DNA of 64,000 nucleotides, from the NCBI GenBank assembly GCA_010015805.1, contig ML978129.1, forward strand, positions 372,001 through 436,000, read 5' to 3'. This DNA comes from Rhizodiscina lignyota (lineage: Eukaryota > Ascomycota > Dothideomycetes > Aulographales > Rhizodiscinaceae). A model generated the notes under the pieces. It searched no databases. It saw nothing but the letters and a program-made list of their open reading frames with translations, and was not told the DNA's origin. A program made the translations under genes and the position numbers. Below, one piece after another: positions 1-64,000 of the stretch; within the stretch, counting starts at the first letter, position 1, and every line of letters starts with the position of its first letter.

Positions 1-181
1 CGACACATTTGTCAAGCGAGCTACTCTTTGAATGGCTCTCACGGATATGGGTGCCGGTTTTCTGCTCGAATCAGTGTGTAGCGTGTCGTATCATTCACGT
101 CATTTACTCGGTATCAAATTTCGGGACGAATTGTCTCTGCATTTGCATCTGAAGGTTTTGATAGCTCTGACCGAGCTTGAC

Positions 182-2505
182 CTAGCTCTCCTTCCCTAAT
201 CGTGCCAGCTCCCCTGTAACAAAGTCCTCTGCGTTCATCAGCTCTGTACTTCCGTACACTATACGTCGTTTGGCCGTCACAGAGGGCGCTCCTGAACTAG
301 CAGCGCTGGTCCTCTTTGCCCATTCCTGAAGATTGCCATACTCATCCATGCTACCACCTCCGACAGTAAACACTATCGCTTCACTAAAACCTTGACGCCT
401 CTGTCCAAAGCTTGCTTCAATGCCACGTCCGACATTGCCTAAGCTTCCGGGCATATTGCTCTGCTGATTTCTGACTTGGGCGGACTGCGGCATGGTACCT
501 CGAGCATTCGCAGAGCGAGGATCAAAATAAAGGTAGCTTTCTGTCTTTGCAATCGCAGACGAGGACGCATTCTGGGGATCCATGAGAGATTCAGTGATCT
601 TGGTGAGAGTGAAGTCCTTGTTGGCGGGTAGAAAGTTCTTTACTCCTGAGATGAGGTTTTCAAAGTTAGCCCCGAGGCCAGCATCTTTGAATCGATCCGT
701 TAGCCTCGATGATATGGAGCTGAAGCCTCGGAAGAGCTCATTTGATGCTGATGGCTGAGAGACCTGTGTTGGCGCTGAGGACATCATGGTCATTCGTGTA
801 ATTTCACGAACGCTATCCTTATTAGCCGACTATTTAATGCCATGTCAAAACGAGACTTACCGCTTGACGTAGGACAGCGCTGTAGTCTCGACTCCAGCTG
901 TCCGTAATGCCTCCTCAAATCGATCCATGTCTTGCCTCGTGACCTCTTGCTCCGTGCTGAGGTACCAGATGATAAACAGTCTTAGTTTATCGAGCGGCTC
1001 CTTGCCATTGTCATTCCCATTGATTAGCTCGAGGATTTGCTGCTTCGTTTGCTTGGTAATGTTCTCTTCCAATTGGAAGAAATTGTCCAACTGCCTGTCC
1101 TTGATACCTTTCAAGAGAGCCGTTGCAATGTTCATGTGCATATCCAAAACTTTCTTTCTTTCTCTCAACTCCGGCAGAAGGGTCATCGCTGTCTTCAGAT
1201 GCGCTGTTGGCTGACTCATCTCGTTTTGTAAGTCTTCTATTGATGAAGCACCTGTTCTGCGCGTCACATCATTTGCGTCATCCTTGTAGCGTGTCAACTC
1301 GGTATCAATATCTTCTGCAACCTGTGGGAACGGCACGCCAGCATTCCGATTCCAGAAGAAGTCGTTCGCATCGAGGCTGTAGTCGCGCTTTGTAAGACCT
1401 TTTGATGGGTTCTCTTCATCTATTGGTGTTTCTAGCGTGATTCGGTTCAGGTGCATCTTCAGCACGTCTTTCACAAGTGACTGATAGGTCCAGGAATGAG
1501 AGAGCATGGGTATTAGGTCAACGTTTCGATCAATGATGATGAGAACAGGTCTTTGGGTGGTCGATGGTACCGTGGTATTTTTGGCACTGGAGAAAAGGTT
1601 ATCTTTCGAGTTGAGAATATGATCGCGCAGCTTCCGGTCGAGTTTTGCGGCGATCATCTCAGCGGCAGCACCTTTGGGGCAGCGAATGATAGGGATTGTG
1701 CCTGTCCTGGTCAGCCACGTAACCCATGCGGAGAGGAAACCACGTATACACACCCATCGTGACCACGACACTGAAAAGCCCGCTGACAATGCGGTCCACC
1801 GTAACGTCCAATTCCTCGTCGGTTGTCTGCGCACTGTTCATAGCCCAATACGTCTCCTTTCCCATTCCCAGACTAAACAGGTCCGGCTCGCTCACGATGA
1901 AGTTCAGATACTGATCATATAACTGTGCAATATGTTCTGCGGTGCCATTTGTCGCCGTTTGCGTGGCAAACTCTTCGAGAAGCGGTCGGGGTATGGAAGT
2001 TATAAAGTTGATATAAGCTGGAGAGTACAGATTTCGCGCGAGGTCGGAGCTGATGATCTGAAGGTTCGCAGGTGAGGGTTCTACAAGGTATATGACGGGT
2101 ACATCGGGTATCATATGGCGCGTTGTGTTGATGTTGCTGCGCAGCATTGTTAGCATCTTATGAAATATGGCTGTCAAGGACCTGGACATACAGGTGGATG
2201 GTGACGCCGCTGGCACGGAGGTCGCTAACCCGAAGCACCGTACTAATAACATCTCTTCCCAAGTTATCAAAGACCAGCACTTTCCATATTGGTTGCCCCT
2301 CTGCGTTCGTGATGGGACTGTTGTGGGGAATAACTCCAGTGCTGACACCATCTTGCTCGTCTGAAGTCGGCGCGGGGTCGTGGTTCAGGTTGAGGATCTT
2401 TTGTATGGAGGCTGCGATCAGGAATGTGAGCAAAGCTGCAATTCAGTGGATGCGACTGGCATTACCTATTTGGCGGTCACGTAATGTTTGGTGATGCGAC
2501 GCCAT
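182..2505 (-). CDS. SLY1: Sly1, Sec1/Munc18-family SNARE regulator
   Basis: This SM-family protein clamps the syntaxin Sed5 and promotes SNARE assembly in ER-Golgi transport on the cytosolic face of Golgi membranes. I assemble five exons: 2505-2466, 2411-2192, 2136-1754, 1701-861 and 812-182. They total 2115 nt and encode 704 aa, close to the yeast protein (about 666). Introns are 48-55 bp and the one at 2137-2191 has a textbook GTATGT donor and GCTAAC branch. Recognisable Sly1 blocks are RQIASIQKILNLN near the N terminus, WKVLVFDNLGRDVIS, IPDVPVIYLVEP, and the SM core LIIIDRNVDLIPMLSHSW followed by TYQSLVKDVL. The ATG at 2505 gives MASHHQTLRDRQ, a typical Sly1 start. The C-terminal extension after YVKR is rich in Ser and Gly and is less conserved. 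The identification is firm. Exact splice points come from reading-frame and motif fit only. Confidence 0.94.
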
Positions 2506-3549
2506 GGCAGATGTTGAGGCCATTCGCCGCTGAAAGCAATTATTACCTCATCCGTCGATAGCCAGATTTGGAGGCCTTCTCGAAAGTATTAGAGCGGGAA
2601 TTTTGATATGGGCGAAAGGGAGCGCGTTACGTGTTTCGAGGGTGCCAAATTATCCACTTGTCCAAAGCATTCGAAAGCTCGAAAGCTGATCGCTTTGGGT
2701 CTAGCGCAGAATCACACAGTCACGTGCGTATCTTGGCGCTGCCAGGATAAAGTGCAGCTTCGAACTCACTTTCTTGCAACCTCCTTTCATCTCCCCCAAC
2801 CTCACACCACCTCAAGCACACCAGTTTCCCTTCTTCTTGACGCGCAAACGCCACAGTGACGTTCCCTTTTGATAGAGAATTTCTTTGCTTGCCAATTTTG
2901 AAGCAGGCAGCTGATGAACGACATCTAAGTCGGGCGTCAGTTGTGGAGGAGGAGAGCGCGTTCGGTCGGCCGGTCGGGGTGCAAGTGCCAGAGTATTGGA
3001 AAGTGACTTCTCACACGAAGCAAGCAAACACCAAGCTGCCAGTGAGCAATAAGCCTCAAAGGACGCACTTAAAGGTCATTTGAAAAGGCATTGCACTCGC
3101 GAGTCTCAAATCTCTCATTCACGCAGCTGAAGACCGCGTCTTGAGCGCGGGCTGGCACCGGTGTGGTGGCGACTTGTGACGACAGCTTTCATATCACAAC
3201 ACGGCAACACCGCAGTTCACGCAATAAAGCGACGACGCCACTGAAAACAACAGTCTGCCAGTCGAGAGAGCGCTGTCCGAAACAGCGAGTTCGTGCCACG
3301 GACAAATCCATACAATTGGTTCAAAGCTCCCAACGTCATCCTCCGCAACTTGGGCACACTGTAACGAGGGACTTATCTGCCTGGTGCAGCGCCGAAAAGG
3401 GTATAGTGCGGCCGTCAAAACAGGTTAAGCGCGCTTGCGCATAACAGCGCTACCGGGATAGTGCGGCGCGTGGGACTGCCGAACCTCCCCACTCGCAGCG
3501 TCAGCCGTTTGCCCAACACAATTCGCACTGCCGCCCCGCGGATCTGAGA
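2506..3549. promoter_or_regulatory. Divergent intergenic region between SLY1 and the CCCH/PNUTS-like gene
   Basis: About 1.04 kb separates two divergent start codons. It must hold both 5' UTRs and promoters. I see CT-rich stretches around 2775-2830 and no clear TATA box close to either ATG. Short open frames here show no family signature, so I call no gene. Confidence 0.5.
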
Positions 3550-6500
3550 ATGGCGTCTCCACGTCACATGAACGTTGATCGCCCGCAGCAGGCAAATGGC
3601 AATTTGTACGCAGACGGCGGTGAAGGCTACGCCTATGGCTCCATGTTCTCCGCCACTGCTCCTGGCCAGGCGTACGAGCAGACTTGGAGTCCACTTGACC
3701 CCAGTCTGGCTGCAGTAAATGCGCACGACGCTGCGCCCTTCCCGCAAAGCTGGCATCACAGTTCACAACCCCAGCAACAACCACCACCTCGCCCTCAGAT
3801 ACCTTTCAGTGCGAATAATAATTTCTACGGCGCCTCGTTTGCGTCAAGCTCTGCAGGCTTTCCAAATTCAAGCTACGCGTTCGCCGGCCATGCGAACAAT
3901 TTCAATGCATTCAGCAACGCCGCCCTTGACCCGTCGTTGGTCACTCCTACAACAACTGCACATAATGGTAGCTTCGCGTCAGCCTCTCCCTTCTATCCCA
4001 CATCCGCCAATCAGGCTACGGTCGCTCCTGCAGCTTTGCATGATCATGTACCCAGCAAGACTCCAACACCCGTCTACAACGTAAGTAGCATTCATCATGA
4101 AGATGAATCCGCATTTGATCGCTGACTGCTGCAACAGACATCTAATCGGCCTGCTCTGCCAATTCACGGCCGAGTTGGATCTGGTGTGTCACCAATGGGC
4201 CAATCCGTGTTCTCTGCTGTGCTGCCAAAGGGAGTTGGCAACGGCCGCTTCCTCATGATAGATGGTGATGAATTAGCAAAAGTAACCAAATCTACCAAGC
4301 TGAGCAACTTTGTCAATATTGGCGTCGATGAACAAGAATACGCCATCCAAAGAAGTGAGAGAGACCAGTGCCGTGACTACATAATGAAAATGCTAAGTGA
4401 TCCACCAGTTGCCAAAGTTGCAAGTCTACCGCCGAGAAAGTCACGCAATGAAATCAAGAAGCTTGCAGAAGGCGATCCGAAGATCCTTGGTATGTGCGCA
4501 GCGGTACTTTCGTGTCTGCATTTAACGCTAATAATATCCCCCAGCCAAGCTTTCCAAGAGACAGTCGAAGACTTCGAAGACTAAGGCGCCTAAAATTCCT
4601 CGACCAAGGCTTCCCTTCGGCCGCACGGATTCCAAAGATGTCTCAACACCCTCTTCTATTGAAACATCCTCTTCGGAGGAGGATTCTGACTACAGCTCAT
4701 CTGACGATGATCTCGATATTATCGAGACTCCGCCACTTCCCGAATCAAGGCCACAGGGCGCATTTGATGCAGTCAAGTACGATACTATCAAGGCAGTTTG
4801 GCTTGCTAGAAAACTCCGTCCAACTGCGGATCAGATACGAATCGGCCTAAAGGACCTCTGGGAGGTTCTGAGGACGCTCCGTGACCGCTGGAAGTCCGAT
4901 GGCGACGCGTTGAAAGTCGCAACAGAGGCGAAGAAGCACAGCGAATTGCCCATGCTTCGAGAACGCGTGAAAAGTCAGAGGGACATGCTTCAGGTTGCTC
5001 TAGCAGCACTATTAGAGCATGGAAACCCAGAACTTCTCGCTCTGTGAGTACACCATCACGTTCCCCCTTCCAAATTTGCTGCACGTGTTCTGCACGCCGT
5101 TCATTTACTTGCACCGGTGAACGTGTTCTTTACGAGAGCCTGAGTCCCAGATCCACCTTGCTTGAGTGATTGCTTAGTCTATGGGGCATCCTCTTGAATG
5201 GCCGTGATGAAGCATTCGAGACCAGCGATAATTGGCATAAGCCACACATTGCGCTGCTCAACAAGTGAGAGAGCACTGGGGCATGTCGCGGCGTTTAAGG
5301 CGCTGCGACAGAATGATGCGCCCGTGACTCACAAAGATTACTTGTGCCCGCTTGAAACATTGTTTTTGATGAACACCACGAATAGTTTTTAATTGATAAA
5401 GTGCATTGCTGATGATGTTCCAGAGTGGGCGAGATCCGACCTTTCCTCCAACTGTGCCGTCTTTTCTTTTCAGATCGTGTCAGAGACAACGATGTTGATG
5501 GTCAACTTACAAAGTTGATGCTGGAGGTTCGTTATTCTCCCTGGCTAGATTAATCATGATGAATCCACCCACTAATAAATGTCCGTAGCTCCTTCGCGGA
5601 TGCACAACAATCACGACCGAGCTCTTAGATGAGTACAATCTCAAGAAAATCCTTACGATGTACACGAAGCGGGGAAACGATGCTACCAAAAAGTTGGTGA
5701 AAGAAGTTGAAGACAAGGCAGCTGCAAATTCGAAAGCTCAGGCTGAGAAGTCTAAACTGGAGAAACCTGCTGCTGACGGAAAAGAGAAAGATGTCAAAGC
5801 CAAGTCCACAACATCGACTACCCCTCGCACCTCAACTCCGGATTCTATTAGTGTTGTCAAGAAATCTCTGGGAGACCCTACGGCCAAGCGAAGCGCCTCA
5901 ACTGGCCCCAGCTCTGTCAAGCCTTCTCCAACGCTACAGAAGCGTTCGCCATCCACTGTCGTAGATAAGACTGCAACCACGGGTACTGGTGCTGCAGCTG
6001 CGAAACCTAAGGTGCAACCAGCAGCCAAAGTCCCTAGTATGTACTCTGGTCTTCAATCCGCCGGTAAGAAGTCGACTGCTACTCCTGCTACAGCCAGTAA
6101 GAAGATCACAACGCCAGCAACCGAAAAGAAGGCTGCTCCTCCAGCGGCTTCGATGGTCGCTAAGTCAACTTCCACCTTCTCATTCAGTGACTACATGCGT
6201 GATCTGAATAAGCCCAAGGAGCCGGAGCGACCCAAAAAGGATCAGGAAGAAGAGCGTCCGCCTGAAACAGAAGAGCAGAGGGCGAAGCGCCTACGCAAGG
6301 AGTCTCGTCGCAAACTCCGCGTCAGCTTCAAAGAGGGCCCTGCCCTGGTTCAAGTTCGGTATTTCCACCACGAAGTAGAAGAAGACAGTGGCCGCGATGC
6401 AAATATGGTCCTCAATGCTGGAGATGTCGGAGACGAAGGACGCATGTTCAAGCAACATAAAGAAATGGAATACGATGAAGACGAAGAAATGGCAGATGCT

Positions 6501-7538
6501 GATGATGACCGTCTCCTCGAGTTCAAGTCGCCTACGCTTATCGACTTCAGCACCGTCGAGGTGGAGGAGAGGAACCGAAACTACGCTCCGTATGGTGGCG
6601 GTCAGAACATCCCAGATTCTCCCGAGAAAGCTGTGCAAGAGAAGCACGAATCTGACACCTTAATCCAAGTCTACGTCAATAGGGCTGATATTCCAGCTGA
6701 TCCGCGCGAACCGGCTAATCCATATTCGGGAGAAACGATGCCTGTAAGGGAGTTTGGTGTGCCTCCACAGAACATCCTTGATCGGGCTGCAGCTTTTCAG
6801 CCACATCAAGCGGCCGCATCTGCTGAATCAGCTTCAACTGTCGATATCTCTGCAATTCTCAGTGCATTTGGTAAGCCAACACAGCAGCCTAGTCAACCTC
6901 AGCAGGTTGCACAACCAGCACAAAATGGCTTTGAAAACTTGCAGAACATCTTTGCCCAATACTCCACACCCAATCAACCCGTTCCGCAGCCACAGCCAGA
7001 ACCTCAGATTGCGCAACATGTCTCTACTACTCCAGATCTCACTTCAATTCTAGCATCTTTGCAAGCCCATGGCTCCACACCTCAACCTCAACAGGCGCCA
7101 ACTCCGCAACCTCCACAGATGCCACAGATGCCACGGATCCCGCAGATCCCAAATGTATTCCCTCCTGCAGGACAAGCCCCCGACTTCAACGCGATGATGG
7201 CCATCTTCGCCCAGGCCGGAATGCCTCCGCCGACCATGCCTGGCTTTGCGCCACAGATGATGCAGCAAGGTTCAAACGACGGACATTATGAGCACCCAGA
7301 GCGCAAGCGCATGCGAGAGAATGGTGAAGATGGTGAAGACGGTGATAGAGGATACCCTCAAAAGAAGAAATTCGGTGGAAAGAAGAAGACTTTTGGCGAG
7401 GTTGGTCATTCTCATTCGGCCGAACTTTTTGCACCCGCTAACATTATTCTGTAGAAACCAAAGTATGTCGTCGCGTGCAAGTTCTATAAGGAGGGGAACT
7501 GCCGCAAGGGTGCTGACTGCACTTTCGTGCATGAGTGA
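3550..7538 (+). CDS. CCCH zinc-finger protein, probable fungal PNUTS/Ppn1-like PP1 regulatory subunit
   Basis: The model has seven exons: 3550-4080, 4138-4489, 4545-5043, 5178-5264, 5424-5526, 5589-7400 and 7455-7538. They give 3468 nt and 1155 aa. The N terminus is Gln/Pro/Ser-rich. Residues about 440-575 form a helical block ending in ELLDEYNLKKILTMYTKRG, which resembles a TFIIS N-terminal (LW) domain. A basic Ala/Ser/Lys linker follows. At residues 768-771 lies RVSF, preceded by basic residues and followed by VRYFHH, matching the RVxF plus aromatic-pair layout used to dock protein phosphatase 1. The last exon encodes a C-x7-C-x5-C-x3-H zinc finger (Cys1136, Cys1144, Cys1150, His1154). LW domain, RVxF and C-terminal CCCH finger in this order is the plan of animal PNUTS. 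Fission yeast Ppn1 plays the matching role in the cleavage and polyadenylation factor. Family membership is inferred from this plan. A different CCCH protein remains possible. Confidence 0.75.
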
Positions 7539-7988
7539 GATACATCCCCTCGACCTGGGGATAGGAGTCGGAGATGAATATTCCGGCCATTGCTTTCAAC
7601 TTGCTTCATAGCGTCGGCGCCGATACCTGCAAAATTCCGAATCATTTTCTTTTCATCACGATTCGAACACTGTATCATATTCGTGCCAGTTTCAGACGGA
7701 CTGGTATATGGCGACATGCGCACTTCAGATGGAGGGATGTCTCCACAAGCGAAGTGCATCTCAGAAATGAGTGGCAGACTCAGGTTCTGTTTTAGCTAAG
7801 AAGCGATTCACTCTGAATACTCAAATCTGCATATATTACATTAAACCGTACCACTACCAACCATTCTCGTACCCTTAGAGCTTAGCTAGTAGTGATCCGT
7901 GATCTCACAGAACTCATCGCCCCGGTACACTGTTTTGTACTTGGCTACCTCAACCAATCATCAAATGGGTATTAAAAAGCCAACTTGT
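7539..7988. other. Convergent 3' intergenic region
   Basis: About 450 bp between the stop codons of two converging genes. It is AT-richer than the flanking exons, contains two overlapping short open frames without homology signals, and presumably carries both 3' UTRs. Nothing else is visible. Confidence 0.5.
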
Positions 7989-9083
7989 CTATTTAATGTT
8001 CTTTGCCAAATCGACAACTTCTGGCATGTCTTTGCTCAGTGATGTCAAAATGTCATGCCATACCTTGTCAATCAGCTCTCTACCCTTTTCGCCGCTTATT
8101 TCAGCAGCATCCCTGAAGCACTCAGTAGCTGTTTCTTACGTCGGAGAAAATTAATCAACTTACGGCTGTACTGCATCGTGTCGCCAGAATTTCCCCTGCC
8201 CTTTCTCGCCCAACGTCGCCCCACTCACGAAGATCCGTGATCCCGCCTCGGTGGATCTCATGCAAACAAATTCGACCATGCTCTTTAAGACATATCTGAA
8301 GGGATTGGACGAGAACTCGCGACCGATTCCGGATTTGACGTAGCCTGGACACGATGCAGTGACAATGAGTGATGAGGACTGGTTCTCGTGCTGCACTGAA
8401 GCAGCTATCCTCTTCATGGCGCACATGATGAATAGCTTTGATGCAGCATATTGATCCGCGCCTTCGTCGAGGAATGCGTTTTCGCCAAATGCTTTCTTCG
8501 AACTGTACGACTCGATGATGTTTGCAGCTTCCCGGTGCGCCGGCTTGACTTTGAGGCCTCTGTGCAATCCGGACGTTATGAATTGTAAACTGGAAGGGCT
8601 CGACGGGTCTGGATTTTCTTGGAGCTTGGGAAGTAAGAGCAGCGCAAGCAGCACATTGGATAGCGTGTTGACTTGGATGGTCTCTTCCCAGCCGTATTTC
8701 GACACCACATACGAGAACTTCCTCACTCCAGCGTTCAAGATCGCAACATCAAGGCGCTGAAGATCCTTGGAGGCACGAGCGGCGAATGATTTGATACTGT
8801 CATAAGAGTCCAAGTCAAGCTGCCAGACCTCCACCACTGGCACCACACCGGTCCGCTTCGAAACGTTCTCGATCGTCTCCTTGGCCGCGTTTCCCTTCTC
8901 TAGGTTGCGGACGCCAGCAATGATTTTCGAAGCACCAAGCTTTGCGAACTTGATACATGCCTGTAGTCCGATGCCGCTATTCGCTCCCGTGATTAGTATC
9001 GTCTTGCCCGAAAAGCTTGTAGTTGGATCCGCTGGCAATTTGATCCACTTGTCGTAGATGTAGTGTATCGTTCCGTCACTCAT
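7989..9083 (-). CDS. Short-chain dehydrogenase/reductase
   Basis: This is a classical NAD(P)-dependent SDR of 347 aa in two exons: 9083-8164 and 8112-7989. The 49 bp between them, 8163-8113 on the minus strand, have a GTAAGT donor. The Rossmann cofactor motif TGANSGIG sits near residue 33, the structural NAG motif appears as LNAGVRKF, and the catalytic pair is in QYAASKLFI (Tyr-x3-Lys). The N terminus (IYDKWIKLP) and the long substrate loop resemble the fungal retinol-dehydrogenase-like SDRs, whose substrates are usually unknown. Without the second exon the protein would end early at WRHDAVQP. Splicing adds a helical tail ending DLAKNIK. The gene stands alone, with no neighbouring polyketide or terpene enzyme, so a secondary-metabolite role is not suggested. 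Confidence 0.88.
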
Positions 9084-10572
9084 CTTGGATTGGGAAGTGA
9101 AGAGTTCTGTAGACAGCCTTGGAAGGAAAGAATCACAAAAGGATCAGTAGCAAATAAATCAAAGCAGTTGCGGCCGCCGCTGACACGAGCTCTGTAACCA
9201 AAATTCGGACAAACCGGGTGTAGTGCAATTCCGCTCCTCTTCCCTCCTGGAGTCACGGAGAAGCGCTGTAAGCCGTTGAACCACTAGAGTAATCAAGTAG
9301 AGAGTAAAAGCGAGACTGGCTTTATCCGACGAGTGTCAGACGATGAGAATACATTATAAGGCAATTTGCTTTGGAGCTGATTGAAAACAAAATAGACGAA
9401 GACATGGGAATTTGAAAGCATGGACTAGAAATATAGTCCGTTCCACACCGTTACCCCTTTGGATGTCGAGCTGATGTTTTGGACTCCAGATAGGGATCTC
9501 GCTTTGAGCGAGTCATGGATTCGTCAGCCCAAGTGGAGCAGCTTCTAGCATTCGAGCAGTCTTAGAGTAGAACATGAACCCCATATTGACTACATAACTA
9601 AAGAAGTTGTCAAGTCTCGGTCGAGAGTAAGAATGTATATCGGAACCGCTCTGTGTAACCCATTTCTGCACTACGCCATTTCGGGCATAGTGTAGATACT
9701 CAACCACATTCTTACACGATCTCACGCGTCTCTTTCTTCTATACCTCTCTCTTCCGTCCCCTCCGCACGGTATGCGGACGCATCTAAATTTAATCTCCGC
9801 TGGTTAAATCTAAGAGGATTTTGTCTGACTGCTGCCATTCTGCTTCCATTAGGAGTTCTTTGCGTATCGTAAATGGGCGACTTTTACGGGACGAACAAAA
9901 GCACTTCTGAAGCCACGGACTGAAGAAATTGCCGATCAGCTGCAGAGGTGATTCACCCAAATATGCCTTGGCAGATTTCTCGTCTCATTGGTCTATGGCG
10001 TTAAGGAGGCACGGGAGGTCGAAGTTTGCTCTCTTTCGTAAGGTTCAGGGCAAGGCTGACTGTACAGCACCGCCACCACCCCAGCTGAAGCCATGAGGAA
10101 AATCCTTCCCGAATTGGTATCCACAGAAGCTCTTATGCTCTTGAAACTCTTCCCATCATGCTCATAAGTCACTCATGCTAACTTGCAAGAGATCGGAACC
10201 CGGCAGGCTGCCCGAATCTCGCCGTCGCTCAGGCTAGCTTAGTATCATGAGATTGCCGCCTTTGTGGTTGTAGGAGCATGCTACTAGGAGATACCCGAGA
10301 AATACGGGTATACCTTGAGCTCTGGGCAGGGCACAGCACAACGGTTGGACGATGTGTCCGTGGGTTGGCGACATTCGCCGCCGGTATAGCAGTCTGCCTC
10401 GTGGTCCAAAAAGTCTCATTCCTCTTTATCCCATGGCAATGTTGTGGTGGCCTTGGGTGTATATAATATTCAAGGCAAGAGCAGCTTTCTCGCAGTTCCA
10501 ATCACGCGACAGTCTTCTCCACAAAACCCTAATCGTTTCCTCTTTCAAAGTCATCTCGTTTCCTCTTTCATC
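9084..10572. other. Long intergenic stretch without a supported gene
   Basis: Nearly 1.5 kb between the divergent SDR and tubby-like genes. Only short open frames occur and none has recognisable motifs or plausible exon partners. A TATA-like element at 10460-10466 is listed separately. Confidence 0.45.
10460..10466 (+). promoter_or_regulatory. TATA-like box upstream of the tubby/LOR-like gene
   Basis: TATATAA lies 107 bp before the chosen ATG. A pyrimidine-rich stretch follows at about 10530-10570, as is common just upstream of fungal starts. It is a pattern match only. Confidence 0.4.
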
Positions 10573-11403
10573 ATGGACCCTCCGCCGTATTCAGGCGTCG
10601 ATATGAAGGAGCTGGAGAAAGAGCCAAAACCGGACTACACAGAGTACCCAGAGGAGGCTCACGCCAACCAAGGAATGATCGCAGAAAGCTCATCCAGCAT
10701 GTCTCCAAAAGGGCCCAAGCTCGCAGACCTTTTTGTCGACTCTAGCAAGCCCCTAGCACCAAACCGCGTCTTCTGGGTTCCTTGGTTCACACTTTTCGGT
10801 AAAACCATCGAAGTCTTCGATATGACTGCCCATATGCAGGGCCACTGGCAAGGTGCTGTTAACAAAGAGTATCGCGAGCTCTGTAAAGCGATGTACGAGA
10901 AGTACAAGACAAGTGAGCAACCATGCTACGTCACCCAAGCGCGGGATACTCTCCGGCACCACTACCGCTTTTGCAATGCAAGTGGCGATGAGCTGGTCGA
11001 ATGGGACCATGGTTGGCATTCACTGAGGGATGTTCATCTCATGTTCCCGAAGGACTCGAAGCATTCTTCTCATCAAGTCGATGTCATCAAGGCGAACAAG
11101 GTGTTCACGCGCGACCGCGTCTTCACCGTCAACGGCACGATGTTCTCAGTTGAGATGGACCACACGTGGCGGAACAATCAGTTCACACTGTACAAAATTG
11201 TGGGAAACCAGAAGGTTGTAGTAGGACGGTATGGCATGAAGTTCGGCGGGGCGTGGTTTGTCGGAGGCACTTTCGCTCTCGACAGCACGCAGGTGGATGA
11301 GCCGATCGCTATCCTAGCTTGCTTGATCATAATCAAGCAGAACAAGCAGCGAGCAGCAGAGAGAAGCGGCGGCGGCGGCGGAGGTGGTGGCGGTGGTGCA
11401 TAA
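10573..11403 (+). CDS. Tubby/LURP-one-related-like protein with polyglycine tail
   Basis: A single-exon protein of 276 aa starting MDPPPYSGVDMKEL, with a disordered acidic N terminus (about residues 1-60). A region rich in short beta strands follows, including RVFTVNGTMFSVEMDH, FTLYKIVG and VVVGRYGMKFGG, then a hydrophobic segment DEPIAILACLIIIKQ. Alternating strands closed by a C-terminal hydrophobic helix are the layout of tubby C-terminal-like (LOR) barrels, and several uncharacterised fungal families have it. The tail is R-S followed by an uninterrupted glycine run, encoded by a GGC/GGT-rich tract at about 11369-11396. An upstream in-frame start at 10444 is not ATG, so I use the ATG at 10573. 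Function is not known and the fold assignment is tentative. Confidence 0.55.
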   Translation: MDPPPYSGVDMKELEKEPKPDYTEYPEEAHANQGMIAESSSSMSPKGPKLADLFVDSSKPLAPNRVFWVPWFTLFGKTIEVFDMTAHMQGHWQGAVNKEYRELCKAMYEKYKTSEQPCYVTQARDTLRHHYRFCNASGDELVEWDHGWHSLRDVHLMFPKDSKHSSHQVDVIKANKVFTRDRVFTVNGTMFSVEMDHTWRNNQFTLYKIVGNQKVVVGRYGMKFGGAWFVGGTFALDSTQVDEPIAILACLIIIKQNKQRAAERSGGGGGGGGGGA

Positions 11404-11950
11404 GTTCTTCCATGTTCTCTGCGAGCAGTATGGCTTTGAACTCCTTGTCTCGTCTTTGTTTGATACTTTTAATAGTAGCTCCCACCAAGCAGCCTGGACA
11501 TTTTGTCGCAATACTACACTCAGATGTGCTTTCCACAAAAGACATCTAAAGCCATCAATTCAAGGAACTTTATGGACATCTTAGAGAGCATGTTGACTCG
11601 TGTAAAGTTTTGCTTCCCCAGGCCACAACTGGTACATGAGTCATGCGCGATAATTCCACAGCATGTTGCTCACCCTCCCCTTCTCCGTACTAAGTACGCT
11701 CAATTATCACGAACGCTTCGAGATACAACTATCTACCATATATCATCAATACCGGAGTGATATCCAGGTCGCCACCTACGGCTCCGGTGGTACTCGACAT
11801 CGGCATGCGGCTCCTTAGATCCTCTTCTTCCAAATCCCTTGTCATCGGCACGCCCTTCCGCGGCCGCACTTGCGACACAGTAAAGATTAGCGGGGCACTT
11901 CGTGCCTCGATTTCAACAAATTCCAGCGAGCTTCCCAATTGAGCTCTTAG
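11404..11950. other. Intergenic region upstream of threonine aldolase
   Basis: About 550 bp holding the 3' end of the tubby-like gene and the promoter of the aldolase. No TATA box or gene-like frame stands out. Confidence 0.45.
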
Positions 11951-13291
11951 ATGTCTCCTAAGGCGCTGACGGGATTCTTTAGATCATTTTCACCTTATAA
12001 TCGTTCAGTATTCTCAGCGTCTCGTTCTTATAGACTCGATTGCGTCCTTGGTTGCGCATTTCCTAGGCGCTATTCACATTTCTCTAGAGGATATCAATCC
12101 ACTTTCTCCGTTATCTGTACGCGCAAAATGTCTACTAAGAATGGTACGGTAGCTACCGATGGCTCTGCTCCTCCCAAACCGAACAATTGGGCCTCGCCAG
12201 GCCCAGCAGCCTTCGACTTTCGCTCCGACACCATCACGACGCCAACCGCGTCGATGCTCGCTGCTATCAGCGCTTGTACCCTCCTCGACGACGTATTTGT
12301 CGAAGATCCAACTACAAATGACCTTGAATCCTTCATCGCATCTCTCACTGGCTTTCCTGCAGCCCTCCTAGTACTGTCTGGCACCATGGGCAACCAGGTC
12401 GCACTGCGGTCGCACCTAGCGGGCCCACCCCACTCGATACTCTGCGACCACCGTGCACACATACTGAAACATGAGGCTGGTGGATGTGCGAGCTTGAGCC
12501 AGGCGATGGTTATGGGTGTAACGCCGAAGAACGGCGTATACTTGACGTTAGAGGATGTACAGGAGAATGCGGATCTGGACGACAATGTCCACCACTGTCC
12601 TACCAAGGTCATCAGTCTGGAAAATACGCTCGGAGGGGCGATTATGCCGCTAGAGGAGTGCAGGAAGATAAGCGAGTGGGCACGTGAAAGAGGGATCATC
12701 ATGCACTTGGACGGAGCACGGTTATGGGAAGCTGTTGCGGCAGATGCGGGCACGCTGAAGGAATACTGTGCGCTGTTCGACAGCGTGAGTCTTTGCTTTA
12801 GCAAAGGATTGGGCGCACCAATTGGCAGTATCATTGTTGGATGCAAAGACTTTATCAAGCGGTGTAGATGGATAAGAAAGAGCATTGGCGGTGGACTCAG
12901 AATGGTCGGCGTTATCTCGTCGGCAGCAAGAGTATCAGTTGAGGAGACGTTCTTGAGCGGCAAGTTGAAACAAAGCCATGCCAATGCGCGGAGAATCGAA
13001 GTGATGTGGAAGGGGCTGGGCGGGAAAGTTGACTTGCCGGTCGAGACGAATATGGTGTGGCTCAATCTCAAGGCTGCGGGAATCAGCGCGGACGAGTTTA
13101 TCAAGTTGGCGCAAACAGAGGGATTGAGGACAATGGGCGGAAGGCTCGTTGTGCACTACCAAATATGCGAGGAGGCAATCCAGCGGTTAGAGAGCCTTGC
13201 GAAGAGAATATTGAAAGGAGGAGAGAAGCGCGTCGCCAACGGGGATGTTGAGATACCACCAAAGAAGCTGAAGATTCATGACGAACGATAG
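11951..13291 (+). CDS. GLY1: L-threonine aldolase (low-specificity, PLP-dependent)
   Basis: This enzyme cleaves L-threonine, or L-allo-threonine, to glycine and acetaldehyde. It is a fold-type I PLP enzyme. The uninterrupted frame encodes 446 aa. Diagnostic segments are FRSDTITTPT at the start of the catalytic domain, LSGTMGNQVALRSHL, HEAGGCASL, MHLDGARLWEA, and the cofactor lysine in SLCFSKGLGAPIGS. Two starts are possible. The ATG at 11951 adds a 59-residue leader with many Arg and Ser and a single acidic residue, as in a mitochondrial presequence. The internal ATG at 12128 begins MSTKNGTVATDG, close to the expected start of a cytosolic enzyme. I give the longer form. The C-terminal tail (PPKKLKIHDER) is basic. 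A perfect 10-bp inverted repeat lies just after the stop. Confidence 0.93.
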   Translation: MSPKALTGFFRSFSPYNRSVFSASRSYRLDCVLGCAFPRRYSHFSRGYQSTFSVICTRKMSTKNGTVATDGSAPPKPNNWASPGPAAFDFRSDTITTPTASMLAAISACTLLDDVFVEDPTTNDLESFIASLTGFPAALLVLSGTMGNQVALRSHLAGPPHSILCDHRAHILKHEAGGCASLSQAMVMGVTPKNGVYLTLEDVQENADLDDNVHHCPTKVISLENTLGGAIMPLEECRKISEWARERGIIMHLDGARLWEAVAADAGTLKEYCALFDSVSLCFSKGLGAPIGSIIVGCKDFIKRCRWIRKSIGGGLRMVGVISSAARVSVEETFLSGKLKQSHANARRIEVMWKGLGGKVDLPVETNMVWLNLKAAGISADEFIKLAQTEGLRTMGGRLVVHYQICEEAIQRLESLAKRILKGGEKRVANGDVEIPPKKLKIHDER

Positions 13292-13297
13292 ATGATC

Positions 13298-13333
13298 AGA
13301 CATGACATAATAGACACGTATTTTGTCATGTCT
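13298..13333 (+). repeat. Perfect inverted repeat just after the threonine aldolase stop
   Basis: AGACATGACA at 13298-13307 is repeated as its exact reverse complement at 13324-13333, with a 16-nt AT-rich loop. It starts 7 nt past the TAG, so it would fold in the 3' UTR of the mRNA. It could also be a palindromic protein-binding site. Confidence 0.7.
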
Positions 13334-13584
13334 CAAACGTAGATATCTACACGGTCATGTGTCTGATCCCCGTTTCACGTAGTACCCCTTGAGGATGTTA
13401 CACATTCCTTATAGCCAAGAATCCACATTCCTAAGATCGTCAAGATGTTGTTTCATTGTTCTCGTTTCTACGTCACAGGATTCATTCGTCCCATATGTAA
13501 TGTCGCGTTTCTCGTCGCATGGCTGCTAATGTATTTCGCTAATCGCACCTTCCCCCGAGTACGAACCAGACAACTTCCAACACC

Positions 13585-14352
13585 ATGTTCGCGCCATTAT
13601 CGTTGCTCTTCCTACCACTCCTCCTTACCGTTTCTCTCGCCAGTCCGGAAGCCACGACAACACTGACGGCGTCAGCAGCAGCGGCCACCGCCACTGGGCC
13701 AGCAGCATCTTCCGCAGCAGCCGCTGCTTCATCTGGCCAGCCAAATCCTTTTGTCATCCCTCCTGCCGGCCTTGGATTCAAAGCTGGACAGGCATCTGTA
13801 CTGAACTGGCAGCCTACCACACATGACACTGTGACTCTCGTGCTGCGAAGCGGCAATGGAGCGAACTTGGAGGCTGGCACGGTCATCGCGAAGAACATTC
13901 CCAATACTGGCGCGTTTACTTGGACGCCAGACGCTTCCATCACCAAAGGTTCCGATTATGCTCTTGAGATTATTGACGACGCAAATCCGGACAATACGAA
14001 CTATACGCCCTTATTCAGCATTGATTCGACAAATGTGAAGGCGACAGCGACGCCGAAAGTTACGTATGGATTCGCGAGTACAAAGCTTGCAACGACCGTT
14101 GAAACGACGACGACGACATCGACATCGAAAAGTGTGACCGGCAGCACGAGCAGCAGTGTGAGTGGAAGTGTGAGCGGTAGTGTGAGCAGCAGTGTGAGCA
14201 CAACTGTTAGTGTGTCGACGACGAGTGCGAGCGGGTCATCGGATACAGCGGTGGCGACCGAGACTGGAAGTGCTGGAGTGGCGAGCAGGGAAATATACGG
14301 AGCTGCGGATTTGGTGGCTATTGCTGCGGTCCTGGTGGCTCTGGTTGCTTAG
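13585..14352 (+). CDS. Ser/Thr-rich GPI-anchored Kre9/Knh1-like surface protein
   Basis: A secreted protein of 255 aa. The N terminus FAPLSLLFLPLLLTVSLAS is a signal peptide, with cleavage likely near Ala19. A short Ala/Ser/Thr linker follows. Residues about 53-150 form an Ig-like beta domain typical of the Ser-Thr-rich GPI-anchored family related to Kre9/Knh1: FKAGQASVLNWQP, TVTLVLRSGN, AFTWTPD and SDYALEIID. Residues about 165-235 are a low-complexity Ser/Thr/Val/Gly stalk with SVSGSVSGSVSSSVS repeats, the expected O-mannosylated spacer. The C terminus ends in a hydrophobic segment (DLVAIAAVLVALVA) with small residues before it, fitting GPI attachment. It probably sits in the plasma membrane or cell wall. 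The stop lies only 77 bp from that of the converging UBE3D gene. Confidence 0.85.
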   Translation: MFAPLSLLFLPLLLTVSLASPEATTTLTASAAAATATGPAASSAAAAASSGQPNPFVIPPAGLGFKAGQASVLNWQPTTHDTVTLVLRSGNGANLEAGTVIAKNIPNTGAFTWTPDASITKGSDYALEIIDDANPDNTNYTPLFSIDSTNVKATATPKVTYGFASTKLATTVETTTTTSTSKSVTGSTSSSVSGSVSGSVSSSVSTTVSVSTTSASGSSDTAVATETGSAGVASREIYGAADLVAIAAVLVALVA

Positions 14353-14429
14353 CTTGACTGTTTGCTGGTTGTATGATTACCACACATAAGAAACTCCAAT
14401 CGATCGGCTTATTTGTTTAACATGGGTTC

Positions 14430-15933
14430 TCACTCGTAAAGCGCGTCTATTGGATTCCTCGGTTCGCGCACTGTGCTGCCCTCAAATCTTTGCAGTAGAG
14501 AGACGTTCCAGTCCTGAAAGCGCTGGGCAGAAGATGGTAGCAGATCCGCATTAGACTGCAATGCATCTTCAAGGGATGCATAAGCCGCGGTCGGTAGTTC
14601 GATGTGCTCGAATGAAGTGCTTTGCCTTTCTATGACACGGCTTAAGTCGAGTTGGTGTTGCCAAAAAACTTTCATTGCACGTGTAGGATCGTGCCTCGAT
14701 TCATGATGAACAGAGCTTGAAAAGCAGAGATCGGGGGTGAAGACCCAAAGCTGATTTATCGTCAGTGTTAACGATATGTAGCGCGGTTGGGGATGAAATA
14801 CCATTAACCCTCCAGGGCGTTCTTTGCCAGAACCTTGCTGCTGAATCGCAAACTTACGGACGCCGATATTCTGTATCGCTGCAAGAAGTTGAGCTGATAT
14901 CCACTGCTGGATATCGTTCTGCTCGCTCTCATCTTCATGCGCGACAATGACCGCCCACTTAAAGATGCGATAACCGCCGGCGATATCATCGACCACACCA
15001 ATGGGCATATTACATTGATTGCACAAAACATCAAATGTGGCTGCTGGTTCAGACAAAGTTTTATTCGTCTACGTTTGAAATAGTCAGCTATCTCAGCTAT
15101 CTATATGTATCTTGCACTTATCTCGCCCATCTCTTTTCATTCGAGCAGGGCAATGAAACGGCAAGGAACCTGCAACTTTGAGATGCAGGCTCGTTCAATA
15201 TTGGGCGGTAGTAACGGAGGTCTTGTCACTGAACAGGACAGAGCCTCCTTCTTTTACGCCCGTGCATAGGGTTTGCTAAAGGTTCAAGTGATAAAAGGGA
15301 AACACGACCTACCACAGCGCCAGCGCAATCTTCCGCGGCGAGGAGAAAATACATTGTGTCAACGAAGCCTGTGCCAGAGGAAGCCGTGAGCTTGTTGCCA
15401 GCGGCGTAGCCTTTGCGGGATGGTGCATCATTTGCATCATGGTGACTGTGATCGTGATGTTCGTCAGGCTTATGACAGTGCCAAAAGTCCATCATATCTG
15501 CCCAGTTCTCACTGGGGAGGTCTTTCCACTCGCGCACGGTTCCCTTTGGAATTAACACGTTGTCGCATTTCCCACATTTGATTTCCGTTTCCGTGCTCAG
15601 GGACAGTGCGTCCCATGGCACAGGATTGTCTGAACCGGAGTCTGGGAAATCGCTGTACCTCAGCAAGCCTGGGGCCTTTTCTTCAAGCAGCAGGCGTAAT
15701 GTGAGTTCCTTTGCCGGAGTGGGTGGAAGAGCGAGTGCTGCAGAACCACCACCCGAGATCTTCGTTGGTAATCTGATGCTTGCAGATTCACCTTCATGAG
15801 TTACAGTGATTGACTCGCCGTCTGCAGAGAGCGTGGCTTTGGTCTCATGGTTGTGTTCAGATTTGAGTGTCGCGAAGAAGGTGACAGTGCGTATATTCAA
15901 AAGAAGCTCAGCATACAGCTGAATAGAAGCCAT
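14430..15933 (-). CDS. UBE3D-like E3 ubiquitin ligase (HECT-like E2-binding protein)
   Basis: The family binds a ubiquitin-conjugating enzyme (UbcH10 in animals) and acts as a HECT-like E3. The model has two exons, 15933-15313 and 15068-14430, giving 419 aa. Exon 1 ends DCAGAV and exon 2 begins TNKTLSEPAATFDVLCNQC in phase 0. Cys-containing hallmarks are KCGKCDNVLIPKGTVREW, the following WADMMDFWHCHKPDEHHDH, and, from exon 2, LCNQCNMPIG. The protein ends RNPIDALYE after a region rich in hydrophobic and charged residues. The 244-bp intron is large for this window, and I found no extra exon in it. The start faces RRP4 308 bp away, so a shared promoter is likely. Confidence 0.85.
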
Positions 15934-16241
15934 TGTCAGAATACCATAATCAAAATCCCAAAAAGTTTGGAGAAGAAGTGGTGTTTGGTTGTTGGAGGAG
16001 ATTGAAGGAGAGAAAGTTTGAGAACGCGAGTGGAACTTTTATACGCGTCGCGGATAAGATAAGATCAGATCATCGTAGGCTGCGGTGCGGCATAACTAAT
16101 AAACTGCCATATCAAACTGATGTCAACCCAACATTTTGTCAAGCTCAATTGAGGCTCTTTGAACCTTTTCTCCCCCGTTCCACCCTCACACTTAGTCGAG
16201 GCTACCTTGAAATATATCATTGGCTGCCCATAAACCTGAAA
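15934..16241. promoter_or_regulatory. Shared divergent promoter UBE3D/RRP4
   Basis: Only 308 bp separate the two divergent ATGs, so the promoter elements and both 5' UTRs must overlap or abut. A CT-rich block (about 16165-16195) precedes RRP4. No TATA box is evident, which fits housekeeping genes. Confidence 0.6.
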
Positions 16242-17373
16242 ATGCCGCTCACGATCCTACCTCCGGCCCCAGCAGCACCTGTCGCACGACACAATGAACC
16301 TTCTGACGAAGACGAGTTCTGGGACTCCGATGGCGATGTGGAGATGGAAGAAATATCGAGGGCGGGCAAACGCCCACGCCTATCGAGGAAGAACATAGTT
16401 ACTCCAGGAGAGCTTGTCACGGACGATCCACAATGGATGAGGTCCGCGTTTCGTATTCTATCCCCAGTAAAACATGAGGACTAATTAAATATCCAGAGGT
16501 CATGGCACATTTCAGCTACCATCTTCCACGTCTATCCACTCCACTGTGTCCGGGACACTGATAAAGACGAACAAACTCCTCTCCATCCTGCCCCTACGCG
16601 CGCGCTACACTCCCGAGATAGGAGATTTGGTCGTTGGTCGAATATTCGAAGTCCAGCAGCGGCGATGGCGTGTCGATGTTGCAGCATCTCTTCTAGCTGA
16701 TCTGCCTCTGTCCGCTATCAACTTACCGGGAGGCATTCTGCGACGAAGGACGGCGGTCGATGAGTTAAACATCAGGACATTCTTCACGGAAGGCGACCTT
16801 CTAGTGGCAGAAGTACAGAGCATTCGCTCTGATGGGAGCGCTTCCCTGCATACGCGCAGTCTGAAGTACGGCAAATTGAGGAATGGATACTTCATGTCCG
16901 TGTCCGGATCAGGTGGCAGTGGTGGGAGAAGAGGTGGTGTTGCGCGCAGCAGAAGACAGGTCATCACGATACAGACAGCAAGAGGCGGTGGAGAGATTGA
17001 CGTTGTGCTCGGGGTCAACGGCTACATCTGGATCGCGAAGCATGTGGAGCCCGATGAAGCAGGCAAAGACGTGAGCATTACCAGGCTCGAAGAGACCGTC
17101 AGCCAGAGCATATATTCGAGCCAGAACGACGAGATTGGTATTCAAACGCGAAAGGAAATCTCAAGAGTAGCCGGAGTGATCAAAGCATTGGTCGAAGGAG
17201 GTAGAAGAGTGGATGAGGAGCTGATTGTCAAAGGCTACGAGGCAAGCCTGGAAGTGGATGCCGAAATGGATATTCACGGTACCGCTCAAGCAGATGAAGA
17301 AGGTGCAGAATGGCTCGGAGGCGAGAAGGGGAAGAGAGTCGTAGAAATTGCGTTAAGTTCCATGATTGAATGA
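16242..17373 (+). CDS. RRP4: Exosome subunit Rrp4 (EXOSC2)
   Basis: Rrp4 is one of the three S1/KH cap subunits of the RNA exosome, the 3'-5' RNA processing and decay machine of nucleus and cytoplasm. The model has two exons, 16242-16441 and 16497-17373, giving 358 aa, almost the length of the yeast protein. The junction restores WMRGHGTF, a hallmark at the start of the N-terminal domain. The S1 domain includes [20 protein letters not shown] and the KH region contains [12 protein letters not shown] Gly/Arg insertion ([12 protein letters not shown], near residue 190) separates S1 and KH more than usual. The donor (GTCCGC) is weak, but the protein junction and the ACTAAT branch support it. It is divergent to UBE3D. 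Confidence 0.93.
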
Positions 17374-18185
17374 GCTGGATATGGTAGGTGTTCGTGGTGC
17401 AGCAGTGCGGTGTCTTTCTCGAGCATAGCATCATGATACCCTGTCTGCGACTAATACAATACACGAAACGACTAGGCAAAACACAGCAGCGTGCGGAAGA
17501 TTGTGGCCGCTTTATTGGTTTTATCATGGATCGTCTGGCTGTTTTACTGACTCTTAAGCCCTGTGAAGCAAATAATTTACAAACGCAAACGCTGCGTCGG
17601 CCGTTTGTCGGATTCTGATTCAGCAGCACATTGCTCACGTCAACACTTCTATTGCGACCTCTGTGCAATCACAGGCCATTCACTACGAGCCAAGAGATGT
17701 ATTTCCCCTCAGCACGGGTTTCCTCTCTGCCCATCTATGCCCATTCATCGAATCATCATCGTGGTTGAATCTGTCCTGCAGGTTGATTAGGAGTCTGCCG
17801 GGGAGAGACAATCCTCATTCAAGCTGTTACCGCAGCCCCAAGACTACCTTGTGACTCTCAATCGCTTCAATTATGAGGGTTCCTGTTCGTTTTAAGCCAA
17901 TTGGAATTATTATAGTTGCTTATTCATTGTACGTCGTCCATATTATGAAAATGAAGCGAGTAAAAGTCTTGGAGCCTCCTGAGAAGAGTATATTTAAGAG
18001 AGCTTTCATTCCTCTGTTCTCAATTCCTTCACTAGCTCTCTATCCATATTTCATAGCGTGCGCATTCTGTTTGCCTGTCCAAAGTGTTGGCAAGATAAAT
18101 TCCAAGGGGACTCGTCACAAGCAGATATCAGTCTCTTCCGGACTTGTAACGCAACATCCAAACCAAAACAACACAATCAGTCACA
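17374..18185. promoter_or_regulatory. Intergenic region and promoter of the quinone oxidoreductase gene
   Basis: About 810 bp. A TATA-like TATATTTAA at 17989-17997 lies about 190 bp before the ATG, followed by a CT-rich tract. The remainder shows short unsupported frames only. Confidence 0.45.
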
Positions 18186-19286
18186 ATGCATCACGGCTAC
18201 CCTCATACCATGCGCGCAATTGTCGCCGAAAAGAATGGGCCGCCATCCGTTCTCGAAATCAAAGAAGACTATCCCACGCCTGAGGCCAAGCCCGACCTCG
18301 CCGTAATCAAGGTCAAAGCTTTTGGCATCAACTACGCTGAGAAGTACATGCGAGCTGGTGACTGGCCAGACCACTGTCCCATCAACGGTATCGAGTGCGT
18401 CGGAGTCGTGGTCAATTCTGAATCTACCGACTTTCCCGTCGGTACGGCTGTTGCAGCGTTAATGGGCGGCATGGGACTCGCCATCAACGGCAGCTACGCC
18501 GAATACACAGCAGTGCCACTCGCGAACATCGTCAAACTGGCTAGCTCTGAGGAAGAGCTGTTGAAGACGGGACTAAGTTGGGCCCAGGTGGCTGCCATCC
18601 CGGAGACCTATGCTACGGCGTGGACGTGTCTGTTCCGAAACCTCGAAATTAAGAAGGGCGATAGACTGCTCATCAGAGCAGGAACGTCCGCCCTGGGCCG
18701 CGCGGCCATCAATCTCGCTGTCCAGGCTGGCGCCGAAGTTACCGCTACGACGAGGAAGGCGGAGCGTGCAGAAGGCCTGAAGAAACTCGGAGCGAAGGAC
18801 GTCATTCTCGAGTCGGAGGGACTGTCGTCACAAGTTCTGCGGGGCGAGAAGGGCGAGAAGTTCGACGCAATCTATGAACTTGTGGGGAACAGCGTGGTGC
18901 TCGATTCGCTCAAGCTCCTCCACAGAGGCGGCCGCTTGTGTATGGCTGGCTTCCTCGGTGGTTTAGATCCCATCAAGGATTTCAATCCATTGTGGCAGAT
19001 GGCCAGTGGTGTGCACTTCAGCTTCTTCGGAAGCTTCGTGTACGGGCAACCCGAGTTCCCAATGTCAGATGTACCTCTGGCGGACATAGTGAGAAGCGTT
19101 GCGGAAGGTACATTCAACGCAGAGCCATGGAAGGTCTTCAAATTTGAGGAAATTCAGCAGACGCACGAGTTAATGGACAAGAACGAGGCTGGTGGTAAGA
19201 TGGTGGTTGTGGTTGAAGAGAAGAAGAAAGCACCGATTGTTCTGGATCAACTCGAGCAGGAAATCAATGAGGTAAGCCGTGGGTGA
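18186..19286 (+). CDS. Zinc-type alcohol dehydrogenase superfamily protein, quinone oxidoreductase-like
   Basis: A medium-chain dehydrogenase/reductase of 366 aa in one exon. The N-terminal GroES-like domain has VIKVKAFGINYAEKYMRAG and the family block GIECVGVV. The NADPH-binding fold carries RAGTSALGRAAINLAVQAG (an AxxxxG-x-A variant of the Rossmann loop) and downstream GGRLCMAGFLGG. The zinc-ligand Cys/His set of alcohol dehydrogenases is absent, as expected for the quinone oxidoreductase (zeta-crystallin) branch, which reduces quinones or enones using NADPH. The first ATG gives MHHGYPHTMRAIV. A second at 18207 gives MRAIVAEKNGPP, which matches the usual family start, so it may be the true one. 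The C-terminal 25 residues are a charged extension. Confidence 0.87.
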   Translation: MHHGYPHTMRAIVAEKNGPPSVLEIKEDYPTPEAKPDLAVIKVKAFGINYAEKYMRAGDWPDHCPINGIECVGVVVNSESTDFPVGTAVAALMGGMGLAINGSYAEYTAVPLANIVKLASSEEELLKTGLSWAQVAAIPETYATAWTCLFRNLEIKKGDRLLIRAGTSALGRAAINLAVQAGAEVTATTRKAERAEGLKKLGAKDVILESEGLSSQVLRGEKGEKFDAIYELVGNSVVLDSLKLLHRGGRLCMAGFLGGLDPIKDFNPLWQMASGVHFSFFGSFVYGQPEFPMSDVPLADIVRSVAEGTFNAEPWKVFKFEEIQQTHELMDKNEAGGKMVVVVEEKKKAPIVLDQLEQEINEVSRG

Positions 19287-19546
19287 CTCTCAAACTTGTA
19301 ATACATATCTGCCTGAATAGATGAAATCTTTTTGCTCGAAAATTCAACGGTAGCAAGTATGCAGTCTTCATAGTATTAATGCATCCCTTAACGGAAAGAA
19401 GGTTTTCTCCGCAACGAATCGGTATAATCCGAGGGTCCACACTTCGGCCACAGCAACACAACTCCTGGGATGCAAAAATGTTCCCTCAATCTAGCGAAAG
19501 GAGAGGACCCCCTCCTACTTCAATACAATCCACTCGGTCGGCTTCC

Positions 19547-20584
19547 TTACTCCAGGTATTCACCGCCCGTCTCCTTGTGGATCACGTCGAACATCGGCTT
19601 CGCTGCAAACCAGCCTGCCATAGGGCTTCCCACAGCCTTGTATGTATATTTCGCATCCTCCTCGTCGATCTTGATCGTCTTCCCACCGGTGCCGACAGCG
19701 GCGGCATCGGCCATCAGCTGAGCATGGCAGCACTTCTCCAAGCTAACGAACCAGAAGACGGCCGCCTCGATGGAATCGGCGCAGGTAAGCAAGCCGTGGT
19801 TCTGAAGCAATGCGGCCTTCTTGTCGCCAAGGGCCTTGGCGATGTTCTGGCCTTCCTCTTCAGCGAAGACAATGCCGTTGAAGGAGTCGTATACGACGTG
19901 ATCCTGGGCCCAAGTCAGTTTGGTTTTCTCTTTCTTAGGTTGGACAATTATGTACCTGATAGAAAGCACAGGAATCCTGTGTGATGATGTCCAAAGGCTT
20001 GCCGAGAGAGCAGAAGGAGCGGCCGTAGATGCTGTGGCTGTGAGCAGCGCAAAGGACATCCGGTCGAGCCTCGTGGATGGCGTGGTGGATCATGTATGCC
20101 GCAGTGTTCAGGAGACGGCATTCACCGCCATCGATGACCTTGCCCTCCTCGTTTACGCGAATGAGGTCGGATCTCTTGATCATGGAAAATGCGACACCGA
20201 ATGGGTTGACCCAGAAGGTCCTGGGTTCAACGGGATCCTGGAAAACAGTCAATCAGGACCGCCTTAAATTGGGAGATGTCTAATAGCATACTCGGAGAGT
20301 GATATGGCCTGCTACACCCTATATCTCATTTGTAAGCACGTGCCTGTTAATGTTTCCACGTTGTACGGAAGACCTACCTCATCGAAGCCATATTTGCCAA
20401 AGATACGGAATGCTGCGGCCAATCGACCCTTCAGATACTCACGCTCCTCGTACTTGTCCTCAAACTTGGGCGGCTTGGGGAAGTTTAGGCGCTCCATCTT
20501 CGCCTTTTGCTCTCCAACGCCGGGCTCATGGGGAGCCTTTGGCTGATGTAGCTCGGCAAGATCCTCGGTTCTTCCTGGAGCCAT
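19547..20584 (-). CDS. Class II aldolase/adducin-domain protein, Mug14-like
   Basis: The model has four exons (20584-20378, 20318-20292, 20237-19956, 19903-19547) encoding 290 aa. All three introns (52-59 bp) are in phase 0. The second exon is only 27 nt but encodes the conserved GVAGHITLR, where class II aldolases bind phosphate. Next come EPRTFWVNPFGVAFSMI, the metal-binding AAHSHSIYG, and LLQNHGLLT. With the metal-binding histidines intact this looks like an active divalent-metal enzyme rather than a structural adducin. The natural substrate of this fungal branch is not known. It converges on the quinone oxidoreductase with 260 bp between stops. Nothing in the sequence shows co-regulation. 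Confidence 0.88.
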
Positions 20585-22937
20585 TGTGACGTACTTTTGA
20601 AGATTTTAGTTTGAAGAAGTGGAAGTGAGAAGTGGCTACGTGATTGTCGAAAGAATTGAGGGTCGGAAAAGTAAGAAGATTAGGGCCAAGGGACCAATAT
20701 CAGTCAATCCGAGGGTAATCGGCACCTACTCGATGTCACAAGTCTCGCGCTTTTGCGGGGCTAACCCCCACCTTGCCACCTCCATACAGGTTGTCTTGTC
20801 TATTCTCCAGGCTACTTTTCCGTCGTGCAATCAGCGCCAAGGTATCCGGCGCATGATATACCGCTTTAATTCCGCTGCGAGATTCTGGGATGGGGCAGCT
20901 ACGACGACATTTTTCAAACTTTTCCTACGGACTGAGCCAGCACACTGCTGTCAGGCTTGGAAGTTCGGCGTATCTCTTACCCAAACAGGTCGGCAGGAAG
21001 TCATCCAGTAGGGCCACAATGACGGATGTGAGCCAGTACCGAGACAGCGAGAGTTCGATAGCACGGTTAAAATGTGCATCAGAGCATCAGCATCTCTGTC
21101 TCACAGGATGCGGCCGCAAGGGCCCTCCGAGGCCCTCCCGCTAGCGATCGTAGATGCCTGGTAAGAATAGTGATCGTACCGCCGAAAAATGTCCACATGG
21201 CAGAGGGACGGCTCTGAGTAAGATCCGGGCAGTCGATTGATCGAATTAGCTTGTACGGAGTGATTTGCATTGTTCAATATCGCTCCCACTCAAAGACAGC
21301 CAAGCATAAGAGCAATCGACCCGTCTCGGAGTGTTGCACCCAGTTGCCGATTCATCAGAATCGGCCCGTGGAGCCAAGAGCTCTATGCGTGTGGAAGACA
21401 GAAGTCGAAAATTTAGGACGGTATGGGCACCGAGGAAACAGTTGTAATAGGTGAGGTATAGGCTTTATATCTTCACACAAAGCCTGTCAGCTATTAGTAT
21501 CCAAATCGCGAGTCAGCGATCCAAGGCAATCCTCAATTTCCGCTTATATCGGCGAGCATTGGCTACGTTCGACCGATTATATCTCCCCCAGATCATCACA
21601 CGAACAAGCTAGTCTGAGGCTCCACTCCTTAAAGAACATGACATACTGGAGATTGTCTAAATATTATCCGGCCCTATCACTCGATCCGGGGTAATAAATT
21701 CATTGATCCGTCGTACTGATTGGAGTATTCTATCAACGACCTTTCCGCCTCACAACGAAGTGGGTTTCATCTACAGAACCATAATAGAGTGTCTCCTCTA
21801 TTTTCAGTTTCCTTATGTTATCCAACTTTCAAATTTACTGAGCTGTGACTCGTGAACACTAACGACAAAGATCGAGTATATAGCGCGAGAGGCGTCAACC
21901 ATTTTGGTGACCCTCGAGCCCAGCCATGAGACGGCCGCGACCCCGTCTTGGCACCTACAGCTATTTCACGAACTGGCATCTTCCGAATTTCATTTTCAAT
22001 ACTGAGGTCTTGGGTTTTTGCCTTGATGTTGAGAACGGAGAATAAGACGGATGCACCGAAGCAATGTCCGTGAGGGTTAGCAGGCCAAGAGGCCCTTCTA
22101 AATCCAGGCCTGTACGGGAGATCTTCGACTTCATCCGTCTGGGATTTGAGAATCGAGAAATATGACGAGCAAAAGATGCGAAATGGCCCGCATGGCCGTG
22201 TTTTTATTCCGTGGAATCGAGTGAAGCCTGGACCATCGTATTTCGGAGACTTTTTCGCAGAACGTTCGGCATACCGAAGATAGCCGCCACCACCCAACAT
22301 TATCCTGCATGGAGTTCGGGGACCCCGTATGGTGTGGGGCCATCCAGGCGTGGCTCTGAGGCAAAATTCCGATGCCGGATGGTTCGCTGCACGCGAGCCT
22401 TCGCTCAGGTTCTAGCGTAAGAACGTCGGCTGAGGAGACGGCGGCTGCTTACGCATTGCGCTGCGTCTCAGCGTCATATGGATGTTTCTTCATTTACATT
22501 CAATCGGTGGTTACATGCGAAAGGTTTTCAACAATCTTTAAACCCATTCTCGATCAGTCGACTGGAAAGACGCCAAGTTCGACGTCACCGTACACAATCG
22601 CCGTAGGAACATGTAGGGAGACGCGCTAGAACACCGGTAGCGATTGGGATTGGTCTCACCGTCCTTTACCATTCCCCTGGGCGGGTTAGCGATTTTCGAG
22701 TGGGGTTTCCCTTCCGGGCACTTTTTGACAATAGGGCGTATGACTGGCGACAAGACCCTTGGGTTAGTCATCGACACCATCTGCTACAAGCCCATCCCAT
22801 CGCAAGAATACCTATACGCCTTTAGCTTGAGGAAATCTTGAACCTGGGGCTTTGCAGCGAGCTTACTTATTACATCCTCCTGCCGTGTTGAACGAGAGGG
22901 CGCGCGACACGCCTTTCCGTCATTGCGTTCACTCCCC
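20585..22937. other. Large intergenic region without a supported gene
   Basis: About 2.35 kb between the divergent class II aldolase and the homeodomain regulator. The longest open frame (160 codons, minus, 21818-22300) has no recognisable motif. I see no repeat, transposon end or tRNA. It may act as an extended regulatory region for the transcription factor, but that is inference. Confidence 0.45.
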
Positions 22938-25621
22938 ATGGCCGACCAACACCATTCAGAGCCGGACATGGCTCAATTCTTCGACTTTTCTGACGCCGAG
23001 ATGCCTGACGTCTCACAGGCAATCGCAGAATTCACGACGGCTCCGTCTCCGCAGCTTGCTCCTGCAACATGCCCAAACCATTTCAATGAAGGGTACAGCA
23101 CGCCCTTTCGTCATTCAAGTGCATTGGCTCACGTGTTCACAGCTGTCTTTGTCCCACTACGCTGGGCGACTTCACCAACAATGCCGACTTCGATCTTTTG
23201 CCCGATGTTGCAGGTGCCACTGATCCGACAATCCGGATCCCGAGATTCTCGAGACCCGAGGCTTCCTGCGAGTACTGCCGCATTATGAAGTTGGATTGCT
23301 TCTTCTCATTCGAAGCGCAAAAGAGTTGTACCTCTTGCACTGCCCTATTCCGGCCTTGTAGTTTCATTCAAGAACCAGCGAATGCCATGGCCACACTACA
23401 TCCAGTGATGGAAGACGTAATGATTGAACAAGGCAGCCAGACCGGGCTGATCGCCTTGAAGTCCTGGAACCACGCCCGAGGTGGTGACGATGAATCGAGG
23501 TTGCCTGGCAGGAAGACCGGCATCAGATTCTCTCGAGATAATATCAAGATTCTCAAAACTTGGATGATGGAGCATCACGATCACCCTTACCCAACCGAGG
23601 AAGAGAAGGAGGAGTTGTGCCAGAGAACCGGCCTCAAGTCGGTCCAAATCTCAAACTGGCTTGCCAACACTAGGCGCAGGACCAAACAGTCCATGCGCTC
23701 ATCATCGCCCAGTCTGCCATCATGGCCGAATACTGGCTCTGAGGCTATCAACATCAGACCAAATAAGCAGGGTTATACTCATAAGAGCAAAGAATGGGAG
23801 ACCATGACGCCCATGGACAGATGGAAAATCTCGCCACCTGAAAATGAACCTGCCAATGTTGAAGATATTGCGAACGCCGTTGCTAGTACCACATTGACGC
23901 CACCGGACTCTGCGTCACTACAGGAGAGCAGAAAGACCCGTGCAATTGGTTCAAGCGCAAACTCCGATTCGGGTTCGCTTTGGAAGGCAAGGTCGTCAGC
24001 TTCTCTGGACACAGGCTTCTCAGCTGTATCGAGTGGATCATTCTCTAATGCATCTCTCGGCTCGGCTCTCTCCCATGGCTCCTCTCGCAACTCCTTCAGC
24101 TCTCTCGGGAGTAAGGTGTCAAAAGACCGTAGACGACGACGTCGCACCGCAGCTAATCCATCGAAACGAGCCAGCGCAGATGATACTCGTCGCATCTTCC
24201 AATGTACATTCTGTACAGACACATTCAAGAACAAATATGACTGGTCGCGGCATGAGAAGTCTTTGCATCTGAGCTTGGAGAAGTGGATATGCTCTCCAAT
24301 CGGTGAAGTCTTAACTGACCCTTCGACTGGGATAAAGAAGTGTGTGTTCTGCGACGAGGTCAACCCAAGCAATGCCCATCTTGAGCAACACAACTATCGC
24401 GCCTGTGAGGAGAAAGGCTTGCAAGCCCGTACGTTCTACAGGAAGGATCATCTTCGGCAGCACCTGCGTCTGATGCACAACTGCAAGATGATTGCGAGCA
24501 TGGAGGCATGGAAGAGCGAAGCGGCATATATTAAATGCCGCTGCGGTTTCTGTGGTGCTGAATTTAATCGCTGGAGCGATCGAGTGGATCATATTGCGAA
24601 GCACTTCCGCAATGGCGCGCATATGAGAGATTGGAAGGGCTGCAGAGGATTTGAACCGAGTGTCGCCGCACAAGTCACCAACGCTATGCCACCGTATCTC
24701 ATTGCCAATGAGGCGAAGTCACCCTTCCCATTCTCTGCGACCAACGAAAGCAGCATCAGACACCATTACCCGACGGCTGGCGAAGGGATGGACCTTGAAG
24801 CCATACTTCCAACTACCTCACTGGGTGTGTACGATATGTGCCAAACCGCAGCCGTAGGCCCTTCGCGGCAAAATTCTTTGCCCTCACTGACAGTATCCGA
24901 CTCCTTACAAACACCGCCTTCCACTTCGCTCACCGGAGCACATCAATATCCCCAGTATCCTTATCCATATGGCCGGCCCACCGTTGGTAGCACAACCTGC
25001 TGGGAGATCTTGACTGTCAGACTCGGACGCTACGTTGCAGACCAAATGAATAAATCACCTGGCGAGCTCATAACAGACGAGCAGCTGCAACGGGAGGCTC
25101 GGATCATTCTCTACGACGACGACGACACTTGGAACCAGACCGCTGCCGATAATCCGGAGTGGCTGAGCTTGTTCAAACAGGCTCATGGCCTCGCTCAAAA
25201 GGAAGAGAACAACATCGACCCGATTGAGGATCTTGGAATTGGAGATTTCACATTCGATCATTTCTTCGAGGGCTCCAACGCTGGGCTCGGAGGTCTCAGC
25301 CTTGCGGAGGACCTCGAGATTCCAACCACGACCGCCCTCGACGCCGTCATCGGTACGGGCGACCTGGGATTCGGTGCGCTGACAACTCATGCGCCGGGAG
25401 TAGGCGAGTTTGCCGCTATGAGCATGGGTCTCGATTACCAGGAATTGGAGAGCGCTGTCAAGTCGAGCGCACAGATAGAGATGATGCGACCTGCTGTCGA
25501 CCTGATGGACCTGCATTGTCTGTATGCAGATTGTCGGAACGAACCGATTGAGAACCCACTTCCCACCACATCTGCTGGTGAGAATTGTGGCGAGAATTGT
25601 GCACAGCGATCTCTTTCTTAA
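22938..25621 (+). CDS. Homeodomain plus C2H2 zinc-finger transcription factor
   Basis: The model has two exons, 22938-23092 and 23143-25621, encoding 877 aa. The 50-bp intron joins HFNEG to CLCPTTLGDF. Residues 94-124 are a Cys cluster (CEYCRIMKLDC, then SCTSC and FRPC) resembling a fungal binuclear-zinc motif. Residues about 175-235 are a TALE/KN-type homeodomain ending VQISNWLANTRRRTK. In recognition helix 3 the usual WF is WL. A Ser-rich linker and a basic run (DRRRRRR, a likely nuclear signal) follow. Then come C2H2-like fingers near residues 402-430, 452-490 and 518-545 (QCTFCTDTF, CVFCDE and CRCGFCGAEF, with His partners). This combination is known in Pezizomycotina regulators of development. 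Targets cannot be told from sequence. The acidic, Asp-rich C terminus could be an activation region. Confidence 0.88.
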
Positions 25622-26091
25622 CGAAGCTGATGACAAAGGTTTCTTTTGCGTAATATCTTCGCGCGTTACTGGTTTTTGCAGGTTTCATTTCTAGCAGTTA
25701 AAAAAAAAGCAATGGAATTATCTCTCGTCAAGGACGCAATTTTGTCAACTTAGAGAGGCTTTACTGGATCAAGGAGCTCAAGGTCAAACAAGGTCATATT
25801 TAATAAATAATGACATAATGTTCACTGTCGTCATCATTTCCTCCTTTACCGAAATGCACACTCTGGAGTCTGAAGTAAGCGGATATTCTTGCACGACCAG
25901 AATGCACTGACAAACGATCGATTAACTTGTTTCCTGTTAACTTTATCTATGTTTCTTGTCTATAACAACTGTTCTCCTTAGAAGCAGCTTTTGGATTACT
26001 GATAACATTTCTCTATATGGTCTTCAATTGGGTATCTTGGCATTGGTTTTGATATTCCTTGACCGGTGCAATGATTGACTCCCAATACGGC
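25622..26091. other. Convergent intergenic region
   Basis: About 470 bp, AT-rich, with an A9 run near 25700, between the stops of the transcription factor and the permease. Only 3' UTR sequence is expected. I see nothing else. Confidence 0.5.
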
Positions 26092-27965
26092 TCAGACTTC
26101 TTTCGTTCCGATTTCAGTGGTAATGGCGTTCTTCTCGTCCAATTCCTGCCCGTCTCCGATGGAGTGCGGAGTGTGTACACCATCATTTTCATATCTCACG
26201 CCATCGATCACCGAAACCTCGCCGTACATCGGCGCGTCGATAAGAGTTTCGTTGGCGGGAAAGAAACGATTCAGCGTAACGTAGACGACCGCGGCGCTTG
26301 AAAAGCCCCAAAGGTAACTCATATCCCAGATGCGTTCGATCCCACTATTCAGCGAGACAGTAGGACTAACTGCTTTCGCCAAGCCAGGGATATTTGGCGT
26401 GACTGAAACTAAGAAGGAAACTGCTGCGCGCCAATTTATACCAGCTTGATACCGGTAGCGGCCATATCGTCGGTACAGGCTTGGGACATCGTAGTTGCGA
26501 TGCTTGACGATCCAGTAGTCTGTCGCAAGAATTGCCGCGATGGGTGCGAGGAAGATGGAGAGCCCAGACATGAAGGTAAGCAGTGAGCTAGCGGAATGCA
26601 CGATCTTCCACGGGACCATGATCCAGCCTGCAGTGATAGTCGCAATGATAGCGCTACGTCGAATGTTGAGGTATTTCGGGAGGAGGCCAGTCAAGTCATT
26701 GGCACAGGAGATGACGTTGGCAGACAAATTAGTACCTATTTGTGCGACGACCTGGAGCATATTAGCACAACCTGCTATGTTTGGCTGGAGGGAGAAAATG
26801 CGAACCCAGCAAAACCCGACAAAAAAGGCCCCGCATCGTCCCCATGGGTCATCCCATCGGTCAGCAAGGTCAGTCGGGCTCCAGATATATTCGCCGTAGA
26901 CTACCTTTGCCGCGCTGGTGCTGATGATGCCGAACATGGCGAGCAAAAGACTCAGGAAAGGCAATGCAAACCCTTGCCAATACACTCCTTTATGAGTACG
27001 CATGTACCGCGTAAAATCAGGAATGTTGGTGGCCATCGTAGCCCTAGCGACACTGAGTCAGTATGCTTCTTTCCAATTCTCTTGAGCAAAGGACACCTAC
27101 CAGCCACCACAGACACTTGAGAAGCTGCTGAGTGTCACCCACGCCCGAGTGGATCCTGATACTTGGTAAGGCTGGTTCCAGATATCGCCTGTGGAGCCAG
27201 CCTTCTTGGCCATGGCAATCACCACAGCGACACTGACGATCGGAACGATGAATGTCTTGAAGGCAAAGAACCACTTGAGCTTATGCGGAGCAATAAGCAG
27301 GATCGGAAACTGAATTGACCAGAACACGAAATGCGCGATCAGCTGAGCTGAAGTCAGGCCAGCACTCTCGGGGAAAGCATTGGGCAGGTGCCGGAATGAC
27401 GGCCAGATCGCACGAATACATTGGTACATGGCCAGACTCCCGGTCCATGTTTGTATCGCATGCCAAAACAATGCGGTAATCGCTCGAGTGACGATTGCGA
27501 AGCGCGAGAGGTAGAAGCCGAACGATGCCCTAGCGACTATTGGAAATGGAATGTGATAGTGTGCTCCAATGATGCCGTTAAGCACCAAAGGCACTGTGTC
27601 CGTTATTGATCCAAATATAGCTATCATTGTTAGCAAATTCAAAATCGCCATGGGGTCATTCCCGCCGACATACTGCAAACTACGGCTTCTCTCCAAGTCA
27701 AACCCGCAGCAATGATAGAGCTAGGTGCCTCCCAGGCTTGAGCGTTGAGAGCATCACTGCACCAAAATCCGAGGATTGTCCACGAAGTCCAAGTGCGCCG
27801 TTCGAGAGGCGTGACATCGGTATCGATATTCGAATAAGCACCGTCGTCGGCAAATGTCGTTGCCTGGCGTGGGAGAATCCAGCCTCGGCCATGAAGCCGA
27901 TCATCAGCCTTCTTCAGAACATGGGCTGTTGAGGATTTCACCCGCTGCCTCAGTACCTCTGTCAT
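26092..27965 (-). CDS. NCS1-family nucleobase/allantoin-type permease (Fur-like)
   Basis: The model has three exons (27965-27674, 27620-27101, 27043-26092) encoding 587 aa, with introns of 53 and 57 bp. It is a plasma-membrane proton symporter of the Fur subfamily, which takes up uracil, allantoin, uridine or related compounds. Subfamily segments are a cytosolic N terminus, then SWTILGFWCSDALNAQAWE and GLTWREAVVCTIFGSITD in TM1-2, FPIVARASFGFYLSRFAIV, FWHAIQTWTGS, ATMATNIPDFTRYM, and TDYWIVKHRNYDVPSLYR in the loop after TM8-9. About twelve hydrophobic segments are present. The C-terminal tail (DGVRYENDGVHTPHS to TKEV) is acidic, as in Fur proteins regulated by endocytosis. Substrate cannot be assigned. 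No purine-degradation gene is adjacent. Confidence 0.92.
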
Positions 27966-29534
27966 GCTTGTTTGGTTCCGTTAAATAAGTCTCTCTTCCA
28001 AAAGGCAATGCTCGTAGGAGAAGGCAGAATTGATGAAGTTATGGGACTAGAAGACTTTCATGACTTGAACGCGTAGAAATGGAAATTTCGCCTAGCTACT
28101 GGATAAGTCGGAACTTGAGTACTTGGAAATAAAAAAACGAGGATTCCATTATCTCCATATTAGACTAGGAAACTTCGTCGGAAGTACGACATGCGATCTT
28201 TGCTCTACGTGCGGCGAACGTGCCGCCGGAGATCCTTGAGGTCCATGACTCTTTTGATAGAATACTCGGTCGTCTTGGACGAGAACTATTCTCTTCCATT
28301 AGTACATCTTATCAAGGGATTCTCTTATCAGCGGTGAAAATTTTAACGCCAGTGGATCTGAGTGGTTCTGCACATGAAGCCTTGTAAGCCCAATCAGCGT
28401 TGAAGGAGCAGTGCACACCCTGTGAGGCACGCGATGATCTCAGTTGCCCTTCTAGGATTTTCGTCCAACGCCATTATGAAGGGAAAAACGCCGACGGCCA
28501 TAAGGATTCGGCTCGACTCACGAACGAAAGGCGGACCCAATGTTTTGGATGCCGATGCCGATAAGGACGAGAAGCACCACCCAGCCTCCCACCCGGAGAT
28601 TGACCGATTTAACGGCGCAACCCGCCCAGAAATTGGGCTTAGCTTGTGGCTGGGTGGCTGGCGCCTTTGTTCCGGCTCCTGGCCATAGACAACTACCCAG
28701 GTGGTACGTTCAATCCTGCGAGAGACATGCAAAGAGACAACACAACCGCTTACATTGCTTGACGATTTCATCGCCAAACCTGGCTCAATACTCCATTGCA
28801 GCGCCTCAAGCAGATTTCACCAATGAAAGCGCAGATCTCTATCGCACAATATTGCAACGCCTTGTTCTGACCTCGAGACAGTGGAAATATATAAATCTCG
28901 GCCTGGGAGGCCTCACAAACATGACTGAACCTCAGAATGCTTTCCAGGCTCCAATCCGGTAAGTTAGCAACAAATAGCGATCTCCTCCAAGCTTAGAGCA
29001 AGGCTTTCGGTCGCGATTCTGCCGCAAGAGACACAGCCTTGTTTTCTCGACGGGCTTCATTCATTAGGCGGGTCTTTGAATTGCATAGGAAATCGACACA
29101 TTAAGGAGAGGCGTACAGCGTAGAATTGCCACTCTGGAAGAACACACAGCAATAGCAGGCAATTGCGCGCACTAATGCGCGTGGCCACACTTTGCAATCA
29201 ACACCGACAAACTCGTCAATTGTATAGACTGTCAGTCTTCAGGAGTTAGATATTACACGGACCTTTCGTACAGCGATTTTACGCCAGTGCGCCTTCGGAA
29301 TTGCCAAATTCCTCGAGTCGTCTAGGTGTATATACTTTGAGATAGCAATTCATATGCACTTTGCTCGGTTGCGAGTGCAGAACCTGAGAGAAAGGACAAG
29401 GAATTAAATCCATCACTGTTCTGCTTCTGGAGCCATTCAGCATCGATCCTTGAGGCCACTTGCTGAGTAGTAAACGGCGTGAAGGGTACATAAACAACTG
29501 CTGATTTGGCTAGGAGGATATCCATTCAAATAGG
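27966..29534. other. Intergenic region between the permease and the NACHT gene
   Basis: About 1.57 kb. The left half is the permease promoter. The right half contains a possible tiny spliced gene (28921-29171, listed separately). No other gene is supported. Confidence 0.4.
28921..29171 (+). CDS. Possible very small spliced gene, uncertain
   Basis: A TATATAAAT element at about 28887-28895 precedes an ATG in good context (CAAACATG). The ATG opens MTEPQNAFQAPIR, which ends exactly at a strong GTAAGT donor. A TAG acceptor follows 37-38 nt later. Downstream, after another possible acceptor, an open segment to 29171 reads TLRRGVQRRIATLEEH, which looks helical or coiled-coil-like. I cannot decide the exon chain between these pieces. 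No family is recognised. Chance is a real alternative, so treat this as a pointer to check with RNA data. Confidence 0.2.
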
Positions 29535-32500
29535 TCAATTCCAGGGCCATAATAATCTTCCGAGTCTCCGCAACAGTCCTGTTTCTGCGCGTCTCCGCTC
29601 GACGATCTCTAACAGCTCCCTGGCTTCGTTTTGGTCGAAGATGCCTTTAATGGCATCGTCCAGGCATACCTCCTGAGGCAGTTGCATTGACTTAAACCCC
29701 GATCGTACTGTGGTACTTTCTCCATTGTCAACCTGGACGTGAGGATCAGCTCCAGATAGCAATAGCATGCGTACTTCTTTGGCATTCCGCGAGCGAAATT
29801 GTTTCCCGGGAGCAGCGTACATCTGTCCGAGACGTGCTTTCCAGACCGATGTTCCATATTTGTCGCACTCGAAATTCGGATTGGCTCCGTGGGCCAGAAA
29901 TCGCTCGATCCAGCGCAAGCGAAGGTCTTCGGTACCATTTTTGCGGATATTAAGCATCAGGGAAACCCATTCAAGGCTATTGGGATTGGCGCCGCTTTCG
30001 AGTAATGCTTTCACCATCATGTCGGAAGACTGTACTATGATTTGGTTATGGTAGATTCCATCGCTCGTGAATCCAGCCTTGTTGACTGGAGTCCTGGCCC
30101 ACACACGGAGGACTTCCTTCAAATACGAAGTCCACACTGTTTTTCGGCTGCTTGCGCTATTATTCTCGTTGGGATCGGCGCCTTGTTTGAGGAGGATGTA
30201 AACCATGTCTGTGGGGTCTATTCGAGGATGTTTGCTATTCCAGTCTAACCAGTCAGGTTGCAGGGCTTGTGAAAGAAGTGGACGCCTCCAGGATGATCGT
30301 ATATGACATTGTCCGAGGTCTAATTTCTCCTTCACATAGAGATGGGTACCGCCTTGCACACACAGTTCGAAGAGAGAGTTAGTAGGGAAAGATCTTGGCA
30401 AATGGTTGTGAACGCAGACTACATGCTCTTGCAAAGACATCGATGGATTGCTAGGCCAGCGAGAGCTGAGACATAGAGTACGATCAAGCTCATCAAGCAC
30501 ATCGGCCAGTGAACTGTTCGTTTCAGCTTCTACTTGCGAGGCGCAGAATATTAGATCGTCGATCAAATCTAGGAGCATATCGGCGCGGTCGTGGACATTC
30601 GGTATGGCTTTGACCATACCGAGTATTGCGTGTGCAGTGGAAGCGTTTGGATCAAACAAGGGGCCAATTTGTTGTGCAAATCGTTTCTGTAGGCTGGGAT
30701 GCTTGAGGAATTCAGCCACCGTTCGATGCAAGAAGTCCACGCGGTGAAGGCCGAGGGTATCGCCGGCGTAGTCTTCGTCTCGTCGAACTTCAAGTAAGCC
30801 CATTGATCGCGCGGCAATCCGCTTTTGCATCTGCGATTCCCTCCGAGTAAGGTTTGCTTTCTCCATCTCCCGTATTAATGTGACATTGTCCCTCCATGGT
30901 TGAACATCCATCTTTAGAGTAGAACTGGGATCCTCTTCAAGGTCATCCAAGAAGAAATGTATGAGGAGATACAGCGGCTCGTCGCACGTGAGACTCAGTT
31001 GGAAAGTTCGTGCCATCTGTGTCTGATAAATGTCGTCGACCGAATCCAACATATGCTGGAAGTATTCTTCGAGATCTGACGGAAGTAATCGGAGCCTCTT
31101 CTGCAATGTTTGAAGAGTATCGGCGTTTGTTAGCCCATCCAAGAGAGATCGGACAACTAGAAATACCCAAAAGAAGACACCTTGGGCTTTGTCAACGATC
31201 TCAACCACAAGTTGATCATATCTATCATCTTCTTTCCTCGCATGGACAAAGGTTGGGTCCTCCTCTAATTTATTGCGCACATAGAGCGCTATGTCATCTC
31301 GGGTCAAGTCTTGTAGACAAATCCTGCGATCATGGTAGCCATCAAAAGCTGTCTGAAAGATCGGCCAAGGACGACTAGAGGCACAGATCTTCACATTCTC
31401 CTCAGCAGAGATGTCTTGGAGAACACCGAGGATATCGCGAGGATCGCCGAAGTATTCATCCAGACCATCCACGAAGAAACAGAAGCACGTTGAGGCCTTG
31501 AGCTTTCCCCTCAACATACGTAGAGTCTGAAATAGCTCTGCTCGATCCCAGGGTTCTTGGCTGGCACTTTTCAATCGGTGCGGCAACGCTACTGAGATTG
31601 CATCGGGACACTTCCTGAGGATCTCATAAAGCAATGTTTGCAAGAGGCCTTCTTGAGATCTCTGCTTTGTGGTTCCGGAATGCCAGAAGAAGAAGGATGC
31701 AGTCACAAGCTTATTACGCCCAGACCATACTCGTAAAGCATCAACGGTTTGAGGATGATTGCATATGAACTTCATAAGCGTCGACTTGCCAGAACCCGGC
31801 TTTCCGCTGATCCAAAACATGCCACTGTCGATATTAGGCTGCTTTAGCCAATGCACGAATTTGATGCGTGATTTTGGGTCATCCACCACGTCATGGTTAT
31901 CGAATATCCATTGGAATGTTTTCGTATGGGCTTCAGGAATAATAGATCGTCGGACTCTCATTTGCTTGAATCTTAGGCTTTCTAAGATCTTTTGTTCGAC
32001 AAGCAGATCCGAGCTGGTCGAGGCAAGATCAGACACCGTCTTGTGGAAGGTCTTGAAGTCAGCCTTGCTGATCATTCCGGAGACTGAGTGGCCAAACGAC
32101 TCTACTTTGGACGCAAGATCTTGTATTTGCTTGTTGCGGTCGATTTCCATTCTTCGGTTTGCATCCGAGAGATCGTCGAGGATTCGGAGAACATCGGACT
32201 GTCGATCACTTGAGAAGAGATTGTTAGAGATCTAAAGGACTAATTTTATTTTGATTCCGTCTCACCTCAACAATCCTACAAGCCGCAACAAGAGCTCAGA
32301 CTTGACATCATTTAGACGCCGCTCAAGCTCACGGATGCGGCCTTCCTTCCAATAGCTCCTCAGAGCCTGACGGAAGCTCTGCCATATTTTGGAGATCTTC
32401 GGATCTTCGTCACGCCGGAGTTCCTTCAGTATGTTTCGAAGTCTTTTCGCGTCTTCCATGCAGCCTCTTGCCAACTTCTCCACTGCTTTTTCATGGGCGG

Positions 32501-32729
32501 GAATGTTCGAGGGAAAGGCCCCTCCTGTTGCTCCTCGTGGTCCTAGGCTGAGGTTACGAATGAAGTCCGAGAAGTCATCTTCGATCTTAGCAAGGTGTAC
32601 ATGTCTTTCAGGAGCCCCATCTGCAGATTCATATATTTCGTATGTGCTGCTGAGAAGCTTCGAGCAAAAATCGACGAATTGAATTACATTTCCGGCCAGG
32701 GCCAGCGCCGTAAATCCATCCAAGACCAT
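29535..32729 (-). CDS. STAND/NLR-type receptor: HeLo-like N-domain, NACHT, ankyrin-like C-region
   Basis: The model has two exons, 32729-32266 and 32208-29535, encoding 1045 aa. The N terminus LDGFTALALAGNVIQFVDF, then KLLSSTYEIYESADG, is the helical N-domain common on fungal STAND proteins. The NACHT NTPase has Walker A GKPGSGKST near residues 287-295, Walker B CFFVDGLDEY near 398 and a sensor-like CASSRPWPIF. A helical winged region follows (LLPSDLEEYFQHMLDSV). The last third has degenerate ankyrin-like units (VYILLKQGADPNEN, LLESGANPNS, FLAHGANPNF, LLLSGADPHV). Fungal proteins of this plan sense non-self signals and can trigger programmed cell death. Here that is inference from family. Walker motifs are intact. 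I start at the ATG at 32729, because the upstream frame lacks support. A T5orf172 gene is head-to-head 1.16 kb away. Confidence 0.88.
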
Positions 32730-33888
32730 TGTTAAACTTGGCCACGGGTCAATAGCCTCGTGAGTAATTCGCACAGCTGCAAGATGCTTAAGGCACGCGC
32801 TCAATGGCTCAGTACGCTGGCGGAACAACAGTAATAGTTAAAATGAGGTTGCGAGAACTTGGCAGGAAGTCATGACTTTGCAACGAGAGATAGTCGGAAT
32901 CGAATAGATGAGAAGAGCGAAAGCTTACCGGTGCACAACGTTGCCGGGACGTCTGCAAGGCTGCGCTATGCAGGGATGGGAGGCATAGTCGACAAGCTGC
33001 GCCTTGCCCATGTGGTCCAATGATGGGAAAGACGGCGCAATGAGCTCTGAACACACGAAACGGAAGGCTGCTTGAACTCAACCATGATGAACTTGAGAGG
33101 GGCACTGGGCGAATACGATATATAAGAGAGAGGGTGTGGATGGTTGCTGTACGTAGCGTTCCGGCGTTCCGGCGTTCCGCTTCGTGTGGGAATCGGTCTC
33201 TGCAATGGACGGGAGTCTCGTACGGGTTCTTGTTACTATGTAGTCCTTTCAAGTAGCGATAATCGTTCCACCCTTATCGACAGCGTTGAACACATTGAGA
33301 CGTCAGGAGAGTCCTAGCAACTGGGTGGCTGGCTGGGTGCCACCCCTGGTAAGCGGCGGGACGCCCCGGCGGTTGGACTAACCACCCCATATTACGGTAT
33401 AGCCAGTTGATCGATCGAATGAAGTCAACTAGGAGTCCAGTTCATCTTTTATTCAATTTTTTTGTGGTGCGAAGAAGTTAGGGAGAAGCCAATTATAGCT
33501 AATCATGCTCCATTCGATCGAAACGGCGTGTATCGTAAATGGCCTCGCCTATGCATCCACTGTATCAGCCATTGCGGCACAGCAATATTGCTCTCCATCC
33601 CTGCGTACGAGTCCTACCTCCTTGGGCGGCTCTCTGACAAACCTGAAATTCTTTCAATCCTTCCTCCAGTGGCTGAGCTTCTGCCTGTGAATCCTTCGAT
33701 TAGGTACAGACTTAGTCTCTGCGACAATTAACCATACATACCGGGCACTTTGCGATACGACTTCCTGACTTTCTCTCTCCTCTCTCTGCTTGACTCAACC
33801 ATCTCTCTTTAAAAACACAAGCAGTATCAAGCTGAGAGCATAATTCATACTTCGGATAAGCTCGAGAACTATTGTTATCCTTCTCGCC
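32730..33888. other. Divergent intergenic region between the NACHT and T5orf172 genes
   Basis: About 1.16 kb with both promoters. A short tandem repeat of CGTTCCGG-like units lies at 33156-33180. A GC-rich, repeat-like stretch (TGGGTGGCTGGCTGGG) lies near 33323. A CT-rich tract at 33765-33810 precedes the downstream ATG. No gene is supported. Confidence 0.45.
33156..33180 (+). repeat. Short tandem repeat of GCGTTCCG-type units
   Basis: Three consecutive 8-bp copies of CGTTCCGG (last copy ends CGC) lie in the promoter region between two divergent genes. The tract is small and may vary in copy number between strains. Confidence 0.7.
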
Positions 33889-35745
33889 ATGGACGCCCCA
33901 CAAACCCCGGACAGACGACCCGCTCTCTCTAATCGAGCTGTGAACTCCACCCTCCCTCTCGACTCCTTCGATACCCCAGATTCGCAGCGTTCGACCTATT
34001 TTGACTCTGAAATCTGGGACCAGAATTCTCCACGTGTAAATGATGGGCCGATCTCGCCGTTCACTCCACCAACGACTGTTGACTCGAAGCCCTCCCCTCC
34101 CTCGCGAGTCGGGCACTCTGGCGAAGACGAAGACGTCCGAGTGCGACAAATTAAGCCTGAACCCGAAGATAACGATATAAATCAATTCATAGAGAGCGAA
34201 AATACCTGCGACAAATCGGAGAACCCCAAGAAGAGTGCTTTTGTATCGAATGCGACCGACGCCGATTGGAGGAACGCTTTCGAGACACCATCGAAGTCTT
34301 CCGGAGCCAGCTATCGTAACTTACGCAGCACAAAGCAAAGGCAAGCTGCCGTTTTTGGATTGAGTAGTGCAAGCGGCTCAAGGGGATCGCCCTCACCGAT
34401 AGGCAGATCTACGTTGACGAGGACCTGGAACCCGACCATTGGGTTAAAATTCGCCGACAAAGAAGTCAGCACTGTGCAGAGCGACGCTTCGACAACGGTA
34501 GAAAGTGAGCATGTCACGGCAAACATTGAGTTTTCAGTTGTGGAAACCAGTAACGCCAATTTCGAACAACAAATAGAGATTCCGCTAAGTATTTTCGAAA
34601 TTGACCTGATAAAGATTCTACCCCCTGAGTTCAACAAGAGGCTCTATGAAAGGTCAAACAAATGTTGTGCTTCGAAGGTCGACAAAATTCGTCGACGATG
34701 CAAAAGGCCAGTCTGCAGTGACACGGAAATCTGCGATTCGCAACTGGAAAGCCTCTCATCCTCCGAGCCACTTTTGGATATTCCCAGAACGCTGAGCACG
34801 GTCCGAAGTCTTGTCCACGCCACGTTCTGTAATGGACGTAAGGGACACAAGCGCATTGCGGAGGAGTTGCTCAACAAGCTGGAAGTAGAGCTGGAAAGGC
34901 TTCGTAATGCATGGCCAAAGGATCCAAATGAACTTGAACTCATGAATGGAAAGCTCGACAGGAATTTAGAGACTTTCAGTCTGTGGATCAAGACTCTGTC
35001 TGGGACATATGTCCACACAAAAGTAGGGGTTACCGAATCGATCCAGGAAGCGACAGTCAGAGATGAAGACTCTGGCACAGAGTCCAAGGCCTCGATTTCG
35101 TCAGCAGTGAGATTCGCGCAGAGTATCTCTGTATCAGCAGACTCTGGACATCCTGCCGCGTCCAGGAACGCCTCTGGAGACCAGCGATCTGAACCAAAAC
35201 TAACTGCGTCCGTTAAATCGTATATCCAGAAGTTCGAGCGGTACTCCACGAAAGAAACGCGCCAGTACGCTCCGAGTGAGCTTGTATTGCGAAGAATACT
35301 CGCGCCACTGTCGAAGACGGAACTCAAGAGCGGGACTATATATATGTATTGGTTCCCGCCAAACTTCGGACTCGTCAAGATCGGCGTGACAAGGAGGAAG
35401 GCAGAGAAGCGAATAAGCGAGTGGGAGAAAGTGTGTGAGCACCGTATTGAAGATTGTATGAAAGAGACGCCATTCGAACATGTACAGCACGCTCGACGAG
35501 TTGAGAAGCTCATTCATGCTGAATTACAAGAATTCCGGAGACAAGCGACTTGTAGAGGTTGTGGTAGGAATCATCGGGAGTGGTTTGACACGCATAAGGC
35601 CGAGGGCGTGATTAGAAAGTGGTTGGCATGGATCACAACGGCTCCGTATGAAGAAGTAGTCGGGCCAGAAGGAGAGAAGCATTGGCGCCTGAGAGCTTCG
35701 CTCTCGGTGAAGGCGTTGGAGCATATAGTACCTGTCAAGGCATAG
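33889..35745 (+). CDS. T5orf172 (GIY-YIG-superfamily) domain protein
   Basis: An uninterrupted frame of 618 aa. The first 250 residues are disordered and full of Ser-Pro/Thr-Pro sites, with a SUMO-type motif IKPEPED near residue 89. A conserved helical block (EIDLIKILPPEFNKRLYER, then RRRCKRPV) follows. The C-terminal T5orf172 domain spans residues about 478-590. SGTIYMYWFPPNFGLVKIG matches the GIY...YIG core, then GVTRRKAEKRISEWEK, and later CRGCGRNHREWFDTHKAE, where CxxC...HREWF is typical of fungal members. The domain derives from phage and bacterial GIY-YIG-like proteins. Many fungal genomes carry family copies with unknown role. Whether it still cuts DNA cannot be judged. It lies head-to-head with the NACHT receptor. 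Confidence 0.85.
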   Translation: MDAPQTPDRRPALSNRAVNSTLPLDSFDTPDSQRSTYFDSEIWDQNSPRVNDGPISPFTPPTTVDSKPSPPSRVGHSGEDEDVRVRQIKPEPEDNDINQFIESENTCDKSENPKKSAFVSNATDADWRNAFETPSKSSGASYRNLRSTKQRQAAVFGLSSASGSRGSPSPIGRSTLTRTWNPTIGLKFADKEVSTVQSDASTTVESEHVTANIEFSVVETSNANFEQQIEIPLSIFEIDLIKILPPEFNKRLYERSNKCCASKVDKIRRRCKRPVCSDTEICDSQLESLSSSEPLLDIPRTLSTVRSLVHATFCNGRKGHKRIAEELLNKLEVELERLRNAWPKDPNELELMNGKLDRNLETFSLWIKTLSGTYVHTKVGVTESIQEATVRDEDSGTESKASISSAVRFAQSISVSADSGHPAASRNASGDQRSEPKLTASVKSYIQKFERYSTKETRQYAPSELVLRRILAPLSKTELKSGTIYMYWFPPNFGLVKIGVTRRKAEKRISEWEKVCEHRIEDCMKETPFEHVQHARRVEKLIHAELQEFRRQATCRGCGRNHREWFDTHKAEGVIRKWLAWITTAPYEEVVGPEGEKHWRLRASLSVKALEHIVPVKA

Positions 35746-36457
35746 CTTTTTCGTTAAAGGCAGACAACCCATCTGAGTTCGATCGGTTTTGCTCGATGGT
35801 GACAAACCAGCGCCTCATTCTCAAGTTTCCCCTTGGCCGAATTCGCGCCAGATCCACCAAAGGGCGTGAGAAATTAAGAAGCGACCAGCTATGACGTCGA
35901 CTGCAAGTTATCTAGCAATTTGAAAGCTGGACGAAAGGATGTTGGTTTCTGCTTTGACATCGGTTCAACAAATCGTCCGCCTCAGAAGCCCCCTGACGAA
36001 GTGTTTTCACATTAGTAATGCTCCATGAAGGGTTAGGACTACGATAGGGAGCGGACAAAGGGTGAGAGACGAGGAGAAGGAGAGCCCACTGGAAGCCGAG
36101 AATCTCGACTTGGCAGTCGAGGAAGTCGTTAGGCTGCGGAGACATCACGATCGTGTTGCTTGAAACGCGTGTTGAAAGAATGAGGAGATTCTTCCCCGGG
36201 ATGCGTCTCCGCACCTGATTGCTTGGACCCTCCACGAACCGGCAGCACCGAAAAGTCGGCGACGTTCATTTATAATGCACTTTCTTTGTAACACTGCAAG
36301 TTCGCAAGACCATCAAGCTCGCAAGATTGTCAAAATCACATGTAGGGCGCGTTGGTTGTAGTCTGCGCGTGAATATAAAAGTCGCTTTCGAAGTGACGAT
36401 GAGCTGGTTCAATTGAACACAAGCTTTGTGGAAGAGGTTTGAATTGAACTCCACATC
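35746..36457. promoter_or_regulatory. Intergenic region with promoter of the NmrA-like gene
   Basis: About 710 bp between two same-strand genes. TATAAA at 36374-36379 lies 79 bp before the ATG at 36458, a plausible core promoter. The rest shows no supported gene. Confidence 0.5.
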
Positions 36458-37572
36458 ATGTCGAAGCTCATCGTTGTCGTTGGCATCACGGGATCACAGG
36501 TAAATCCCCCCAAAAAATCTCAAGCAATTGGCGAATACACAGTCTGGAAAGGATGCTGATTGCTCCCAGGGCGGCTCCGTAGCCCGCACATTTCTCGACC
36601 TGCCCGGCTGGCGTGTCCGCGGCATCACACGTAACCCCTCAAGCGCAGCAGCGCAGGACTTTGCAGCAAAAGGCGCGGAAATCGTCAAAGGAGAGCTCGA
36701 TGACAAGGCGTCTCTAGTCGCCGCCTTCACCGGCGCCAATGCCATCTTCGCCGTCACGGACTTCTGGGCGCACTTCGGCAACGCGGACAACGCGGCCAAG
36801 GCAGAGGCAGCCGGCAAGACGATCAACGAGTATGCATACGACCTCGAAGTCGTGCAGGGAATCAACATGGCGGAGGCGGCGGCGAGCCCCGAGGTGTTCA
36901 AGACGCTCGAGCGCTTCGTGTTCTCGAGCCTGGCCGAAGTGAGGAAGTGGACTGGAGGCAAGTACAAGTGGGTGTGGCACTTCGACTCCAAGGCCGAGAT
37001 TGTGAACTACATCAAGGAGAAGCTGCCGGAGCTGGATGCGCGCAGCTCGTTCGTGCAGATCGGGCACTATATGACGAACTGGAAGTTGTTCCCCGCGATG
37101 GCACCCCAGAAGCAGCCCGATGGGAGCTTCCTTGTCCAGAAGCCCGAAGCACCAGAATGCCTCATCCCTTGGGTAGCAACGGAGAGGGACACCGGTGCTT
37201 TCGTCAAGGCCCTGGTGGAAATGCCAGCCGGCAAGCAGATCATTGGTGTGTCGGAATACATGACATGGCCAGAGTGGACGAAGCTGTGGGGTCGCGTCCT
37301 CGGTGTTGAAGCCAAGTTCGTGCAACTGCCAATGGATCAGTTCCTCAGCGATGTGCCTGAAGTGCTGAAGAGGGAGTTGTACGAAAGCTTCGCGTTCAAT
37401 GCAGAGTTCGGATGGACTGGAGGCGATCCGGACGTGTTGAAACCAACTGACGTAAGTCTCATGTAATGCTTCTTGAGAGAAATCTGCTAACACAATTTAG
37501 CTTCCTGTTAAGATTCCCCTCACTTCAGTGGAAGACTATATCAGGAGCGAAGATTGGTCGTCGATCATGTAG
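36458..37572 (+). CDS. NmrA-like Rossmann-fold NAD(P)-binding protein
   Basis: The model has three exons (36458-36499, 36570-37451, 37501-37572) encoding 331 aa. Exon 1 is only 42 nt (MSKLIVVVGITGSQ). Splicing completes the dinucleotide-binding loop GITGSQGGSVART, so intron 1 cuts the glycine-rich motif itself. Further family segments are GWRVRGITRNPSS, AKGAEIVKGELDD, ANAIFAVTDFWA and RFVFSSLAEVRKW. The usual SDR Tyr-x3-Lys is not evident, as in NmrA and related sensors that bind NAD(P) without classic catalysis. Relatives include nitrogen regulators and isoflavone-reductase-like enzymes. Sequence alone does not choose between them. The C terminus LPVKIPLTSVEDYIRS is from the last exon. Confidence 0.88.
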
Positions 37573-38327
37573 TTGGTTGGCGATAACATTTGATGTGTAC
37601 GAAATATTAGCGTGAATGTATCAATTGTGTTCAGCTTTTCAATCTAGTTTCATTTTCACCTGCACGCTACGATAAAGTATTAGCCCGAACGAGATAATCA
37701 TCTGAAGGTTAGGGATGTGACATGAAATGAGCATTGTGATCAAGTTTAGATTGAAACGAGTGTCTCACGCCCCCAGCTCGCATTCAACGTAGAGGAGCAG
37801 CGGTCTTGCAAGTTAAATATATCATATCTCTGTTCAAGACTAAGACGTACAAAGGAGCCAACTTCTTCAGCGATTGCGAGGAGATCAAATCTCCAACTCC
37901 CAGTCTTGACAGTAGACAAGCGTCTCGACTGACCCAACGTCGTCTCAACTAAAAGCGGGTTAAACCAACAAACGACATCAACAAAGCGAAGTTTTGGTAT
38001 CCAATAATACGAAGCGAAATCCAACCCCCTTTTGAGGAAGAAAATAGAAAAATCAACCCGAAATCGAAGTAAATCTCGAAACTTCGGTCCCCAAAGCGTA
38101 GATTAAATATACAGTGAAATCTCAAAAGATGAGCGAAATCGAAAAATCAGGCGGGACGTCAGTACATCGCTAAAAGCTTTCCAACCCCCACATGGTTCTT
38201 TTTAAATCAATGATGAAAAAGGAAATGCTGTCTGTGTCGGAGTCGAGTTTGTCGAAAATGAGATCGCTCATCCACACCAGAATAGACAGCCGTCCAGCTC
38301 TTTCAATTACAATTCAAGATGCATCAA
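37573..38327. other. Convergent intergenic region
   Basis: About 755 bp between two converging stops. The centre (37980-38160) is AT-rich and holds several spaced copies of CGAAATC/TGAAATC. No coding frame is supported. Confidence 0.45.
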
Positions 38328-41300
38328 TCAAACGTCGACGGTAGCCTTTCTTCTCCAGAATTTGGTTCCCAGACCACTGCCTCCAGCTCGCTTAGAGGTC
38401 TGACTGCTCTTGCTTCCCATCCTGCCAAGCCCAGGCCCCTCAGAGCCTATCAGCTTCGCTGCCTTGCTACCTGGAGGGGGTCCATCACTGGAGCTCCCAC
38501 CTCCAGGTGGTCCACTACTGCGCAAGAAATCAGCTAGATCGTTCGTCGTCTGGTGCTGCTCCGTTCTTGCCGCTTTGGCCACACCGGCTCTGGCCCGAAC
38601 GCTCCCTGTTGGAGTGGAGGGCGCAGAGACAGACGCGCCATTCGCGCCAGAGGGATTGTTGCTATTGCTCCTGCTCCGGCTGGCGCCGTTAGCACTGCCG
38701 TTAGCACTGCCATTCGCTTGCCTGCCCCCACCGACGCCAACCGTCAGCGCCTGTGGCGCATTATTGCTGGGCGGTTCCGTGTTCCGCAAGAAGTCTACAA
38801 GGCTCTCTTCTTCTCGGGCACGCTGTGGGCGGTGTGCGCCCGGTAGCGCGGTGAGCAAGTCCTCGTCCTCGTCGTCCATGTCGATGGCGTACGGATCTTT
38901 GACCCTACGACGCGTCTTCTTGGGGATTCCTCCATCTGAGTTTCCACCCATCCCGGAGCCAAGAAGAGCGGTACGTGAGTTTGTAGACGGAGCGTTCGAG
39001 TTGCGCGTCGAGCTGGTCATGTCATCGCTATCGAACGTATTACGCTGATTGTTGTTGAAAGGCGCTACGACTCTCGGATTCGGTTGGTTCAAGGGTCCAC
39101 CTGCGCCTGGCGGACCCTGCCTAATAAAATCAATGAGATCCCTATTGCCTTGTTGCTTAACCGCCGGATCGCGAGCCTGCATGTTGCTCTTCCTCTTTCC
39201 TCCTGAGCTCGACGGAGCCGTGGCAGCTGCTCCTGTCGACACGAGGGCATCGGTGCTTCCGCCTGAAAACCTGTTAGCGCCACCTGCAGAGTGCGCCGTA
39301 AAGCTATTCAGCATACTGCCACTTCCGACACTGCCCGCCTGGCGACTGCCACTGCGCGGGATAATCGGCACCACATTCATCTCCTTGTCGGGCCCTGTGG
39401 TGCGAATGAAGTCGGCGAAGTCGCGCATGGACTCTTGCATGACGCGTGGTTCGCGAGCGACGAAGGTCAACTTCTTCTTCTTGGCGGGCTGCTCTGGCGC
39501 GTTAGCGGCCGTCATGTTGGCGGTTGTGCCAGCGCTATCTCTATTCGACGAAGCAGTGCTATCTCTGTCGCGTAAATTCGAGCCGACGGGTTGTGGCCCA
39601 GGTACGCGATTGACAGAGCTTTGGGTATTCTTGCGTGAGTGCGTGGGGGTTGGGATAGTGCGATACGTAACTTGTGTGCTTGAAGGAGTTGGCGTATGCT
39701 TTATGCCTGCAGGTGCAGGAGCTGCACTTGTGGTCGTTTGTCGTGTAGAGTTCGTCGGCTGTGGCACCTCTCTCACAGGAGCAGGCGCAGCAGGTCCAGG
39801 TGTCTGTGATACCGTCTGCCTCTCTGAGGGCGTCGGAGATGGCTTCAGCGTCGTGGTAGGGGTTGCACCAGACTGCGAAAGTCAGCATTTGATTCCTTCA
39901 TGATGGAGTGGGAGAGCAGATAGTAATTGAACAAACCTCATCGGCCACTCTAACAGGCGTTAGTGTGTACTTGACAGTCTCGCTTTCGCCGCTCTTCAGC
40001 AACTCCTCAAAGTCTCGCCTCTTGCTCTCACTACTTGCTCGGTTCGGGTCCACGGGGCGAGGCATCAAGCCACTGGCGTCACCTTCTTTGCCACTGCCAC
40101 CTGTATTTCTTCTCGTACTCCTGGAGCTTGAGGGTCTTGCTTCTGCAGAAGCTGCCGCAGCGGTAGACAATTGTTTGTTCGCTGGCTTCTGCTCATTCAT
40201 ATCAGTCTGGAGGGGTGGCAACGCCTTTGACTTTGAGTTTGCGGATGCAGTGCTTGCACCACTACTCTTGCGCTTGTCGGACCTATCAGGAACTTGTGCG
40301 CTAGCATTGCTGATCGCTTGCAGTGCTGACGTTGTCCTCGGTGGGAACGCTCCTTGCTGTTGAGCAGGGCTTTGATGGCTGCTACCTGGTCTGCTTCCTG
40401 GTCTGCTTGCGCTCTTTGGCGGAGGCTGCAGTGGTCCATCATTGGGTGCGGAGACGAATTGATTTACATTCCTGTGATTAGAGAGACCCGAATCACCTCT
40501 GTGTGCACTTTGTGGTCGTTCCTCAGACGTATCCCGTGGTCCGGATGGTGCAAACGGCGGGTATGTACCGGCTTGGGCCCCATTCACATTCCTCGCTTGC
40601 GGCACCCCTTGCTGTGGCTGCGAAGTAGGCTTTTGTTGATAATCGCCCATCATCTGTCCTTGAATACCCTTTCGATTCTGCTGCGCACTGGTTGCGCTGC
40701 TCTGTGGACTTGGAGTTCGAGGCGCAGGGATCGCATGGTCCGAACTAAGGGCAAATCCAATCGCAGATGAATCATACTCGTCTGTATGCCCGCGAGCCGC
40801 GGTGCTTACTCGATTAGATGCAACACTGGTATACGCCACAGTGCTGAACGGATCATAATCATCGTCGACCATTGGAGTTTTCTGGGCCGCACCGGTCTGA
40901 GGTGCAGGTGCTTGTATCGGCTGCTCTGGAGTCCTCTGCGCTGCTGCCACCGCTTGGAACTCTGTGTCTTTGGGTGGCACCATTGGGGATGGAAAATCCT
41001 TCGGTGGCACTCTCGGGGACATCTGGGATGGCTCATCCTTTGGAGGTACTGCTGGGCCCCTTTCCTCAACGACCTCTTTGTGGGTGTCCATATCGGCCAT
41101 AGAAAGTGCAGCCCCAGCAGCTGCAGCCGCACCGACTGCGGTCGCAGCAGTTGCATCCATGCGCGGCTCCTTCTCAGGCACAGTTACTGCGTCGCTTTCA
41201 ACAGCCGTAGCTGGTGGAATTTCGAACGGTGGCGGATGCTCCTGTGTTGGCGTAGAATCTGGACTCTTCTGAACCTTGAGCGGAGCAGGCAAGGCAGAGA

Positions 41301-43290
41301 GATGCTTGGGTCTTGACATGTCCTCTTCCTCGCCAGCCTCAGCGACAACAGGCATCTCTCCTGTCTTTTCAGTCTGTGCTTCAATGGCACTCTCCTTCGG
41401 TGTCTCTTTGAGTAGCCCTTTAACGTGTCTCTCCGCCGCAATGAGAGCTCTCTCCTGGTCGGTGAGCGGTTTAGGAGCCGGCTTCTCCTCTTCAACCACA
41501 GCGTCATTTGGCTCGACACTAGTACCAGATTCCGCGGCTTGTGATTGTTCATCGAACAACTCTTTGGCACTCTTCTGCTGTGCCAGAGCTTCGGCAGTCT
41601 CCTCCTCTTGCTCTTTCCCTCCACTCTTCTCTGGTGTCTCTTCACCACCCTCCTCTCTTTCTATTTCTCTTTCTCCTTCCCCTTCTTCTTCTTCATCCTC
41701 ATCAGCTTTGCTGCTCCTGCTAACCACAGCTGTGATGGCAGAACCAATTGCAGCAGCAGCGCCAGCAATGAGACCAGACTTCTTCTCAGAATCTTGTGAG
41801 TCGTCCTTCTCCTCATCAATTGCCTCTTCAGTGGCCGCGTGGCTTCCCATGAGGTACTCAAGCCATGTTTTGGACGGTGCCGCGCCAGGTGCGGAGTTCG
41901 ATCTGAGCCTCCGCAGCGTTGGTCTCTCCAGGGGCATTATCAGTTCTGGCTTCTCACTAAAGCTGACTCGTCTCCTAGGCTTCTTCTCAACTTCTTCTTT
42001 CGGCTCCTCGTCTACAATCTCCTTCGCCAAGCCTGGAACTTCAATCTCCTCAACATCGCGGTCGTTTCCAGCCTCTGGCAGGGGAAGGGCAATGTTTGCT
42101 GCCATCTCCAGCTCAGAATGCTCTCGTGTGTCTGGCACTTCCTCATCCTTGCTCTTCTCAACATGGAAGGCCTCGGCATCTGCAACAGCAACGCTAGGTC
42201 TTCTCGAGCCGCCAGCTTCACTTCCGCCCCATGCGGAGCTCTCACCAGCGACGCTTCGTGGACCAAGCGAGCCGAAGCTGCCAAATACGCCCCTTCGACC
42301 GGGAGAGCCTGGGGTATGAGTGCCTCGAGTACGTTTCCGCCAAGTTCGCCAAAGGCGACCGAGAACAGGGCTGAGAGCCACTTTCTCCATGTCCAAATCC
42401 ATCACTACAACCTTGGCATCTGCTGCCTGCTGGGGTGGCCTGCTTCCGGTAGAAGCTCTCTGCTTTCTCGACCTAGTGAAAGCTGCCTGTCCTGCCAAAA
42501 CGATTGTTTGCTCTGCCAAATACTCAATCACTGATGTCAGGAAAATCGCAGCCGCCGGGCTAACGAGACCAAGGTCGGCGATGGTCTCGCTGTCCGTGTC
42601 CCCATTTGCACGCGAAACTTCGGCGGCATCGTGCTTTGCGTGATGAAACTCCTCATCATCGTCCAGGAAGCGATCTTCGTCTTCATCTTCGAGGTCGCCG
42701 AGGCGAGTATACACCATTATTCTTAGCCGGGTACGCTTCCATGTGAGTGCGAGGTTGAAGCCGTTGATGTCGCCATTCGTTGCACCGTTACGCAAGTCTG
42801 CTACACCCTCGGCATCGGCACGAGAGACTGGTCGTGACCCCCCTTCGTCGTCCGTGTCTTCCTCTTCACCATCAAGAAGCTCGCGTAGTTCTTCATCAGC
42901 TGACGCGATTGCTTCTCGGGCCAGTCGCGGCTTGAGCACTTCTGTTATCGCAGGACGCAGCTTCTTGAGCTTGCCACTTCTAGCCGTCGCCAGTATTGAG
43001 AAGAGAGTCTGGTCCAGGAAGGCGTTGAGAAGCCCGAGGGCCTCCTCGCTGAACTGTGCGCCTTCCTTCTCGCCCTCCGCAGCCTCTTGGTTCTGCTGCT
43101 CGTACTCTTCGTTGGCGTGATGGTCATTTACCATCTGCGTCGCCGCAGCGACAGCCACGTAGGCCGGTGGAGGAGTCGGAGTAGCAATGGCGCTGTTGTA
43201 AGGGACGGGCGATGTAACAGACCACCGGTCATTGCTGCATGCGGACCCCGGGCGTGAGGCGTATGGAGAGGCTAGAGTAGGCTGAGGCAT
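38328..43290 (-). CDS. Large disordered protein with histone-fold-like helices and four DF(I/L)R motifs
   Basis: The model has two exons, 43290-39937 and 39872-38328, encoding 1632 aa. A 64-bp phase-0 intron joins RVADE to SGATPTTTL. Residues 81-140 form helices beginning SEEALGLLNAFLDQTLFSI. Residues 241-275 contain FLTSVIEYLAEQTIVLAG, strikingly like helix 2 of histone H2A. WKRTRLRIMVYTRLGDL lies between. This suggests an interrupted histone-type fold. Residues about 280-1110 are acidic, Glu/Pro/Ser-rich and probably unstructured. The C-terminal third has four similar short motifs (RDFADFIRTTGP, RDLIDFIRQGPP, ESLVDFLRNTEP, NDLADFLRSSGP) spaced 70-115 residues apart, then a basic tail. I do not recognise a named protein, though long proteins of this style exist across Pezizomycotina. 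Possible roles are chromatin binding or scaffolding. Confidence 0.8.
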
Positions 43291-45777
43291 GTTGGCAGCT
43301 CAATTCTGAGATGTTCGAGTAGTGATAGTATAGATAAAGACAGAGTGACAGCCAGCTCGCCCTCTCGCCCTCTGTGCGACGAGGTTGGAGAGCCGCAGGA
43401 AGTTTCGTGTTGTGTAACTCGCCGTGCTCGATCGGCCGGAGGTATGGTCAGGGTCCGGGGATGGCGCTGCAAAAAAAGAAATCAGGGTTAGCGGGCCGCA
43501 CGGCGGATGGGGGAGCGATTGCGCAACATTGGGGTCTGGAGAGCAGGTGAGAAGTGAGACGTGTATTCGAGAATTACCTCTGGAGGCAGCTGCGCACAGC
43601 GGAGTGAATGTCTGGGGCTCAAGTAAGACGATGGGGGGCTCGAAGCTGGCGCGGCGATGCGCTGCTTCGCGGAGGAGCAGCGTAGATCGACCTGCGCCGA
43701 AGGGGACGGCTGCCCGCACGACTCCGGCTGGGTGCAGGCTGCAGCGCGGACGCCAATTGCAATTGCAACTCAGCAGAGTATTTGAGTGTAGCTAGAACAG
43801 CGAGGAGCGATAGATGCCCGCTGCTGCTGGGAGGTGAGGTTGGAGGAAGAAGGACGGGCAGCTTGACGGGTGTTCACTAGGCCGACTCTAGCCAACGGCA
43901 TGTGGAGCATGAGGTGATGCTTCTTCTTCAGAGAGAACGACGCCCGTCACTTAGGAGGCGTTCGTGCGCCAGTCCGCTTCGAGGGCGACAGCAACCCACT
44001 GGCCTGCCCAGCAAAGGCAATCGATCGGAGCGTCAGGCGAGAGTTGTCGTGCCTCAGGTGCCCTCAGCTCTCGCGGCGCGGTGATCATCTCTAGCAGCAG
44101 CAAATAGGAGAGCCAGCCTTACACGCACTCACAAGATGCCGTCGACCCCTGCATCTGAGATCTCGGTGTCACTTGGGCGTCGCGATGCTGCGAGTCCCGG
44201 AGGCAGAGCAGACGCAATCTGCCAGCTCATCACCGCCGTCTTCCTCGATGCCTGCTCGAGCGCGCAGCACCGCATGCCCGCACGTTCTCTGCCCTCGCAG
44301 TCCTCCTCGAGCCGTGAGACGACGTCTGCCCCTTTCGGTGCGTGTGCTAGCCCGCACCAAGGGTTTGATAGCTGGGACCCAATGCACCGGGGCGCTCAGC
44401 CCGCTAGGCCGGGTGCAGCTTGGTGCGCATATCAGATTCAGTGCGCATGGCCAGCGAGAAAATTTTATATCGCATTGCATCCAGCATCCATCCGGCTAGG
44501 CCTCCCCGTCCTGCCATTCTCTGCTCCTGCAGCCATTGTTTCGCTCCTATTCTTCCATCATTCATCCGCTTCGGCGCATGAACCGCCCTCGAGCCCATCC
44601 CTCTCGCTCTCCCCACACCCTCCCGAGCGTCGGCAGGCCCAACGGGACAGCATTGCGCGCGAGCAGTAGTGTGGGGGCGGCACAGCGACAGCTCATGATT
44701 CTCTATCGGGCCTTCCAGGGTCTCCGACTGCCATGTCCGTTCGTGTGCGGTCCGGCTCGAGCATGGGGCATTGCCCTTGATGTCGTTTCGACCCTTCGTC
44801 GCCTGTCGCCGCCGTTTCAAGATACGCGATGCATCTGAGACTTTCCCATTGCGTAAACCTCGAGCATTCGCAAAAGTTTGACGCCATCGGAGGCGCTCAG
44901 AAGGGGAAGGAAAGTTCCAAAACCCTTACCTTGCGCTCGACGCAACTCACCACCTTGATATCGGTGCCTGTACGGAGTCATGACGCATCCCAAACCCATG
45001 TTCCAATACATATGCCAAGCATTGCGGAGTGCTGCTAGTGGGCAAGCATGGGCCAGGTTTGCTCATCCAATATGCTCGGTGCTTCCTCACAAAGTCTATC
45101 TTCTAATTCTCACTCTTATCAAGACCGCAGCCATTTGATATGGGCATGTACATAAGCTGCGAAGAGCAACCGCTTACTCACTCGTTGCAGCCGATGCAGC
45201 CAATACAGACGACATCACTTGTCCGGCCGCCTCTCCAGTCGGGCCTGCATGATCGTATTGGCCCTCGAAACCGTTGGATCGGAGAATAAAAGCGTCAGAC
45301 AATGCACCACTCGCGGCTACGGAGTGGCAATGCCGATCCCAGGTCGAGCTAGCGGCGTCTATCATGGCAATCTGAACACCAGATCTATCGACACGCCGTT
45401 TTCAGTCACAATACCTCGTACGGCAATAGCCTCTCCTAGTTCCATAGCTCACACTTCCAACATTTCCAACATTTCCTTGCATTTTTGATGTGCCAGTTGA
45501 GTCACAGGCGGAACAGGATTGACTCGGCAGGGTACCAATCCAAGTCGATAGTGGAGTCCAAGTCTAGCACAAACTAAGATCATCGATATTCTGTACTTCA
45601 TCCACTATGCATAACTCATAAGGCGTATGGCCATCAGCGTGACTTACTTCCATTTCCGGAGGTAAACTTGAGTTCAGTCTCCCCTGAACAAGGGTATCCC
45701 AAAGCCAGACGTCATATGAATATTTCCCCTTGCGCCCGTGACTGTCTTCACCACTCCAGTTTCCGCACGTTGAATAT
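43291..45777. other. Large gene-poor region upstream of two genes
   Basis: About 2.5 kb, GC-rich from 43300 to about 44850. It lies upstream of the large disordered protein and downstream of the calponin-domain gene. Many overlapping open frames exist on both strands, as expected from the composition. None shows conserved motifs or convincing splice chains. A minus-strand patch at 45174-45445 has coding-like fragments but no coherent gene. A long 5' UTR is plausible. Confidence 0.4.
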
Positions 45778-47926
45778 TCACTTCTGCGGCCGCGGCCCAA
45801 TAATCTGCCTCCTGGCGCCGAAGCCAATACCCTGCGCTCCGCGATTCTGGCTATCCCCGCCCAAGTATCCGTACTGATGGGCATCCCAGCCCTCTCCCTG
45901 CGGCCCAAATGCACTCTCCTGATCCTTTGCCACAGCTTTACTCTCCTTCTGCGACTCTTCCCACTCTCTCTGCCTCTCACGCTCGCGTTCCATCTCCCGC
46001 TCGAGCAAAGACTTGGACGCCCACCCGCCCGCTTTGGTCTTCTGCTGGGAGGTTAGGCGTCGCGCGGCCTCGGCTTCTTGCTCGCCAGACGTCGAGATTG
46101 CGGCATCTGGTGCTGTGGAGACGGCCGGCCTAGCTGCAACAGGAGGAGCATTTTGAGCGAGGAAACGACTCGTCCTATTCGTTCCAGGTTGATATCGTTC
46201 CGGATCTGGCAGTGGTCGTGCTCCACCAGAGCTGGATGCCCCCGGATCTGGGAGAGGTCGGGCCGGTAAACCAGGCGCCGATGCCGTCGGGTCAGGGAGC
46301 GGCCTTGAACTGCCGAGTCCATTGCGGCTCTGGCGCATATATGCTCGCTCGTCTCCCGCCCAGCTGACTTCGCTGTCTTTCGGGCTCGGAGGGCGTTGCT
46401 GTACCGGAGCTTGGCGCGGACGACTTCGAGACCGCGCTCGATCCTTTCGCTGTGCCCTATCATCCTCTCGCTGGAAGCGATCCTGCCTTTCACGCTCGTA
46501 CTCTGCTTCTCTAGCCTTAGCTTCCTCAAGCTGTCGCTCGAGCTCTTTGACGCGATCGTGCTCGGAGTTGTGCTCATCATCTACGTAGTTACCGCTGACT
46601 TGTCGGCTGCTAGTCTGACTTCGTGCTTCTTTTTGATATTCCGAGAGGTATTGGCCCCTGAGTCGAGCATCGCTGCCGCCACGCTTCCTCTGCACCTCAG
46701 CCTTCTCTTGCTCGTACCGCTCAACTTCCGCGCGCTCCTCCTCTCTTCGTTTCTCCTCTGCCTCTTTCCATTTTCGCTCTTCCTCCTCCCACTCTCGCTT
46801 CTGCCGGTCGACTTCGAGCCTTTCTTGTTCTCGCGCCCGGCGCGAGTCCTCTTCCCACTTGCGCTCTTCTTCGGCCTTTGCGCGCTCCTCCTCTGCTGCG
46901 CGTTCTACGCGGCGCTTTTCTTCAGCCTCTTCCGCTTGTATACGGAGGCGCTCTGCTTCCGCCTCTGCTTCACGGCGCTTGCGCTCTTTCTCGGCAATGG
47001 AGGGGACGTAGGGAGCTGCAGAGGTAATCTGGCGTCGAGCACCAAAAGAGATGCCTTGGTTTCCTTGTGATGCACCGCCCATGTAACCTAGATATGAAGA
47101 AATGAGCATGTTGTATCATTACACAGCGACAAATGTAATGCAGAATCGAACATACCGTACTGATGAATATTCCATGCCGGAGCTGTAGTGCCCTCGTCGC
47201 TCCTCTTACTCCAGCTGCTTGTTGGAGCGGGTGGGCTTGCTGTTCCTCCACGGGTCCCCTCTGTCGTGCGTGACCCGCTGCTTCCACCTGTCAGCGCCGG
47301 AGACATTGCTCTCCCAGCGCCTGGCATGGCTTGACTAGCATTACCGCTCCCTCTCGTAGGGCTGTATCTGCCGCCAAAGCCATTCGATCCGCCGGTAGGT
47401 GTCGGGCTCATTGCCCCTCCGCGCTTCGGTCCGATACTGGTGCGAAACTTGGAAGGGTTGACTTTGTTCGCAACGCGTGAGAATGCTCCTAGGCACTGAA
47501 GAACTTGCGCCGGATCTTTGGACTCGTACAAATCTACTGTGAGGAAGCGGTCGTGTGCGGGCATGTTGAGCGGCGGCGATTCGCAGGCGCGGAGGAAGTG
47601 GGATATGTTCTCCATCTGCACAAACGGCATGGCTGAGGCTTTGAACTTGATGCCTGGTGGCGGAAGGGCCATGTTCGCAAGTCTGGTTGAAATGAAGTTG
47701 ATTAGATATCATGTCGTGAAGCCTAGCTCTTAGAATGGACATGCAACTGAAAGACATACCTGCACAGCGTTACCCCATCTTTGAGCGCTTCAAGGAGATC
47801 CCCAGGAGGAAGCCTCTCGCCCAGCGTCTCTTCTATCCATGCGCGAGCTTCATTCGCGGCAGCCGGAGTGTATCGCGCGAGCCGCAACTTCTTCATGTCC
47901 TGGTCGAGGGAGCTGACTGACGCCAT
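45778..47926 (-). CDS. Calponin-homology domain protein with coiled coil and two calponin-type repeats
   Basis: The model has three exons (47926-47760, 47682-47156, 47087-45778) encoding 667 aa. Residues about 15-130 form a single CH domain: ARAWIEETLGERLPPGDL, the splice-restored LKDGVTLCRLANMALPPPG, MENISHFLRACE and DLYESKDPAQVLQCLGAF. This is closest to transgelin/calponin (yeast Scp1), an actin cross-linker. A repeat WNIHQYGYMGGASQGNQGI, ending FGARRQI, follows near 224-252. A near-identical copy, HQYGYLGGDSQNRGAQGIG then FGARRQI, is the last segment. Both resemble calponin family repeats, which bind F-actin. Between them lie a long charged coiled coil (KEREKR-type, residues about 265-420) and three RPLPDP motifs suited to SH3 binding. 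Transgelin itself is about 200 aa, so this is a much extended form. It probably acts in the cortical actin cytoskeleton. Confidence 0.88.
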
Positions 47927-50182
47927 GATGGCGTTGAAAAAATCCGAGACTCAAGATACGTGCTGAAGCTCTAGTTGTGAGGACCAAATATTTGAAAGTG
48001 TCGTGCCTTGTTCTGTTTAATGACGAATTCATGCGCCGGCTAGTCGGGGAAGCGTGACCGTTTCGTCACGGAGTCTGCGGAGCGAGTACGCGTCCGCCTT
48101 TGAGTCACTTTGTTCGGTCGTAGGTCCGTTCAAGTCGTAAATCGTATAAACACAGTCTGGCAGAATGGGGTATCATGAATGTTATGTTAGAGGGAAAGTG
48201 GGAGGACTGCCGACAGCGGTCTTGGTGGAATGCGGACGCGTTGGCGTGCAAGCCACACCCAGCCATACCCAGCCACACCTTCGTCTCATTCGTCAGGGGC
48301 ATGCAAAAGTTGGGACGACATCTCATCGGAATGAGATTGATGGCCTTCGTTATCGACCCTTTAGTTATTCTATCTGCTCTTTTCGAAAGCGTAATAAATC
48401 TATAATCACTTGGATCTCTATCCTACGTGCAAGCCTTGTTCCAGATCGTGCAATGTCTCCACCAGCGGCTCCTAAAAGACAGAAAGAGCATTGAACTAGG
48501 AGAACCCAGTGGGACTGCCCAGAATGCGTGCATTCATATCCTGCAATGCTAGAAGAAGGTGTAACGTTGCTGAAAGTATAAGAGAATGGTTTAAGGCGTT
48601 TCGACGCAGCATTCCACCAGAAGCTGCCCATCGGATTAGACTGCCGGCCAGCCGACGAAAGTAGCCGGTGACCGAATGGGAAACTGTTGGCCTTGGAGGG
48701 TTCTAACATGACATGGTGTATAAACGCTTGGTGCGTCGGAGAACCGGTTATCGCATTGATCTTTGCGAGGTCGAATTCCTCAACAGGTAGTACGATGTTT
48801 GGCCTCCGATCCTTCCATTTGATAGGGGGCAAGTAGGTTGCCTTTATAATGAAAGATATCTTCGCAGTTCTACGGCAAGAGACTGACAATTGAAGCTGTA
48901 CAGAATTCCAAGAACGATCAGAAACCAAAACGATGCGATGCGACATCTGGGACTTGAAACCGCGCATCTGAGTTTATTAGAGAGTGGCGGCATGTCCGAA
49001 TACACGTCAATGTTGATATCTTCTATCCTTCTCGACATCAGAATGCCCCTCCAATATAAAATGAAGTCGATTCGACACGTGGAAAGCTATTTTGAGAGGA
49101 ACGCTGCGCAATCCTGTGACCTCGCATCGGGAAAGTTTGCCAGAAAGTTTTGATGGAAATGAGAAATAGATGGAGCAGACACTTTAAGAAGACATAAGAA
49201 GCCCAGGAAAGAGATGGGTTGAATCAATGCGCGGTCTTAAGTGTGGCACGGGTTGTCATGATGTATGCGAATTTGGTGAAAAGCAGCGTAGCCTTTTTTG
49301 CGGTGTTATTGCGTGCCACGTACCGTGTCAATACCCGCCGCCTGTATGTGCTATTTCTTATACTGTGTTATATGTACAACTCGCGTATTCTAATCCCTGT
49401 GCTTTCGAGCACTGGTACGGAAAACATCAGGTAATGCTGAGTTTATCCTGGCCCCTCTTGCCCTTAGGGGCTGAGACCTCGTTGAGACGGACTGGGGGGT
49501 TCAGGTTTTTTTGCCCTTTGCTATGAAGGGTTCGATTCTCGCAGACATCATTCTTTTTCTTCTTTTTTGCACCTGTGGGCCACAAGTGCACCAAGGCCAC
49601 CATTATCCTCTTCTTTTATTCTTTTTCTTTTTTAACTTGCGCATATGCTCCACGCAACAAACACCAACGTTCTCGCACCATTTCTCGTGTATATTAAGCC
49701 CCGGACTGTGCTCGAATTTCGATACTCAGGACCGACCGTCTACAATCAATGCGAATCCACGGTTCAAACGTTTGCCTTATGAGAGGATTACCTAATCGAA
49801 CGCCCTCAAAGCCCGTCAACCAGTTGCGTGAGTGCTTGTTAGCCAGCCTTGCCTCATCCAGAGACGTCGCGGAAACTCTACTTGAGATGTTTGGTGCAGA
49901 GCCGCACAAAGGAGAGATGTATAATCTGGCCATGCGATATCATGGAGACATTTACATATAGAGAAGTGTATTCGCCAGAGGATACGCGACGTCATTTAGA
50001 AGACTCCAGCAAGCCACTCTGAGAACATCACAACCTTGCTCAGAGATGAATTGGGTTATGCATTTTACTCTCCACTGATGTTACCGAAGACTTCCAAACC
50101 TTCAGAGCCACGAACCCTTTCCAACATAATTGGTCTGCCCTTCCGATTTGGACCCTTTATTTTTCCTTCGAGGCCAACTTCT
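47927..50182. other. Gene-poor region between the calponin-domain and PhyH genes
   Basis: About 2.26 kb. A 200-codon minus-strand frame at 48365-48967 has an ATG but no recognisable motif and is within chance length. An imperfect CCCAGCCA(T/C)A tandem lies at 48251-48282. A B-box-like GGTTCGATTC at 49529-49538, followed by T runs, does not fold as a tRNA. No gene is supported. Confidence 0.4.
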
Positions 50183-51277
50183 TTAATTGTATTTGTTCTG
50201 TCCGGATGCAAGATCTGTAGGAGCACTGCTCGCGAATTCTTCTGGATACACAAGCTTTAATGGATCTTGAAAGTCCACCCAACCCAGATATGGCTCAGAG
50301 ATGGCCCACCCGAGTACCCTCTGTGTCTTTCTGTCATGCTTCTTCAGCGAGTCGGGCGAGATGATGAGGTATTGGTTCTCTTCTTGTCGAAGAACTGCTC
50401 ATCATAGGGTCTGTCAGTTTTCGTCTTGAGGCATAAAGGAAGCGAGAACAAAAGCTATGGACAGAAGAACAACACTTACATCCTCTCGTACAGAAAGTCG
50501 CATAGACCAATCGCGACTGATCTGCCGTCTTGTTTGCAGATCCTCCATGGTAGCAGGATCCCAGCATGAGGAATGCATCGCCAACTTCCAGCTCTGCGCG
50601 GAACGTATTTGCATCTGTTTCAATGGGCTTATGCTCATTCCCCCACAGATGTGAACCTGGTATGAACCTGGTTGCGCCGTTGGCCTTGGTAGCTCTACTG
50701 CCCGCAACAAATAGCCCAACTGCGGTTTCGCGCGTATTTAGATCGCGGTCATCAACCCATTCAGAGATCTCGGTGTGCACTTGGTGGTGAATGTAGTCAT
50801 CCTGAATCCATGTCAGTATTCGCTCCTTGTCAAGTGTAAGGATGAGGGTACCCTATGAATCTCCTGGTCCGGAGCTCCTGGACCAATCTGAATCCCGGTG
50901 GTCGCACTGATCTGTGGCAGCGATACCGACTTTTTTTGCTCATTCCCCCACCAGAATGTGTTTGTCGTCGTCAGAAAATGCCGTACGACAGCCTGGTAAA
51001 TCGGATCCATGAGCTGTGTCTTGGTGAATGTTGGCGCATAAGTATTCATCGCGGTGGCTCGACGTGTTTCTCCGGGGAAGAAACTTCCGCTCCATGGCTT
51101 GTCTGCCTCTAGGCGATGGGCAATTTCACTGTTGGTTTGTTCGACAGTAGCCCTGTCTAAGAAGTTGGTGACCACGACGCCACCATCCCTCTTCAGCAGC
51201 CAGAAAATATCCTCAACAGGAGTGTCGCGAGTCACGCGCTGTACACCGTGAGGATATTTGCTTGTCGTACTGGGCAT
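50183..51277 (-). CDS. Phytanoyl-CoA dioxygenase (PhyH) family Fe(II)/2-oxoglutarate oxygenase
   Basis: The model has three exons (51277-50852, 50801-50480, 50394-50183) encoding 319 aa. The first junction restores PDQEIHRDDYIHHQVH, whose HRD supplies the His-x-Asp iron ligands. The distal His is in GSCYHGGSAN and the 2-oxoglutarate Arg probably in TADQSRLVYATF. The last exon begins FLRQEENQYLIISPDSLKK and ends with a Tyr-rich tail (LGWAISEPYLGWVDF, then PLKLVYPEEF), as in fungal members related to the verruculogen-synthase group. These enzymes hydroxylate or otherwise oxidise small molecules, often secondary metabolites. The substrate is unknown. The start MPSTTSKYPHGVQRV is chosen because upstream residues have no family match. 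A permease gene is divergent, 1.29 kb away. Confidence 0.9.
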
Positions 51278-52563
51278 GTTTTGTGCTGAAAGAATTTTAT
51301 TCAACGAACGAATATGCTTTACTACAAGTAAGAGAAAGATGTAGGGGAGGGTTCCTGCCTGGTACACAAGGCCAGAGAAATATCTGCTTCTCCTTCAGCG
51401 ACTTCAGTGTCTCCACTTGTGACTCAAACATACCGCAGCCTAGGTATATAACAACAATAGCTTCAACATGATATCCGCAGACAGCGGCTTAATCTTCCTA
51501 ACCGGGTAGGTCTGCATGATCCCTTTTCCTCCGCCGACTCAGACATGATCCGAACGTTTCCTTTAGTGTCCAGAAGCGTTCCAGCAGCTAGAGACATTCC
51601 GAGGTTCAATGGTGCTAGTGGGAAGAATTTATCTGCTACATGGTGTGATCACGCAACTTTAGGACCATATTTCGTCTTTGATATTGACACAATACCTAAA
51701 ATCTTCGGCGATAGACGCGATATCAAGGCCGGCCTCAATTGAACTCGGACCGGCTTCAACAAGATGCAGGCAAAGTGGAGCGAGGCGGCCAAACTAAGCT
51801 CGCGCCAATCAATCGAGCAAAGCTTCACTGTGAACCACGTGGTTACTGCGTTCAATCGATTCAATCCAAACTCTATTAATTTAACACGAGGCATTGTTTG
51901 AGCTTCATTACACTTATTCCTTATAATTTAATACCATAGCACTACAACTAAGAAACAATCAACATGATTATCTAGGTTATATACTTCCAATGTCGTCCAG
52001 CTGGTTCTGCGACTTCCGTACCTTATCAGACGTCGTACGTGAGGCGGCGAGGCGCAGGGGCCTATCTTGCATTGCAGATCACTCTAATATCGTAATGCAG
52101 AATCTGTTTTGAGGTGGAAATCAATTTCCGAATTCCGTGCTAACGAGGAACCAAAAAGAGGAACTAGAAAACAATCTGCTCTTAGAAACTGACAAGGGCA
52201 TACTCGAAGTTGTGAATACTATTACCTGATGGGGTTAGTTCCAGTGCTTGTTGGCCAATAAGAAGACCAGCTCTTTTAATCAATCCCGAAGCGGAGCTAT
52301 CCCAACAAGCGTCAATTGCGATAGATTCTGCCGTATGGTGTGCTTCATATGCGCACACCATTCACCAACCTCTGGTCTAGACTGGGTGGTCGCTTTTTAT
52401 TCATTGACATTAAATGCAGAAATGGTACTCTCTGATTGCTTGGTTTTCATTTTCATCGAAGAATCTACATTCCCCTGCAGGATTTGGCCGCATCGCGTTT
52501 GGCAGATATAATACTATTGAGAAGTACTGCATTTGAGAACTCCCTTCAATAGACTTTGCTACC
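51278..52563. promoter_or_regulatory. Divergent intergenic region between the PhyH and permease genes
   Basis: About 1.29 kb, AT-rich from about 51890 to 52560. A TATATAAC-type element at 51445-51452 could serve the PhyH gene on the minus strand. ATATAAT near 52505 lies about 60 bp before the permease ATG. No gene is supported. Confidence 0.45.
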
Positions 52564-55063
52564 ATGGCTATTAAAACATCCGCTGCCGAATCTTCGAAAG
52601 AGTTGAAGGGGGAATCGGCCCCAGGAGGAGATCGAATCACCGTCTCTCAAGATGAGTTTAATCTTGCGCAGCTGGGATATAAACAAGGTATGACAAGAGA
52701 CCAAAAATTCGACAATTCTGCAGCAGTTGTGCGGTAACTAATTATCCTATCTTAAGAGTTCTTCAGGCATCTTGGAATATTCGAGAATTGGGCTTCTGTC
52801 TTCACCGTATGACAGCCATTGTAGAGCCAGCGTGCTAGGTTGTTAATATCATCCCAGGCAATGAACTTCGTGTCTGGTATTGCCGGACTTCTCTCATGGG
52901 TATTATATACTGGAGGTGCGCGATGGAGATTCTGTAATCATAAAAGTAGTCATGGGCATTATCCACTAACCTCACGTTTAGGCCCGACGCCAGCATTCAC
53001 GTATTGGATCATTGTTGGAGTCATGGCACTCAATGTTGCTTTCGTTATGGCCGAGATCGCTGCTGCATATCCGACCGCTGGCGGTATCTATTTCTGGTCA
53101 TATCGGCTGGGCGGAGCAGAATGGGGACCATTCCTTGCCTGGATGACCGCCGTATGTGGCCCAAATGCAATGCCTTGGTCGAAGCAATATATAACTTACC
53201 TCTGACAGTGGTGGAATTTCGCTGGGTGGCTTTGTTCGATCCCGAGCGTGCAACAAAATTCAACCAATTTCCTCATGTCGGCCATAGAGATCAAATATCC
53301 GGAGCTGGAGGTGCTACATAAAGGATGGTTTACTTGGATACTAACGTAAAGTTCAACGACTTGCCTTGGACTGGGCCATTGCTGAAACTAGAGATTACAG
53401 GGCTATTGGGACGTTCATTGCGCTAGCGCCAAACATCATCTCGCACAGAGTACTGTGAGTGTTCTCTTTCAACATCCTCTACATGACTTGCTCCACACTC
53501 CCCGTATAACTCGCGTAAACGACTATCAGATTAGTCCTGACAGTTAATAACAGACGATGGTACCTTCGCTTCGCCGTTGTCAGCGCCATGACTCTCTTCT
53601 TTTGCTACACAATCTGGCTTCCTATCCGGGTAAGGCATTACTGTACATCCAGAGTGTAGTTATTAGGTGCGCGAATACTAATAGAGTGCGGATCAAATAG
53701 GCTTCCGGCAAATTCCAACCAGCCAAAGCAATCTTCCAGCATTTCGAGAACGGAATCTCATTAGGCCCCAAGAAACAAGCATCTGATGCCTATGTATGGA
53801 CTATTGCGGTTCTTTTCAGCGCCTGGTTTGTCCCCAGCAGTGGATAGTCGTTTACGAAGCTAACTACATAGGGTGTTCTACGGCTTCGATGGCTGTGTCC
53901 ATCTGGCAGAAGAGACACAGGAAGCGAGGTGAGTGTGTATTGTTCAGCATTGCGAGTGATGCTTGCTAATGGACATCCTAAGTGCTGTGGTCGCCAGAGG
54001 AATGTGGCTGTCAACTCTCTCATCCTGTAAGAGCTTTAAGGCGTTAAGGATGCCAAAGACACTAAACAGTACATTTAGGGGCCATCTCCATACCGACATT
54101 GATCATCATACTTTTCTGCATCCAAGACTTTACGGCCATTGTCGACGCCACCTACTCCAATAATTTCGCGGAATTCCTCATCCAAGTTGTTGGGGAAAAT
54201 GGTGCAATCGCAATCCTAGTCCTATTGTTTATTGATTCGACTTGCGTCTCTGCGGCCAATATTTTGTCTTGCCAGGTTTGTTCACCTCTGCCCGACTCCT
54301 GAAAACTACCGCGTTATTTCTTCGGCCCTGACTGAGAATCACAATTCGCTCATGTGTCATCTTGTTCAACAGCGTGTCGTTTTCGCAATCTCACGAGATG
54401 GAGTACTACCATTCTCCAAGTATTTCCGCCGCCTGAACAGAAATAAGATACCTGTCAACGCCGGTTTCCTTGTGGCTTTCCTCAGCATCGCTATTACAAC
54501 CGCCGTCATCGGCTCTACGGTTGCATTCACAGCCATCACAGCCACGTAAGCCACCTTGAATTCCTCTCTCACCCACTCTTAAGTTCTCCTGGCCATATTG
54601 CTAATAGCAAATGCACGCACAATAGTGGTACCATCGCCGCCAACTTCAGTTACATCATCCCTATCCTGGCCCGGAACACAGTAGGTCGGCGCCGCTTCCA
54701 ACCTGCAAAGTGGAACTTGGGCCGAGCCAGCCCACTCATGGGTCTGGTGGCTATGCTCTACATCATGTTCTTGTTTGTTGTGCTATTGCTTCCCCAAGTG
54801 TACCCTGTAAATGCTGTGAGTGTATAATCCCAAAAAGCCTACAACAGAGCGGCTGACGACACTAGCAAACTCTCAACTATGCACCAATCTGCATCGGAAT
54901 TGTCACACTTGTCAGTTTCTGCGGATGGATCCTGCCTTTCGGACTGGGAGCAAGGCATTGGTTCTACGGCCCGAAGAAGACGATTGAGGACCAGGAGCTG
55001 AGGAAGATGACGGTCGTGGATCAAACCGGAATAGTGACGGTAGATGGGAAGGGCGTTGCGTAG
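52564..55063 (+). CDS. Amino-acid/GABA-type permease (APC superfamily), 13 introns
   Basis: I assemble 14 exons: 52564-52687, 52757-52806, 52858-52915, 52982-53151, 53209-53345, 53401-53454, 53554-53629, 53701-53825, 53872-53928, 53983-54026, 54079-54275, 54373-54545, 54626-54815 and 54866-55063. They total 1653 nt and encode 550 aa, the family norm. Segments in order include GIAGLLSWVLYTGGGPTPAF, EIAAAYPTAGGIYFW, WWNFAGWLCSIPS, FYGFDGCVHLAEETQEAS, DFTAIVDATYSNNF, RVVFAISRDGVLPFSKYF and LGRASPLMGLVAMLYIMF, giving about twelve membrane spans. The block FDGCVHLAEE is typical of the Uga4/Hnm1 branch, which imports GABA, choline or other amines across plasma or vacuolar membrane. The frame is intact through all junctions, so it is not a pseudogene. 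The intron count is far above every neighbour. Substrate is not decidable here. Confidence 0.87.
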
Positions 55064-55876
55064 ATTGGAAAGCTACCTCTGTCCTCTTTAGGTCAGTAGC
55101 TTGCTATTGCCCGTTTTCGAGGTTCTTGAGGTTTCGTTCATTATTCACAGAGCGAGAATCCCTACGACCTCTACTCTTTTCTGCTCTCTCTAGAAGGATT
55201 AGTCGTGCCGGCGTGCTATGTATACTACTGGTTGGATAAGATAAAGAATCAGACTAAAGGGAAAGTCTTTCTAACACGTACCAGCAGTGTTGAATGACTA
55301 TAAACTTAGGCATTGAGAACCCTCTCTTAATCTCTCAGTGTACTCAGGCCACTCATTCTCATAGCCATCCATCATTCGTTTGAACTGTTCGTTATGGCCT
55401 CGCATCGACGCTACGATAGAGAGCAGGCGCTCGGAAACACGCTCTCGCGGAGTTGACGACGACTGTTATATTGCATCTTACAGTCTCTTCTGCCACCAGC
55501 GCTGCAAGGTGTAAAGTTGCAGTCGTTGTTCAATATAATCTCCGCAGCGTATTGGCCGCGTGATAGAGCGACAAGATTAGATATACGTCAAGCTTATCAC
55601 GTGCATGGATTGAGCAGTATCACAGGCGGCACCAAAAGCTCACTGTGGTCTCTTCACACACCCGCCCTGTATGTACAGTGCAAGAGACTAAGCTTGTTAA
55701 ACCTTCTTGAATATTCCGGGTATGGTATGCTACACTTTTAATTCACTGCTGTTGAAACTCACTACCAAGAGTAACTCAGGGCAACAGACCAGGGGACCCA
55801 GCACCAAGCTGGCCCGCTCCAGTAACCGAAACCCAAGATCCAAAGAAAACAAACTGTATACACCACCGAAGCTACC
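55064..55876. other. Convergent intergenic region
   Basis: About 810 bp between the stops of the permease and Fun30 genes. Only short unsupported frames are present, and I see no repeat or RNA gene. Confidence 0.5.
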
Positions 55877-58800
55877 TCACGCGGCAGACATGTCCAAGCC
55901 CGCGTTCTTCAGCCCCGCCATGAACGCATCCTTGATATCACCCTTGCCAGTCTTCCGCTTCTCCTCCTTCACCGGGGTATCGTGCTTCATCTGGTCCTTC
56001 AGCGCCTCCTCTACCATGTCCATGACCGCCTGCTCCGCGTTGCCGCCTTCCTCATTGCTTCCCTCCTCACCCACAACGCGCTGATCAAGCGCCAGCTTGG
56101 TAGTGCACATCTTGTGGATCTGCTCCTCAATCGTGTCTCGAGTGATGAGCGTGATCACCTCTACTGGACGCGTCTGGCCGATTCTATGCGCGCGGTTGCT
56201 CGCCTGGACGTCATCTTGCGGGTTGAACGACTGATCGAGAATGATGACCTTGTTGGCGCTCTGCAGGTTGATGCCAGTGCCGCCTGCCTTGGTGGTGAGA
56301 AGGAATACGGGGATCTCGTCGCTCTCATTGAAGTCCTCGATGAGGTCCTGGCGGTCAACGACCGGAGTGCTTCCGTCGATACGTGCAAACTTGATCTGCT
56401 CGGCTTGGAAGACAACCTCGAGAATGTCCAGGGTACTGTTGAACATCGAGAAGATGAGCGTGCGGTCGCCGTTCGCAATGTGCTGCTTCAAAAGTTCCAC
56501 CAGCTTCTTGACCTTGCCGGAATCCATGCAGTCCTCGTATGAGCAAGCCCATTCAGCAAGGACATCGTGGTCATTGCAAAGCTTGTTGAGCGAGCCGTCC
56601 GAAAAGTCCATCCACCGGTCGTGATTTCTCTCCCACTTCTGGCGGCTGAGCTTGGGGTCATCGCTACTCGAAGCGGTCTTTGCCATGTTAACGATGTCGC
56701 TTTCCTGGTATAGTCGCTTCAAACACAGCCGATGGATGGCAGCCAGGCGCAACGCCATCATCCGATTGCCGATCTTAGGGGTACCACTGTCTATGGCTTC
56801 CTGGAGATATCTCGCCTCCTCCTGCAGGATTTCGTTGTAGACCTCCTTCTGTAGCTTTGTCATGTCGCAATACTCGATCTTTGAGGTCTTGGCAGGCAGA
56901 TCCTTCTTGACTTGGTGCTTCATACGGCGGAGGATGAACGGCACCATCATCGCTCGTGCACGCTCGATACGTCGAGCGGAGAGTAAGGCGGCATGATCCG
57001 AATCCGTCGTCTTCGCCTTGTGCTTGAAGATGGCCTGCAGATCGTCCCTGTGCTCCTCGAACAAGTCGGGCATAATGAAGGCAAGTAGCGAGGTAAGCTC
57101 CTGCAAGTTGTTCTGTACTGGGGTACCAGTCAACAGAATGCGACATCGCGACTCGATGGCCATGAGGTCATTGTACCGCTTGGTGTTGCGGTTTTTCAGC
57201 GCTTGTCCCTCGTCGTAGATAATGGCCACGGGCTTGATCTTGTGTAGGAACTTCTGGTCATCCCTTTGCTTTGTCATGTCATAAGTGGTGACAACCACGT
57301 CGACGCTGTCTTCCTTAATGCTTGCCAGGATCTCGTAGCGCTGCTCTGGTCGCTCAGATTGCGTACCATGATACGCTACGACGTCAAGTTCAGGTGAGAA
57401 TTTCTCGAATTCCTTGATCCAATTGGCAATCGTTGAAGCGGGCACAATTACAAGGTGAGGGCCTTTAACACCCGTCTCCCTCAAATGTGTGAGGAAGCCA
57501 ATGATCTGACAAGTTTTGCCTGTGCCCATTTCATCTGCAAGGATGCACGATAGTCTCTTTGAGAACATGAGGCTTAGCCAGTTCAGGCCCACGATCTGAT
57601 AGTCCTTCATGGGAAAGTCCTTTGACATGATCGATGGCTGTGGGATGAAGTTGGTCTTCTTTCTAGCCTGGCTGCGTGGAGGTGTGCCGATCGGGGTGCC
57701 GATCGGGGTGCCAATTCCAGAGTCGCGAGTGGAGTTTGAATCGCTTGTAGAGCCGTCAAAAGTGGTCAGGTCGAGCTTCGCTTCTCCCTGAGAAGCCCCA
57801 TAGACATCGACCCCCCAAGTCTTCATGACACCAGTAACAGCTTGACCAAGAGCCTTGCACTCTGCCGAGAGCTCATCAATCGCTTTGAAAGCTGCAAACA
57901 TGTCCTCGCATTTCTGGACGATGTTCGTTTGGCCAATTTCTTTCGTCATCTTTTTCCCAGCCTTAGTCGTACGCTCAAGCTTGACGGCTTGAACATCCTT
58001 CATCCTCTTGAACGGACGAGCCTTGATGATAGCTTCAACGACATCCTCGGGCTGCTCAGACACGTCGATGATGTTAGCAGCGTCTTGAGTGTTGAAGAAC
58101 TCGAGAAGATCGCCGCCAAATGCATCGTCTTCCGACTCTTGCTGAAATCCAGAGTCATCGGCTTCTGACGCGATTTCGATTGTCTCCTGCGGTGGTGGTG
58201 AAGATGCGTGCTTGCGACCTTGAATAAGTCTGCGCCTCCTCTGAACGGGCGCCTCCTGTTTGGCCTCTTCTTCGCGTTCCTTTTCGACCTGGGAAAGCAA
58301 CGTACGATATGACTGATTCTGACTAATTTCCGGTCGGCTTATCTTTCTGTATTTATCATGAAGATTGGTGTGTTCATGCTTCTTGACAGTCTGCTTCATG
58401 ACAGTCTGCTTCATGTTATGCTTGATGGGTTGTGCCACGCCTTTCCGTGCAACAGGGCGGCGATCATCGTCCTGGTCTTGCGTGAGATCGATAGTTTGGG
58501 ATCGTGACTTTTGAGAATTCGACTTGTACAAACGTGCCTCATTCTCCTCTTCCTCCACCATATCTGTGAGGATTTTCATCGACTCTTCGTATTTTCCCTT
58601 TGCCTTGATAAGAGCATCCTGACACATGTGAACCGTTGCGGAAGGCAGCACCTTTCGCATTGACTCGACCTTGGTACGAATGTTGTAGTCCTTAATCTCT
58701 GCTATTGTGAGGTCGGGAACGTCAACCGGTCGAGCACGGGATGGTCCGGTCTGCTTCAGCTGCTTCGGAGGCCTCGTTGAGTTGTTGAATGAACTAGACG

Positions 58801-59443
58801 TGTTGTCGATTGTACGCTTTTGCGGGTTGTAGCCGAACTCTGCAATCGCCAGCTTATTCTTGAAGCTAGACATGTCATCATCGCCACCCTTCTGTGCCGC
58901 CGAGGACCACTTAGTGGGCTTGATATCCGAGTTGCGCGGCGCCAACTCGTCTTCGTCAGAGTCTCGATCTACGGGTGGATCATTGGTAAGGTCGATTTGA
59001 GAAGCCGAAGGCAGTTTTGGAGGTGGTCGAAATTTTGTGCCAGGCGGAGCCATCAGGTTACCGAAGTTGACAGGTCTCTGACGGGCTGGAAACATTAGCG
59101 GTGGTGATGTTCGTTGTGTGTACCCCTGTGTCCGCTGTGTGTTCTTCGCCGCAGGTGAAGTCTCGGGTACTCGTGTGATATCTCTCTTTCTCGCCTCTGG
59201 AGTCAGAACTTGTGTCGGCTGTGTGATGTGGTGCGGAGGAGAGGAGGGCACGGCGGTGAGGAGTTCCGAAATCAGCTGCGACTTTGTCACAGGAACCGTT
59301 GCGATAGTCTCGTGCCCGTCAAAGTCGTCGAACAAGATCTCGCCATCGTCGTTTTGCGAATCGTAGACAAAAGTGGAATCGTCTACATTGCCCTTTATAG
59401 GTGAGGAGCTCACGATGGGATCTGGATCTCGTCCGCGAGCCAT
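55877..59443 (-). CDS. FUN30: Fun30/SMARCAD1-type SNF2 chromatin remodeller
   Basis: A single exon of 1188 aa starting MARGRDPDPIVSSSP. The upstream extension has no ATG. This ATPase slides or exchanges nucleosomes, keeps silent chromatin and helps DNA end resection in the nucleus. The N terminus is disordered with a DLTNDPP SUMO-interaction-like stretch. A CUE-like ubiquitin-binding helical domain spans about residues 250-293 (VESMRKVLPSATVHMCQDAL). The SNF2 core has IVGLNWLSLM, Walker A LADEMGTGKTCQIIGFL near 634, IVPASTIANWIKEF, motif II YDEGQALKN near 742, LLTGTPVQNNLQEL, and the helicase-C motifs RIDGSTPVVDRQDLI, LLTTKAGGTGINL and RAHRIGQTRPV. Motif II has Gln where most SNF2 ATPases have His. 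A triple GTPI repeat precedes the core. The gene is divergent to VMA21. Confidence 0.93.
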   Translation of the reverse strand: MARGRDPDPIVSSSPIKGNVDDSTFVYDSQNDDGEILFDDFDGHETIATVPVTKSQLISELLTAVPSSPPHHITQPTQVLTPEARKRDITRVPETSPAAKNTQRTQGYTQRTSPPLMFPARQRPVNFGNLMAPPGTKFRPPPKLPSASQIDLTNDPPVDRDSDEDELAPRNSDIKPTKWSSAAQKGGDDDMSSFKNKLAIAEFGYNPQKRTIDNTSSSFNNSTRPPKQLKQTGPSRARPVDVPDLTIAEIKDYNIRTKVESMRKVLPSATVHMCQDALIKAKGKYEESMKILTDMVEEEENEARLYKSNSQKSRSQTIDLTQDQDDDRRPVARKGVAQPIKHNMKQTVMKQTVKKHEHTNLHDKYRKISRPEISQNQSYRTLLSQVEKEREEEAKQEAPVQRRRRLIQGRKHASSPPPQETIEIASEADDSGFQQESEDDAFGGDLLEFFNTQDAANIIDVSEQPEDVVEAIIKARPFKRMKDVQAVKLERTTKAGKKMTKEIGQTNIVQKCEDMFAAFKAIDELSAECKALGQAVTGVMKTWGVDVYGASQGEAKLDLTTFDGSTSDSNSTRDSGIGTPIGTPIGTPPRSQARKKTNFIPQPSIMSKDFPMKDYQIVGLNWLSLMFSKRLSCILADEMGTGKTCQIIGFLTHLRETGVKGPHLVIVPASTIANWIKEFEKFSPELDVVAYHGTQSERPEQRYEILASIKEDSVDVVVTTYDMTKQRDDQKFLHKIKPVAIIYDEGQALKNRNTKRYNDLMAIESRCRILLTGTPVQNNLQELTSLLAFIMPDLFEEHRDDLQAIFKHKAKTTDSDHAALLSARRIERARAMMVPFILRRMKHQVKKDLPAKTSKIEYCDMTKLQKEVYNEILQEEARYLQEAIDSGTPKIGNRMMALRLAAIHRLCLKRLYQESDIVNMAKTASSSDDPKLSRQKWERNHDRWMDFSDGSLNKLCNDHDVLAEWACSYEDCMDSGKVKKLVELLKQHIANGDRTLIFSMFNSTLDILEVVFQAEQIKFARIDGSTPVVDRQDLIEDFNESDEIPVFLLTTKAGGTGINLQSANKVIILDQSFNPQDDVQASNRAHRIGQTRPVEVITLITRDTIEEQIHKMCTTKLALDQRVVGEEGSNEEGGNAEQAVMDMVEEALKDQMKHDTPVKEEKRKTGKGDIKDAFMAGLKNAGLDMSAA
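57684..57711 (-). repeat. In-frame tandem repeat (GTPI units) in the Fun30 gene
   Basis: A 12-bp unit containing GCCGATCGGGGT occurs about 2.5 times and encodes IGTPIGTPIGTP in a disordered linker just before the ATPase core. The length keeps the frame. Copy number may vary between strains. Confidence 0.75.
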
Positions 59444-59811
59444 GCTTGCTCGCTTGACGAAAGGCGTTTGGAGAGGTTGGTGTTCAGTTGCGATTTCCAA
59501 ATGAAAGACGCTCAAAGAAATCGCCGCAACCGAAGGAAAGGATTGCTCCTGCGCAAACGGAGAGAGCAACAGGACAATGAAGTGAGTTCAAGTGCATGGC
59601 ACCAAAAGAGGATTGAGAGCAAGGGTGCTGCGCAGCGGCGGTGTTGAAAGTAGAGAAATGGAGGAGGTTGTGGAGCCCGTGCTAGCGTAAAAGTGCGGGA
59701 GGCGACGCGCTCGAGGCGCGACAGAGCGTGATCACCACTCAACCCCTGCTCTCTATATCTCTGCGTGCCTTTCTTTGCATTAGCTTCAATTCACCGGAAG
59801 TTCGTGAAACA
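59444..59811. promoter_or_regulatory. Shared divergent promoter FUN30/VMA21
   Basis: The two start codons are 368 bp apart on opposite strands, so promoter and 5' UTR sequences must be shared or interleaved. No TATA box is apparent. Confidence 0.55.
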
Positions 59812-60245
59812 ATGACTTCGAGATTTAATCCCAGAGATCCAGCGTCGCCTGAAAAGGACGAGACAGTCGATGCTGCGGGCAATTCTGTCATCGCTCCGGC
59901 GGTGCCCACGTACGATTCATTCATTGCCACACCCTCTTAATTTGGAAAAGGGATACTGAGAGACCGCAGACCAGTGATAGTCAAGCTGCTTGGATTCACT
60001 CTAGCCATGATTACATTGCCTATCGGCACATATTTTGCTACAGTCCATTCTATATTCAAAGGTGATATCCAGTCCGTGTTGCGATATAACGATATGCTGA
60101 AGACCTTTCAGGAAACCATACATTTGCAGGCGCCACAGCAGCTGTCGTGGCAAACATAGTCTTAATAGGCTACATAATCGTTGCTTTCCGGGACGATCAA
60201 TCAGAGCAGCAAGCTGCGGCAGGCAAGGAGAAGAAAACTGAATAG
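59812..60245 (+). CDS. VMA21: Vma21, V-ATPase assembly factor of the ER
   Basis: Vma21 helps assemble the V0 sector of the vacuolar proton pump in the ER and escorts it to the Golgi. The model has three exons (59812-59909, 59970-60061, 60112-60245) encoding 107 aa. The N-terminal 35 residues are polar. The spliced product then has KLLGFTLAMITLPIGTYFA (first membrane span), a short lumenal loop and TAAVVANIVLIGYIIVAF (second span), followed by a charged tail ending KKTE. The last four residues fit the KKxx dilysine signal for return to the ER, which this family needs. The first exon read alone stops after a few residues past the donor, so the gene is easily missed. Length and topology match known Vma21 proteins. 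Confidence 0.9.
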
Positions 60246-60971
60246 TACATGGGCGTGGGAGAGGACTGGTGTAACACTGAAGAGCTTCCCGCACTATTTG
60301 CTCTCTAACAGATGGATGATATACATGACAAGCACATGTCATGTCTGCATGGCACTGGTGGACCTCAAGAAGCGTTTCAAATTCTCATTTCAAATTCTCA
60401 GGCTTAAGTTGGAAGGCAAGAGATACCACTGCAAGGCTACTTTTCATGAATGTGGAAAATTGATTCTTGCCACGTCGCATATCTATGCAGAACGCGATTG
60501 TTCACATTCAACAACCTTTCCTGAAGTACTAGCTAGCTCAAGACGTCACAGCCGCTCTGTACTACAACCACCATCGTCGAAAGTAAGAAACTACAGGCGC
60601 CCTAGTACGAGTAGCCCCAATGGGGACCGATTCAATAGGGTCAGGAATGCAGAATCCACCCCGGCGATGTGTCCATACAAGTGAAGCTTCGAGGCCGTAA
60701 CTCGTGTCAATCCATGTCGGCCCAAAACCATGCACATCCTAGTCCTCAGTGATCAACCTCAGATGCAAAATGAAAGTCGTGTCCATCCCATTCTGTATGC
60801 CACAAACAAAGCCAGAAAAAAACTCCAGACTCCTGGTGACGGGCCCCAGCGTTGGTCGAGAGGTACAGTTCCAATGCAGGTAACATCACCATTACGCAAT
60901 TATGTACCCAAACCGTCGATGCTGAAGTGGAGCTCGTTCATTCTAGCCCTGCATATCGAAACAGGAGACTT
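60246..60971. other. Convergent intergenic region
   Basis: About 725 bp between the stops of VMA21 and the DUF2406 gene. One 167-codon frame spans 60181-60684 but overlaps the VMA21 end and lacks motifs. Nothing else is seen. Confidence 0.45.
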
Positions 60972-62587
60972 TTAGTTCTTGCTGAAGCGCCTCTTCAGCC
61001 AGCTCTTCTTCTTCTGGCTCGGCGTGCTCTGCAGCGCCGGTCTTGCCGTAACCTGCACACCGTCCTTGCCAGGGACATCCGGAGCTCCACCGTTCTCGCC
61101 GTTGAGAGAGATCAGCTTGTTGGCCGGCTTCTGTTGATTGCCAGTGTAGCTATGCGGAGGCGGCTGCAGAACCTGAGCACCTTGAGGTGGGTGGTTGAAG
61201 TATCCACCGTTTGGACCATTTCCAGGACCATTCTCGTACGATGCCATCTCTTCCTGAATCGGCCTCTTGAACGGAGCGCCACCAAATCCGGTGAAACCGT
61301 ATTGTTCGCCGGGATCCTGCTTCGGGGCAGCGTTGATGCGGTCGATCGAGCTGTTCTCGCTGCTTGGGTCGGTGTTGTTGGTCCACGGCTCGCTCTGACT
61401 GCCATTCGAGACGCCAGTGTTCACGGTATCCCTCGATCGCTGATAGCCTGGACTGGGATACAACGCTTCTCCATTGTTGTTGTACCGAGTTACGACAGGC
61501 TCCGAGTTCTGGCGCCTATTAGGCTTCATCTGACCGGGCGGTGCCATGGGAGGTCCATAGCCATAGTTGCCATTCTCGGCGTAGCTGTCGCGATTCTGAC
61601 CGTAGTATCCACCATACTGTCCGGCATATTGCGAGCCGGCACGTGAATATCGAGGTTGCTGTTGCAAGTTGTCGGCTGGATGAAAGAGCCAATTAGCGGA
61701 CTGGTCCAAAACACCCATGTTGCGCGCCAAGAAATGATAAACGGAGCTAGCTCCGCAGAGACGCGCGGCCAGTTAAGACAGCATCATCGTGTGAAATATT
61801 CATGTGAATAGTTTTTGAGAGGTGCTTTCTCGATCAATTGCAGCTTTGCGTGGTGAGAGCATATGAGACAGAAGTGGAATGTGTGGGGTTAAGCTCTTAC
61901 CTCCGAAGTAACTGTTGCGCCTGCTCGGATATCCAACACCACTATCAGAGAACATGCCAGTGTCTGTACACGCCATTAGCCCTTGAAACATTGTATAGGA
62001 TATATTGCAGTGGCATACTTGGCCGAGCAGTAGCCGAATTTCGCCGCTTGTATTCGCCATCGATAGCTGCCTCGAACGAACGAATTGTGTCCAGCGGTCG
62101 CTCCCATCGCGGCCGCGTAGGGTTGGAGAGGTCAGGTTCGGCTACTTAATGTTAACTGAAACAAGTCTTGTTGTTATGGAAGAGGAAGTGTCTCATACCG
62201 ATAGGATTTCCGAACGTGTCTACATGCTGAACGGAGCGAAGGGAGCCAATTGTCGAAGCCTGAAGGGCGGCAGCGACTGTCTCATCGTCAGTGAAATGCC
62301 AAAAATGTACGACTTGACGCAAGGCGGTGTGGCTGGAGCTGTGTGCATGTGGAGGTAGATTACGCACTTGGTTGCTCTTCGTTCATGGCAGCATTTGGAT
62401 TTGCTTTGCCAGAGATTGAAAGATGGAGGCGTTGCTTCTCCTCGTGAGTCTCTTTGCCGTGCTTGATCTTGGTGGGCGAGCCTGCTGAAGAAACACTCTT
62501 GTCGCTCCTCAAAGAGAACGCGCCTGACTTTGAGCGCGGACGCTGGGCCGGCCTCTCAGGCGTCTCGTCTGCGGCGGTGGCGGACAT
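60972..62587 (-). CDS. DUF2406-domain protein
   Basis: The model has five exons (62587-62368, 62276-62199, 62141-62019, 61963-61901, 61675-60972) encoding 395 aa, and every junction is in phase 1. The spliced N-terminal half carries the DUF2406 signature: LHLSISGKANPNAAMNEEQP, then ALQASTIGSLRSVQHVD and GNPIAEPDLSNPTRPRWERP, then LDTIRSFEAAIDGEYKRR. A Ser/Arg segment (SGVGYPSRRNSYFGG, possible phosphorylation sites) follows. The large last exon is a Tyr/Gln/Asn/Pro-rich disordered tail ending in basic KKKSWLKRRFSKN. Yeast relatives are small cytosolic or bud-localised proteins of poorly known role. Function is not assigned. The 225-bp last intron is unusually long here and could hide a short alternative exon. 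Confidence 0.82.
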
Positions 62588-64000
62588 GATTCAGCGATGA
62601 AATCACACGTTCCGGGTGTGCACGATGCAGGGTCTGCAAACGCTCGCCTGTGTTGCAGCTGGGAAATTGTGGGAAGTGCGCTGGGAATGCAGCCGGTTTG
62701 TCGATAGCACGGGCAGCGTGCTGGAACGAGCGTCGGTGGCTGGCTTCCCGAGTGACAGGTGCGGAGCCGTGAGGTGAAGCGATTGAAATGATGGCGGAGG
62801 CTGGGGAATGCAAGTAAAGCTCTCCGCGGGGAACGAGAGAGGTGGTGTTTTTGATAAGTTTGCGACTTAAGCAGGCGGCCGGCGCGGAAGAGAATAACGA
62901 GCGATTACGCGTGAAACTGCGGCCCGGACAGTGGTCGAGGCTCACAACAGGATCTGCGTGAGGTGTGGTGGAGGGTGGGGTGAGGGAGCTATGAAGTTTG
63001 GTGGAAGAACTGGAGCTGGTGCAGCGCGGCAGCCATTGATCGCTGCAGGCGCCAAACACGATCTCACTAATGCAGAACGTGCCAAGCCGCTTGTGCGATT
63101 CGGGCGCCTTCCCTCGCTAGCGCTGCCTGCTACAGAGCACGCAGATTCCATATTTCGCCAGCCAGAACGTCGCAAATTCGCCGGCGCGCTCAGAGTGTTA
63201 AGTCCACGCATTCCTCACCTTCGCAGCGTCTCGCACAGCTTGACAGCTCCATCCACGGCGCTGCAGCTCATAGCATCATCCCGCAGGCCAGGACTTGATT
63301 CCCGTGCGCATCATCCAGGAAGAGGCCTGCAGCTCACGCACATGCTCGCTATCCGCCCTCCAGCCGGCCTCTTCTGGCACCGACGAGCTGCCTCAACCTG
63401 CCACGTCCTTCACCTGTTGCAGGGTCCATTGCTTGCTCTACAGCATTCGAAAGTGCTTCATTCGCCTCTGCCGCCTCCAATTCTTCATTCTCTGTCCTGC
63501 TGCAAATTTTCTCCCGCGTCTTTCCGCCGTTGAGCGACATTTTCACAGTATCAGCGGTGACAACGCTTGCGTAGGCTGCCCCAACATTCAATAGGGACTG
63601 GGCCAGGGTGCCTTTCTAGCGTGGCCTTTTGCCTCTTTGCTAGGAGAGAGCCTATCAGGGCTGCGGGAGCATGTCAGCGAGAACCAACTTTTTCACCACT
63701 GTGCAACTTCATCTTGAAGAGAGTCGGATGTCGCAGCCAAAAAGAATAGGCTGATCCTTCCACTCCCCGCAGTGTCTTGTTTCAAAAAGTGGGACGGTTA
63801 TTGATACACCACCCGAACCGACGCTTTTCTGCACGTCAATTGCATGCTAACCTGTTCGCGCATCTCAAACCAGTCGACGCACCGCTGGACGTCGGCTTTA
63901 AGCTGTTTATGACAGGGTTCCGGAAGCGCCGGAACATATCAATGCTGCAGCTGAAGGGCGCCTTAAAAGCCATTCCCTCTTTCTGGCGCAAATCAGACCC
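62588..64000. other. Right edge, no supported gene
   Basis: About 1.4 kb, GC-rich at first. It holds the promoter of the DUF2406 gene. A 63-codon minus frame from the ATG at 63540 to 63349 has charged, helix-like composition but no motif. A neighbouring gene may start beyond the window. Confidence 0.4.

Follow-up and report, generated by a model that had tools for sequence, protein, structure and literature searches.

A candidate PNUTS-type regulator of protein phosphatase PP1 with a C-terminal CCCH finger in the fungus Rhizodiscina lignyota

Gene model and layout of the predicted protein

The window that was analysed is a stretch of 64,000 nucleotides of Rhizodiscina lignyota (contig ML978129.1, positions 372,001 to 436,000), and all positions below refer to it unless another contig is given. 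It carries a gene at 3550-7538 on the forward strand, which is modelled with six exons with GT-AG borders and encodes a predicted protein of 1,126 amino acids. The exons are the following:

3550..4080, forward strand: exon 1, aa 1-177, the low-complexity N terminus; an open frame from the ATG to a GTAAGT donor
4138..4489, forward strand: exon 2, aa 178-295 with the last codon split; CAACAG acceptor and GTATGT donor
4545..5043, forward strand: exon 3, aa 295-461; the putative TFIIS-N helical block begins at 4760
5424..5526, forward strand: exon 4, aa 461-495, the middle part of the putative TFIIS-N block
5589..7400, forward strand: exon 5, aa 496-1099, with the end of the helical block, a low-complexity linker, the PP1 motifs, the downstream block and the short repeats
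7455..7538, forward strand: exon 6, the C-terminal CCCH finger (PF00642 match) and the stop codon

Introns 1, 2, 4 and 5 measure 54-62 nt and intron 3 (5044-5423), with its 380 nt, is far longer than these four. Short introns, like the gene content, suggest a filamentous fungus. A first model, in which exon 4 started at 5484 (acceptor 5483) and the protein counted 1,106 amino acids, was dropped for the acceptor ending at 5423, which upon inspection of the frames puts LVGEIRPFLQLCRLFFSDRVR in frame right before DNDVDGQLTKLMLELL. Both acceptors are in frame, and the one at 5423 was picked for the 20 additional, helix-like residues, not on a score. The first model was used for the PF00642 search, the first PDB search and the shuffles with RVxF alone; it differs from the corrected one only by the 20 amino acids that are missing in the helical block. 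The block encoded by exon 2 (FSAVLPKGVGNGRFLMIDGDELAKVTKSTKLSNFV onward; 4138-4489) resembles a small domain. It had no Pfam match when the first model was searched, and an AF2 prediction of exon 2 alone from the single sequence was uninformative (mean pLDDT 40).

The CCCH finger

A C-terminal CCCH finger had been read from the sequence in an earlier note on this locus, and the finger was indeed recovered: it is encoded at 7476-7532, its CCCH residues span aa 1107-1125 and it scores 21.6 bits on PF00642, above the cut-off of 20.5 (first model). Among the six Pfam families listed for the protein this is the only one that passes its cut-off, in agreement with the expectation that the gene would be labelled only as a CCCH protein. 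The genome that was searched (33.4 Mb in 29 contigs) contains 13 matches to the CCCH finger.

The helical block

The same note saw an LW/TFIIS-N-like block upstream of the PP1 motifs. The helices of this proposal are predicted, as an AF2 model of the exon-3 part of the block (window 4748-5041) was helical with a mean pLDDT of 68; a match to the TFIIS-N family in Pfam or PDB was not recovered. More explicitly, aa 367-545 had no Pfam match even at an E-value of 10, whereas PF08711 recognises rat PNUTS with 47.5 bits, and comparison of the helical block with the PDB (E up to 10) gave 5 and 4 matches, with no PNUTS or TFIIS among them. The matches were to designed helical proteins, ATP synthase b and PBP1, and the best E-value of 0.0015 belonged to a designed helical protein. 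Foldseek found nothing for the exon-3 part at E 0.001; relaxing the threshold to E 10 gave 461 matches, and the 50 of these that were listed were mostly 14-3-3 proteins, with none named PNUTS or TFIIS. The pairwise alignment with rat PNUTS lends a TFIIS-N domain nothing: with the corrected model it scored 35 on 177 aa, which was equalled or exceeded in 413 of 2,000 shuffles, and with the first model 41 on 165 aa (56 of 1,000 shuffles). The hhalign probability for the block was around 0.2 on a scale of 0-100.

A small home-made profile of seven TFIIS-N pieces, three of which came from this genome, placed TITTELLDEYNLKKILTMYTKRGND where it was expected, weakly so at 3.7 bits and an E-value of around 6. 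Twenty of 2,000 shuffles did as well (1,613 were scored, the best shuffle reaching 11.7 bits), and on the full-length protein the profile gave 0.3 bits. The LW tryptophan that is common to all seven pieces is absent from the fungal block, and the putative LW region is encoded by parts of three exons. BLAST is reported to have linked S. pombe Ppn1 with PNUTS (PMC4063703), and Phyre2 to have matched its TFIIS-like block at 99.4% (PMC7990198). Given that the Ppn1 block can be detected in these ways, the block described here stands out in the family as difficult to identify, and its TFIIS-N/LW identity is putative.

The putative PP1-docking strip

Human PNUTS docks PP1 via an arrangement of RVxF, PhiR, PhiPhi, Phe and Arg motifs, formed by V399/W401, L407, Y410-F411, F413 and R420, respectively (PMC10731240). 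Counted from the RVxF aromatic, the anchors that follow are found at +6, +9/+10, +12 and +19, and at these positions the fungal protein has L748, V751-R752, F754 and D761. The elements of the strip are:

6318..6329, forward strand: the RVxF motif RVSF, aa 739-742
6345..6347, forward strand: L748 at the PhiR position, which matches L407 of human PNUTS and L516 of S. pombe Ppn1
6354..6365, forward strand: V751-R752 (PhiPhi position) and Y753-F754, in which F754 takes the Phe position (PNUTS F413)

The RVSF with its upstream basic residues is present as had been described, and four of the five positions before its valine (RRKLR) are basic, within the string SRRKLRVSF of aa 734-742. The VRYFHH that was said to follow is present as well, encoded at 6354-6371 and thus just past position 6350, at which the feature had been closed. 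At the Arg site (R420 of PNUTS, +19) there is no match, as the fungal protein has an Asp. Considering that an R420A replacement was reported to be without effect on the association with PP1 in human cells (PMC10731240), the Arg motif is not a required feature. Degenerate forms of PhiPhi are on record, VK and HH among them (PMC10731240), which would make VR acceptable at this position.

In the earlier note the YF was taken as the aromatic pair that contacts PP1. F754 does occupy the Phe site, but the spacing of PNUTS puts PhiPhi at V751-R752, and a placing of Y753-F754 as PhiPhi needs a linker of 10 residues between the motifs. With the human peptide letters taken from 4MOY, the ungapped register scores only 13, and the local alignment that scores highest for the strip, YFHHEVEE against YFYFELDE, is in the other register and was equalled or bettered in 97 of 5,000 shuffles. 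On the basis of the +6, +9 and +12 anchors, which are present in the ungapped register, we favour this register, with VR as the likely PhiPhi, over the one with YF. The PP1 region had 0 matches in the PDB. The motif that Ref2 carries upstream, I/L-x-R-x-G-K/R, was not found before RVSF when searched by eye, the nearest string being LRKESR (aa 730-735).

The expected frequency of the motif

An RVxF motif by itself occurred in 31% of 20,000 shuffles (first model). This favours a rival reading, by which the gene encodes an RNA-binding CCCH protein with no relation to PNUTS and an RVxF-like string has arisen by chance in a basic low-complexity region. The common occurrence of CCCH fingers, with the 13 matches in this genome, also suits such a protein, as does the helical block without a family match, though that of fission-yeast Ppn1 is recognisable. 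The number of chance occurrences drops when more of the strip is taken into account (corrected model): 904 of 100,000 shuffles combined RVxF with an aromatic pair that comes 5-10 residues later, and 5 of 100,000 contained a strict set in the PNUTS register (+6, +9 and +12). The strict set was drawn up after seeing the protein, although its positions follow the register that has been published for PNUTS. It comprises a minimum of three basic residues within the five that precede the valine, a hydrophobic residue at +6 and at +9 and a Phe at +12, with +10 left out. In a sample of 368 six-frame open frames with a minimum length of 100 aa (64,947 aa in total, from the window and further loci, most of them not genes) this set appeared a single time, in the gene described here, and the loose one three times. 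The rarity of the anchor set in the PNUTS register, together with the elements that follow it (see below), makes a chance string an improbable explanation.

The downstream block and the short repeats

Beyond the PP1 strip, exon 5 encodes the following elements:

6615..6752, forward strand: block of aa 838-883 that is like human PNUTS beyond its PP1 motif (local alignment, provisional human letters)
6843-6869, forward strand: first DhxxILxxh repeat, DISAILSAF, at aa 914
7035-7061, forward strand: second repeat, DLTSILASL, at aa 978
7182-7208, forward strand: third repeat, DFNAMMAIF, at aa 1027

The alignment of aa 753 (YF) to 883 with human PNUTS scored 63 and was matched by 1 of 5,000 shuffles; it starts at YF and excludes RVSF, and the human letters beyond the 4MOY peptide were provisional. 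For these provisional letters no PDB entry was found. The part beyond the PP1 strip alone scored 51, with 44 of 5,000 shuffles as good (provisional human letters). The three repeats are of the form D-h-x-x-I/M-L/M-x-x-h and the tail around them is rich in glutamine and proline. None of 100,000 shuffles of aa 881-1095 contained three copies of the pattern, which was fixed after the repeats had been seen. Human PNUTS presumably contains one repeat-like match, NVQEILTSI (provisional letters), as against the three in the fungal protein, and the repeats may possibly represent a docking motif that is shared between the two.

The regions of PNUTS (aa 380-530), Ref2 (aa 406-533) and LUMINIDEPENDENS (LD; aa 566-661) that were modelled with WDR82, Swd2 and APRF1, respectively, are given in PMC7616277, and the Swd22 site of Ppn1 (aa 533-578) lies directly after its Dis2 site (PMC7990198). 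Accordingly, a WD40-binding block would sit in the usual place in the fungal protein, and by analogy the block of aa 838-883 is a possible WDR82/Swd2-binding part.

The PNUTS-like block, the repeats and the finger thus follow the strip in the order found in PNUTS (human letters partly provisional), which speaks against a chance string. That the protein is another kind of PP1 regulator (glycogen-targeting, NIPP1-like or fungus-specific), which docks via RVxF and has no role in 3' end processing, is very unlikely: taking YF as PhiPhi would give it the 10-residue linker between RVxF and PhiPhi that is described for the glycogen-targeting subunit GM (PMC10731240), but apart from a weak Torus match the Pfam search at E up to 1 gave no domain besides the finger, be it carbohydrate-binding, FHA or another, and the finger and the PNUTS-like block fit PNUTS.

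Potential partners and competitors in the genome

A PP1 and a WDR82/Swd2-like gene, the candidate partners, are both present in the genome. Two loci match STPPase_N, at C11:363838 and C2:1831083; judged by their frames the former reads as PP1 and the latter, which is located within a frame of 763 aa, is possibly a PPZ. The WDR82-like gene has its exons at C1:3055197-3056243 and shows 42-43% identity to a provisional human WDR82 sequence; its two exon matches were the best among the 11 listed in this one-way search with the provisional query. PF08711 has three matches in the genome at E up to 10. These loci were considered as rival PNUTS genes and rejected, since, by their frames, L009 reads as TFIIS that ends in a zinc ribbon, L010 as Set2 with SET and WW regions and L011 as IWS1. 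A competitor with a domain as diverged as the one described here may still exist. A search of viral and prokaryote contig collections with exon 5 gave 23 and 77 pattern-matching stretches, respectively, and no relative was confirmed among them.

Comparison with known PNUTS-type proteins

The published scheme of human and Drosophila PNUTS shows a TFIIS-like region, a Ser-rich region, a central PP1 region and a CCCH finger (PMC3814315), and the motif order of the fungal protein corresponds to it, as had been claimed. In both animal PNUTS (PPP1R10) and the fungal protein a helical block is followed by the basic-RVxF-PhiR-PhiPhi-Phe strip, then by a downstream block and finally by the CCCH finger at the C terminus. 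The anchors at +6 and +12 are shared as well, and the one at +9/+10 putatively so. The fungal protein differs by the long low-complexity N terminus that precedes the helical block, by VR in place of YF at the PhiPhi position, and by the absence of the Arg at +19 and of the LW Trp. Its finger has a C-x7-C spacing, whereas that of human PNUTS is C-x8-C.

The other counterparts were compared by description. S. pombe Ppn1 shares the disordered N terminus, followed by a TFIIS-like block and a basic-VxW motif with a Leu at +6. It was reported to need V508, W510 and D515-L516 for the binding of Dis2 in two-hybrid assays (PMC7990198), and from W510 and L516 it follows that its Leu is again at +6. The two proteins differ in that the TFIIS-like block of Ppn1 is recognisable by BLAST and Phyre2 and the one described here is not. 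Moreover, the sections of the literature consulted on the 710-aa Ppn1 mention no zinc finger, whereas the fungal protein has one, in line with the claim that the finger is kept here. In Ref2 of S. cerevisiae, PP1 docking likewise goes through a motif that resembles RVxF, and PhiPhi follows SIKF at +9/+10 (PMC10783616). In contrast to Ref2, the fungal protein lacks the upstream I/L-x-R-x-G-K/R motif and has a canonical RVSF; the Ref2 paper contains no mention of zinc. Finally, LD of Arabidopsis is described as a TFIIS-domain-bearing, mostly unstructured partner of PP1 and the Swd2 homologue (PMC7616277), to which the fungal protein can be likened.

Interpretation

Given that the elements come in this order and that the genome has both PP1 and a WDR82-like gene, the gene is best read as one for a PNUTS-type regulator of PP1. 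We estimate the probability that it is the fungal counterpart of PNUTS, Ppn1 and Ref2, with the animal order and the finger included, at roughly 0.8. The original proposal of a fungal PNUTS in the cleavage and polyadenylation factor (CPF) is therefore maintained with respect to the type of regulator. The analysis establishes the gene model, the motif set in the register of PNUTS, the finger and the existence of PP1 and WDR82-like genes, whereas all binding steps, membership of the CPF and the TFIIS-N fold are inferred.

As such, the protein would be a largely low-complexity scaffold, on which the RVxF-PhiR-PhiPhi-Phe strip would clamp PP1 on the face away from the active site. The downstream block probably holds a Swd2/WDR82 protein, and the N-terminal helical block and the C-terminal finger probably contact transcription factors and RNA. 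At the ends of genes the protein would in this way deliver PP1 to RNA polymerase II and the proteins that work with it, whose dephosphorylation would promote termination.

A module of the PP1-PNUTS-WDR82 type has been described in animals, fission yeast, budding yeast, Leishmania and Arabidopsis, and in the open-licence titles and abstracts covered, including PMC6506691, we encountered no description of a PNUTS-type protein in filamentous fungi, among them Neurospora, Magnaporthe and Aspergillus. A 2025 review of fungal polyadenylation lists Ref2 as yeast-specific (PMC12667328), and the gene argues against that view. The module itself is well known and it is the finger that is the notable feature of the fungal gene; fungal databases probably contain such genes already, labelled as CCCH proteins. 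If the reading as a PNUTS-type subunit is correct, it fills in a non-yeast fungus the gap that is left by a yeast-specific Ref2, it opens the finger and the repeats to tests in genetically tractable fungi, and it warns that domain searches may tag such genes merely as CCCH proteins. The gain would be in evolution and annotation and not in mechanism. The chances seem evenly balanced that the animal-fungal ancestor had a full PNUTS, with TFIIS-N, PP1 strip, WDR82 block, ILxxh and CCCH, all of which the filamentous fungi would have kept while multiplying the ILxxh, and that the well-studied yeasts lost the finger, from which the reviewers' view of Ref2 would have arisen.

Other genes in the window

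The neighbouring long frames on the reverse strand belong to the Sec1 family (857-1837) and the short-chain dehydrogenases (8160-9143). Further downstream, at 23090-25621, a single frame of 843 aa combines a KN homeobox with a DNA-binding helix of the Tc5-transposase type (E 9e-5).
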